A stretch of DNA of 48,566 bases, from positions 1 through 48,566 of the forward strand of contig MHXZ01000030.1 of NCBI GenBank assembly GCA_001825665.1. The letters run 5' to 3'. Position numbers and translations under genes: made by a program. Below, in pieces: positions 1-48,566 of the stretch. Each line of letters begins with the position of its first letter. The first letter of the stretch is position 1. This stretch comes from Planctomycetes bacterium GWF2_41_51. Lineage in GTDB: Bacteria > Planctomycetota > Phycisphaerae > Sedimentisphaerales > UBA12454. The notes under the pieces are model-generated. The model worked only from the letters and a program-made list of their open reading frames with translations. It was not told where the DNA came from and ran no database searches.

Positions 1-2
1 AA

Positions 3-896
3 ATGTGGATGGTCGTCATATCTGGTGTTACTGAAGGTCTTATCAATGGCGTCAATCAAAGACCTATGTTGGAAATTACTGCCATGCCAAGTTGTAGTGA
101 TGTAGCGAAAGCGGGGCGCGGTATCCAGGCAGATTTAAACTATGACTGTTACGTCGATTTAGCAGATTTTTCAGTATTGGCAAATTATTGGATGAGATGT
201 TATGAACCCGGCGATCCGGATTGCTCAATGGAAGAAACGATATCCGAACCGATAGACTATTATATTCCAGTTGGCCAACCAACAGTTGACGGAGACCTCG
301 CTGACTGGGCAACAGCTACCTGGGTTGCTATGGATAGGAGTTACCATGATATTATGTATCATGGCGACCCTTATGATCTTACAAATGCAAAATGGGCTGC
401 CAAGTGGAATCCGGTTACAAATTTAATATATGTAGCTGCAACAGGCGATGATTCAGAACATGTTTTAAAGACAGCATACGAGGACGGGACTGCTAATGAT
501 ATGTTAGAAGTATTTTTGGATTCAACTAACAGCGACCTAACGGATTATAATATTGATTATGCTTTAGCTCAACATTATCTTTGTGCTTCAAATGGTTTAG
601 GAGGCGAATGGATAGTGTTAGGAGGAAGTACGCCGCCGGCAGGTGCTGTCGCAGCCTTTAAAGCCAGAGTTGTTGGAAATACCTATATGTATGAAATGGC
701 GTTACGTCCATACGCAAATCTTGTTAACTCAATTGAATTGACACTTGGTTCCGGGGATATTGTGGGACTTGACGTTGTTATGGGTACACGTACTATTTCG
801 GTATTGGATAATTTTGGCAGGAAAGGACATGATATAAGTGCTGGAAAATACTCGCATTCGGGCGAGTTTATGAATTGTCAACTTTTATCACAGTAG
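3..896 (+). CDS. 3' part of a secreted modular protein: DNRLRE end, dockerin-like segment, CBM9-like domain
   Basis: The gene enters from the left edge; the ATG at 3 is internal, because the first ~22 residues align with residues ~1210-1230 of the GH2 enzyme downstream (shared SGVTEGLING and NQRP words), which is the end of a DNRLRE-type beta-sandwich. A dockerin-like segment follows (LNYDCYVDLADFSVLANYWM, residues ~45-64). The last ~215 residues (from about IDYYIPVGQPTVDGDLADW) look like a CBM9/DOMON-type carbohydrate-binding domain (tDGdLaDW start, EVFLDS strand). It has no catalytic domain inside the window; the enzyme part is presumably upstream. It is followed by a strong hairpin at 941-971. 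Identity of the lost N-terminus is unknown. Confidence 0.75.
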   Translation: MWMVVISGVTEGLINGVNQRPMLEITAMPSCSDVAKAGRGIQADLNYDCYVDLADFSVLANYWMRCYEPGDPDCSMEETISEPIDYYIPVGQPTVDGDLADWATATWVAMDRSYHDIMYHGDPYDLTNAKWAAKWNPVTNLIYVAATGDDSEHVLKTAYEDGTANDMLEVFLDSTNSDLTDYNIDYALAQHYLCASNGLGGEWIVLGGSTPPAGAVAAFKARVVGNTYMYEMALRPYANLVNSIELTLGSGDIVGLDVVMGTRTISVLDNFGRKGHDISAGKYSHSGEFMNCQLLSQ

Positions 897-940
897 CGTT
901 TTTAAAGTTGTTTATATTAAACTTAAAAGTTATTACGGAA

Positions 941-980
941 ATCTGCAGAGTCAATTTATGGCTCTGCAGATATATTTTGT
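941..980 (+). terminator. Hairpin terminator after the first gene
   Basis: Perfect 10-bp inverted repeat ATCTGCAGAG (941-950) / CTCTGCAGAT (962-971) with an 11-nt loop, followed by a T-rich tail (ATATTTTGTT). It lies 44 nt after the stop of the upstream gene and works as a Rho-independent-type terminator by appearance. The possible ATG at 958 of the next frame lies in its loop, which argues against that start. Confidence 0.65.
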
Positions 981-993
981 TAAAGTAAATTTT

Positions 994-3900
994 ATGAAAT
1001 TTATTGTTCCAAAACATTTGCGTAGATTAATCATTTCTTTTATTATCATTTTGGTTTTATGTTTTATTAAAACGCCCAAAGCCCCCGCAATTAGCCTTAA
1101 CGGCACCTGGAATGTTTCAGCAGTACAAAAAGTTGACATTGTTCCTTCTTATATTAACGATCCGTTCTATCAGCAGGGCTGGCAAAATGGCCAATTTTTT
1201 AATCCTGTAATCGCCGCACCTGTACCATTAAATATTTTTTGGCAGTGGACTGGTCGTTCGCCTTGCTGGTCGCCATCCGTCCTGAATGTTGACAATCCTT
1301 TAGATGGTATGCTTTCAATGTGGAGTTTCGGCCAAGCATGTAAAAACTATTATGATGGTCATACAAATATTGTTGTTTGGTACCGCCGTTATTTTACATT
1401 AAATTCTATTGATCCTTCTAAAAAGCTATTTTTAGAGTTTTCAGGCGTAGCAACGGAATCACAGGTATTTGTAAACGGTACGTATGTGGGCCGACATCAT
1501 GGCAGCCATACGAGTTTTAAATTGGATATAACCAATGCAGCTATAACGGGAAGCAATCTTGTCGCTGTACGTTGTATAGTGCCGCTTGGTACCGGGGAAC
1601 TTACAGAGTGGGCCCACAGCATTCATCATTACGCTGGTATTTGGCGAGGTGTGGCAGTTAATGTAAAGGACGTTGATTCAATCGATCACGTTTTAATTGA
1701 TCCCGATCCTATAAATCATAGGCTTTTTTATCGTATATGGCTCTATAATAATGCGTCAACATCATTAACACTTGATATTAATATAATAGATGACGCAACA
1801 GGAAGTGTAGTTGCTTCTTCTAACGGCAGCATTGCGGCTGGCGTTAAAAAACCATCTCCTTTTAATATGAACTTTTCTGGTGAATTGTGGTCTCATGATT
1901 CGCCAAAACTTTATCGAATGCAGGTTATTTTGAGGCGTTCGGGATTATCGGTGGATGTAAAAGAAACCACTTTTGGTTTTCGTTCAGTTGCTTTGCAAAA
2001 TAATAAACTACTCTTAAATGGCAGTCCGATACAAATGTTAGGATATGGCGAGGACGGCAATTTCTTTGGAGGTGAAGGATATAGCAACTCACAAGTAAAG
2101 GATCGTTATAAAGCTCTAATCCAGGCCTATAAGAATAAATCAGCTAATGCAGTCAGGTGGCACAATCCATGTATTCAGGAACAAATCGATGCTTCAGACA
2201 GCTTGGGATTTTTGATATATCAAGGCTGGCATCAAAGTGTTCCTATGGCGGCACGAATGGGTATAGCCGATTATGAAAATTACCTGACTGAATATATTCT
2301 TCAAAACTACAATCATCCATCTATAATCGCATGGCATTTGGCGAACGAGTTATGGGAAAATGGCGATGTGTCATTGCATAACGATCATGGCTATGACATT
2401 GCCAAACCATTAGATACATCAGGAAGGCCTGTTGTGCCAGATTCCGGCAGTTACTCTTTCCCGCAGTTAGGATTGCCGGGCATTAGCAGTTCACTTGATA
2501 TTGTTGACATGCATAATTATGCGGGCGTTTCATTTAAGGCGCTTGGTGAACCACAGAGACGACCATTTACTCAGGTAGCTAGGGTTGTGCAAGAAGCTAT
2601 AAATGAAACTTGCGAAATCTTTGGTTCCAGTAATTTACCTTTTATGCTCGGCGAGAGCGCTGATATTGCGGTTTGGACTGCATTTGATGAAGCTAATTGG
2701 GGACCCGCTAACCCTGACCATGGACAAGGCATATATTACCGTAAGCCGATAGGGCCAGATAATCTCGTTCGTACTGAATTTTTTGAAGAAATTAAAGAGT
2801 ACGATCAGCCATCCTTTGGAATTGGACATGGGGTCAAACATGAAGGTTTCGTAAATTATATTGGCAATCCTGGCGTCGATGCAGGTGATCTTAAAAGTTG
2901 GACAGATGCCGAAGTTGTCAAATACTGCAATGAGCAATATCGTTTGATGCCGCTTACAGGGATACATATCAACGATGGAAGACCATCTACTGATATTCTT
3001 TCGGATTCATTACTTGGTATAACACGCGATCAGATAATGTTTTCTCCAATTTTAGCGATTGCCAGCAATCTGCCGCGACAATTATTTGCCGGCGAGCAAG
3101 TTAGTTTTACTGTAAGCGTCGATAATAAAACAATGAATATTCAAACAGGATTGAAACTTACTACACGGCTGGTTGATGCAAGCACTCATACAGAAATTTT
3201 TGAAAGTGCTGCTGTAACATTGCCAACGATTATAAATTGCAGCTATGCGGATGTTGCTATGTCTTTAACGCCTCCGGTAAGTTTTACCGGCAAGGCTATA
3301 GTTCGTTTGCTTGTTCACACAGGCGATCCAGATTCCCCTATCAGTGAAAATTTTTACTATGTATCTGTGTGTCCTCAAACCTACAATCAAACGATTACTC
3401 AAAATAAAACTTTGACGGTATGGCAGCCAGGAAACCGTAACATAGCATCAACAAAAGCAATCCTTGATGATTTGGGATTAAATTATCAAATTGCCACAAC
3501 CAGCGATATTCTGTCAGGGCTTAAAAAATCCGATTGGCTGCTAATTGCCCAATGCGCTGTATTTGGGCCAAATGGCAGAAATACTGAATGGGATTCAATA
3601 ATGCTTACAGTAGAAAAAGATGTGAAGATGGGTATGAATCTTCTTGTCTTGGAGCAGCTTGGTACAGGTGATCTTGGTCTTGGCGAGGGTATGCAATATA
3701 GACACGTGCCCGGTAATGTTACGGCTGATCCTACGGTATGGGATCATCCTGTTCTAACCAATGTTCCCTGGCACAAATGGTGGATTTGGCGAGGCAATGA
3801 TGGTGATATTGCGCCTTATGTAATTGACATAGGCAGGACAACATTGGCAACGATCGGCGCGCACTTTGATGATGAATTATACTCTGTACTTGCTGAAGGC

Positions 3901-4926
3901 AAACTTGCGACTGGTCGACTTATTTTAAGCCAACCTGATGCCGTTTCACGCTGGCGCTATGATGCTGCGGCCACTCTGTATTTAAGAGAGCTACTGAATT
4001 ATATGGTTTCAGGGAATGCATGGCCACGAAGTCGATCCTGGACTGCCATCGATCATCCCGCAGAAGTCTTCAAATTTCAGTATGGGACCGATGTTGGGGA
4101 GCAAACGTATGATGGTACAGTTGATTCTTATCCGAAAGAGAACTCGCCCACTGCATATGGTTCACACAGTGGCTATAACACAATGTACATTCGTACTACC
4201 GGCGGTGGTATCGGGATATCGAGTTTGATTAAATGGGCGGATATTGAGAACTATCTGCCGACAGATTTGCCGGTACAATCAGCACGTATTGGTTTGACCA
4301 TCCAATCACCTGTGCATGGATTAGACATTAGTATTGCGCAGATGTTAAAGCCCTGGAATGGTTCAGCTCTTAACTGGCTTATTGATGGTATGGGAAATTC
4401 ATGGGCAGCAGCAGGTGCGCAAGGAAGCACCGCGAATGGGGGAATACCTGCCGACAGAGCATTAGGGAATTTGGATACTGTGGTGGTTTCCGCAACTGCG
4501 GCAGCAGGAGACATACTTTGGTTCGATGTGATGCCATCCGTTGTTCAGGGCTGGATAGATAACCCTGCCAGCAATCATGGCGTGCTTGTTTATGGAAGTA
4601 ACCAAACGCAGGCAAATTGGATGATTGCTTTGTCTGGAGTTACGGAGGGGCTTATCAATGGCTTCAATCAAAGGCCTATATTGGAAGTCTCACTTGGGCA
4701 GGAGCCGGTGTATTGCGGAGATAGTGGAACATGGTATCTACCAACCGACTTTAATAAGGATTGTTATACAAATTTAGAGGACTATGCAATATTCGCTGAA
4801 TTATGGCTTAAATGCCCAAACATTGCAGATCCAAACTGCAACGACCCATTTAAAACAAACTTAGGATTATTCTTATTTGATTGGCTGAAATGCACCGATC
4901 CAGTAAATTTGGAATGTAATAATTAA
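994..4926 (+). CDS. Secreted glycoside hydrolase family 2 enzyme with DNRLRE-like and dockerin-like C-terminus
   Basis: Large exo-acting GH2-type enzyme (beta-galactosidase/glucuronidase superfamily), substrate not predictable. The start at 994 gives a clean signal peptide (MKFIVPKHLRRLI then a hydrophobic core). An ATG at 958 is rejected because it sits in the loop of the upstream terminator. Domains in order: sugar-binding jelly roll (~30-210, with FSGVATESQVFVNG), Ig-like domain (~215-330), TIM barrel with NHPSIIAWHLANE (acid/base Glu ~452) and FMLGE (nucleophile Glu ~554), an Ig-like domain, a glutamine-amidotransferase-like Rossmann domain (~805-1005), a DNRLRE-type beta-sandwich (~1025-1230), and two dockerin-like segments from ~1252 (DFNKDCYTNLEDYAIFAELW and NLGLFLFDWLKC). 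At about 1310 residues it is much longer than a minimal GH2. A second GH2 without the tail lies at 9332. Confidence 0.88.
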   Translation: MKFIVPKHLRRLIISFIIILVLCFIKTPKAPAISLNGTWNVSAVQKVDIVPSYINDPFYQQGWQNGQFFNPVIAAPVPLNIFWQWTGRSPCWSPSVLNVDNPLDGMLSMWSFGQACKNYYDGHTNIVVWYRRYFTLNSIDPSKKLFLEFSGVATESQVFVNGTYVGRHHGSHTSFKLDITNAAITGSNLVAVRCIVPLGTGELTEWAHSIHHYAGIWRGVAVNVKDVDSIDHVLIDPDPINHRLFYRIWLYNNASTSLTLDINIIDDATGSVVASSNGSIAAGVKKPSPFNMNFSGELWSHDSPKLYRMQVILRRSGLSVDVKETTFGFRSVALQNNKLLLNGSPIQMLGYGEDGNFFGGEGYSNSQVKDRYKALIQAYKNKSANAVRWHNPCIQEQIDASDSLGFLIYQGWHQSVPMAARMGIADYENYLTEYILQNYNHPSIIAWHLANELWENGDVSLHNDHGYDIAKPLDTSGRPVVPDSGSYSFPQLGLPGISSSLDIVDMHNYAGVSFKALGEPQRRPFTQVARVVQEAINETCEIFGSSNLPFMLGESADIAVWTAFDEANWGPANPDHGQGIYYRKPIGPDNLVRTEFFEEIKEYDQPSFGIGHGVKHEGFVNYIGNPGVDAGDLKSWTDAEVVKYCNEQYRLMPLTGIHINDGRPSTDILSDSLLGITRDQIMFSPILAIASNLPRQLFAGEQVSFTVSVDNKTMNIQTGLKLTTRLVDASTHTEIFESAAVTLPTIINCSYADVAMSLTPPVSFTGKAIVRLLVHTGDPDSPISENFYYVSVCPQTYNQTITQNKTLTVWQPGNRNIASTKAILDDLGLNYQIATTSDILSGLKKSDWLLIAQCAVFGPNGRNTEWDSIMLTVEKDVKMGMNLLVLEQLGTGDLGLGEGMQYRHVPGNVTADPTVWDHPVLTNVPWHKWWIWRGNDGDIAPYVIDIGRTTLATIGAHFDDELYSVLAEGKLATGRLILSQPDAVSRWRYDAAATLYLRELLNYMVSGNAWPRSRSWTAIDHPAEVFKFQYGTDVGEQTYDGTVDSYPKENSPTAYGSHSGYNTMYIRTTGGGIGISSLIKWADIENYLPTDLPVQSARIGLTIQSPVHGLDISIAQMLKPWNGSALNWLIDGMGNSWAAAGAQGSTANGGIPADRALGNLDTVVVSATAAAGDILWFDVMPSVVQGWIDNPASNHGVLVYGSNQTQANWMIALSGVTEGLINGFNQRPILEVSLGQEPVYCGDSGTWYLPTDFNKDCYTNLEDYAIFAELWLKCPNIADPNCNDPFKTNLGLFLFDWLKCTDPVNLECNN

Positions 4927-4984
4927 ATATCATAGTCGATGTTGTCGAAAATATTCACTCAAAATTTTAATTAGGACGCATTGT

Positions 4985-7570
4985 ATGCTAAAATGTTTTT
5001 ATTCAATTGGATTTATTTTGCTATTGACAGTGACTGCCAATCTTTCAGCTATCGAGATGCTTACGGATGATTTTGTTATCGCTACCGCATCTAATGAAAC
5101 CAGTAGAAATTGGGGAGCCGGAAGGACGATTGATCGCTCTGGATTAGATCCCAGCGGACTATATCATAGTGCTCTTGCATATACCACAGGTTGGCAAGGG
5201 GACTTTGCGAACATAATTAATCCAGCTGGAACTCCTGGAAAAGCCTGGATTATGTATGAGTTTGAATATGCAGTCAAGCTGCATAGTATGTGGATTTGGA
5301 ACTTCAATAACACAGATAGTGGCGATACTACTAATAGAGGGCTCAAGAATGTATATGTTGAGTATTCAGAGGATGGAACAACCTGGGCTAAACTGATGAA
5401 TGATTCCAACGATTATTTTGTGTTTGCTAAGGCTCCCGGAACGGATGATTATGCCCACAGTGAAGAATTAAATTTCAATGAAAAAAATGTAAAATACGTT
5501 TTGATAACCGCCTTTGGAGATGGCGCCAACTGGGGAGGACCATGTGCCGGCCTTAGTGAGGTTAGATTTTTTATTCAAAATCCTAATGCAACAAATCCAA
5601 TACCAGCAAATAATCAAATGAATGTTTCTACCAATGTAACCCTTAACTGGACATCCGGCGATTTTGCTTCCTCACATAATGTTTTTTTAGGCTCTGATTT
5701 TAAAGACGTAAATGAAGCTGTTGACCCAAACATATTACCAGGTAGGGGGAATCAGACCGCAAATACATACAATATTAACGGCCTTGAATGCAATAAAATA
5801 TACTACTGGAGAATTGATGAGGTTAATAGCAATGATAATAACAGTATAAAGAAAGGTAAAGTCTGGAAATTTTTAACCAGCGATTGTTTTGTTGGCAGCG
5901 ACGATGCTAATCAAGGACGATATGCTGCAGGTGCTAATCCCGCAAGTGGCAGTACAGATGTGCTTGCCAATGTAACTCTCACCTGGTCGCCGGGGAGTAG
6001 TTCAACGTCTCATGATATCTATTTCGGTACTGATTTTGATTATGTAAAAAATGCTAATCATTCTTCAGATGCATTTAAAGGTAATTTTGAATCACCTTCC
6101 TATAGACCATCTAATCTTGTTTCAGGCAAAAAGTATTACTGGAGAGTTGACGAAGTAAATGATTCTGATCCTTGTAATCTATGGGTCGGTAATGTATGGA
6201 GTTTTACGGTTCTGTTTGATCCGGCTCTTACCGACATATATTTACTGATGGGCCAATCGAATATGACAGGATATGGGATAGTTGAACGTCAAGACAAAAT
6301 TACAAATCCTCGAATCATAAAATTTGGTACAGATGAAAAATGGACGTTAGCTGCTGAAGCTTTGCATGGCGTACCATACGGCGTAGGCCCCGGTTTTGCC
6401 TTTGCAAAAAATATGATTGAACATGATAAATTACGCTCAATAGTATTGATTCCTTGTGCTGTTGGAGGAACAAAGCTCTCACAATGGAGCAAAGGCATGG
6501 AACTTTATGAAAGGGCGGTTCACCTTGGCAAAAAAGCAATGAAGAGCGGTGCCACTATGAAAGGAATCCTCTGGCATCAGGGGGAAGGCGATATGTGGGA
6601 TTGTAACCTGGCCGCAACTTACGAAGCCAGACTCACCCAAATGATTTCTAATATACGGCACGATTTAGGTGTCAATAATCTTTGCTTTGTTAGCGGTGAA
6701 ATAGGAAGATTTGCCGGGGGCACTTGTCGAGGTAAGGTAAACCAGGCTTTGATAAATATCGCTAATAAGGTTGATCGGGTTGGATTTTCTGACTCAAATG
6801 GGCTTACAGGTGATTCCGTGCATTTTGATTCAGTTTCTCAAAGAATATTGGCAGGAAGATACGCTGATCAAATGCGGCAATTTGTTAAATCAGCCAACGA
6901 ACCATATAAAATTACATCAAGCTCTCATTGGGCTCTTACTCCATCCCCGTCTTCCCATTGGTGGCTTTTGCGGCATCAATCTATCCTTGATCGTAATAAG
7001 CAAGGAAATGTTGATCTGATCTTTATTGGAGATTCAATCACACAAGGCTGGGAAGGTGAAGGCCAAGAAGTCTGGCAGCAATACTATGCTAAGCGTAATG
7101 CTGTAAATATGGGTTTTAGCGGAGATCAAACACAGCAGGTTCTTTGGCGGCTATATAATGGAGAACTCGCCGGAATATCGCCTAAACTTGCCGTTATAAT
7201 GATAGGTACAAACAACTCTGGCTGTGACGACAATACAGCTACGGAAATTGGCGAAGGCATAATAGCCATTTGCCAAAAGATTCGTAATGATTTGCCAAAA
7301 ACTAAAATTTTGATTTTGGCCATCTTTCCTCGCGGTGAGCAGCCTTCGCCTCAGCGTGAGAAAAATGCTGCCGCGAGTGAACTTGCCTCGAATATTGCGG
7401 ATAATGAATGGATTTACTATTTAGATATTGGCAGGAAGTTTCTTGATAACGAAGGTACTTTGCCTAAAGATTTGATGCCAGATTTCCTGCACCCCAATGC
7501 AAAAGGCTATCAAATCTGGGCTGAAGCAATTGAGCCTTTAGTTTATAAGCTAATGGATAATGGCAAATAA
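4985..7570 (+). CDS. Secreted two-headed carbohydrate esterase: SASA acetylesterase plus SGNH/GDSL hydrolase
   Basis: Predicted de-acetylating enzyme carrying two different esterase folds in one 861-residue chain. A signal peptide (MLKCFYSIGFILLLTVTANLSA) is followed by an F5/8-type-C (CBM32-like) domain (~25-190), two fibronectin-III-like repeats (~200-300 and ~315-415, each with YYWRIDEVN/YYWRVDEVN), a SASA/CE6-type esterase (GQSNM with Ser ~425; HQGEGD with His ~531) and a C-terminal SGNH hydrolase (GDSITQGW Ser ~684, GTNNS, DFLHP with Asp ~833 and His ~836). All SGNH blocks are visible, so both domains look active. The RBS AGGA lies about 9 nt before the ATG. Its place between GH2 and GH127-like genes suggests it removes O-acetyl groups from the same glycan. 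Whether that is sialate, xylan or pectin is not visible. Confidence 0.88.
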   Translation: MLKCFYSIGFILLLTVTANLSAIEMLTDDFVIATASNETSRNWGAGRTIDRSGLDPSGLYHSALAYTTGWQGDFANIINPAGTPGKAWIMYEFEYAVKLHSMWIWNFNNTDSGDTTNRGLKNVYVEYSEDGTTWAKLMNDSNDYFVFAKAPGTDDYAHSEELNFNEKNVKYVLITAFGDGANWGGPCAGLSEVRFFIQNPNATNPIPANNQMNVSTNVTLNWTSGDFASSHNVFLGSDFKDVNEAVDPNILPGRGNQTANTYNINGLECNKIYYWRIDEVNSNDNNSIKKGKVWKFLTSDCFVGSDDANQGRYAAGANPASGSTDVLANVTLTWSPGSSSTSHDIYFGTDFDYVKNANHSSDAFKGNFESPSYRPSNLVSGKKYYWRVDEVNDSDPCNLWVGNVWSFTVLFDPALTDIYLLMGQSNMTGYGIVERQDKITNPRIIKFGTDEKWTLAAEALHGVPYGVGPGFAFAKNMIEHDKLRSIVLIPCAVGGTKLSQWSKGMELYERAVHLGKKAMKSGATMKGILWHQGEGDMWDCNLAATYEARLTQMISNIRHDLGVNNLCFVSGEIGRFAGGTCRGKVNQALINIANKVDRVGFSDSNGLTGDSVHFDSVSQRILAGRYADQMRQFVKSANEPYKITSSSHWALTPSPSSHWWLLRHQSILDRNKQGNVDLIFIGDSITQGWEGEGQEVWQQYYAKRNAVNMGFSGDQTQQVLWRLYNGELAGISPKLAVIMIGTNNSGCDDNTATEIGEGIIAICQKIRNDLPKTKILILAIFPRGEQPSPQREKNAAASELASNIADNEWIYYLDIGRKFLDNEGTLPKDLMPDFLHPNAKGYQIWAEAIEPLVYKLMDNGK

Positions 7571-7661
7571 CAAATATGTTTGCTGAACTATTTGTCAAAA
7601 ACCTGCAAAAGCGATGGATCATACAGTGTGTCTATTGCTATCTTGATTGAAGGATTCTTGC

Positions 7662-9311
7662 ATGGAAAATTATTTTGATCTTATTAACCGGGTTAAATTA
7701 GGGCTTAATTTCTTAAACAATAATCTTGATGAACGCAAAGGCTGTTTGCCATATTTCGTTACCATCTTTAAGCGTGATCCAGCGGAGGCTCGTCATGATT
7801 GGCCTGATTTTGGAGATTTAACAAGCAGATATATAGAAGCATTTATAAAGGCAAGAGAAATGATCCCTGATTTGGAATATTCCAAAACAGAGTTAGGCTT
7901 GCGCAAATTGTTTAATTCCTATTTCAGTGAAGGCGATGGATTAAGCTATAGGCCTAAGCCGGAAAAACCGTATTATTCCACAATTTTTAAGCGTGATTAT
8001 GATGCGCATGTTGCCGAAGGTTTTGACCAGGCACGTGTGCTTTGGGCACTTTTGGCTTGGTATGAAGAATCCAACGATTCGCAGGTTTATACGCGTATCG
8101 TTGAGCTTGTGAATGGCTTGGATCGCATTTTGATCAAAAAAGAGGATTATGGTTATTACGATCGCTCGACAATTATCCCAGGCATTGTAATTGACCCTGA
8201 CGCAGCGCCCATGCCGCATCAGTATTACTTTTGTGGGACGCAGATACATCCTCTTATCGAAGCGTACCGTAAATTGAAAATCGAAAAGGCTCTTGATATT
8301 GCTTTACGGCTTACAAACTATATTGTGTATCATAGTGATTATTTTTTGACAGATGGAAGCTGGAATTGCACCAAGGGAGCTGGTTTTGAATCAGCGGAGA
8401 TCGATGGCCATACACACAGCCGATTTGCTGTAATTGCCGGAATAACAACTGTGGGGGTGGTAACTGGCAAAAAGGATTTGATTGTAGTCATGAAACGCGC
8501 TTATGATTGGTTTATTCAAAATCACTGCAGCAGTTTTGGTTGGAGCCCCGAGTTTCTTGGCCGCTTTGGGGATGAAAATGAAGGATGCGAAACATGCACC
8601 ATTATGGATCAGATTAACTGTTGCTTTGCTTTCACAGAAGCTGGTTATATAGAATATTATAAAGCAGCGGAAAGGGTGTGCCGTAATCAACTGTTTGAAA
8701 ATCAAATGCTTGATACCCACTTGGTTCGCAACAGTATTGAAAAACCTGACACTGAATTATCATGCTTTCATAATGTCGCATCCATGGTGCGAGGAGGATT
8801 TGCCGGTTGGGCAGCCCCTAATGATTTTATTGGCAATTGCGACCATCATTATTGTCTTATGAATTGCTGTGGTCCCGCCGGCATTCGTGCGATTCATGAT
8901 GTTTGGAATAATATTTACACTGTTCGAGGAACTGATGTATTTGTCAATATCTATATGGATCGTACAGGCCATGAACTTATAATCAAAAATCATCAACCGC
9001 AAAATGACACCATCGAAATCACTGTGAAATCCCAATGTAACTTGCATTTAGCTGTTCGTAGTTGGTTTAACCCGAAAATCAGCATTACAGTAAATGGTAA
9101 GAACCAAAAATTTGTGGTTGCATCTGATTATTTAAAAATCAACAGAGTTTCTGCCGCTTCAAAAGTAATTTTGACTACGCAACTTGAAAACATCCCTGAA
9201 ACTTGTCATGTTAATGGCAGAAATTACGAAGTAACCTGGAAGGGAGATACCGTCATTGCTATTGACCCTCCAGGCAAATACATGCCATTTTACACTAACC
9301 GAAGATCGTAA
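7662..9311 (+). CDS. GH127/DUF1680-like (alpha/alpha)6-barrel glycosidase, probably cytoplasmic
   Basis: Resembles the beta-L-arabinofuranosidase superfamily (GH127/GH142/GH146). In characterised GH127, a Glu and three Cys bind zinc, one Cys being the nucleophile. Here the matching pattern is E-T-C (Glu ~310, Cys ~312) and the pair NCCGPAG (Cys ~402/403). The N-terminal ~380 residues are helical; the last ~130 residues form a beta-sandwich (LHLAVRSWFNPKISITVNG). No signal peptide is seen, in contrast to its secreted neighbours, suggesting action on imported oligosaccharides. I prefer the ATG at 7662, which has GAAGGA 7 nt upstream; a TTG at 7647 would add five residues and lies on that RBS. 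Substrate is inferred only from the fold. Confidence 0.72.
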   Translation: MENYFDLINRVKLGLNFLNNNLDERKGCLPYFVTIFKRDPAEARHDWPDFGDLTSRYIEAFIKAREMIPDLEYSKTELGLRKLFNSYFSEGDGLSYRPKPEKPYYSTIFKRDYDAHVAEGFDQARVLWALLAWYEESNDSQVYTRIVELVNGLDRILIKKEDYGYYDRSTIIPGIVIDPDAAPMPHQYYFCGTQIHPLIEAYRKLKIEKALDIALRLTNYIVYHSDYFLTDGSWNCTKGAGFESAEIDGHTHSRFAVIAGITTVGVVTGKKDLIVVMKRAYDWFIQNHCSSFGWSPEFLGRFGDENEGCETCTIMDQINCCFAFTEAGYIEYYKAAERVCRNQLFENQMLDTHLVRNSIEKPDTELSCFHNVASMVRGGFAGWAAPNDFIGNCDHHYCLMNCCGPAGIRAIHDVWNNIYTVRGTDVFVNIYMDRTGHELIIKNHQPQNDTIEITVKSQCNLHLAVRSWFNPKISITVNGKNQKFVVASDYLKINRVSAASKVILTTQLENIPETCHVNGRNYEVTWKGDTVIAIDPPGKYMPFYTNRRS

Positions 9312-9331
9312 CAATTATGGAGAACTTTAAA

Positions 9332-12300
9332 ATGCATTCATCTAAAATTAATATGAAAGATTATACTATTGCACGTGTGTCAATAATACTGATAATTTCG
9401 GCCCTTATATCCAATGCTTTTGCCGATGTATCCGAAGATATACAAACAAATAATTTAAGAAAGTCAGTTTGTCTTGATGGCACTTGGGAGATTACGCCGC
9501 CACAACGACTTAATGAATTAAATGAATATGCGCAAGATAAAGAATTTAAAAGCAGATGGTTTGAAGGATTGAATAATGAAAGTTCCAATTTTATAAATGT
9601 GCCGTTAAATACGTTCTATTATTGGACAAAGTCAAAACCAGTCTGGGATCCCAATAATTTAAGTGGAGATCCGATGGAAGGCTGCAGAAGTTTGTGTGGA
9701 TTAAGTGAAAACTTTGAAAGGTTTTTTCAAAATAGTAATTATCTTACTACATGGTATCGCAAAAGTTTTAACATAGATTCGGTAGATAAATCTCGCAGGT
9801 TATTAATTTATTTTGGTGGCGTGGGATTGGAGTGTGAAGTTTTCCTGAATGGCAAATATATCGGAAGACATAGTGGCGGATTTTCAGCTTTCTCACTTGA
9901 TATTACAGATTATATCCAAACCGGTAAAAATTTAATAGCTGTACGATGTATTATTAGACGCCAGGCAGAACTGTTTGTTGTTTGGGGAAATGGTTTAAAC
10001 TATTATGGCGGCTTATGGAGAAGCGTTTATTTGCTTGAGCTGTCTCGGGAAGCGATAAATAAAGTTTTAATAGATACACAGCCAAATAAAAATGAGGTAT
10101 CTTTCAGAGTACGATTATACAATAAGCAGCAGAAGAATTTGCAACTCGAAAGTTTGATTTTGGAAAACGATTCAAATGATATTTTAGCATCAACAACTGG
10201 TTTTGTTCCAAAGGAGACAAATGAAGTACGATTAAACATGACTTTTTGCGGTAAGACGTGGACCCCTGAAACACCGAATCTTTATAGGATGAAAGTAGTT
10301 GTATCAGATTTAAACAGGGTATTAGACGAAAAGATAGTGCGTTTCGGATTTAGGAAGTTTGAGGCGATAGGCAACAAACTTTATTTGAATGGCAATAGTT
10401 TTCGCTTTTTGGCTTTTGGAGAGAATGGAAACCACTTTGGTGGTGAAGGTTATTCTAACAAAGCTGCTTATTTGCAATACAAGTCCCTGTGCCAAGCTTA
10501 CAAGAAATTAGGGGCTAATTCTATAAGATGGCACAATCAAATGATCACAGAACAAGTTCGTGCTGCTGATGAAACAGGCTTTGCAATTTACGCAGGTTGG
10601 GCTAGTTCTCCTTTCTTATATGAAAATATGAAAGATGAATATTGGAATTATCTTAAAGAATATGTTGAACAATATTATAATAATCCATCAATTTTAATGT
10701 GGCATTTCAGCAATGAAAACTGGTCAAATGAGAATGTACCGTTGGAAAGAAAAATTTATGAGTACGTTCAAAAATTAGATACTTCCGGCCGTCCTGTCAT
10801 TCCTGATTCAGGTAGTTATTCTTTCCCGAAATATGATCTTCCAAGTATTTCAACCGGTCAATTTGTTGTAGATATGCATAATTATTCAGGGGTTACTTTC
10901 GGACGCATGGGATCCAGCCAAAAAGTAGCTTTTACACAGACCAGGGATGTTGTGAACGATGTAATTGAAAACGCCAACAAAATCCTTGGTGATATTGATA
11001 GGCCATTTATACTTGGAGAATGCCAGGCAGGAACGCTTTGGAGTGCCTGGAACGATTCTTATTGGAAAGGTGCAAATCTGGGAGGTGATCACAGAAAGAT
11101 TTTAGGAAATGACAAACTGGTTAGACCAGAATTTTTTGAGGAATTAAGCGAATATGACACTGGTGGAGCTGACTGGCTGGGATCTGATGTTAAGCATGTT
11201 GGTTTAATTTCGTATAAGCATAAGTTGTATGAGCGCAATCCTGTTACAGGTCTTGCAAGTTGGACAAGTTCAGAAATTGTTAAGGACTGTTACGAAACAT
11301 ATCGTTTGATGCCAATATCTGGCATGTTTCTTAATCAGGGAGATGTAGCAGTCTGGACACCGAAAATGAGGTATTCTTTAAAAGGACAAACTAAAGGCTC
11401 TTTTATTTTTACTCGTGTGATGCCTATAGCTGTTAATCTGCAAAGACAGGTATTTTCAGGAAGTAAAACAGAGTTTGATGTTTATACTGATAATTGTACA
11501 CACCAAGAGCAAACCGGGCTTCAATTGTTGGTTCGTGTCGACGATCCCAACGGCAATATAATTTATAAAAGCCATTTGCAAAGTATTCATGACATAAATG
11601 CTGATGATAAAAGTTTTAATAAATGCAATTTCGCCGTTCCATCTGATTTTGAGGGTACTGCAATTGTTCGGTTGTTGCTTTATCGTAATGAGGATTTGTT
11701 TGCGGAAAATTTCTATCATATTTCTGTCTCTCCGCAAATTTGCAAAAATATATTATCTGATGTAAAAAAAGTTTTCGTTTGGAAGCCAGACACTATTGAT
11801 ATATCTAAAACTGAAAATGTATTAAAGGATTTGGGAGTGCCTTATCACTGCATTTTGTCCAAAGAGATTGTTAGTGGGTCAATAGATGCAAATTGGCTGA
11901 TAATCCCAGCTTGTGCCATATACGGCAATGTGAATGATGAAAATAATGCTAATGAATGGGATTCCCTCGTCGATTCTATTTCAGCAAAGATACAGGATGG
12001 GCTAAATGTTATTGTTTTAGAACAAATGGGGGAAGGAAATGTTGGGATAATCCCTGCAATTGAATATCTGTCTCGTCCCGGAAATGTAACTGCTGATCCA
12101 ACAGTTTTTGATCATCCTGTCCTGGCTAAAGTGCCGTGGCATAAATGGTGGATGTGGAAAAGTAAATATGGTGACATAGCGCCTTATGTTATGCCGCTGG
12201 GAATAAATACCTTAGCATTAATTGGTGCGCACGAGGATGATCGACTCTACTCTATTTTGTCAGAGGGTACTTTCGGAAAAGGCAGAATCATCCTGAGCCA

Positions 12301-13054
12301 GTCGGATTCTGTTTCACGCTGGAATGAAGATGCAGCTGCAACCTTGTATTTAACAGAACTTTTGCATTATGCTTTGAAAGAGCCTGCGTGGAGCCGGGTT
12401 AAGCCCTTTAAAACCTCTACAATTCGGGACTATGCTGTGAAAGAACGAGAAAGTTTATATTGTATCAACTTAGAAAAATATTTCAATAAAAGCTGGAGCG
12501 ACCCAACACCTCGATCAGATGGGAAAGGGGGATGGACAGATGAGGGGATTAATGATTTTGGTCATTTTAAGCCTTCACGAATGTCTTCATATGATGACAA
12601 GTATCAATCTGTTTATGCAGAGCATTTAAGTGGCAAGGCATGGATGCTGGGGTTACCTTTTATTGTCAATCCCGAAGGAAGCAGTAATAAAGCCTGCATT
12701 GTTGTAGGTGCTGGTTGTTCAAATGAAGTTAGCGGAATAGCTATTGAAAAAAAGGCAGAAACTATTTATTTTCTTGGTACGGCTACTAATAGCGGTAAAG
12801 GTAAATTTGTTATTAATTATGAAAATGGCGAGAGTATAGATATTCCAAGTCTTTTCCCGGATTGGTGGAAATGTACTGATGAAGAGAATGTTCGTGTAGC
12901 ATGGTCTGGAAAAAATCCAAAAACCGGAACGTTAGTTGCCTGCTATATACAGCCTTGGCAAAATCCGAAACTGAATAAGAAAATTCTTTCTATTGATTTT
13001 AAAGGTGAGCATCTTGTGTTATTAGGCATTACTATATACAGGCCCAAAGATTAA
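9332..13054 (+). CDS. Secreted glycoside hydrolase family 2 enzyme (paralogue of 994-4926)
   Basis: About 1240 residues, collinear with the upstream GH2 for most of its length. It keeps FGGVGLECEVFLNGKYIGRH in the jelly roll, NPSILMWHFSNENW (acid/base Glu ~462), FILGE (nucleophile Glu ~563) and the amidotransferase-like Rossmann domain with NVTADPTVFDHPVL and KVPWHKWWMW. It lacks the DNRLRE and dockerin-like tail; the last ~220 residues form another beta-rich domain ending in LLGITIYRPKD. Signal peptide: MKDYTIARVSIILIISALI, starting at residue 8. I chose the ATG at 9332, preceded by GGAG; the ATG at 9317 has no clear RBS. The pair may be a duplication whose members are displayed differently (retained versus released), which is inference. 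Confidence 0.86.
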   Translation: MHSSKINMKDYTIARVSIILIISALISNAFADVSEDIQTNNLRKSVCLDGTWEITPPQRLNELNEYAQDKEFKSRWFEGLNNESSNFINVPLNTFYYWTKSKPVWDPNNLSGDPMEGCRSLCGLSENFERFFQNSNYLTTWYRKSFNIDSVDKSRRLLIYFGGVGLECEVFLNGKYIGRHSGGFSAFSLDITDYIQTGKNLIAVRCIIRRQAELFVVWGNGLNYYGGLWRSVYLLELSREAINKVLIDTQPNKNEVSFRVRLYNKQQKNLQLESLILENDSNDILASTTGFVPKETNEVRLNMTFCGKTWTPETPNLYRMKVVVSDLNRVLDEKIVRFGFRKFEAIGNKLYLNGNSFRFLAFGENGNHFGGEGYSNKAAYLQYKSLCQAYKKLGANSIRWHNQMITEQVRAADETGFAIYAGWASSPFLYENMKDEYWNYLKEYVEQYYNNPSILMWHFSNENWSNENVPLERKIYEYVQKLDTSGRPVIPDSGSYSFPKYDLPSISTGQFVVDMHNYSGVTFGRMGSSQKVAFTQTRDVVNDVIENANKILGDIDRPFILGECQAGTLWSAWNDSYWKGANLGGDHRKILGNDKLVRPEFFEELSEYDTGGADWLGSDVKHVGLISYKHKLYERNPVTGLASWTSSEIVKDCYETYRLMPISGMFLNQGDVAVWTPKMRYSLKGQTKGSFIFTRVMPIAVNLQRQVFSGSKTEFDVYTDNCTHQEQTGLQLLVRVDDPNGNIIYKSHLQSIHDINADDKSFNKCNFAVPSDFEGTAIVRLLLYRNEDLFAENFYHISVSPQICKNILSDVKKVFVWKPDTIDISKTENVLKDLGVPYHCILSKEIVSGSIDANWLIIPACAIYGNVNDENNANEWDSLVDSISAKIQDGLNVIVLEQMGEGNVGIIPAIEYLSRPGNVTADPTVFDHPVLAKVPWHKWWMWKSKYGDIAPYVMPLGINTLALIGAHEDDRLYSILSEGTFGKGRIILSQSDSVSRWNEDAAATLYLTELLHYALKEPAWSRVKPFKTSTIRDYAVKERESLYCINLEKYFNKSWSDPTPRSDGKGGWTDEGINDFGHFKPSRMSSYDDKYQSVYAEHLSGKAWMLGLPFIVNPEGSSNKACIVVGAGCSNEVSGIAIEKKAETIYFLGTATNSGKGKFVINYENGESIDIPSLFPDWWKCTDEENVRVAWSGKNPKTGTLVACYIQPWQNPKLNKKILSIDFKGEHLVLLGITIYRPKD

Positions 13055-13295
13055 TCTACTTGATATTAATGATATAAAGATAGATATCGAAAAATTATGG
13101 CGCATTTGAATCAGGGATCTCTTGCGCTTCAAATTAAAACACTCCACAGAAAAACCATGCATGATTAATCGAGAGCAGGATCAATAGAATCAAAAAGATA
13201 GGCAATGTACGTTTAGTAAATGTACATGGACATCTATTATGCAATTTCTCTTTTTAAAATGTTCAAGTTCAGGATTGTTTATTCATCTTTTTATG
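13055..13295. other. Intergenic, convergent
   Basis: Lies between the stop of the second GH2 gene and the stop of the minus-strand UroD gene. I see a weak hairpin ATGTAC/GTACAT (13205-13227) and no T-tract terminator. The open frames here are AT-rich and unsupported. Confidence 0.5.
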
Positions 13296-14414
13296 TTACG
13301 CATATTGCTTCATTGTTTTGTAAAATGTTTCGATATTTTTGTCCACCTGCTTGCCTGCTCTGTTAATTACAACAACCAGTGCGATATCTCTTTCATCAGC
13401 TTCTTTTATATAATGATCAATTATGCGTTCAATATTATCCCGCTTTTCATTTTCAAAATCAAATTGGGGTTGATGTAAAGTTATTTCAAGAAATGTATAA
13501 GGTAATGCTTTGCGGAGGCGGTTAAGTTCATTTGGAATTCCACGAGTCTGCATAAGCACAATATTTTTTAAGTTTGGATATTCATTCCAGACTTCGTAAA
13601 GATGTGCCGAAGCACCGCATGAATGTAAATTAGTCGGCAAATCGCCGTATTTTTGAACTATTTTGCGGTCAAATTCAATTGCGTATTTTTTGTACATTTC
13701 AGGTGAAAGCATGCATGAGTTATCGCCGCCAAAACTTGAGATACCTGTTACGCTAGATTGATCATAAGCCTTGAGCATAAATCCAGAATAACTGGTACTA
13801 AGTTCAAAACATTTATCCATTAAGGCAGAAGCAATTTCCTCTTCGCCGCCCAGGATCGTGAAAAACTCAACTTCTCCGCACATAAAACAGCCAAGATCTA
13901 AAAAACTCATAAAGTGAGCAAATTCATAATTCTTTCCTGCAGGGGAGGTAAAGCCAAATTTATTCCACGGCAAGGATGGCGTCTTGGGAACGATATATTT
14001 TTTTTGTTTCTTCATTTCCTCAAATTTTGCCAACATTTCCTGCACCATATAGACTTTGGTCCAGTCGGGTATTTTTATTTTCTTTACATCTTCTACAGAT
14101 CGTAAATTTGACCATGGTATGAATTCTCGATTGTGCCAAAAGCTACCTGTTTTAGGGTCCCATGTAGGATATGGACTGCCGTAGGCATATGCGCATACAT
14201 TTCGACCATCATGCTGAAGAGCAGGATAGATCATTTCGGGTTGTTTTTGACCAAGACCGAATTGTCCAAATTTTTCGTAAAGCAATCTTGACTTTTTAGC
14301 CTCATGCTCTACAACACTGTCCAGGGATATTTCAAATGGATTCGGTTCAGTGATGCCGAATTCTTCCTGCATCCAAAACGAACTTAAAGATACTCTGCCT
14401 TGTACGCTTGACAT
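13296..14414 (-). CDS. UroD/MtaA-fold family protein (HSCG type)
   Basis: 372-residue TIM-barrel protein of the uroporphyrinogen decarboxylase superfamily, which includes methylcobamide:thiol methyltransferases. Visible family blocks: SFGGDNSCMLSPEMYKKYAI, then PTNLHSCGAS, where His-x-Cys matches two of the three zinc ligands of MtaA-type enzymes. I do not see the third, C-terminal Cys. It is the last gene of a three-gene minus-strand operon (3 nt after the dehydrogenase stop), next to sugar-acid enzymes rather than haem genes, so haem synthesis is unlikely. It could be a methyltransferase or a non-methyl-transferring family member. The exact reaction is unknown. Confidence 0.78.
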   Translation of the reverse strand: MSSVQGRVSLSSFWMQEEFGITEPNPFEISLDSVVEHEAKKSRLLYEKFGQFGLGQKQPEMIYPALQHDGRNVCAYAYGSPYPTWDPKTGSFWHNREFIPWSNLRSVEDVKKIKIPDWTKVYMVQEMLAKFEEMKKQKKYIVPKTPSLPWNKFGFTSPAGKNYEFAHFMSFLDLGCFMCGEVEFFTILGGEEEIASALMDKCFELSTSYSGFMLKAYDQSSVTGISSFGGDNSCMLSPEMYKKYAIEFDRKIVQKYGDLPTNLHSCGASAHLYEVWNEYPNLKNIVLMQTRGIPNELNRLRKALPYTFLEITLHQPQFDFENEKRDNIERIIDHYIKEADERDIALVVVINRAGKQVDKNIETFYKTMKQYA

Positions 14415-14417
14415 TAT

Positions 14418-15425
14418 TTATAATCCTTTTAGTTGTTCCGGAGAAAGTTCATTCAAAAGAGGTTTGCCGGAAATATATCGTTCAACATTTTGCACAAATA
14501 AATCCCATAAGAGAGGCAGGAAATTTGGACTTAAAGTCGAGCCGCTGATGTGGGGCGTCATTATAACATTTGGAAATCGCCAGAGTGGGTGGTCTGCAGG
14601 CATAGGGTAATAATAATGCGTGTCCAATGCTGCACCTGAGATTTTGCCTTCTCTGAGTACTTGAAGCAATGCCTGCTCTTTTATAAGCGGACCACGAGCA
14701 GGATTAAGTACAAATGCGTGCGCGGGGAGCATTGTAAGTTCTTCATATCCTATTATACCTTCCGTTCTTTTTGTTAAAGGCATTGATAGAACAAGAAAGT
14801 CAAGTCCATTAAGAAATTCCTTTTTTTGATCAGTGCTAAATACACGATTTGGAAGTATTCCTGCTTTGTCTCCCGTACCATCGACCGCAAACATATTTTC
14901 TCGAGGACCAACGCGTACATCAAAGGCATGAACATTCATCCCGATAGCACGTGCAAGCCGAGCGGTTTCTCTTCCGATCCCGCCATAGCCCCAAATGCCA
15001 ACAGTTTTGCCTCGAATATCCATCTGAAAACGCGCAGGTCTGTCCCATATGCCCGCTTCCTGGTTCCTGATCATTCCTCGCATATCACGTGCGAGATTAA
15101 TCATCATTGCGATGTTCCATTGTGCGATAGTGATATCATTAACTCCGGCGGCATTTGCTGCTTTGATGTTTCTTTCAGCAAGGCCGAGACCAAAAAGCTG
15201 GGTATAGCCGGCGCTAGCGATTTGTACAAATTCTAACTTTTGCATATCTGCAAGATTGGTTGGCGGATAAGTGCAGAAAAGTATGTGCTTGTCTTTTATT
15301 ATATCCGGTTCTATGTGCCTGAAATCTTCAACCGCCGTTATTGTTTGAACCGTTACGTCTTTTATCGATTTAAGACGTTTGAGGCCTTCGGGATTTATAT
15401 CCACATCGACTAATATATTTTTCAT
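14418..15425 (-). CDS. NAD-dependent D-2-hydroxyacid dehydrogenase family protein
   Basis: 335 residues with the two-lobed D-2-hydroxyacid dehydrogenase layout. The nucleotide-binding loop is VGIWGYGGIGRETARLARA. The family's LNPARGPLIKEQALLQVL block and ALDTHYYYPMP follow, and the catalytic-His segment reads TPHISGS. It lies between an enolase-superfamily dehydratase and a UroD-family protein with 3-5 nt gaps, which supports a role in the same sugar-acid pathway, for example reduction of a 2-keto acid or oxidation of a 2-hydroxy acid. Substrate is not determined by the sequence. Confidence 0.88.
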   Translation of the reverse strand: MKNILVDVDINPEGLKRLKSIKDVTVQTITAVEDFRHIEPDIIKDKHILFCTYPPTNLADMQKLEFVQIASAGYTQLFGLGLAERNIKAANAAGVNDITIAQWNIAMMINLARDMRGMIRNQEAGIWDRPARFQMDIRGKTVGIWGYGGIGRETARLARAIGMNVHAFDVRVGPRENMFAVDGTGDKAGILPNRVFSTDQKKEFLNGLDFLVLSMPLTKRTEGIIGYEELTMLPAHAFVLNPARGPLIKEQALLQVLREGKISGAALDTHYYYPMPADHPLWRFPNVIMTPHISGSTLSPNFLPLLWDLFVQNVERYISGKPLLNELSPEQLKGL

Positions 15426-15430
15426 CGTGA

Positions 15431-16642
15431 CTAATCTTTCAAAATTTTTCCGGGAGCATCATTAAATTCGCCGCTGCCGGGTACAAATGGATATTTATTT
15501 TTTATTTTGTCTGTCAATACAATACCAAGTCCTGGCGTTTGCGGCGGCAGTGCGCAGCCGTCTTTCATCACAAATGAATCGCCCATAACTTCACCATGAA
15601 GTCCGGCGTATGCAGGTGCTATTTCGAGAATTGATGTATTAGCGCAAGCAAACCCGCAATGAATATTCTGCATTAATGAGCTGCCAGCGCCCCAGCTATG
15701 CGTTGCGATCTTTTTGCCTTTGGATTCCAACATCGCGGCAACTTTCATAAACTCACCTAACCCGCCAGTAAACGATGCGTCAGGCTGACCAATGTCAAAT
15801 GCGTCACGTTCAGCAAATACTCGCCATTCATAGGTTCCTGTCAGGCATTCACCGCCTGCGATTGGCACAGTAGTGCTTTTACATAGTTCTGAATAACCCC
15901 AAGGGTCGGTATAATGAAGCGGTTCTTCAAAAAAGAAAAGACCGTAAGGTTCTAATGCCTTCATTACTGCTTTAGCTATCGGCAAATCCCATGTCGTTAC
16001 AGGGCTGTTGCCCATATGCCCATCCATCATAATTTCAACATCTTTGCCGACATATTTGCGAACAAAATCAATTTTGTCGGATTCAAAATCAACAGCTTCC
16101 TGTGCTTTTAAAGGCACATAATAACCTTGTTCTGAACTGCTGCCCACTCCGAATTTAAAGCCCTTGAAGCCAAGACTTAAATAAAAATCGATTTTCTTCT
16201 TTAATTCCGATTTGGGATAATTACTCGGGCCGCCAGTTGCATAACAAAGTAGTTTGTCATGCTTTTTGCCGCCAAGCAACTCATAAACCGGCAATCCGAG
16301 CATTTTGCCTTTCAAATCCCACAAAGCTGCTTCAATGCCGTTTAAAACAATCAGGCCAAGTCCTACGCGACACCAGAAGTTGCCGCATTGATACATATAA
16401 CTCCATAATTGTTGAATATTGGAGACATCCTGTCCGATGAGTATGGGCTTAAAAAATTCAACTATTTCTGGAACCATTTCAGGGCAGAAATACCCTGCGT
16501 ATGTTTCGCCTATGCCAAATAATTCAGTATCTGTATGGATTTCAATAAATGCCGCACTCCTGCGTTTTCTGATCGCCAGCAGATATGGATCATTGGTGCA
16601 GGGACCTGTTAATAAGATTGTTTTTACGTCTGTTATTTTCAC
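15431..16642 (-). CDS. Mandelate racemase/muconate lactonizing-type enolase-superfamily dehydratase
   Basis: Predicted acid-sugar dehydratase or racemase. N-terminal capping domain, then a TIM barrel with base motif KGFKFG, metal ligands in MMDGHMG (Asp), FFFEEPLHY (Glu) and AGGECLTG (Glu), and the second base in THSWGAG (His), as in the mandelate racemase subgroup. I chose the GTG at 16642, giving MKITDVKT, because AAGGAG (16649-16654, complement) lies 6 nt upstream; a TTG at 16663 would extend it by seven residues that encode the RBS itself. First gene of the minus-strand operon and divergent from a GntR/FCD regulator, a common arrangement for hexuronate or aldonate dehydratases. Substrate unknown. 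Confidence 0.87.
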   Translation of the reverse strand: MKITDVKTILLTGPCTNDPYLLAIRKRRSAAFIEIHTDTELFGIGETYAGYFCPEMVPEIVEFFKPILIGQDVSNIQQLWSYMYQCGNFWCRVGLGLIVLNGIEAALWDLKGKMLGLPVYELLGGKKHDKLLCYATGGPSNYPKSELKKKIDFYLSLGFKGFKFGVGSSSEQGYYVPLKAQEAVDFESDKIDFVRKYVGKDVEIMMDGHMGNSPVTTWDLPIAKAVMKALEPYGLFFFEEPLHYTDPWGYSELCKSTTVPIAGGECLTGTYEWRVFAERDAFDIGQPDASFTGGLGEFMKVAAMLESKGKKIATHSWGAGSSLMQNIHCGFACANTSILEIAPAYAGLHGEVMGDSFVMKDGCALPPQTPGLGIVLTDKIKNKYPFVPGSGEFNDAPGKILKD

Positions 16643-16747
16643 TATAAACTCCTTAAAAACCAATTATAATTAATCATATTGGCCATAAATTGTCAACCAA
16701 AAAAATAACACTTGATTAACTAATATTCTTAAGTATAATATAGATAA
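16643..16747. promoter_or_regulatory. Divergent promoter/operator between the dehydratase operon and gntR
   Basis: On the + strand TTGATT (16712-16717), a 16-nt spacer and TATAAT (16734-16739) form a good sigma70-type promoter. It would start transcription next to the gntR ATG at 16748, so gntR may be leaderless. The -35 box is part of TTGATTAACTAA (16712-16723). A dyad TTAACTAATATT (16716-16727) / AATATAGATAA (16737-16747) overlaps the promoter. On the other strand TTGACA (16691-16696) and TATAAT (16663-16668) are present, but 22 nt apart. Confidence 0.55.
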
Positions 16748-17362
16748 ATGGCGAAGCAAAATCAGGCACAATTAGCTTATGAAAAAATACGCGAGAAGCT
16801 TATTTCCCGTACTTTAGAGCCGGGAAAAAGACTTATTGAGCGTGTATGGGCAGAAAATCTGAATGTCAACAGGGCTGATGTTCGCCAGGCATTTTCGCGT
16901 TTACTCGGCGAAGGACTGCTTGTTGCAGGCGAAAAAGGCGGCTTTTTTGTAAAAGAATTTACTTTAGTCGAGATGAAGGACTTGAATGAGATACGATTAG
17001 TCCTTGAACAGGCGGCTGCGAAATTTGCCATTGAACGTGCAACTAAAAACGATATTGCAGAGCTTGAGAAGATTTGTGAACATCTAAGAATAATGTCTGA
17101 AAATGGCTATCTGATGGGAATTGGTGAAGCTGATTTGAAGTTTCATGAAAGGCTAATAAAAGCAGCGCATAATAATAAACTAGAATTTATTTATAAGGCA
17201 GCAAATCTTCCTTTATCAAAGAATATCACATCGGATGTCAATAGAGATAAGTTGATTTCTGATGTTAAAGATCATATCGTTATTGTTGACGCACTAAAAA
17301 GCAAGAATCTTCCAAAGATGCTTAAACTGCTGTCATCAGGGCTTGATTTAATGGAAAAATAG
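16748..17362 (+). CDS. GntR-family transcriptional regulator, FCD (FadR) subfamily
   Basis: 204 residues. The N-terminal winged helix (~1-72) shows the family blocks AYEKIREKLISRTLEPGKRL and NVNRADVRQAFSRLLGEGLL followed by a wing ending in GGFFVKEF. The C-terminal FCD helical domain (~78-200) has the metal-ligand-like DLKFHERLIKAAHNNKLEF. It lies between the two catabolic operons and is preceded by a promoter-overlapping dyad; a related dyad lies directly after it, upstream of the nine-gene operon. Family knowledge suggests a repressor released by a sugar-acid-type effector. Autoregulation and control of both operons are inference. Confidence 0.9.
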   Translation: MAKQNQAQLAYEKIREKLISRTLEPGKRLIERVWAENLNVNRADVRQAFSRLLGEGLLVAGEKGGFFVKEFTLVEMKDLNEIRLVLEQAAAKFAIERATKNDIAELEKICEHLRIMSENGYLMGIGEADLKFHERLIKAAHNNKLEFIYKAANLPLSKNITSDVNRDKLISDVKDHIVIVDALKSKNLPKMLKLLSSGLDLMEK

Positions 17363-17380
17363 TATATTTTTTTAATTATA

Positions 17381-17411
17381 TTGGTTAACTAAAATATCAA
17401 TATTTAGATAA
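17381..17411 (+). promoter_or_regulatory. Candidate GntR operator upstream of the nine-gene operon
   Basis: TTGGTTAACTAA (17381-17392) matches the site in the gntR promoter at 11 of 12 bases. It is part of a larger dyad: TTAACTAAAATAT (17385-17397) faces ATATTTAGATAA (17400-17411) across 2 nt. The RBS AAGG (17424-17427) and the ATG at 17433 follow. Within the site, T-N-G-T-NN-A-C-N-A resembles known FadR-type half-site spacing. Confidence 0.5.
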
Positions 17412-17432
17412 CATAATATTAAAAAGGCAAGT

Positions 17433-18869
17433 ATGTCGAATTTAGTGTTAAAAACTTTATCTCAGGCAGAAATTGAGCATTTACATAAAAAAACCTTAGA
17501 TATCTTTGAAAATGTTGGTTTTAAGGTTACGCATGATGAGACTTTAAATCGCCTTAAAAAGGCAGGTGCGATCGTTTCGTATTCTGACCAAATAGTCAAA
17601 ATACCTTTCAGCTTGTTTAAAGAATTGCTTTCTAATGCGCCCGCAGTTGCTATTGAAACAGGATTGAATGGCAAGCAAATGACTGTTGGCGGCAGCAATC
17701 GTTATTATCAATCCCTTATTCTTGACCCGTTTATAAACGATTTTGAAAAAGGCAAAAGACTTCCGACGCTTGAGGATGTCCGCAGGCATACCATAATTGG
17801 TGAATCTCTCGATAGAATCAATGCAATGATGAGGATGCAGTTTCCGGTAAGTGACATTCCAGAGCCGGACTCTTATTATAAAACAATGGAAGTTTTTCTT
17901 TGTCATCATACCAAACATGTCATGATATATCCTACAAGCGAGCAGAATTGCAGGGATTGGTTTGATGTGTTCGAAGTTATTGCATCTACTGCCGGCTTGG
18001 ATGTGAAAACAACGCCGCTTATGAGTGTTGCTATGGCCGTTACTACGCCATTGCAGCTTCATGGAATGAATATCGAAATAATGAAAATGGCGATGGAAAG
18101 ATGTTATCCAATAATTTCAACAGTATGTCCTATGGCTGGAATAACTTCTCCGTTTTCTGTTGCAGGTACTGCTTTGCTGGCAAATGTTGAGGCATTGATA
18201 CCAGTTTTGATTGCACAATTATATAAACCCGGCCACCCGGCTTTCTATGGTATTGGCCCATCTGTAACAGATTTCAGAAGCGGCCATGACCTTTATTATA
18301 AAGCTGAAAAGATGCTTTGGAAAACAATCGCATGTCAAATGGGCGAATTTTATAACCTTCCAATTTCTGGTGAAACTGGCGGTTCACTTACTCATTTAGC
18401 TGATATGCAAAATGGTGCAGAAAGTTTCGCATACATGTTGGCGTCAGTTGCTAATGGCCAAAATATACTTGGCGGCGTTGGCTCAATGGGTAACGCCAAT
18501 GGAATGAGTCAGGAACAGATTATTATGCAATGCGGTCTTCTTGATATGGCGGAATATCTTGCCCGCGGAGTTGATATGAGTGATTATAAGCTTGGATATG
18601 ATTCAATCGTTGATGTAGGCCCTGGCGGAACTTATATGACCGAGAAATTGACAATGGACTTGCTTAGAGGCGATGAATTTTTTAATACCGAATATTTTGA
18701 TCTCACAGGAGGCTATTCTGACCCCAGTCCCGGGATTTATGAAAAAGCACATCAAAAGGCCTTGGATTTGGTTGCGAATTATAAACCAACCGTCCCTGAA
18801 AAAATTCAGAATGCTATTAAAAAGTTTATGGCAACCAAATATATTGATAAAAAATCATCAGGTTATTAA
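17433..18869 (+). CDS. Trimethylamine-methyltransferase (MttB) family protein, non-pyrrolysine
   Basis: 478-residue MttB/MtgB-like TIM-barrel protein. Family features: N-terminal helical segment LSQAEIEHLHKKTLDIFENVGF, central blocks MSVAMAVTTPLQLHG and YPIISTVCPMAGITSPF, and SGETGGSLTHLADMQNGAES plus GGVGSMGNANGMSQEQ. The frame is open throughout with no internal UAG, so it belongs to the pyrrolysine-lacking majority; characterised members such as MtgB transfer a methyl group from a quaternary amine to a corrinoid protein. No corrinoid protein, RamA or CoM/THF methyltransferase is encoded next to it. It is the first gene of a tight operon with an aminotransferase 17 nt downstream. The substrate could be a methylated amine or another methylated compound; unknown. 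Confidence 0.85.
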   Translation: MSNLVLKTLSQAEIEHLHKKTLDIFENVGFKVTHDETLNRLKKAGAIVSYSDQIVKIPFSLFKELLSNAPAVAIETGLNGKQMTVGGSNRYYQSLILDPFINDFEKGKRLPTLEDVRRHTIIGESLDRINAMMRMQFPVSDIPEPDSYYKTMEVFLCHHTKHVMIYPTSEQNCRDWFDVFEVIASTAGLDVKTTPLMSVAMAVTTPLQLHGMNIEIMKMAMERCYPIISTVCPMAGITSPFSVAGTALLANVEALIPVLIAQLYKPGHPAFYGIGPSVTDFRSGHDLYYKAEKMLWKTIACQMGEFYNLPISGETGGSLTHLADMQNGAESFAYMLASVANGQNILGGVGSMGNANGMSQEQIIMQCGLLDMAEYLARGVDMSDYKLGYDSIVDVGPGGTYMTEKLTMDLLRGDEFFNTEYFDLTGGYSDPSPGIYEKAHQKALDLVANYKPTVPEKIQNAIKKFMATKYIDKKSSGY

Positions 18870-18886
18870 TTTCTTAAAGAGATTAT

Positions 18887-20215
18887 ATGAAAGAAAATAA
18901 CAAGTTTCAAAAATCATTTGAATTGTACAAACAGGCGCAACAGTTGTTTCCGTACGGTACACAGCTTTTCAGCCGTCGGCCGGAACTGGGCCCTTTTGGA
19001 CAAGCCCCTATTTATTTTGGAAAAGCAAAAGACGGTCATTTCTGGGATGTTGACGGTAATGAATTTATAGATACTGCGCTTGCGTTTGGTCCTATTTCGC
19101 TGGGCTATTGTTATGATGTGGTTGATAATGCTGTAAAAAAACAAATTGATAAAGGCATTCTCGGCAGCATAAATAATCCCCTTGAAATTGAAATGGCAAA
19201 TGTCATAAAGCAGATGATTCCTTGCGGCGAAATGGTTAAATTCTGCAAAGGCGGCGGAGAAGCGGACGCTGTTGCAGTGCGAATTGCCAGAGGGTTTACA
19301 GGTAAGGATATTGTGCTGTTCTGCGGTTATCATGGTTGGCAGGATTGGTATCTTGCGGCAAATCTAACCTCAGAATCCAATCTCAATCAGCATCTTCGTC
19401 CCGGCATCAGTGCCAAAGGCGTGCCGACACAATTAGCGGGAACATGCATTCCATTTGAGTATAATAATATTGATAATCTCAAACAAATGCTGGAACAGAA
19501 TAAAAATAAAGTTGCCTGCATTATTATGGAGCCTACCCGTTTTAAAAAACCTGAAAAAGGTTACCTTGAAAATGTCCGCCAACTTGCTGATGAGCATAAA
19601 TGCGTTTTGATTTTTGACGAGGTTGTTACCGGTTTTCGTCTCGCTCCTGGCGGCGCACAGGAATATTTTGGCGTAGTACCGGACTTAGCAACTTATGCCA
19701 AAGCGATTGCCAATGGTTATGCGTTATCGGTTGTGGCAGGTAAACGTGAGATTATGTCTTCTCAAGAGGATAATTTTATAAGCAGTACATATTGGAGCGA
19801 TACTACCACATTAGCAGCAGGTATTGCGACGCTAAATGAAATCCGTACAAAGCCTGTTATTGCAACTATTGACCGAATCGGACATCACTTGATAACCGGC
19901 CTTGAAGAGCTTGGTCGTAAACATCAAGTTAATATAAAGATTTCAGGGCATGGCTGCGATTTCGCTGTTTCATTTGATTATGGGAATGATGCCGGCAAGA
20001 TTCTTACTCTTTATATGCAGGAGATGATTGCTCGCGGCATTTATGTCAGCGGTGTCGTTTATACCTGTTTTACACATACTGACAAGGATATTGATATTGT
20101 GCTTGCGGCAGCAGATGAGACTTTTGAGATAATTAAAAAAGCTATTGATGGAAATAATGTTGATATAATGCTTAAATGCCCTGTTCGGCAGGTTGGATTT
20201 AAACGATTGGTATAA
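18887..20215 (+). CDS. Class III PLP-dependent aminotransferase (glutamate-1-semialdehyde aminomutase-like)
   Basis: 442 residues. PLP-enzyme landmarks: DVDGNEFIDTALAFGPISLGY near the N-terminus, KGGGEADAVAVRIAR for phosphate binding, GYHGWQDWY, the Asp in LIFDEVVTGFR, and the Schiff-base Lys in YAKAIANGYALS. It resembles glutamate-1-semialdehyde aminomutase-like enzymes but sits in a catabolic operon, so a sugar- or amino-acid-type amine or ketone substrate is more likely than haem synthesis. A weak RBS (AAAGAGA) precedes the ATG; the next gene starts 3 nt after the stop. Confidence 0.9.
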   Translation: MKENNKFQKSFELYKQAQQLFPYGTQLFSRRPELGPFGQAPIYFGKAKDGHFWDVDGNEFIDTALAFGPISLGYCYDVVDNAVKKQIDKGILGSINNPLEIEMANVIKQMIPCGEMVKFCKGGGEADAVAVRIARGFTGKDIVLFCGYHGWQDWYLAANLTSESNLNQHLRPGISAKGVPTQLAGTCIPFEYNNIDNLKQMLEQNKNKVACIIMEPTRFKKPEKGYLENVRQLADEHKCVLIFDEVVTGFRLAPGGAQEYFGVVPDLATYAKAIANGYALSVVAGKREIMSSQEDNFISSTYWSDTTTLAAGIATLNEIRTKPVIATIDRIGHHLITGLEELGRKHQVNIKISGHGCDFAVSFDYGNDAGKILTLYMQEMIARGIYVSGVVYTCFTHTDKDIDIVLAAADETFEIIKKAIDGNNVDIMLKCPVRQVGFKRLV

Positions 20216-20218
20216 GAA

Positions 20219-21166
20219 ATGAATAAACGCTTAATTGGGAAAACTGGAATAAAAGTTTCTGAACTTGCGTTTGGCGGAGTTGAAATTGGTTTGCCTTACG
20301 GCGTTCATAAAGATTTAATGCCTGAAAATGAAGCAATTAGTTTGCTTAAAGCGGCTGTGGATTCAGGAATAAACTTTTTCGATACCGCTCGTATGTACGG
20401 CTGTTCTGAAGAACGTATGGGTATGGCATTTGATGGAATTCGCGATAAAGTTGTTTTATCCTCCAAGTGCCCTCATTTGCGTTTACCCGATGGCAAAGTC
20501 CGAAATGGCATGATTTTGCAAAAATTTGTTGAAGAGTCTCTAAACACAAGCCTTAAAATGTTGAGAACAGATTATATTGATGTTTATCTTGTACACAGTG
20601 CTGATACAGAGATTCTGAAAAACGATGAAGTCGCCAATAATTTTGAAAAAATTAAGCGAAAAGGATATGTTCGCTCTATTGGTGTTTCGATTTACGGTAC
20701 AAGTGATTTCAAAATTGTTTGCGATGACCGCAGATGGGATGTGGTGCAATTAGCTTTCAATCTAATGGATCAAAGCGCTGCTCTATTGTTTCCATCTGCA
20801 AGACAAAGCGGAATTGGCATTATGGTGCGTTCGGTTCTAATGCGGGGTATTTTGACTGATGCCGGAATCGACCTTAGCCATGAAAAGCTGAATAAGGTGG
20901 CTGAATATCGTAAAAAATATTTAAAATTGCTTGATAGCGACAATAGTCTACTATCAGATTTGGCTACTAAATTCGTACTTTCATTTCCAGATGTTTCATC
21001 TGTACTGATAGGTATTGACAAAATGGAATTTTTAAATAAAGCCGTCGCTTTGGCAAATGGAAATTGTTTAGACAAATCATTATTAGAGAAATTAAAGAAC
21101 TTAGCATATCCTGACCCCGATTTTCTTAATCTTGCAAATTGGGACCGTAATGGCTGGCTGAAATAG
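20219..21166 (+). CDS. Aldo/keto reductase
   Basis: 315-residue NAD(P)H-dependent AKR barrel. The catalytic set is visible: Asp in NFFDTARMYG, Tyr in the same block, Lys in VLSSKCPH and His in YLVHSAD. The C-terminal cofactor region has VLIGIDKMEFL. In this operon it may reduce an aldehyde released by the HpaI-type aldolase or oxidise a sugar; neither is shown by the sequence. Confidence 0.9.
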   Translation: MNKRLIGKTGIKVSELAFGGVEIGLPYGVHKDLMPENEAISLLKAAVDSGINFFDTARMYGCSEERMGMAFDGIRDKVVLSSKCPHLRLPDGKVRNGMILQKFVEESLNTSLKMLRTDYIDVYLVHSADTEILKNDEVANNFEKIKRKGYVRSIGVSIYGTSDFKIVCDDRRWDVVQLAFNLMDQSAALLFPSARQSGIGIMVRSVLMRGILTDAGIDLSHEKLNKVAEYRKKYLKLLDSDNSLLSDLATKFVLSFPDVSSVLIGIDKMEFLNKAVALANGNCLDKSLLEKLKNLAYPDPDFLNLANWDRNGWLK

Positions 21167-21174
21167 GTGCGAAA

Positions 21175-22095
21175 ATGTTAAAACTTGGTGTTATTGGAAT
21201 GAGTGAAGGCAATGGCCATCCATATTCATGGTCTGCCATCGTTAATGGAAAATACAACGAAACAGAAATGGCAAATTGCGGCTACGCGGGAATACCTGTG
21301 TACCTCAATGCCAATAAAGACACTCTCGGCATTGAACACGCAAAAGTAACGTGTGTTTGGGCACAAGATAAAAAAATTTCGGAGCATATCGCAAAAGCGT
21401 GTTTGATAGATAGAGTTGTCGATAACCTTGAAGATATGATTGGCAAAGTTGATGCTGTAATGCTTACAAGAGATGATCCTGAAAATCATGTAGCTATGGC
21501 AAAACCTTTCCTAGATGCAAATATTCCCTTATTTATTGATAAGCCTCTTGCGATTACAATAAAAGATTTGGAATATTTCAAGCAGGAGGCTGCTAAAGAT
21601 AAATTGATTATGTCCTGTTCGTCTATGCGTTATGCGACAGAAAGTCAGACAATTAAAACGGACTTTGCATCTCTTGGCAAAATTGAACTTGCCACCGCAG
21701 TTGGCAAAAAGGATTGGCCAAAGTACGGCGTTCACATGCTTGAAGGACTCTTTGCGTTGCTTGAGGATCCCAAAGCTGTCAGCGTAAAGCATATCAGCTC
21801 AACGCATAAAGATATAGTTTATATTGGATTTGAAAACGGCCTGCTTGCCACGGTTCATCTTTTTTATGATATAACACCGACATTCCAGATTTCGATATTT
21901 GGCCAAACCGGCTGGCGGCTAATTGAATACAAAAACTGGTATGCAATGTTTCGCAATAATATTATTGAATTTGTTCGTTCGGTTCAGCAGGGCAAATCAA
22001 GATTGGAATTTAGTAAAACTGAAAACATAATTCGCACACTCATAGCGGGTAAAGAGAGCCTTGAGCAGGGCGGAAAAACAATTTTATTGAGGTAA
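21175..22095 (+). CDS. Gfo/Idh/MocA-family oxidoreductase
   Basis: 306 residues. The Rossmann N-terminus begins KLGVIGMSEGNGHPYSWSA, an altered glycine loop (GxGxxG replaced by GMSEGNG). The family block EKP is present as DKPLAITIKDLE after DANIPLFI. The C-terminal alpha/beta domain is short (LATVHLFYDITPTFQISIFG), so the protein is smaller than the usual 330-390 residues. Likely an NAD(P)-dependent sugar or cyclitol dehydrogenase. The altered loop could change cofactor preference. Confidence 0.82.
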   Translation: MLKLGVIGMSEGNGHPYSWSAIVNGKYNETEMANCGYAGIPVYLNANKDTLGIEHAKVTCVWAQDKKISEHIAKACLIDRVVDNLEDMIGKVDAVMLTRDDPENHVAMAKPFLDANIPLFIDKPLAITIKDLEYFKQEAAKDKLIMSCSSMRYATESQTIKTDFASLGKIELATAVGKKDWPKYGVHMLEGLFALLEDPKAVSVKHISSTHKDIVYIGFENGLLATVHLFYDITPTFQISIFGQTGWRLIEYKNWYAMFRNNIIEFVRSVQQGKSRLEFSKTENIIRTLIAGKESLEQGGKTILLR

Positions 22096-22100
22096 CAAAA

Positions 22101-23210
22101 ATGACCCCACGTCAAAGAGTTTTATCTGTTTACGCTGGCAAAGAACCTGACCAGGTTCCGTTATTGCTTGATTTATCACATTGGTATAAAGCAAATTATA
22201 AAATACCGTTTGACCTCACCGGCTTTAAAGGAGTCGACCAAAAATTAGTCGAACTGCACAAACAGCTTCAAGTCGTTTCTTATGTCGAAATGGGCAGTTT
22301 CTTCGATCTTTATTTCGACGATGATTCTATCAGCGATAAAGCATGGACGGATTCTGCCGGTGTTTATCACAGAAAAGTTTCGACCCCGCTCGGCAGCCTT
22401 GAAGAAGAACGTGTTTTTGCAGATGTGAGTTATTCTTACAATATAAAAAAACATCTCATAGAATCAGTTAACGATTTTGAAATAATCGCATATATTATGG
22501 ATCGCTACAAAGTAAAACCACGCTGGGACAGATACCAGATGTGGCTAGATGCCTTGGGCGAACTCGGAGTTATTTATTGCCAGTTGCCTTATTCCGGACT
22601 AGGGTATTTAATTTCCAGGAATTTTGGCGTTGAAAATACCTGCATGGCGATGTTCGATGCACCTGACAGGGTTAAAAATCTGATCGATTCCATCAACGCA
22701 TGTAATTTAAGAATTCTCGATGCGATAATTGATGGCCCCTTTGAAATTTTATTTATCAGCGATAATTTTGATTCAAACGTCCAAAATCCAAATATGTTCA
22801 ATGAATATAGCCGCAGCTATTATACCGAAGTTGCTCGCCGTGTTCACGCAAAAGGGAAGTTTCTCGCTGTTCATGTTGATGGTGAAATGAAAGGATGCCT
22901 GAAAACTTTTGCACACTGCGGCATTGATTGCATTGACGCGGCTACTCCTGCTCCAATGTTTGCTCTGACTCCGCAGCAGGCAAGAGCAGAAGCAGGCAAT
23001 GATATAATCCTTTCGGGCGGTATTCCCGCTACGATTTTCGGCGCTGGCGCAACCGATGAAGAGTTTGAAAATTGTGTCTGCCAATGGCTTGAAACGCGAC
23101 ATACATCATATAAACTTTTTATGGCGGCAGGCGATCAGGTTCCGCCGGATGCACCATGGCACAAGATTGAAATGCTGCCTAAACTTGTGGAAAAATATGG
23201 GAAATATTAA
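22101..23210 (+). CDS. UroD-fold family protein (HVDG type)
   Basis: 369 residues of the uroporphyrinogen decarboxylase superfamily: TPRQRVLSVYAGKEPDQVP at the N-terminus, DNFDSNVQNPNMFNEYSRSY in the middle, then FLAVHVDGEMKGCLKTFAHCGIDCIDA. Where the HSCG protein of the minus-strand operon has His-x-Cys, this one has His-x-Asp, so a thiolate-zinc site is incomplete. I therefore doubt methyl transfer to a thiol by the MtaA mechanism. RBS GAGG lies upstream; the next gene starts 1 nt after its stop. The actual reaction is unknown. Confidence 0.8.
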   Translation: MTPRQRVLSVYAGKEPDQVPLLLDLSHWYKANYKIPFDLTGFKGVDQKLVELHKQLQVVSYVEMGSFFDLYFDDDSISDKAWTDSAGVYHRKVSTPLGSLEEERVFADVSYSYNIKKHLIESVNDFEIIAYIMDRYKVKPRWDRYQMWLDALGELGVIYCQLPYSGLGYLISRNFGVENTCMAMFDAPDRVKNLIDSINACNLRILDAIIDGPFEILFISDNFDSNVQNPNMFNEYSRSYYTEVARRVHAKGKFLAVHVDGEMKGCLKTFAHCGIDCIDAATPAPMFALTPQQARAEAGNDIILSGGIPATIFGAGATDEEFENCVCQWLETRHTSYKLFMAAGDQVPPDAPWHKIEMLPKLVEKYGKY

Positions 23211-23211
23211 G

Positions 23212-24324
23212 ATGCATATTATCAATCAAGGCAAAGTGTTCAAAGGCAGCCCAAATTCAGAACTTGCAAAAAGCTGTTTCCCTTTTGCAGTAAAGCTTTC
23301 AAACGGTGATTTAATCGTTTCCTTTCAGGCCGCTTCGGTAAAAAACGGAATCGATTCAAAATCGCTGATAAGTCGCTCGAATGATAATGGCCTGACATGG
23401 TCGCAGGCAGAAGCTGTATTCGATCCAACTCTCAATGGTAAAAAAGGTGTCCTGCATTTATCGTATATTTCAGAATTACAGTCCGGCAAACTTATCGCAG
23501 GCATTCTCTGGTGCGACCATTATGATGATTCTTCGCTGGAATTTTTTAATGCGAAAACTGGCGGTCTGTTGCCGACAGAGGCTTGCATAAGTTTTTCAGA
23601 AGATAATGGTAAAACATGGTCTAAGCTCAAAGCAATCGAAAAGGGCGATTTAGGCACAATTCCTACACCGGTTATGGGGCCGGTTCATAGGCTTGAAAGC
23701 GGTTGTTTAATTTTGCCGTTTGAAACAAGCAAGTCCTACGATGATGAAAGTGTTTGGCTTCATAAAGCCTGTTATTTTGTTTCGTACGATGGCGGCAAAA
23801 CATGGCCGAAATATAAGATTGTTGCCCATGACCCGGAATGTAAAATTTATTACTGGGATCATCGTATTGCAAATCTTGGCAGAGGAAAGCTGGTAGATTT
23901 ATTCTGGGCTTATGATGCGGTCAATAATAAGGAATTGAATGCTTATTTAAGCAGCTCAACAGATTTTGGTGAGAATTGGACAAGGCCTGAAAAAACGAAA
24001 ATAGTAGGTCAGCCTTGGCCGATTCCGATCGATGGAGATACTTTTGCGGTTGTCGCTGTTGACCGCAATTTTACAAATACAATAAAGTTATACCTAACCA
24101 ATAATTTTGGGAAAGATTTTAATGCGGCCGAGGCTTTGATTATTTACGATAATAAAAAAGCTGCAACTGTCAAAACAAACTTAAATGATCAATTAGTCGA
24201 AATGACAAACTGGTCGTATGGACTGCCCAGCGGATGCAAATTGAACGATAAGGAAATATTAATTGTTTATTACGCGGGCGATTCAGCCGGTGTAGATATA
24301 AATTGGTGTAAAGTAAAATTATAA
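23212..24324 (+). CDS. BNR-repeat sialidase-like (GH33-fold) protein
   Basis: 370-residue six-bladed beta-propeller with four clear Asp-box repeats: SNDNGLTWSQ, SEDNGKTWSK, SYDGGKTWPK and STDFGENWTR. Sialidase-superfamily context is also suggested by the initial FKGSPNSELAKSCFPFAVKL and by GPVHRLESGCLILPFE. No signal peptide, so it is predicted to be cytoplasmic. I chose the ATG at 23212, 1 nt after the preceding stop; upstream in-frame ATGs lie within the UroD gene. Many family members are not sialidases, and I could not place the Arg triad with certainty. Confidence 0.75.
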   Translation: MHIINQGKVFKGSPNSELAKSCFPFAVKLSNGDLIVSFQAASVKNGIDSKSLISRSNDNGLTWSQAEAVFDPTLNGKKGVLHLSYISELQSGKLIAGILWCDHYDDSSLEFFNAKTGGLLPTEACISFSEDNGKTWSKLKAIEKGDLGTIPTPVMGPVHRLESGCLILPFETSKSYDDESVWLHKACYFVSYDGGKTWPKYKIVAHDPECKIYYWDHRIANLGRGKLVDLFWAYDAVNNKELNAYLSSSTDFGENWTRPEKTKIVGQPWPIPIDGDTFAVVAVDRNFTNTIKLYLTNNFGKDFNAAEALIIYDNKKAATVKTNLNDQLVEMTNWSYGLPSGCKLNDKEILIVYYAGDSAGVDINWCKVKL

Positions 24325-24347
24325 AGTAAATTTATTTTGGAGAAAAT

Positions 24348-24803
24348 ATGATAGTCGACAAAATCGAAAATGCAAAATTATACAGCAGTATTTCACCCCG
24401 TATTGCCAAAGCTTTGGAAGTGCTGGCCGCAAAAGAAATCAGCAAATCGCCGGATGGAAAAAATGAAGTCGATGGCACGAATTTGTATTATCTTGTCCAG
24501 AGATACACAACAAAGCCTCGAAACGAAGGCCAAATGGAAGCACATAAAAAATATATAGATATTCAGTTTGTAGTTGATGGCTGCGAAAGTATTTTTGTTG
24601 AAGATATTTCTATATGCAGAATTGCATCGGCATATAATGAAACAGATGAAGCTGCTATGTATGATTTGCCGCAAAAATTCAGCGAGATATTTATGACCAA
24701 AGGAACTTTCTGTATTCTTTTCCCACAGGATGGGCATTTACCTTGCCGCACAGCCGTTAGTGAATCGAAAGTTCATAAAATTGTTTTTAAAGTAGCAATA
24801 TAA
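24348..24803 (+). CDS. YhcH/YjgK/YiaL (NanQ/EbgC-like) family protein
   Basis: 151 residues, the usual family length. It shows EAHKKYIDIQFVVDG, the metal-binding His and Glu region of this cupin-like fold, and LFPQDGHLPC followed by VHKIVFKV near the C-terminus. Members include an N-acetylneuraminate anomerase (NanQ) and the beta-galactosidase accessory subunit EbgC. The RBS GGAG lies 7 nt before the ATG. A sugar mutarotase role in the operon is a reasonable inference. Confidence 0.85.
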   Translation: MIVDKIENAKLYSSISPRIAKALEVLAAKEISKSPDGKNEVDGTNLYYLVQRYTTKPRNEGQMEAHKKYIDIQFVVDGCESIFVEDISICRIASAYNETDEAAMYDLPQKFSEIFMTKGTFCILFPQDGHLPCRTAVSESKVHKIVFKVAI

Positions 24804-24826
24804 TATTGATCATAAAGGATAATTAA

Positions 24827-25639
24827 ATGCAGATGCGTAAAAGCAGAGTGTTAGATAAACTTCGTTCCGGTCAGGTTGCAAGTTGTGTTAAAATCAACTT
24901 GGCAGACCCACGTGTTGTAGAAATAGCCGCCATATGCGGTTTTGATTGTGTTTGGATCGATATGGAACATGTGCCGGCAGACTGGTCAACGATAGAAAAT
25001 CAAATCCGTGCCGCAAAAATTCATAATTGCGATACGATGGTTCGCGTGGCGAGAGGCTCATATAGTTCGCATATACAGCCATTGGAAGCGGACGCTTCAG
25101 GTATTATGGTTCCGCACGTTATGAGCCTTGAAGATGCCAAAAAAGTTGTCTGGCAGACTCGTTTTCATCCAATTGGCCGCAGGGCAGTTGATGGCGGCAA
25201 TGCCGATGGTGCATATTGCCTTGTAAATTTTAATGAATATATCAAAACAGCAAATGAGCAGCGTTTTGTTGTTGTGCAGATTGAAGACCCGGAGCCGCTA
25301 AACGACCTTGAAGCAATCTGTGAACTTGAGGGCATCGATATGATATTTTTCGGCCCCGGCGATTTCAGCCAGGGAATTGGAACTCCCGGCAAATGGGATA
25401 ATCCATTGATTGCCGAAACTCGCAAAAGAATAGCGAATGTTGCAAATAAAAAAGGAAAATTCGCCGGCACAGTTGGCTCTGCAGGCAATTTGCAGGAGCT
25501 TATCGATATGGGTTATAAATTTGTCAGTGTAGGTGCTGATGTAGTTGGCCTTAGCGGTTATTTCAATCCGATAGTTGCCGCTTTCAATAAATCCTCACAA
25601 CCTCAAAGCGAATCTCAAAGTATTTACAAAGGAAAATAA
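24827..25639 (+). CDS. HpcH/HpaI-family aldolase (2-keto-3-deoxy acid aldolase type)
   Basis: 270-residue class II pyruvate-dependent aldolase. Landmarks: GFDCVWIDMEHVPADW with the general-base His, MVRVARGSYSSHIQPLEADASGIMVPHV, VVQIEDPEPLNDLEAI with the metal Glu, and MIFFGPGDFSQGIGTPG. Related enzymes cleave 2-keto-3-deoxy-L-rhamnonate or 2-keto-3-deoxyglucarate to pyruvate and an aldehyde. With the enolase-superfamily dehydratase on the divergent operon this gives the two key steps of a non-phosphorylative sugar-acid route. RBS AAAGGA; the next gene starts 1 nt after the stop. Confidence 0.88.
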   Translation: MQMRKSRVLDKLRSGQVASCVKINLADPRVVEIAAICGFDCVWIDMEHVPADWSTIENQIRAAKIHNCDTMVRVARGSYSSHIQPLEADASGIMVPHVMSLEDAKKVVWQTRFHPIGRRAVDGGNADGAYCLVNFNEYIKTANEQRFVVVQIEDPEPLNDLEAICELEGIDMIFFGPGDFSQGIGTPGKWDNPLIAETRKRIANVANKKGKFAGTVGSAGNLQELIDMGYKFVSVGADVVGLSGYFNPIVAAFNKSSQPQSESQSIYKGK

Positions 25640-25640
25640 C

Positions 25641-26420
25641 ATGCACGTTAACGAATTATTGAGTTTGAAAAATAAAGTATGCCTTATCACAGGCGGGGAA
25701 GGCAAATATGGAAGATGCATAACAGAAGCTCTGGCCGAAGCAGGCGGCAAAGTTATCACAGTCTCGCCTTTCGTTAATGATGCAAACAAAGTCGTAAACG
25801 AGATGAAGAACAATGCTCCGCTTGATATCACGGTAATGTATGTTGATCAGACAAATCATGATTCGATTATCAAGCTCAAGGAAGAAATAAAAGCAAAATT
25901 TGGCCGTCTTGATGTTTTTGTTAATAATGCTGTCCTTCGCCCGATGAAAACTTATACCTCTCCGCTCGAACAGTTTAGTGAATCTATGCGCGTAAACGCA
26001 ACCGGAATGTTCGACATCACACGCGAAATGGCAGATTTGATTGGCCAGTCAGGTGGCGGCTCGATTGTAAACATATGCTCGATGATGGGTATGTTCGGAC
26101 CTGATTTATCGAATTATGAAGGTACCGGCTGGGATGTTCCTCCGCCGGATTATTTCTTCCACAAAGGCGGGATATTTACTCTTACTCGTTATTTGTGTCG
26201 TGTCCTTGCGGTTAAAAAGGTAAGAGTCAATTCAATCAGTCCCGGCGGAATCTTCGCGAATCAACACGAACAGTTTTTGAAGAATTATACAAAAAAAGTC
26301 CCTGCCGGACGTTTAGCGAATAATGATGACATTAAAGGAGTTGTTGTGTTTTTAGCTTCCCAGGCAAGCGCTTATATTAACGGCGAAAACATCCTCATGG
26401 ACGGTGGCATGCATTCATAA
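25641..26420 (+). CDS. Short-chain dehydrogenase/reductase (SDR)
   Basis: 259-residue classical SDR: cofactor loop ITGGEGKYG, VNNAV (NNAG equivalent), Ser in NICSMMG, YxxxK as YFFHK, then SISPGGIFANQ and a C-terminus ending NILMDGGMHS. I start at the ATG at 25641 with AAAGGA upstream, 1 nt after the aldolase stop; the upstream extension lies inside the aldolase gene. Likely a sugar or sugar-acid dehydrogenase and the last gene of the operon. A hairpin follows at 26460-26485. Confidence 0.92.
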   Translation: MHVNELLSLKNKVCLITGGEGKYGRCITEALAEAGGKVITVSPFVNDANKVVNEMKNNAPLDITVMYVDQTNHDSIIKLKEEIKAKFGRLDVFVNNAVLRPMKTYTSPLEQFSESMRVNATGMFDITREMADLIGQSGGGSIVNICSMMGMFGPDLSNYEGTGWDVPPPDYFFHKGGIFTLTRYLCRVLAVKKVRVNSISPGGIFANQHEQFLKNYTKKVPAGRLANNDDIKGVVVFLASQASAYINGENILMDGGMHS

Positions 26421-26459
26421 TAATTTTTGAACAATATCCGACCAATCTTGTCGCAACAC

Positions 26460-26485
26460 TGCAGCGCCGAAAAAAACGCGCTGCA
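26460..26485 (+). terminator. Hairpin after the nine-gene operon
   Basis: Perfect 8-bp inverted repeat TGCAGCGC (26460-26467) / GCGCTGCA (26478-26485) around an A-rich loop, 39 nt after the SDR stop. No U-tract follows, so it may be a Rho-assisted or processing hairpin rather than a classic intrinsic terminator. Confidence 0.4.
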
Positions 26486-26773
26486 CCAGGCGATGCAGCA
26501 TACAGCCGCGAGGGCTCGCAAGGTCTCGCAATTGAAATTTTAGAAATCGTATTTAAGCCTTTATTTGCGAAGGGTTGCGAGAGCATGCGACGATACGCGA
26601 GGCTATGCGAATTGATATCCGATGGGCGATACAAGACTCGGATTAGGGACTCGTACCAGACAAAAGAAAAATGTTTGTCAGAAAGCGATGTGATGAATAG
26701 CTTTAATATTAATTTATCAGACCAAAAGATTGTTTAAGGATCAACTCAAGCCAAGGGGCGCGCAACAAAATGC

Positions 26774-27024
26774 GCAACAGCCATGTACGGTTGGGCTACG
26801 GTTGCGCTTCGGTCACGCTACGGTCAGCGTCATAACTCTTTTTTCTGCAATCATTAATCATTTATTGACAAATACTTACAAAACATGGTTTTGTACTCAT
26901 AACCCGGAGGTCGTTGGTTGTGAGTCTGATTTTACTATTTTATAATAATTTTGCTGACAAGTACTTATGTTTGTAGGCTTTATAGTCTTGAAATGTCTAA
27001 AATATGCCTTGTAACAGATTTGCA
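26774..27024 (+). repeat. att-like repeat module, copy 1
   Basis: About 250 bp, diverged direct repeat of 27551-27803. It contains TGACAAATACTTA (26866-26878), then CTCATAACCCGGAGGTCG (start of 26896-26919), then TGACAAGTACTTA (26955-26967). The central part matches a tRNA-Met from anticodon loop (CAT) through the T-stem and then diverges. Paired short repeats around a tRNA-derived core are typical of tyrosine-recombinase attachment sites. Confidence 0.55.
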
Positions 27025-27244
27025 ACTACTTTGATATTGTTGCTTATTGATCTTGCCTATGAAGAGTTTTGACTCATAGTTATCAACGTTATAATAGTTG
27101 TTTTGATATGTTCCGGTAATTTGGGCCAAACAGCAACTATTTTCTTTAACTCAGGATTGTTTTGAATTAGAATGTTCAAGCTATTGGCAAAGACAATATT
27201 ATTCTTTTTCGTAAGTTCTTTATTGATAATTGGTTGGCTATTTT

Positions 27245-27270
27245 CTCGAAGGGGTTCGACTCCCCTTGAG
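27245..27270 (+). other. tRNA T-arm-like hairpin
   Basis: AAGGGG (27249-27254), 7-nt loop TTCGACT, CCCCTT (27262-27267), extended by CTC/GAG past one bulged G. The stem-loop has T-arm dimensions and the TTCGA signature, but no D arm, anticodon arm or CCA end is recognisable, so it is at most a tRNA or tmRNA 3' fragment. Confidence 0.35.
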
Positions 27271-27304
27271 GGTATTTGGTTCTGGCTCTAAAAACCGAAT
27301 GTTT

Positions 27305-27491
27305 GAAAAAGTCGAGCCTCTAAAAAAAACTATCGACCAAAGATATGCATTGGGCCGATTTGGTTGTAGTAAATAACAGTGGTCGCTGGATACATAGAGA
27401 ACAACCTGAAATTTTCAACAAAAAAACTGTTGGAGTTTCTCAAAGACATAGGGAAATCGTTAGTCCCTGTAAATTGAATTTTAATGAATAA
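27305..27491 (+). pseudogene. Remnant of an alpha/beta-hydrolase C-terminus
   Basis: Reading 27345-27491 gives MHWADLVVVNNSGRWIHREQ followed by PEIFNKKTV, which resembles the last part of an alpha/beta hydrolase (the NSGHW-x-x-x-EQPE block with the catalytic His region; here the His position reads R). After TV the frame shifts by one, after which EFLKDIG follows in the next frame, as in the usual ending. An upstream piece VEPLKKTID (27311-27337) is in another frame. So at least two indels separate collinear pieces. Only ~55 residues are recognisable. Confidence 0.45.
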
Positions 27492-27550
27492 AGAGCCTTA
27501 CAACAATTGACAAAACAGGTTAATCCGAGTCTTTAATTTGCAACAGATTT

Positions 27551-27803
27551 GCAACAGCCATGTACCTTTAGGCTACTGTTGGCCTTCGGTTCGGCTACAG
27601 TCAGGATACATAAGTCTTTGTTGTGCAATCATTAATCATTTATTGACAAATACTTACGATATGTGAATTTGGAACTCAATAACCCGGAGGTCGGTGATTG
27701 GCGATAGCCAATTTATAATTTTATAGTTCTTTTGCTGACAAGTACTTACGTATAGAGGTTTTCTTGCCTTAGAATGTATAGAATATGACTTGCAACGCAT
27801 TTG
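27551..27803 (+). repeat. att-like repeat module, copy 2
   Basis: Diverged copy of 26774-27024. A 31-nt block beginning GCAATCATTAATCATTTATT is identical in both. The flanking words TGACAAATACTTA (27644-27656) and TGACAAGTACTTA (27736-27748) and the core ATAACCCGGAGGTCG are conserved. The tRNA-like core has an extra A (CTCAATAACCC, from 27675). No recombinase gene is present nearby. Confidence 0.55.
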
Positions 27804-27878
27804 GACAGACATCGCAAATGCTTAACATTTGCTCCTATTTGCTAATATGTAGGGAGTTAAGGTATGTTGGAATAGATT

Positions 27879-28469
27879 ATGAATCGTGAAACAATAATAA
27901 ACATTATAAAGAAAAAGGCACAGTTTCTGCGGCAGACCTTAAAAAAGTCGGCATTGCAAGAACGACCTTGTATTATATGGTGAACAAAGGTGATCTTCGT
28001 CGAGTTGCTCGTGGGGTATATACACTTGCCGGGCAGTATTTGACATTTGAGGCATTTGCAAAAATTATGGTATCATCGCCTCGCAGTGTTATATGCCTTC
28101 TCTCTGCACTGCAATTCCATGAAATCACAACGCAAATGCCATTTGAAACATGAAACATGGGTGGCCATAGAAAAGAACGCGTCAAAGCCTAAGTTGCCCA
28201 ATATCCGTATTGTAAAACTAACTGGCGAGGCCTTTTCAGAAGGTGTTGAAACTTATGAAAAGGAAGGAATTTCAGTTCGCGTTTACTGTCCGGCTAAAAC
28301 GGTTGTAAATTGTTTTAAGTTTAGAAATAAGATTGGTCTTGACGTTGCTCGTGAAGCATTGATTGATTGTTTGCATCAAAAGAAAGCAACACGTGATGAA
28401 ATCTGGAAATATGCAAAAATTTGTCGGATGACCAACATAATGCGGCCTTATCTGGAAATGAGCAGATGA
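27879..28469 (+). pseudogene. abiEi: AbiEi-like type IV antitoxin gene, broken by two frameshifts
   Basis: Collinear pieces of an AbiEi antitoxin occur in alternating frames. MNRETIINIIK starts at 27879. After an A-run near 27908-27916 the frame shifts to GTVSAADLKKVGIARTTLYY and DLRRVARGVYTL, a winged-helix start. At 28145-28158 GAAACAT is tandemly duplicated, ending that frame; without one copy the text reads on as PFETWVAIEKNASKP and continues through VYCPAKTVVNCFKFRNKIGL to the stop at 28467-28469. The stop overlaps the next gene's ATG (ATGA), the normal abiEi-abiEii coupling. Family role: repressor and antitoxin. In this state no full-length product is expected without slippage. Confidence 0.8.
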
Positions 28470-29327
28470 AAAAGACCGATATAGCGAAATCCATTCATCA
28501 GCGTTTGTTGAACGTCCGGGATAAGACCGGAGAGGATTTTAATACTATACTGACAAGATATGGATTGGAACGCATTCTTTATAGAATTAATGCTCTCTCA
28601 TCATTCAGATAAATTTATTTTGAAAGGTGCGATGCTTTTTCAAATATGGAACGAAATTTCAGGACGACCAACCAGAGATGTTGACTTACTTGGGCTTGGT
28701 AATCTAAATCATCAAGGGCTAAAACAAATATTTACTGATGCCTGTAATAGTTCATTTGATGCCGATAGTTTGAAATTTGATTCCGATTCGATAAGAACAG
28801 ATGACATCCGTGATGATCAGGAATATTTTGGAATAAGAATTAGATTGCGAGGTTTTCTTAACAACGCAAGAATTCCGGTTCAAATAGATGTTGGCTTTGG
28901 AGATGCTGTGACGCCTGCTCCAAAAATTGAATACCCGAAAATACCCGATTTGCCAGCACCGAGATTAAGGGCTTATCATCCGGCAACCGTGATTGCTGAG
29001 AAATTTAATGCGATGGTAGTGCACGGATTTATGAATAGCAGAATGAAAGATTTTTAGGATATATATATTTTGCTAAATCATATGAATCTGGATGACGATT
29101 TGTGGCAAAAGCTATCCGGGCAACATTTGATAGACGCAAGATTGCATTGCCGGAAGAATTGCCCATAGCATTTACTACAGATTTTTTGGAAGATGGTGTA
29201 AAGGAAATACAATGGAAAGCTTTTTTTGAATCGTAGCAATCTTTCCGATTTTAAATTGACATTAGCGGAAGTGATAGATGATTTGCGCAAACGTCTTTGG
29301 CCCGTGATTCAAAAAGCCAGAAAATGA
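28466..29327 (+). pseudogene. abiEii: AbiEii-like nucleotidyltransferase toxin gene, degraded
   Basis: Starts at the ATG overlapping the abiEi stop (MKKTDIAKSIHQRLLNVRDK). A one-base shift at ~28588-28594 leads to SDKFILKGAMLFQIW and RPTRDVDLLGLGN, the nucleotidyltransferase active-site block of AbiEii. An in-frame TAG (29055-29057) replaces a probable Tyr codon in MKDF-x-DIYILLNHMNL. Further shifts lie at ~29098-29102 (then VAKAIRATFDRRKIALPEEL) and ~29221-29228 (then SDFKLTLAEVIDDLRKRLWP), ending at TGA 29325-29327. Family role: toxin of a type IV abortive-infection system. With four lesions it is clearly non-functional. Confidence 0.82.
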
Positions 29328-29494
29328 CATCACCGTATAGATATTGGCTTACTCAAATATAAAATTTCATTTTCAGGAAACTACAACCGTACTACAACCA
29401 ATAGATGCGATATCTTCTAAAAGATGCGAAATTTACCATTTGCTAAGTGCTGAAATATATGATGGTTACAAAATAATGAAGATTTATTGAAGTT

Positions 29495-29533
29495 TTAGCA
29501 AACCGTTGCCTTCAGCCTCTCGGCCACCTCTCC
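29495..29533 (-). pseudogene. 5' half of tRNA-Ser(GCU)
   Basis: On the minus strand: acceptor 5' strand GGAGAGG, TG, D-arm GCCGAGAGGCTGAAGGC, A, anticodon 5' stem ACGGT and loop TTGCTAA with anticodon GCT. The 3' anticodon strand (expected ACCGT) is absent: AACTTCAATAAATC follows instead. The variable arm, T arm and matching acceptor strand are missing. The break at the anticodon loop is a standard integrase crossover place, so this is probably the displaced half of a tRNA target. Confidence 0.75.
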
Positions 29534-29606
29534 AAAATCATTGCTTGTAAAGGAGTTATAATTTAAAATAGTTTTAAATTAAATCAAGCAAAATTTGAAA
29601 ACATAT

Positions 29607-29628
29607 TATAGCAGAATTTTGCTATAAT
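29607..29628 (+). promoter_or_regulatory. Dyad overlapping a -10 box
   Basis: Perfect 7-bp inverted repeat TATAGCA (29607-29613) / TGCTATA (29620-29626). The right arm runs into TATAAT (29623-29628), 36 nt before the metallophosphoesterase ATG. A TTGAAA lies upstream at 29595-29600 with a 22-nt spacer, which is long. Possible regulated promoter. Confidence 0.4.
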
Positions 29629-29664
29629 GCAAAGATTGTTTATGCTTATGACGAAAACACCAAA

Positions 29665-31215
29665 ATGACGTTTTTTAGATATATAATTTTATTCCTGATT
29701 ATAGCTGCTGTCACCCCATTGGCCGAGGCAGCAATCGATATATGGGTTCCGCGCCCGCATAATACAGCTTTCATGCAACCCGAGGGAACTTTCGTTGCCG
29801 AGGTACGTGCTCTTTCCAGTTTGAACGCTAATGGATGGTCTGCTTCATTAAATAATGACTTACTTGCCTGGCCATGCACCGTGCTCTCTGCCGTTTATTC
29901 AACCATTCACCATAATACAGAATCTGGATGGAGACTGACTATTTCAGTGTCCGCGAATATTCCCCCGGAACTGATGGATCTCAATATCACTCACACAACC
30001 GCAGGTTCTGATATAGCCAATAGATCCGTTAACATCGTAAGCGACTTTGAATCTGATTTTTATATACTGCACACCAGCGACCAGCATGTTACTGCATTTT
30101 CAGCCATCGCTGCCAACGGCAATTCGCATCCTACGTATAAAAATGGCAGTACGGAAAGTATGGGCTGGGCAGTTCCTGTTATAAATCTTATAAATCCTCG
30201 CTTTGTTGTTTATACAGGCGATAATTTAGTAATATATTATGATGCATCAAGTTGGTCCGGCATGACCGAAGCCCGCAACAGGTGCAGAATGTATCTCACT
30301 GCTCTTTCGCAATATAAAGTCCCGACTCTCGTAACAACAGGCAATCATGACATCGGTTTTTCAGATTATGTTTCTGTAAACGAATGGCGCAATGCTTACG
30401 AAGAGGAATTCGGCCAGCGAAGTTTTTCTTTCAATATGGGGTCCTTTTATGTCCTCACAAATGAATGGTCGAGCAATGAATTTCTCAATTGGGCCAAAAA
30501 CGACTATGCCGCCGCTTACGCAAATCAAAATATAAAATACAGACTCATCACTCAGCATTACTACGATGGTCTTAGCGGCTGGACAACTGTCGCAGGCTCT
30601 TCCAATCCATGCAATTTGACCCTTGTAGGCCACAATCACGCAGTCCGCACATTGCAGACCACACCTTACCTTGTTTATTCAAGCGGCACAGGCCAGGATT
30701 ATCAGCGCAGCGGATTTTACGATTTCCGCAGAACTCAAACCGGATGGAATTGTATGCAGGCATCATCTCACGTCAACAATATCGATGTTTTCAGACTCTT
30801 TGGCGATTGGGGCAACCCCGGAAAAGTCCGTTCAACCTTCGCTTTTGCCAACAACGGCACAGAGATTTCAAACACTGCCGAAATTATTAATGATCTTCCG
30901 CAGGATTTTTACAATGGCCGAGTTCGCTTTCTGATGAAAAAAGGAAATTACCGCCTCATTGGAGGCGACATAGAAGCACAGTACGATTATGCCGGCGGAA
31001 CAAAAACAGCCGTCGTAGCGAAAGTTAATATCCGGAAAAACACCACAAGCTCTGTCAGCATCGAAAAATATGTTTCTTTAGAAGATTTATCAGATTTTGC
31101 GAGCTGGTGGCTTTACAGCAATTGCGTTTCATATAATGATTGCGATGGAGCAGATTTATACAAGGATGGAACTGTGAATTTTATTGATTTTGGCGATTTT
31201 GCCGCCCAATGGTAA
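29665..31215 (+). CDS. Secreted calcineurin-like metallophosphoesterase with C-terminal dockerin-like segment
   Basis: 516 residues. A signal peptide (MTFFRYIILFLIIAAVTPLA, cleavage near AEA) is followed by a ~100-residue beta domain and a calcineurin-type phosphoesterase with its blocks in order: HTSDQH, YTGDN, TTGNHD and LVGHNH. These are the dinuclear metal ligands, so it looks catalytically intact. A beta-rich domain and a final dockerin-like stretch (SLEDLSDFASWW and KDGTVNFIDFGDFAAQW) follow, as in the glycan enzymes at the left end. The substrate may be an extracellular phosphodiester or phosphomonoester. It ends 8 nt from the convergent next gene. Confidence 0.88.
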   Translation: MTFFRYIILFLIIAAVTPLAEAAIDIWVPRPHNTAFMQPEGTFVAEVRALSSLNANGWSASLNNDLLAWPCTVLSAVYSTIHHNTESGWRLTISVSANIPPELMDLNITHTTAGSDIANRSVNIVSDFESDFYILHTSDQHVTAFSAIAANGNSHPTYKNGSTESMGWAVPVINLINPRFVVYTGDNLVIYYDASSWSGMTEARNRCRMYLTALSQYKVPTLVTTGNHDIGFSDYVSVNEWRNAYEEEFGQRSFSFNMGSFYVLTNEWSSNEFLNWAKNDYAAAYANQNIKYRLITQHYYDGLSGWTTVAGSSNPCNLTLVGHNHAVRTLQTTPYLVYSSGTGQDYQRSGFYDFRRTQTGWNCMQASSHVNNIDVFRLFGDWGNPGKVRSTFAFANNGTEISNTAEIINDLPQDFYNGRVRFLMKKGNYRLIGGDIEAQYDYAGGTKTAVVAKVNIRKNTTSSVSIEKYVSLEDLSDFASWWLYSNCVSYNDCDGADLYKDGTVNFIDFGDFAAQW

Positions 31216-31223
31216 TACACTTA

Positions 31224-32549
31224 TTATTGCTTGCTGATTCGCCATCTGCCGGTTTGTTGTTTAATTTTCCCTTTATCGAATGTTTCCAATATATTTAAAA
31301 AATATTGGCTGTCTGCGTATTCGTTTTCCTCAGAAGGTGCAAGCCAGAGTTGTTTTGGTTCTTTTGCCTTCGAAAAAAGTTCTATCGTTTTATGCCTGCT
31401 CGATTTATTGTTCCGCAAACTGTTCGCCACCAGGATCGGGCTTGGACTGATTTGAGATATTTTCTCATACAATCCTTCTGTCCCCGGTATCGGCTGCCCT
31501 ATATCGATATGCACAAAGGTTTTTGTCATCGATAAAAGGCTTTTTTCAAGCCATCCCGGCATCCTTCCTGCCAGCCACCCCGGCATTGTAATATCATATC
31601 CGCACGCATTATCGCTCACTATCGCCGTAAAACGTTCATCCACCGACGCCGCCGCGATTAATGCCGATGCTCCTTCATTGATTCCGTATCCGAATATATA
31701 ATTGCTGTACCCCGGCCGGCTTTTCCGAATATAATCCGCCGCCCCGATTACATCGTTTATTTCATTGACCCCAAAACTGTATTTATGACCGTTACTTCCG
31801 CCATTACCTCGCATATCGAATATAAGTACGTTATAATTATTCCCGCTTAGAATTTTTGCATAAGACAAAAATAGATTTTTCGCTGCACTTCTGCCCGGAA
31901 CAATTATTACAGTCGATTCAGAAACCATATTGTCAGAGGATACGAACCATCCCTTCAGCTCAGTGCCGTCATTTGAACAAAAGCTTACGCGGCTGTATTT
32001 GGTGCCTTCAAGAGTTTTTGGATTATCCGTATCTGCGAATTTAATCCAGTGTGTTATAAAAAAAGATACGAGGTAGGGGGCCGCAGCAAAAATCAAAATT
32101 GCTAAATTGATTGTAATTTTCGTAAAAGCCAATGCAGTTTTGTTTTTAATCCCTGCAAAAAGAAAATTTATAACTCCCTTCATAAATTTATCAAACATCC
32201 AGAAAATTGCGTAAATTGAAGTCAGAAAATATATTGCGATTAAAACTTCTCCCCAGTGAATCCGAACATCGGGTATTGTCATTGAAAAAGTGATGAAATA
32301 TATCGCGGCAAGAAGCACAAGCATGAAAAAATAAATACAGCAGGATGTAGCGTTCTTTTTTTTGATTTTAGGTTTAAAAACGAACAGATAAGTTGCCGCA
32401 AGCGGAACCGATGCGAAATGAATCAGGTCAATTAACGAATTCAAACCAAGCAAAATTCTGCCGATTAATAGCCAGACTGCCAGTGAGATAATTAATAAGA
32501 AGCACCGAGATTTCCCGCCCTTGAAGCAAAGCATACTATAATATAGCAT
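31224..32549 (-). CDS. Membrane-anchored alpha/beta-hydrolase-fold protein, probably catalytically degenerate
   Basis: 441 residues. The N-terminal ~175 residues contain about five hydrophobic segments (for example FLLIISLAVWLLIGRILLGL and AILIFAAAPYLVSFFITHWI), followed by an alpha/beta-hydrolase domain: GTELKGWFVSS, TVIIVPGRSAAKNLF, NVLIFDMRGNGGS and YIFGYGINEGASALIAA. The nucleophile elbow, normally G-x-S-x-G, reads G-Y-G-I-N-E-G with no Ser, and the usual C-terminal His block reads APSEENEYADSQYF without His. It may bind rather than hydrolyse, or use other residues. No operon partner is evident. Confidence 0.7.
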   Translation of the reverse strand: MLYYSMLCFKGGKSRCFLLIISLAVWLLIGRILLGLNSLIDLIHFASVPLAATYLFVFKPKIKKKNATSCCIYFFMLVLLAAIYFITFSMTIPDVRIHWGEVLIAIYFLTSIYAIFWMFDKFMKGVINFLFAGIKNKTALAFTKITINLAILIFAAAPYLVSFFITHWIKFADTDNPKTLEGTKYSRVSFCSNDGTELKGWFVSSDNMVSESTVIIVPGRSAAKNLFLSYAKILSGNNYNVLIFDMRGNGGSNGHKYSFGVNEINDVIGAADYIRKSRPGYSNYIFGYGINEGASALIAAASVDERFTAIVSDNACGYDITMPGWLAGRMPGWLEKSLLSMTKTFVHIDIGQPIPGTEGLYEKISQISPSPILVANSLRNNKSSRHKTIELFSKAKEPKQLWLAPSEENEYADSQYFLNILETFDKGKIKQQTGRWRISKQ

Positions 32550-32667
32550 AAACAGAGTTCCTTTTAAAGCTCAATGGCTTGAAATACTGTTTATAAATTC
32601 TAAAAACTGAAAAAGCATCCATAACAGGACAGATTATGGGGCCTTGCCAATAAATAAATATTTACCA

Positions 32668-33366
32668 CTACCGCGAAAGGTCAATTATTTTAGCATTCAG
32701 TTGTTTGTTGGTGATGATGTACGAAGCCAGATTAAACCATCTTTTACAGCCGGCAAGAACAATACTGTCGCTGCTAACGACAATTTTATCGCTTCTCTTC
32801 AGCTCGCCGTCCGGATTATCGAATAGTTTTACTTCTCGGCCTGTTTCCGTCTCGATAATCTTCTTCAATCTCCCGCTGTTCGAAACCGGCTTATCCAAAA
32901 GCCATTCGACTCCACCTGTTTTCAATTCTTTAAGACTTTCATCGATAAGTTTGATTGCCGGAATTGTCTCCGAAACTTTCCTGTATGTCCCATGCAACCC
33001 AGCCAAATCCCGAAAGCATCCATCCCGGCCGATGAAAATAAACGCTCCGCTCATCGCCGCCTCAATCGTTATCAGCACATTATAGCCGTCAATAATTACC
33101 ATTTCCCCGGCCGGTTGCTGCACTTGCCTCGCAATTCTAAATTCTCTGTCCTGATTCGAACAGCAGCTTCGCATTATCGCAAGTCTTTGGCGGTCGGTAA
33201 GTGCGAACTTATCGCCGACAAGTTTCAGCGAAGCCTTTTGTGGATAATTTTTTGTTAGAAGTAGTGAGTAATCTGCCGACCCCTGTTGCAGCAGGGGGAT
33301 ATTTTCACCGCTGAACAACTCATTATCCTGCGGATTTGACCCTCTATGTTTTCGTTTGTCAGGCAT
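32668..33366 (-). CDS. DUF434/DUF5616-domain protein
   Basis: 232 residues. The N-terminal DUF434 part shows KHRGSNPQDNELF and SLKLVGDKFALTDRQRLAIM; the C-terminal DUF5616 part shows MVIIDGYNVLITIEAAMSG, reminiscent of NYN/PIN-type nucleases, with a conserved Asp after two hydrophobic residues. Function is unestablished for the family; an RNA-related nuclease is a guess from the second fold. It is divergent from murE with about 60 nt between starts. Confidence 0.8.
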   Translation of the reverse strand: MPDKRKHRGSNPQDNELFSGENIPLLQQGSADYSLLLTKNYPQKASLKLVGDKFALTDRQRLAIMRSCCSNQDREFRIARQVQQPAGEMVIIDGYNVLITIEAAMSGAFIFIGRDGCFRDLAGLHGTYRKVSETIPAIKLIDESLKELKTGGVEWLLDKPVSNSGRLKKIIETETGREVKLFDNPDGELKRSDKIVVSSDSIVLAGCKRWFNLASYIITNKQLNAKIIDLSR

Positions 33367-33426
33367 TTTTTAAATTATACATTATTTATTGTTGATATTG
33401 AACAAAAACGTATGTTAAATATAGCT

Positions 33427-34884
33427 ATGACACTTGAACAATTATTAAAACTCGTTGAGAAAAAACCGCTCGTTTGGCGGCCGCGTGTTTGCAGCGATTC
33501 ACGAAACATTCGCCAGGGCGATATCTTCGTTGCCGTTAAAGGCTCTAAGATGGACGGCCACAACTTTATTGGCCTCGCCGCCGTTTCTGGTGCACGTTAC
33601 ATCGTTACCCAGCAGCCCGCACAAGTCGCATCCGCCGAGGTAATCCAAACGGACGACACAACAAAAGCTCTCGGCCTTCTTTCACAAGCCTATTATAATT
33701 ATCCTAACAGCAAACTTGTGAATCTCGCGGTTACCGGAACCAACGGAAAGACGACCACGACATATATGGTTCGCTCGATAATTTCCAACAGCGGAAAAAA
33801 ATGCGGCCTCATTGGAACAGTAATGATTGACTTGGGCGATGGCCGGGACAACATCGAGTCCAAAATGACTACCCCTGATGCCCTCGAGCTTGCCTCCTAC
33901 GCCGAAAAGATGGCTGTCGCCGGTTCCCAGTATATGATTATGGAAGCCAGTTCTCACGCAATCGAGCAGAATCGCCTTGCCGGAATCGACTTTACCGCCG
34001 CCGCCTTCACAAACTTTACAGGCGACCACCTCGATTATCACAAAACAATGGAAGCCTATCTCGCCGCCAAGCTGAGGCTTTTCGAAAATCTTTCACCAGA
34101 CTCAACTGCGATAATTAATAAAGATGACCCCGTTTGCGAACAGGTCGCCGCCGCCACAAAGGCCAACAGAATTTTCTATTCCCTTTCAGCGCCCGCCGAT
34201 TTAACCATAAAACAAATATCGATGGACATTAACGGAACCGTTTTTGACATCCTGTACAAAGGCGAAAAGGCACGCGTTTCTTCGCCGCTCATTGGCGAGC
34301 ACAATTTGAGTAACCATCTTGCCGCCGCTGGTTTAGCTCTCGGCGCAGGCTTCGACCTCAAAACTATCGCAAAAGGCCTTTCAAAATTAGACGTAGTACC
34401 CGGCAGGCTCCACAAAGTCCCCTCAAAAAGGGATTTTACAGTCCTCGTCGATTACGCGCATACCGATGATGCTCTAAAGCACGTTCTTTCGACTCTCCAG
34501 CCATTATGCAGAGGTCGGCTGATTACCGTCTTTGGCTGCGGCGGAGACCGCGACAAAACAAAACGCCCTCGAATGGCACAGGTTGCCCAGCAATATGCCA
34601 ATCGTATTTTCGTAACAAGCGATAATCCTCGCTCGGAAAAACCGATGTCGATTATCGAAGACGTCCTCGCAGGCTTCACTAATCCGCAGGCCGAGAACAT
34701 CACCATCCAGCCCGACAGGAAAAAAGCTATCGAGGACGCTATTTGCGATGCCAAATCCGGCGATATCGTTCTCATTGCCGGCAAAGGTCACGAAAATTAT
34801 CAAATCATCGGTGCCGAAAAACAGCATTTCAGCGACATCGAAACCGCAGCAGAATGTTTGCAGTCTTCACCGAGCTTAGTCTAA
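33427..34884 (+). CDS. murE: UDP-N-acetylmuramoyl-tripeptide synthase, meso-DAP-adding (MurE)
   Basis: Cytoplasmic Mur ligase adding meso-diaminopimelate to UDP-MurNAc-L-Ala-D-Glu with ATP. N-terminal CSDSRNIRQGDIFVAVKG, P-loop TGTNGKTTTTYM (Lys ~108), EASSHAIEQNRL, FTGDHLDYHKTMEAYLAAK with the carbamylated-Lys region, and DNPRSE (~399), the block that recognises meso-DAP. About 485 residues, normal. I start at the ATG at 33427 (MTLEQLLKL); upstream in-frame ATGs at 33412 and 33346 add residues without homology. murF follows after 3 nt. Confidence 0.96.
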   Translation: MTLEQLLKLVEKKPLVWRPRVCSDSRNIRQGDIFVAVKGSKMDGHNFIGLAAVSGARYIVTQQPAQVASAEVIQTDDTTKALGLLSQAYYNYPNSKLVNLAVTGTNGKTTTTYMVRSIISNSGKKCGLIGTVMIDLGDGRDNIESKMTTPDALELASYAEKMAVAGSQYMIMEASSHAIEQNRLAGIDFTAAAFTNFTGDHLDYHKTMEAYLAAKLRLFENLSPDSTAIINKDDPVCEQVAAATKANRIFYSLSAPADLTIKQISMDINGTVFDILYKGEKARVSSPLIGEHNLSNHLAAAGLALGAGFDLKTIAKGLSKLDVVPGRLHKVPSKRDFTVLVDYAHTDDALKHVLSTLQPLCRGRLITVFGCGGDRDKTKRPRMAQVAQQYANRIFVTSDNPRSEKPMSIIEDVLAGFTNPQAENITIQPDRKKAIEDAICDAKSGDIVLIAGKGHENYQIIGAEKQHFSDIETAAECLQSSPSLV

Positions 34885-34887
34885 AAC

Positions 34888-36273
34888 GTGATACCTTTAG
34901 ATATCAAAAAACTTGCTGAAATTTTAAGTATAGGGGCAGACCTGCGTGTCTGCCCGAAAACTCAAATCTTTAGCGTCTGCATCGATTCCCGCAAAGCAAC
35001 TCCCGGCTGCGTCTTTGTCGCCATCAAAGGCGAAAACCACGATGGCCACAATTTCATAACCCAGGCTTTCGAGAATGGCGCCGTCTGTGCCGTCTGTAGG
35101 GTGGGCTTTGCCGTTAGGCATCCTGTGGACAGCCCACGCGGTAGTTCGGACAAACCGATTTTCCTCGTCGAGGATACAATCGAAGCTCTCGGCCGACTTG
35201 CAAAATACGTCCGCCAAAATTCAAATTACAAAGTTATCGCCCTCACAGGCTCCGCAGGTAAAACTACCACAAAAAACATTCTCAGCCACGTTTTAAAATC
35301 TAAATTCAAATGTTTCTCCTCGCCCAAAAGTTTCAATAACAACATCGGCGTTCCGCTCACAATTTTCGACGCCCCCGATGATACCGAAATCCTCATTTCC
35401 GAACTTGGCAGCAATCACCCCGGCGAAATCGAGCAGCTAACCAAAATCATCCAGCCCGACATCGCGCTCATAACCACAGTCTGCCCGGCCCATCTCGAAG
35501 GTTTTGGCAGCCTCGACGCTATTGTAAAAGAAAAGGCGTCCATTGCCGCAGGATTGCAGCAGGATTGCAAATTTTTTATCAATGGCTCAATCGAAAAACT
35601 CGTCTCCCATTGCCGTACCCAAAAAATTAAATATGAAACTTTCGAAACTCCTTCCGAAGTAAAACTCACCGGCCATAAAAGTACTTTTATTATCGATAAC
35701 GTTATAGTCAACCTTCCTCTTGCCGGCAGGGCGAACGTCGAAAATACCATAGCCGCATGGACAATCTGCAAAAGTCTCGGCCTTTCAGCTTCGCAGTTCG
35801 CAGATGCTCTCATTTCGATAAAACCCGTCGATATGCGTATGGAATGTATGAAACTCGGTTCGGCAATGGTTCTCGCCGACTGCTACAACGCAAACCCCGG
35901 CTCAATGGCAAACGCAATCGAAACGCTCTATCTCATTTCGCAGCAGGAAAATAAAAGACCGGTTTTCATCTTCGGCAGAATGGGCGAACTCGGCATACAC
36001 AGCGAAAAACTCCATGCCGAACTCGGTGAAAAAATCGCGAAATTTAAAATACCATTGGCGCTCACAATCAAAGGCGACTGTTCAATCACCGCGCAAACAG
36101 CCCATAAAATGGCCGATTACGACATCGCCGTCAACGTTTTTGAAAATCTTTCACAGCTCTGCGATAATCTGTACAAATTTGTCAAACCTGACGATATAAT
36201 ACTGGTCAAAGCTTCTCGCAGCGAACGTTTCGAAACGGTCCTCGAAAAGTTAAAGGATTTTGTAGGACAATAA
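34888..36273 (+). CDS. murF: UDP-N-acetylmuramoyl-tripeptide--D-alanyl-D-alanine ligase (MurF) with two in-frame palindromic repeats
   Basis: 461 residues, GTG start 3 nt after murE. Mur ligase blocks: CIDSRKATPGCVFVAIKG, P-loop LTGSAGKTTTKN, SFNNNIGVPLT, ELGSNHPGEI and ADCYNANPGSMANAIETL. Two stretches do not look like MurF. GADLRVCP (34934-34957) is encoded by a palindrome GGGCAGAC-ctgcgt-GTCTGCCC. CRVGFAVRHPVDSPRGSS (35095-35148) is encoded by a copy of the GTGGGCT...AGCCCAC repeat that is also intergenic at 39628 and 40247. Both fall in the N-terminal substrate domain, between core strands, and keep the frame, so the enzyme is probably still active. Confidence 0.94.
   Translation: MIPLDIKKLAEILSIGADLRVCPKTQIFSVCIDSRKATPGCVFVAIKGENHDGHNFITQAFENGAVCAVCRVGFAVRHPVDSPRGSSDKPIFLVEDTIEALGRLAKYVRQNSNYKVIALTGSAGKTTTKNILSHVLKSKFKCFSSPKSFNNNIGVPLTIFDAPDDTEILISELGSNHPGEIEQLTKIIQPDIALITTVCPAHLEGFGSLDAIVKEKASIAAGLQQDCKFFINGSIEKLVSHCRTQKIKYETFETPSEVKLTGHKSTFIIDNVIVNLPLAGRANVENTIAAWTICKSLGLSASQFADALISIKPVDMRMECMKLGSAMVLADCYNANPGSMANAIETLYLISQQENKRPVFIFGRMGELGIHSEKLHAELGEKIAKFKIPLALTIKGDCSITAQTAHKMADYDIAVNVFENLSQLCDNLYKFVKPDDIILVKASRSERFETVLEKLKDFVGQ
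34931..34955 (+). repeat. Palindromic repeat inside murF (GGGCAGAC type)
   Basis: TAG followed by GGGGCAGAC, ctgcgt and GTCTGCCC: perfect 8-bp arms (34934-34941 and 34948-34955). It encodes GADLRVC in frame. I found no second copy in the window. Similar short palindromes are known as dispersed repeats in several bacterial groups. Confidence 0.65.
35096..35141 (+). repeat. GTGGGCT/AGCCCAC palindromic repeat inside murF
   Basis: Starts GTAGGGTGGGCTT and ends AGCCCACGCGG like the two intergenic copies, but its loop is longer by 21 nt. Arms GTGGGCT (35101-35107) and AGCCCAC (35131-35137). It is read in frame as part of MurF. Confidence 0.7.
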
Positions 36274-36280
36274 TAAGGAT

Positions 36281-37420
36281 ATGTTATATCATCTGTTTTC
36301 ATTTTTGCAGGAGTTCACAACTCGCTCACTTGGTTTTTATGCCTGGCAGGAAGTTTTATTCCGCTGCATTATGGCCGCACTCACAAGTCTCGCCGTCGCA
36401 TGGTTCACCGGCCCGCGCATCATACGCTGGCTCATGAGAAAAAAAATCGGCGACCGTCCCGAATTCCACCACGAAAAATTAAACGCCCTCAATAAGGAAA
36501 AAGAAAACACCCCGACAATGGGCGGCCTGATTATCCTCACCGCACTAATGGCCGGCACTTTCCTATGGGCAAAGCTTGACAATCCCTTCATTCAGAAAGC
36601 GATTATCTTGATGATATGGTTTGGCGGAATCGGCGCCGTTGACGATTGGCTCAAACTCACCAGCAAAATCCGTCACCGCAGCCGCAATGGCCTCAAACCT
36701 TGGGAAAAGCTCGCCTTCCAGCTCGGCGGGGCGGTACTCATCGCCGCGTTTTTATATTTCGACGTCCAGAAAATTCCCGATGCGACGCGCCTTTGGCTTC
36801 CCTTCTATAAATATGGCATTCAAATCAGCGCCTGGTTTTTCATCCTCATCGCAATTTTCTACATAACCGCCACCAGCAACGCCGTCAATCTCACCGATGG
36901 CATGGACGGCCTCGCCGCCGGCTGCGTCGCGATTGCAAGTATGACCCTGACCATTCTCTGCTACGTCGCTTCCGAATCGATGACAAGAACTTCGACAATG
37001 ACATGGGCAGGCTATCTGCTCCTGCCGCACATTCCCCACTCCGGCGAGCTTTGCATATTTTTCTCCTCGATACTCGGCGCAACAATGGGCTTCCTCTGGT
37101 TCAACTGCCATCCCGCACAAACTTTCATGGGCGATATCGGCTCATTGCCGCTCGGTGCCGCGATGGGTTATGGCGCATTGGTTACAAGAAATGAAATCCT
37201 GCTCCTGATTATTTGCGGCGTGTTCGTTATGGAACTTGCCAGCGTAGTCCTGCAGGTCGGCTATTTCAAATACAGCGGCGGAAAAAGAATCTTCCGCTGT
37301 GCCCCGATCCATCATCATTTCCATCTTGGCGGTTGGTCCGAACCTCAGGTCGTCGTCCGTTTCTGGCTCCTCGCCGCTGCTTTCGCCGCTTTCGCCTTAG
37401 CAACCCTAAAGATTCGTTAA
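36281..37420 (+). CDS. mraY: Phospho-N-acetylmuramoyl-pentapeptide transferase (MraY)
   Basis: Integral membrane enzyme making lipid I from UDP-MurNAc-pentapeptide and undecaprenyl phosphate. 379 residues with about ten hydrophobic segments and the family blocks NTPTMGGLIIL, NAVNLTDGMDGLAAG (catalytic Asp), FMGDIGSLPLGA and APIHHHFHLGGWSE. It lies 7 nt after murF. The dcw-type run stops here: the next genes on the other strand are a toxin-antitoxin pair whose last stop codon overlaps the mraY stop. Confidence 0.97.
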   Translation: MLYHLFSFLQEFTTRSLGFYAWQEVLFRCIMAALTSLAVAWFTGPRIIRWLMRKKIGDRPEFHHEKLNALNKEKENTPTMGGLIILTALMAGTFLWAKLDNPFIQKAIILMIWFGGIGAVDDWLKLTSKIRHRSRNGLKPWEKLAFQLGGAVLIAAFLYFDVQKIPDATRLWLPFYKYGIQISAWFFILIAIFYITATSNAVNLTDGMDGLAAGCVAIASMTLTILCYVASESMTRTSTMTWAGYLLLPHIPHSGELCIFFSSILGATMGFLWFNCHPAQTFMGDIGSLPLGAAMGYGALVTRNEILLLIICGVFVMELASVVLQVGYFKYSGGKRIFRCAPIHHHFHLGGWSEPQVVVRFWLLAAAFAAFALATLKIR

Positions 37421-37749
37421 GGTTGCATCATTGCTTTAATAGCTGTCTTTAATGGCGGAATTTCTTTTATGAGGATATTCCAGACTTTGTCTAAATCAAC
37501 GCCCATATAATCATGGACAAGGACATTGCGAAATCCTGATATTCTGAACCAGTCGATTTGTGGTTGTGTCTGTTTAGATGTTTCAGAAAGTCGTTGGGTG
37601 GATTCTGCCATAACTTGCAGGTTGCGTATAACTGCATCCTGAATAAGAGATGATTTCAAAAATCCTTCTTTGTCTACATTTTCAGTATAAGATTCTATGT
37701 GCTCGATACATTCCATTATGTGGATTAGATAAAGTTTGTTATCTTTCAT
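37417..37749 (-). CDS. hepT: HepT-like ribonuclease toxin (DUF86)
   Basis: 110 residues, all-helical HEPN fold with the RX4HXY motif as RNVLVHDY. Family members are toxins of HepT/MntA pairs; the HEPN site cleaves RNA unless blocked by AMP transfer from the partner. Its ATG overlaps the stop of the antitoxin gene by 4 nt, and its own stop overlaps the convergent mraY stop. Confidence 0.9.
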   Translation of the reverse strand: MKDNKLYLIHIMECIEHIESYTENVDKEGFLKSSLIQDAVIRNLQVMAESTQRLSETSKQTQPQIDWFRISGFRNVLVHDYMGVDLDKVWNILIKEIPPLKTAIKAMMQP

Positions 37750-38036
37750 AATGGTTTTGCTTCCTGAATTATTTTATCTTTGATATACCAGTGAAGCCCA
37801 TTTTCCGTAACGATATCAACTTTACGATGCAGAAGATTTTGTAAATCGTATAACAAACCGCCAAGGTCAAACAGTGACCGGTCTTCTTCCAAATCGACCA
37901 GAAAATCCACATCGCTGGTTGAAGTTGCCTCACCTCTTGCTACAGAACCGAATACTCTTACGTTAAAAGCTCCTCGCTTAGCCGCAAGTGCAAGTATCTG
38001 GTCTCTTTGTTTGTCTATTATCTCAGCTATTCCCAT
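37746..38036 (-). CDS. mntA: MntA-like minimal nucleotidyltransferase antitoxin
   Basis: About 96 residues from MGIAEII. The motif GSX10DXD is present as GSVARGEATSTSDVDFLVD, followed by LLHRKVDIVTENG with the third acidic residue. Family role: AMP transfer to the HepT Tyr, neutralising the toxin. A TTG at 38087 would lengthen it by 17 residues, but that stretch contains the promoter (-35 at 38066-38071, -10 at 38043-38048), so the ATG at 38036 is preferred and the message may be leaderless. Confidence 0.87.
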   Translation of the reverse strand: MGIAEIIDKQRDQILALAAKRGAFNVRVFGSVARGEATSTSDVDFLVDLEEDRSLFDLGGLLYDLQNLLHRKVDIVTENGLHWYIKDKIIQEAKPL

Positions 38037-38042
38037 ACCATA

Positions 38043-38071
38043 AGTGTAATTGTATAGCATATTTGTGTCAA
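38043..38071 (-). promoter_or_regulatory. Promoter of the mntA-hepT pair
   Basis: On the minus strand TTGACA (38066-38071), 17-nt spacer, TACACT (38043-38048). The expected start point falls at about 38036, on the A of the mntA ATG. No Shine-Dalgarno sequence lies between the -10 box and the ATG. Confidence 0.55.
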
Positions 38072-38085
38072 ATACAAATTCGCGC

Positions 38086-38118
38086 AAACAAAAACCCCCG
38101 ACTTTTTTCGCCGGGGGC
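38086..38118 (-). terminator. Rho-independent terminator of enolase
   Basis: On the minus strand CCCCCG (38112-38117), a loop GCGAAAAAAGT and CGGGGG (38095-38100) followed by TTTTTGTTT. It lies about 60 nt after the enolase stop and directly before the mntA promoter, so it insulates the two units. Confidence 0.85.
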
Positions 38119-38174
38119 TTTAGAATTGATTTACTTTTCCGTGTAATCTGCGTAATCAGTGATTAACCGCATCG

Positions 38175-39518
<1,344 letters not shown>

Positions 39519-39627
39519 TTAAGTCCGTATAAAGCCCATTAAACTAACCGCATCCTCTCATTTAGTCAATCCAAAATTTTATCCGTATTTCGCGTAATCG
39601 GCTTAACCTGTCCTGCGGATCAGTCTT

Positions 39628-39652
39628 GTAGGGTGGGCTTCAGCCCACGCGG
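39628..39652 (+). repeat. GTGGGCT/AGCCCAC palindromic repeat, intergenic copy 1
   Basis: GTAGG followed by GTGGGCTTCAGCCCAC (39633-39648) and GCGG. It is identical over 25 nt to the copy at 40247 and related to the one inside murF. It lies just downstream of the PH-like gene's stop. Confidence 0.75.
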
Positions 39653-39660
39653 TTAATACT

Positions 39661-40170
39661 TTAATAGTGATGAATAAAAGTTTTTATTTTCATGACAAAA
39701 TTCTCCGGCTCATCCGGCGTTACAACAATGATGCGATTTGTAAATCGAAGTACGACACACTTTCTCAAATCAGTTGCAAATGCCCTGTACGTCCCGAGTC
39801 TTTTATTATAAAACAATCCCGCAAAGCAGAACATTCCTCCATTGCCGAATGTCCGTATTGATTTGGCCATCGCCGTTTTATCAACTTCTGCACTTGTCAG
39901 TTCAGCCAGATCAATTTTTGTGTCCCATCCAAGCCGCTGAATAACCAATGTGTTGTTGTCAGTCAAAACATATCCCCGAATAATAAAAAATGATGAAATG
40001 ATAAGGATTGCCAAAGGCAAAACAACCATTCCCAAAATCCAGCCGATATTATGCTTCGGTCCTGTATTAATGCCGATTATAGAAATCCCAACTAAAAAAA
40101 TTATGCACGCCGAAGTCGATATTATAAGAAGGGGACCCCACGGCGCTTTGAATCTTATCTCATTATTCAT
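39661..40170 (-). CDS. Membrane protein with bacterial PH-like domain
   Basis: 169 residues. Two N-terminal transmembrane segments (LLIISTSACIIFLVGISIIG and ILGMVVLPLAILIISSFFI) are followed by a ~100-residue beta-rich domain with the bPH pattern: YVLTDNNTLVIQRLGWDTKIDL, a glycine-rich loop FGNGGMFCFAG and CVVLRFTNRIIVVTPDEPENF. Function unknown; such proteins are often seen as small membrane-associated accessory proteins. No operon partner. Confidence 0.72.
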   Translation of the reverse strand: MNNEIRFKAPWGPLLIISTSACIIFLVGISIIGINTGPKHNIGWILGMVVLPLAILIISSFFIIRGYVLTDNNTLVIQRLGWDTKIDLAELTSAEVDKTAMAKSIRTFGNGGMFCFAGLFYNKRLGTYRAFATDLRKCVVLRFTNRIIVVTPDEPENFVMKIKTFIHHY

Positions 40171-40246
40171 AACTTTTTCTCCCGGCCGGAAAATATAAAT
40201 TTTCCTTGTGCTTTAGTGTCTTAGAACCTCAAACAAAAAGAAATTT

Positions 40247-40271
40247 GTAGGGTGGGCTTCAGCCCACGCGG
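40247..40271 (+). repeat. GTGGGCT/AGCCCAC palindromic repeat, intergenic copy 2
   Basis: Same 25-nt sequence as 39628-39652, 76 nt upstream of the PH-like gene's start codon. The two identical copies therefore flank that gene. Confidence 0.75.
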
Positions 40272-40482
40272 AAGTAAACATCTACAGTGTTAATCCGTGT
40301 AAGTCCGTGTCGTCTTAAATATCAGCATACATCCGTGTCCTTTTTCATTTTTATTAGATCATTTAGTATAGTATTTACCTTTCCATTTTTCAATCCCAAA
40401 GCAATCTCAATGCTTCGAGTTATTCGAGATGATTTTTAACATTTCACAAATAAAAATTAAAAGAATCTGTGTTCGGAGCCTG

Positions 40483-40581
40483 CCCCGTATGATTTCTTTA
40501 AACGTTTGCAGATACCAATATGAGTGTTGCCAGATTTGCCGGAATATTAAATTGTGATTCATAGAAGAAATCATATCGGGG
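40483..40581. repeat. MITE-like inverted-repeat unit
   Basis: CCCCGTATGATTTCTT (40483-40498) and AAGAAATCATATCGGGG (40565-40581) are inverted copies with one 1-base difference in length, enclosing 66 bp without a frame. Likely a small non-autonomous element or a long hairpin RNA. I could not identify target-site duplications. Confidence 0.5.
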
Positions 40582-41131
40582 TGTCTAAAAAAATTCGTGA
40601 AAATTCGTGTTAATTCATGGTTTAAAATTCTTGTAAGTAGTAGCCATATTGCGTCAATAGTAGATTGTTATGTATCCTAAATAACCCTAAATAAGGGCTT
40701 ATTTTGATACCGAAATCTTATCATTTTTTTAGGATTTTTCATCAAATTAGATTAGAAATTTTAATTTTTTTCAATTTTTTGCAAATTTGCTATAACAACT
40801 TTTTTCTTATGTACTTGCGGCTTACGCTCCTTCGAAAATCGTTCATACTTTTTTTATTTCAGGTAATTCTGAATTGTGGTTTTTTTTGCGAAAAAGCCCC
40901 GTTTTCACCTCTAAACTTGCGCTAAATTTCTTTCGAATGAAATTCTGCGCAAGTCGATATATTTTTTAATGCTTTTTGAGCAAAATTTCAAAAATGCGAT
41001 CTGCGTTATTTAGCAGATTTTGAGGTTGATAGCAAAATCAGTGCAAGTTCTAAAATGTACACTTGCGCATAATTATCGAAGTTTATAAATATAAATTCTT
41101 TGAGCCTTGGGTGCCTATAGCATTTTCGTTC

Positions 41132-41557
41132 TTATTTTTTGTATGCTTTTTCCGGGTCGTAAACTTTTTCAGCCACGAATTCCAGTTGTGCCGGATTGTC
41201 TTTTTTCAAAGCTCTGTAGAAGCAGGATTGATAACCGACATGGCACTGTCCCTGGTCAACTTCGACTTTCAGAATCAAACAATCCTGGTCGCAGTCTGCC
41301 AGTATCTGTTTAACCTTTTGAACATGCCCGCTCTCTTCGCCTTTCTTCCAGAGTTTTTTTCTACTCCTGCTGTAAAACACCGCATTGCCAGTACTTATAG
41401 TCAAATCCAAAGCCTCTTTATTCATAAAAGCGACCATTAGAATCTCGCCGGTTTTCGCATCTTGCGATATCGCTGTAATAAGTCCGTTTGAGTCGAATTT
41501 CGGCTCAAAATTTGTTCCCAATTCAATTTCTTTATTTGCTGCCAATTTTAGCTCCAA
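41132..41557 (-). CDS. hisI: Phosphoribosyl-AMP cyclohydrolase (HisI)
   Basis: Third step of histidine synthesis. 141 residues with ILMVAFMNKEALDLTISTG, YSRSRKKLWKKGEESGHVQ, the metal-binding Asp cluster in ILADCDQDCLILKVE, and QCHVGYQSCFYR. No fused HisE domain. A single gene here, divergent from the flippase-like gene with 78 nt between starts. Confidence 0.96.
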   Translation of the reverse strand: MELKLAANKEIELGTNFEPKFDSNGLITAISQDAKTGEILMVAFMNKEALDLTISTGNAVFYSRSRKKLWKKGEESGHVQKVKQILADCDQDCLILKVEVDQGQCHVGYQSCFYRALKKDNPAQLEFVAEKVYDPEKAYKK

Positions 41558-41635
41558 TGCTGTAATGATATATCTTCTTGCCGAACAATCTTTTACACGT
41601 TATTATGTCCCAATTCAAGTTTAAAGGATTTATTT

Positions 41636-42664
41636 TTGGCAAAAACAGACAAAAAAAACAAACACGTTGCCCATCTTATCCGGCTTTTAATTGCCGCCGC
41701 AGCCCTTTATTTCGCCTTCAAAGGTGAAAGCATAAAAGATTTAATTGCCAATTTCAGCAAACTCAGCCCTTTAATTATCATTGCCGCAATAGCTTTAAAT
41801 CTTGCCGGCCAGTTTGTTTTTATCATTCGTTGGCTCCTGCTTCTTCGCGCACAGGCAATTACCATTAAATACTGGCCCGCGTTGAAGTTACATTTTTTAG
41901 GTTTATTTTATAATAATTGCCTTCCGAGTTCAGTTGGCGGCGATGCTTTGCGGGCATGGTATGTAACTAAACATACAGACAAAAAGATCGAAGCCGCCCT
42001 AAGCGTTTTTGTAGACCGTGTCATTGGAATGTTCTGCACTTTCGCGATGATTTTCCTTGCCTACTGGCTTATACCCGCAGGTGAAAGCGGCACGCATCTC
42101 CAGTTTTCAACCGAGTTTAACATCGTATCTTTAATAATCAAACTTGTACTCGCCTGTTTGATTTTGCTGGTACTTGCGGTGATAGTTTTATTTTTTATGT
42201 TCAAAAGCAAAAAATTCAGACCTATATTTTTCAAATACGCTTTCATTTTTATGATTCGATGGAAAATGTGGAGCGGCAGAGTTTTTACCGCCATCAAACT
42301 CTATTGCAGCAAACCATTTACGATTCTTTTGGCCATGTTGCTGAGTTTTACCTGCCAGGCTTTACCTGTTTTTGGTTTGTATTTAATCGGCAGAAATCTC
42401 GGCATTGATGCCCATATAAAATATTATTATATTTTCTTCCCGCTTTCGTGGATAATCGGTGTAATTCCTATCAGCGTCGGCGGCGCAGGCGTTATGGAAC
42501 TCGGCCTTAAAGGCCTATTCAGTCAGGTCGCACAAGTTACTACCGAGCAGGGACTTGGATTAGCATTAGCACAAAGGGTTATGTGGCTTTTGACATCAAT
42601 CCCCGGCGTTATAATACACATCACAGGCAAACATTTGCCCGATGAGCTAAAAGTCGAGCCGTAG
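41636..42664 (+). CDS. Lysylphosphatidylglycerol-synthase-TM-like (UPF0104) membrane protein
   Basis: 342 residues with about eight transmembrane segments. Family blocks: LHFLGLFYNNCLPSSVGGDALRAWY, VFVDRVIGMF and ISVGGAGVMELGLKGLF. TTG start with AAAGGA 7 nt upstream. Such proteins are flippase- or transport-like partners of lipid-linked pathways; the cargo is not evident. It ends 2 nt from the convergent RND gene. Confidence 0.83.
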   Translation: MAKTDKKNKHVAHLIRLLIAAAALYFAFKGESIKDLIANFSKLSPLIIIAAIALNLAGQFVFIIRWLLLLRAQAITIKYWPALKLHFLGLFYNNCLPSSVGGDALRAWYVTKHTDKKIEAALSVFVDRVIGMFCTFAMIFLAYWLIPAGESGTHLQFSTEFNIVSLIIKLVLACLILLVLAVIVLFFMFKSKKFRPIFFKYAFIFMIRWKMWSGRVFTAIKLYCSKPFTILLAMLLSFTCQALPVFGLYLIGRNLGIDAHIKYYYIFFPLSWIIGVIPISVGGAGVMELGLKGLFSQVAQVTTEQGLGLALAQRVMWLLTSIPGVIIHITGKHLPDELKVEP

Positions 42665-42666
42665 AA

Positions 42667-45600
42667 TTATTTCCGTTTGGCTTGTCGTTCTTTCAGTGCG
42701 CAGTACAGTACCGGCACGATAAGCATTGTGAGTATTTCAATTGTCATCCCCCCAAAGGATGGAATCGCCATTGGAACCATAATATCAGCACCACGCCCAA
42801 GTGCTGTAAATACCGGTAATAACGCGAGTATCGTTGTAGCGGTTGTCATCAGAGCCGCGCGAACCCTTCTTTTTCCACCGGTGATAGTAGCTTCTCGAAT
42901 TTCCTGGATAGTTTTGGGTTCTATTTTTCTAAATGTCTGAACCAGATATGTCCCCATAACCACGCCGTCATCATCAGCGACCCCGAATAAAGCCAGGAAG
43001 CCGACCCAAACTGCCACACTTAGATTAATTGGACGGATATGGAAAAGTTCTCTTAAATTTATGCCTAAAATAGAGAAATTCATAAACCAGCTTTGACCAT
43101 AAAGGCCGATAAGCAGAAAAGCTCCAGACCATGCGACCATTACGCCTACGAAGACCATAAGAGTCAGGGCAACACTTCTGAACTGAAAATATATTACAAT
43201 AAAAATTATAAATAGAGCCAATGGAACAAGAAGCGCAAGAGTTCTGGCGGCGCGGAGCTGATTTTCGTAACTTCCCGCGAATGTGTAACTTATGCCTTTA
43301 GGAATAATCAATTCACCGGCAGCGATTTTGTCTTCGAGAAATTTTTTGCATTGCTCAACAACGTCAACTTCCGCCATACCCGGCAATTTATCGAATAATA
43401 TATATCCGACCAGGAACGTGTCTTCGCTTTTGATTTCCTGCGGGCCGCGAACGTATTTTATATCTGCAAGCTGGATGAGCGGAATTTGTGCACCGCCGGC
43501 AGCAGGTACGAGAATTTTGCCGATAGTTTCAATAGAATCGCGAAGTTCACGCATATAACGGACGCGAACAGGATATCGTTCTCTGCCCTCAACAGTTGTA
43601 GTTAGGGGGTCGCCGCCGATTGCGACTTCGATAACGTCCTGAACCTGGCGAATGGAAATGCCGTAACGTGCGATTTGCTGACGATTGATTTCGATTTCGA
43701 GATAAGGCTTTCCGACAATTCTGTCTGCGATAACTGTCGAAGCTTCGACGGCCGGAACCTGCTTTAGAAGTCTTTCAATTTCAAAGCCAACTTGCTCAAT
43801 TACGCGCAAGTTCGGGCCTTTGATTTTAATTCCCATCGGGGCACGCATACCGCTTTGAAGCATAACCAAACGTGCGGCAATAGGCTGGAGTTTAGGTGCG
43901 CTTGTGGTGCCCGGGACTTGTGCGGCGACTGTTATTTCGTGCCAGATGTCATCGGGCGTTTTGATGTGTTCCCGCCATTGACGGTAAGGTCTGCCGCCCT
44001 CATCGGGAATAAGATTGTTATTGGCATCACGAACGAATTTTCTACTTTTTTTATCGAATTTGAAATTGAGTCTTCTGCCATCCTGGTCGGTAACATATTC
44101 ATCTTTGTAATTGATAACGGTTTCAATCATTGAAACAGGTGCCGGGTCAAGCGCCGATTCGGCGCGGCCGATTTTACCGACAACCATATCAACTTCTGGA
44201 ATAGACGATATCGCGGCATCCTGCTTTTGAACTATATCGAGGGCTTCACCGATAGAGGCGTGCGGCATGGTTGTGGGCATATACAAAAATGAGCCTTCGT
44301 CGAGCGGGGGCATAAATTCTTTACCGAGGGTCGACCAGACAAAAGCTCCTAAAATCATCAGCGTTAGCGGAATTGATAAAAACGCAAGTTTATGATTAAG
44401 ACACCATCTCAAAATGTGCTCGTAGAAATGCTGGAATAGCAGGATGAAAGTCATCAGTACAGCGATGAGCAGGGCGACAAAAATAAAATTTGTAAATAAA
44501 GTTTTTTGTGCGCCGAGAGGTTCCCAGTCGATTGTTAAAAGCAGGCCGACGACTACCAGTGCGATGATATTTGCGATTGTTGGAATACGCCGTTTAATAT
44601 TTACGGGTATAGATTTTTCGAAGAAGAAATAAAGAGCAATTATCATAATTGTAAGACCGACAATCCAGCCGATGAGGATTATGGCCAAAACTCCTAAAAT
44701 GGCGATAAGAGCAGCTAAAATAGAATGAGCAATTTTTGTTTTTGGTTTTTTTGCGAAGAAAAGAACATGAACTGCTGGCGGAATTACAGTGATGGCAACA
44801 ACGATAGATGCCACAAGTGCGAATGTTTTAGTAAAAGCCAGGGGTCGAAAGAGTTTACCTTCCGGACCGGTCATAAAAAAGATAGGAATGAAGCTGATGA
44901 TTGTCGAAGCGCAGGCGGAGACGACGGCTGAGCCGACTTCCGAAGCGGCGCGATGAATTACTTCAGCTCGCGGCATATCAGCAGGGTCTTCATTAAGATG
45001 ACGTAAAATGTTTTCACAAATCACAATGCCCATATCGACAATCGTGCCAATCGCAATGGCAATGCCGGAAAGAGCGACGATGTTTGCATCAACTTTGAAA
45101 AATTTCATACCGATGAAAGCGCCGAGCACGGCCAGGGGCATTACCAAACTGATAAGAATACTGCTGCGAAGATGATTTACCATTATGATGATGACTATAA
45201 CTGTGATAAGAACCTGCTGAAAAATCGCATCGTTGAGTGTGCCGAGTGTTTCGTAAATCAGGCCGGTGCGGTCATAATACGGAACAACTTTAATTTGCGA
45301 AACAGTGCCGTCAGGAAGAGTCTTTTTTGGGAGGCCGGGGGAAATATCGACAATTTTCTTCTTCACATTTTTAATGGCTTCCAGAGGATTAAAGCCATAT
45401 CTGACTATGACGATGCCGCCGACAGCTTCAGCGCCTGATTTATCAATTGCGCCGCGGCGAAGTGCGGGACCGAAAGCGACTTTCGCAATATTTTTAATGT
45501 AAACGGGCACATTCTCGTTTACTTTAACAACAGTATTTTCAATATCAGAGAGATTCTTAATAAAGCCCAAACCTCTTATAATATATTCAACCCTGTTGAT

Positions 45601-46368
45601 TTCGATTGTCTTTGCTCCGACATCGACGTTCGAATTCCTGATGGCTGTATAAATATCTTCAAGAGCAATTTTGTACGCACGCATCGCATCGGGATCAACG
45701 TCAATCTGATATTCTTTTACAAATCCGCCGATTGAAGCGACTTCGCTGATGCCTTCGGAACTGAGCAGCGCGTAACGAACAAGCCAATCCTGTGTGCTTC
45801 GCAATTCGTCAAGGTCCCAGCCGCCGGTGGGATTGCCTTTTTCATCGCGGCCTTCCAGCGTGTACCAGAAAACCTGCCCGAGTGCTGTTGCGTCTGGGCC
45901 AAGCATCGGCTGAATGCCCTGCGGAAGAGTGCCGGAAGGCAAGGCATTTAATTTTTCGAGTACTCGGCTTCGCGACCAATAGAAATCTATTTTCTCGTCA
46001 AAGATTATATAAATGCTCGAAAAGCCGAACATCGAATAACTGCGAACAGTTTTTACGCCCGGCACACCCATAAGAGCGGTTGTGAGCGGGTATGTAACCT
46101 GGTCATCAACGTCTTTAGGCGAACGGCCGGGCCAATCTGTGAAAACGATTTGCTGATTTTCGCCGATATCGGGAATTGCGTCAACCGGGACAGGATTTCT
46201 GAGAATCGGCAGATCCCAATCAAAAGGCGCGACAATCACTCCCCAAAAAATAATAAAAATTGTAATCAACAGGACGATAAGCTTGTTGTAAATGCAAAAG
46301 CCTATAATCCTGCCTGCAAGCGAGTTCTGCTCCGGTATCGGCGGATATTTTTTTTCATCCATATCCAT
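42667..46368 (-). CDS. CusA/CzcA-type heavy-metal RND efflux pump
   Basis: Proton-driven inner-membrane pump for monovalent or divalent metal ions. It shows NPVPVDAIPDIGENQQIVFTDWPG, TYPLTTALMGVPGVKTVRSYSMFGFSSIYIIF, TM4 ALSGIAIAIGTIVDMGIVICEN with the Asp typical of CusA, and PLDEGSFLYMPTTMPHASIGE with Met residues where CusA uses them. At 1233 residues it is ~190 longer than CusA (~1045). The extra length is mainly hydrophobic, in the middle (~560-650, for example ILAALIAILGVLAIILIGWI and IIALVVVGLLLTIDW) and near the last TM block. Last gene of the operon, 3 nt after the YHS lipoprotein. Confidence 0.93.
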   Translation of the reverse strand: MDMDEKKYPPIPEQNSLAGRIIGFCIYNKLIVLLITIFIIFWGVIVAPFDWDLPILRNPVPVDAIPDIGENQQIVFTDWPGRSPKDVDDQVTYPLTTALMGVPGVKTVRSYSMFGFSSIYIIFDEKIDFYWSRSRVLEKLNALPSGTLPQGIQPMLGPDATALGQVFWYTLEGRDEKGNPTGGWDLDELRSTQDWLVRYALLSSEGISEVASIGGFVKEYQIDVDPDAMRAYKIALEDIYTAIRNSNVDVGAKTIEINRVEYIIRGLGFIKNLSDIENTVVKVNENVPVYIKNIAKVAFGPALRRGAIDKSGAEAVGGIVIVRYGFNPLEAIKNVKKKIVDISPGLPKKTLPDGTVSQIKVVPYYDRTGLIYETLGTLNDAIFQQVLITVIVIIIMVNHLRSSILISLVMPLAVLGAFIGMKFFKVDANIVALSGIAIAIGTIVDMGIVICENILRHLNEDPADMPRAEVIHRAASEVGSAVVSACASTIISFIPIFFMTGPEGKLFRPLAFTKTFALVASIVVAITVIPPAVHVLFFAKKPKTKIAHSILAALIAILGVLAIILIGWIVGLTIMIIALYFFFEKSIPVNIKRRIPTIANIIALVVVGLLLTIDWEPLGAQKTLFTNFIFVALLIAVLMTFILLFQHFYEHILRWCLNHKLAFLSIPLTLMILGAFVWSTLGKEFMPPLDEGSFLYMPTTMPHASIGEALDIVQKQDAAISSIPEVDMVVGKIGRAESALDPAPVSMIETVINYKDEYVTDQDGRRLNFKFDKKSRKFVRDANNNLIPDEGGRPYRQWREHIKTPDDIWHEITVAAQVPGTTSAPKLQPIAARLVMLQSGMRAPMGIKIKGPNLRVIEQVGFEIERLLKQVPAVEASTVIADRIVGKPYLEIEINRQQIARYGISIRQVQDVIEVAIGGDPLTTTVEGRERYPVRVRYMRELRDSIETIGKILVPAAGGAQIPLIQLADIKYVRGPQEIKSEDTFLVGYILFDKLPGMAEVDVVEQCKKFLEDKIAAGELIIPKGISYTFAGSYENQLRAARTLALLVPLALFIIFIVIYFQFRSVALTLMVFVGVMVAWSGAFLLIGLYGQSWFMNFSILGINLRELFHIRPINLSVAVWVGFLALFGVADDDGVVMGTYLVQTFRKIEPKTIQEIREATITGGKRRVRAALMTTATTILALLPVFTALGRGADIMVPMAIPSFGGMTIEILTMLIVPVLYCALKERQAKRK

Positions 46369-46371
46369 AAA

Positions 46372-46665
46372 TTAGTTTTGAAATTGAGGTAATTTCGGCA
46401 AATATTTTTCAGGTTCTTTGTTAAATTGTTCTATGCATCCGGCACAGCAGAAATAAACCTTCTTGCCCTGATATTCAACGAAAATGTCCTTATTGATAGG
46501 ACCTCCCATTACAGGACAAGTTGTTTGTCCGTTATCTGCAATGAAAGTAGTATTTGGTTCTGTTGCCTGTTGTGCGGCAGGTTCTGTTTCTTTCTTGCAG
46601 CCGACTATTACCAGCGCAGAGATTGCAAGTAAAATTGATAAAAGAAAAATCATTTTTTTGTTCAT
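46372..46665 (-). CDS. YHS-domain lipoprotein
   Basis: 97 residues. A lipoprotein signal with lipobox VGC (Cys ~23) is followed by a short linker and a YHS/TRASH-type metal-binding domain: CPVMGGPINKDIFVEYQGK, then VYFCCAGCIEQFNKEPEKYL, with Cys residues placed as in copper-binding YHS domains. It lies inside the efflux operon between adaptor and pump, so it may present metal to the pump at the membrane surface. Confidence 0.9.
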   Translation of the reverse strand: MNKKMIFLLSILLAISALVIVGCKKETEPAAQQATEPNTTFIADNGQTTCPVMGGPINKDIFVEYQGKKVYFCCAGCIEQFNKEPEKYLPKLPQFQN

Positions 46666-46688
46666 TACAAATATCCTTTCATAAAAAA

Positions 46689-48143
46689 TTAATGTTGATG
46701 ACCTGGCGGCATTGGTTTTTCTTCGCCTTGCGGGCTCATCATACTTGGTTTTGCCTGAATCTGCAGAGCAGAATCAATTTTAAAGTTTCCGTTTGTTACA
46801 ACTGTTTCGCCTTCGGCCAGGCCTTTTTCAACTATGTAAAAATTACCTGCACGAGGGCCGAGAACAACTTCTCTGCCTTCGAAAGTCGGTTTGTTAGGAT
46901 CTGGAATTCTAACATATACGACGGCACGTTTGCCGGTTATAAGCGGAGCAGATGCCGGTATCACCAGCGGAACCTGTTTCGGCAGAGTTGCACTGACATA
47001 GCCGAGCGATTCGGTTGTTACTAAATTCATGCCGCAGATATCACATTCACCTTGTGCGTTTTTAATTATCGAAGGATGCATGGGGCATATCCATTTGCCT
47101 GCCATATTGGGATCCATTATGGCTCCACTCATAGCAATCTTCGATCTTACGGTCGCGTGAACGAACATTTCAGGTTTGAGTTTTCCATCAGGATTTTCTA
47201 CGTTCACACGCAGCTTAACCGTTCTTGTCTGCGGGTCGAGAAAAGGCGAAATAAAACTGATTATACCTTTGAATGTTTCGCCGGGATAAGCTTCGGTTGT
47301 AAATTCAATCTCCTGGCCGTAACGCACCCATATAATATCGGATTCATACGCATCGAGTTGTATCCAGACCTCAGATAAATCTGCAATGGTGTAAATTTTC
47401 GTTCCAGTTTCGAAATAAGCGCCTTGATTGATATTCTTCTCAATTACGATTCCGCCGATAGGGGCATTAATGGTGATATGGTCTGTTGGCTTTCCGGTCT
47501 TTTCTACTTCTTCAATTTGTTTGGCACTTAAACCCAAAAGTCGAAGTTTCTCTCTTGTAGCATTTAATGTATCTTCTGTTGAACTGACAAGAAATTCAGA
47601 ACTGCCCGATTTGAGATTTTTTTTCGCCTCGGCAGCCAAAAGCAATTCGGTTTGGGCACTGATAAGGTCAGGGCTGTAAAGATAAACCATGTGGTCGCCT
47701 TTAGAGACCTGGATGCCCGTAAAGTCAACATAGAGCCTGTCGATGCGGCCGGGAACCCAGGATGTAATATACTTAACTTTCGTTTCATCATAATCAATTT
47801 TGCCCACCATAGAAATCTGAGTCTCCACCGATTTTCTCTCTACCAGTGAAGTTTCCAATTCCATCAGCTTTATCGCTTCTTCTGTGAAAGTGATTTCCCT
47901 TAACGCTGCGCCCTCGGTTTGCTGCTCGACGGGTATCAAGTCCATAAAACAAATTGGGCATTTGCCGAATCTTGGCTGGCGGATCTGGGGATGCATTGAG
48001 CAAGTCCATATTTCTTCAGCTTGTGAAATACCTGCCTGCTCCGGTTTTTGTCTTGTCTCACAGCCGCCTCTGATGAAAAAACCAACTGCTGCAGCTGCTA
48101 AAACAATTATTATTAACTTTAAATGTTTTCTAAAATATTTCAT
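46689..48143 (-). CDS. CusB-type efflux adaptor with two heavy-metal-binding domains
   Basis: 484 residues. N-terminal membrane anchor (LIIIVLAAAAVGFFI), a first heavy-metal-binding domain (WTCSMHPQIRQPRFGKCPIC, ~45-66), then the adaptor core: barrel-sandwich hybrid (VPGRIDRLYVDFTGIQVSKG), alpha-hairpin (~155-215) and beta-barrel (LSEVWIQLDAYESDIIWVRY). A second domain of the same kind, WICPMHPSIIKNAQGECDIC, is inserted at ~345-370 before the membrane-proximal domain. The C-terminus is Met/His-rich (PMPPGHQH), suiting copper or silver. Links pump and outer-membrane channel. Confidence 0.92.
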   Translation of the reverse strand: MKYFRKHLKLIIIVLAAAAVGFFIRGGCETRQKPEQAGISQAEEIWTCSMHPQIRQPRFGKCPICFMDLIPVEQQTEGAALREITFTEEAIKLMELETSLVERKSVETQISMVGKIDYDETKVKYITSWVPGRIDRLYVDFTGIQVSKGDHMVYLYSPDLISAQTELLLAAEAKKNLKSGSSEFLVSSTEDTLNATREKLRLLGLSAKQIEEVEKTGKPTDHITINAPIGGIVIEKNINQGAYFETGTKIYTIADLSEVWIQLDAYESDIIWVRYGQEIEFTTEAYPGETFKGIISFISPFLDPQTRTVKLRVNVENPDGKLKPEMFVHATVRSKIAMSGAIMDPNMAGKWICPMHPSIIKNAQGECDICGMNLVTTESLGYVSATLPKQVPLVIPASAPLITGKRAVVYVRIPDPNKPTFEGREVVLGPRAGNFYIVEKGLAEGETVVTNGNFKIDSALQIQAKPSMMSPQGEEKPMPPGHQH

Positions 48144-48150
48144 AAATTTC

Positions 48151-48566
48151 CTAACGTACTGTTAAATCAGCTCCAACCAGCATTTCTATTTCGGCAATTT
48201 TTTGCTGATAATCCGTTAACGATCTTTGATAATTAAGAGTGTACTGTAGAAGCATTCTCTCAGAATCGATTAGCGACAAAAAATCAATTGTACCAGCTCG
48301 ATAAGCCGATTGTGACGCGTTTACCAGTTGCTCGGTTTTGGGCACAATATCCCCATAGAGGTTGATTTTTCGCTGACTTTCTTCGATACCATATAAACTT
48401 GAGGCAACCTGTGCCGCCAAATTGTTTTGAACATCTGTTTTCCGATGAGCAAGCATTCTCTCATTCATCCTCGCCTGAAGTTCACCTGCTTTATAGCTGT
48501 CCCGCCATAAGGGGATATTCATCTGAAACATTAAAGCGACCGCATCTCTGCCGCTGTTGCCGCCGC
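48151..48566 (-). CDS. TolC/CusC-family outer-membrane efflux protein, 3' part
   Basis: The frame is open to the window edge (the edge residues read GGNSGRDAVALMFQMNIPLW), so only the C-terminal ~135 residues are visible. Long helices with NNLAAQVASSLYGIEESQRK and AGTIDFLSLIDSERMLLQYT are typical of the second TolC repeat. It precedes the adaptor gene by 7 nt and would form the outer-membrane channel. Confidence 0.88.
   Translation of the reverse strand, partial: GGNSGRDAVALMFQMNIPLWRDSYKAGELQARMNERMLAHRKTDVQNNLAAQVASSLYGIEESQRKINLYGDIVPKTEQLVNASQSAYRAGTIDFLSLIDSERMLLQYTLNYQRSLTDYQQKIAEIEMLVGADLTVR

Follow-up and report, generated by a model that had tools for sequence, protein, structure and literature searches.

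Two palindromes within murF of Planctomycetes bacterium GWF2_41_51 are GTAG-tagged REP elements that lie in frame within the MurF coding sequence. They very probably belong to the kind of REP moved as a hairpin by RAYT, having been kept in frame in two MurF loops where other REPs later landed or were exchanged in different species. Intragenic GTAG REPs are already known as 'REP-decorated proteins' (Di Nocera, De Gregorio and Rocco, 2013; PMC3733652), with precedents in Opitutus terrae, a member of the same PVC superphylum, and including double insertions (PMC3733652). What stands out here is that, in more than one instance, a given loop bears different REPs from one congener to the next. The features concerned lie in a stretch of 48,566 nucleotides (the window) and are collected in Table 1.

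Table 1. Coordinates of murF, its REP elements and neighbouring features in the window.
Feature	Position	Strand	Remarks
murE	33346-34884		flanks murF
murF (UDP-MurNAc-tripeptide--D-Ala-D-Ala ligase)	34888-36273	+	461 aa, GTG start; ORF, Pfam and NCBIfam murF
Site 1, GTAG-type REP, GGGCAGAC family	34930-34955	+	degenerate tag (ATAG); encodes GADLRVCP, residues 16-23
Site 2, GTAG-type REP, GTGGGCT family, long-loop sub-type	about 35095-35142	+	TGTAG...GCGG encodes CRVGFAVRHPVDSPRG, residues 70-85
mraY	36281-37420		flanks murF
Intergenic GTGGGCT REP, short-loop	39628-39652	+	window copy, exact GTAG tag
ORF	39661-40170	-	169 aa
Intergenic GTGGGCT REP, short-loop	40247-40271	+	window copy, exact GTAG tag

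The murF gene lies with murE on one side and mraY on the other, its product matching TIGR01143 (371 bits against a cut-off of 289 bits) and aligning with E. coli MurF (1gg4) at E 2e-55 with gaps at both REP places. Relatives share the N-terminal residues that precede site 1, which places this site within the coding sequence. The gene had been called essential, which cannot be assumed since Planctopirus limnophila can do without murABCDEFGJ (PMC10632474). At site 1, about 45 nt into the gene, the palindrome GGGCAGACctgcgtGTCTGCCC (34934-34955; GGGCAGAC and GTCTGCCC separated by 6 nt) forms a hairpin with a stem of 8 and a loop of 6 and a single-strand DNA fold of -8.7 kcal/mol (z -3.8). At site 2 the arms TGTAGGGTGGGCT and AGCCCACGCGG give a stem of 7 and a loop of 23 nt with a fold of -12.4 kcal/mol (z -2.9), a loop longer than published for GTAG REPs, which have a stem of 5-13 bp and a loop of 2-20 nt (PMC3733652). 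The original prediction of two palindromes in frame within the 461-aa MurF is borne out, with chance expectations of 0.00 and 0.01 for the two patterns in dinucleotide shuffles of the window. Rfam gave no RNA-family match at either murF site. Site 2 had also been placed in one family with the two intergenic window copies. This holds for the GTGGGCT family as such, but the long-loop form is a separate sub-type, the short copies having a stem of 7 and a loop of 2, and its single further copy in the genome is intergenic (L014). The two short-loop window copies stand as direct repeats around the one 169-aa ORF.

A count of both palindromes through the genome, as had been proposed, returned further copies of each, with a minority in genes. 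In the 4.83-Mb assembly the GGGCAGAC/GTCTGCCC palindrome has five exact copies (reversed-pattern control, none) and the GTAGGGTGGGC head occurs at 12 sites, including the two intergenic window copies (control, two on one strand). The genus sample comprised seven genomes, the one under study and G001 to G006. Exact patterns, which give lower bounds, recovered at least 9 GTGGGCT copies in the genome under study, 28 in G001, 10 in G002 and 4 in G005 as against 0, 0 and 1 in G003, G004 and G006, and at least 5, 22, 10 and 9 GGGCAGAC copies as against none in G003, G004 and G006, with reversed-pattern controls for both families giving none in all seven. Four of the seven genomes therefore carry both families as repeats, at copy numbers that are low for REPs, and the other three have next to none. 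The 22-nt murF palindrome has an exact match, GGGCAGACCTGCGTGTCTGCCC, in G001 (C92) and in G007 (C3), a genome of the same family. An unpaired GTAG stands directly before the GC-rich hairpin in nearly all copies, being exact at site 2 and in many genome copies, with ATAG at site 1 and in some other GGGCAGAC copies. Head-to-head pairs (BIMEs) of the form GTAG-GGGCAGAC...GTCTGCCC-spacer-GGGCGAAC...GTTCGCCC-CTAC were seen at L238, L239, L273 and L274, intergenic loci among them. The assignment to the GTAG super-family follows from the tag, the BIME pairs and the flanking of a RAYT gene.

That RAYT gene is found in the sister species G005 (L268:1465-2007), where it scores 182 bits with NF047646 (cut-off 80) and has GTAGGG(G)TGGGCTTTAGCCCACGCGG of the GTGGGCT family on either side. 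The link in G002 is weaker, involving a Y1-transposase ORF (Y1_Tnp; L288:1701-2312, minus strand) that contains one in-frame GGGCAGAC/GGGCGAAC BIME and has a second on its 3' flank. The in-frame copy encodes GADLRVCP, the octapeptide of MurF site 1. In the assembly under study, which is 95.6% complete, none of the seven Y1_Tnp genes is flanked by either murF REP family, and its RAYT-like genes have other hairpins at their flanks. The arrangement resembles BIMEs and REPtrons in its intergenic inverted REP pairs and REP-flanked RAYT, but the REPtron is seen in the sister species and was not found in the own assembly. The activity suggested for the repeat system in the original prediction is putative for this genome.

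About four-fifths of the copies are intergenic. Genes hold about 10 of 46 GGGCAGAC copies in the four genomes and 2 of 12 GTAGGGTGGGC sites in the genome under study, a depletion with binomial P < 1e-16 and < 1e-5, respectively, at an assumed coding fraction of at least 80%. Coding sites are tolerated by REPs rather than preferred or sought, which contradicts the suggestion that the system uses coding targets. The same distribution bears on whether the palindromes are a planctomycete counterpart of the Rickettsia palindromic elements (RPE), that is, a separate family specialised for coding sequences. In keeping with such a counterpart, in-frame copies occur in several unrelated proteins, and Di Nocera et al. 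discussed RPE-4/6 copies within Rickettsia genes alongside intragenic REPs (PMC3733652). Compared by description, RPE (Ogata, Claverie and co-workers, cited in PMC3733652) likewise give peptide to proteins that are not related to one another, presumably at surface positions that tolerate it, and RPE-1 is described as longer (PMC3733652). RPE are, however, palindromic repeats mainly inside coding sequences, whereas coding copies are the minority here and the family is RAYT-linked, with its REP identity given by the GTAG tag, BIME pairs and RAYT flanking, making a Rickettsia-type family very unlikely. The likeness to Rickettsia put forward in the original prediction is apt as a statement of how the palindromes work, by giving in-frame peptide to proteins, but the system is GTAG-REP/RAYT and not RPE.

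Among the congeners, MurF identity places the genome under study with G005 (80% identical, the sister-species locus L061 being 79-81% identical to the window), G001 with G002, and G003 with G004 and G006. REPs in MurF are confined to the genome under study, G001, G002 and G005, and alignment of the relatives confirmed that G003, G004 and G006, which lack the repeats, also lack REP residues in MurF. At site 1 the GGGCAGAC REP of the genome under study has as its counterpart a GTGGAC/GTGGGCT-like REP in G002 (TGTAGGGTGGACTTTGACCCACGCTG), while G005 has no recognisable REP. At site 2 a short-loop REP occupies the same codons in G005 (L032, L061; TGCAGGGTGGGCTTTAGCCCACGC) and a decayed REP is present in G001 (L037; TGCAGGCTGGGCTTTAACTCAAACGG), with none in G002, G003, G004 or G006. 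The two segments had been read as insertions of 8 and about 18 residues. The in-frame REP peptides are real, but relative to G005 site 1 gains only two residues net, and site 2, with a segment of about 16 residues against the 8-residue short REP already held by G005, gains eight. Such small net gains at both sites indicate that the REPs partly replace loop residues rather than being purely added.

This patchwork also weighs against retention of the palindromes for regulation, for instance as an RNA hairpin that lies close to the start codon and tunes translation or mur-mraY expression. The closeness of site 1 to the start of the gene and its good fold would suit such a role, and REPs have often been treated as RNA elements (PMC3733652), but there is no conservation, as the REP-less sites in relatives attest, and when 57 murF genes from the order were scanned for perfect hairpins, neither loop stood out and no significant hot spot emerged, leaving regulation a highly improbable explanation. 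Chance or local selection on a loop peptide without mobile repeats would accord with loops that differ in length and sequence across relatives, but with exact 22-nt copies elsewhere against an expectation of about zero, and with GADLRVCP recurring in an unrelated G002 transposase, it deserves practically no credence, a chance origin of the palindromes being refuted by the repeat copies.

An AlphaFold model of MurF (26 sequences, mean pLDDT 91.7) puts the REP residues in loops between conserved secondary-structure elements, in agreement with their earlier placing between conserved strands. Residues 76-86, within the site 2 REP, are the sole segment with pLDDT below 50 and are modelled between strands 67-71 and 91-94. 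Helix 6-12 and strand 29-31 enclose the site 1 residues, which are modelled as coil and belong to a block with values of about 70. In the model, REP-encoded residues are low-confidence loops in an otherwise confident structure.

A RAYT-moved origin of the murF REPs would entail their transfer as single-stranded hairpins landing widely, with gene-breaking insertions lost and frame-keeping ones in permissive loops persisting and then drifting. The murF copies would have survived because the frame was kept and because both landing places were surface loops of MurF domain 1 that vary in length, where loop residues would have been replaced or extended with the conserved strands and catalytic core untouched. 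The same permissive loops would later have been hit by, or exchanged for, other REPs in different species. The GTGGGCT REP meets a stop in two of its six reading frames (TAG in the tag, TGA on the reverse strand), leaving four usable for coding insertion. The insertions were presumably neutral for the MurF enzyme, and the manner of loop replacement outlined here is likewise presumptive.

MurF is one of several REP-decorated proteins in these genomes. In a PfkB-type kinase of the genome under study, GTAGGGTGGGCTTCAGCCCACGCGG encodes CRVGFSPRG, corresponding to an exact 8-residue gap in the top two solved homologues (2abq and 2jgv). In G005 and G001 a GGGCAGAC/GGGCGAAC BIME encoding GADLCVCPKRANTQ(V/I)RPY lies within about two codons of that place, while pfkB of G002 and of more distant relatives has neither. 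This BIME (L273/L274) has a 5-nt spacer and a length of 57 nt, or 19 codons, and so keeps the frame, as compared with the 1-nt spacer and 53 nt of an intergenic G005 BIME (L239). The pfkB of the genome under study keeps KAAK after its REP, resembling an empty site, and G005 and G001 have lost those residues, on which grounds the REP and the BIME look like independent events, though a BIME once shared may instead have been lost and a new REP then gained. Elsewhere, an antisense GGGCAGAC REP lies in the GH20 protein of the genome under study, and REPs or BIMEs lie in long open frames of MnmE, a peptidase M56, TrpE/PabB and a TPR-containing protein within the genus and of a GGDEF protein in G007.

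Three loops thus hold different REPs in different congeners: murF site 1 (GGGCAGAC against the GTGGAC/GTGGGCT-like REP of G002), murF site 2 (long-loop REP against the short REP of G005) and pfkB (GTGGGCT REP against the BIME of G005 and G001). A wider reading, that occupied coding loops are themselves landing or exchange sites at which REP-for-REP exchange yields species-specific loop peptides, is tentative and on balance doubtful. A parallel exists in recB of two Xanthomonas species, where different REPs lie at about the same site (PMC3733652). The present elements share with the known REP-decorated proteins the GTAG tag, short GC-rich hairpin, head-to-head dimers, RAYT association and in-frame position in unrelated proteins, but differ in organism and proteins, in having fewer copies per family, in the REP-for-REP differences at three loops among congeners and in the one 23-nt loop. 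They are a clear example, with the phylogeny resolved, of peptide given to conserved enzymes by RAYT-linked REPs, in a phylum with hardly any such description. The empty, single-REP, dimer and decayed loop versions of the sister genomes form a natural series on REP entry into genes, which also bears on whether enzymes tolerate or use the added peptide. Annotators should be aware that GADLRVCP, CRVGFSPRG and GQTHRSAPT are repeat-encoded peptides.

Other repeat-like segments were observed in the same proteins. The PfkB-type kinase of the genome under study (L021/L272) has another insert around residues 240-262, PLIYQGVSEPRPLGSGNQKDV, which derives from CCCCTGATTTATCAGGGG and GAGCCGCGACCGTTAGGGAGCGG and near which G005 has a different repeat-like SEPRASATG and other relatives none. 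A TrpE/PabB-like enzyme of G002 (L327:550-1938, plus strand) contains a GTAG BIME in frame together with CHSRESGNPDF, resembling a CGTC-type REP peptide. A search of murF for 16-mers repeated in genome samples mainly returned AT-rich noise. Among candidate repeats at murF site 1, the TTTCAAA-like loops of G001 and G006 were rejected with only one extra copy, in G006, as was the CGTC-like palindrome of G033, which has no second exact copy in that genome. In other families of the order, either a CGTC-like palindrome or arrays of heptamers (CGACGAG, TACGCAA) occupy the site 1 loop (G022/L053, G034/L098, G018/L045, G048/L050 and G033/L058), the CGACGAG arrays being found again elsewhere in several of these genomes. 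As the hairpin scan gave no significant hot spot, a hairpin hot spot across the order stays a lead and is not claimed. TTACCAA heptamer-like arrays also form part of the coding sequence for the Mur ligase middle domain, in a variable stretch, in G034/L098 and G022/L053, corresponding to residues ~228-262 of the MurF described here.
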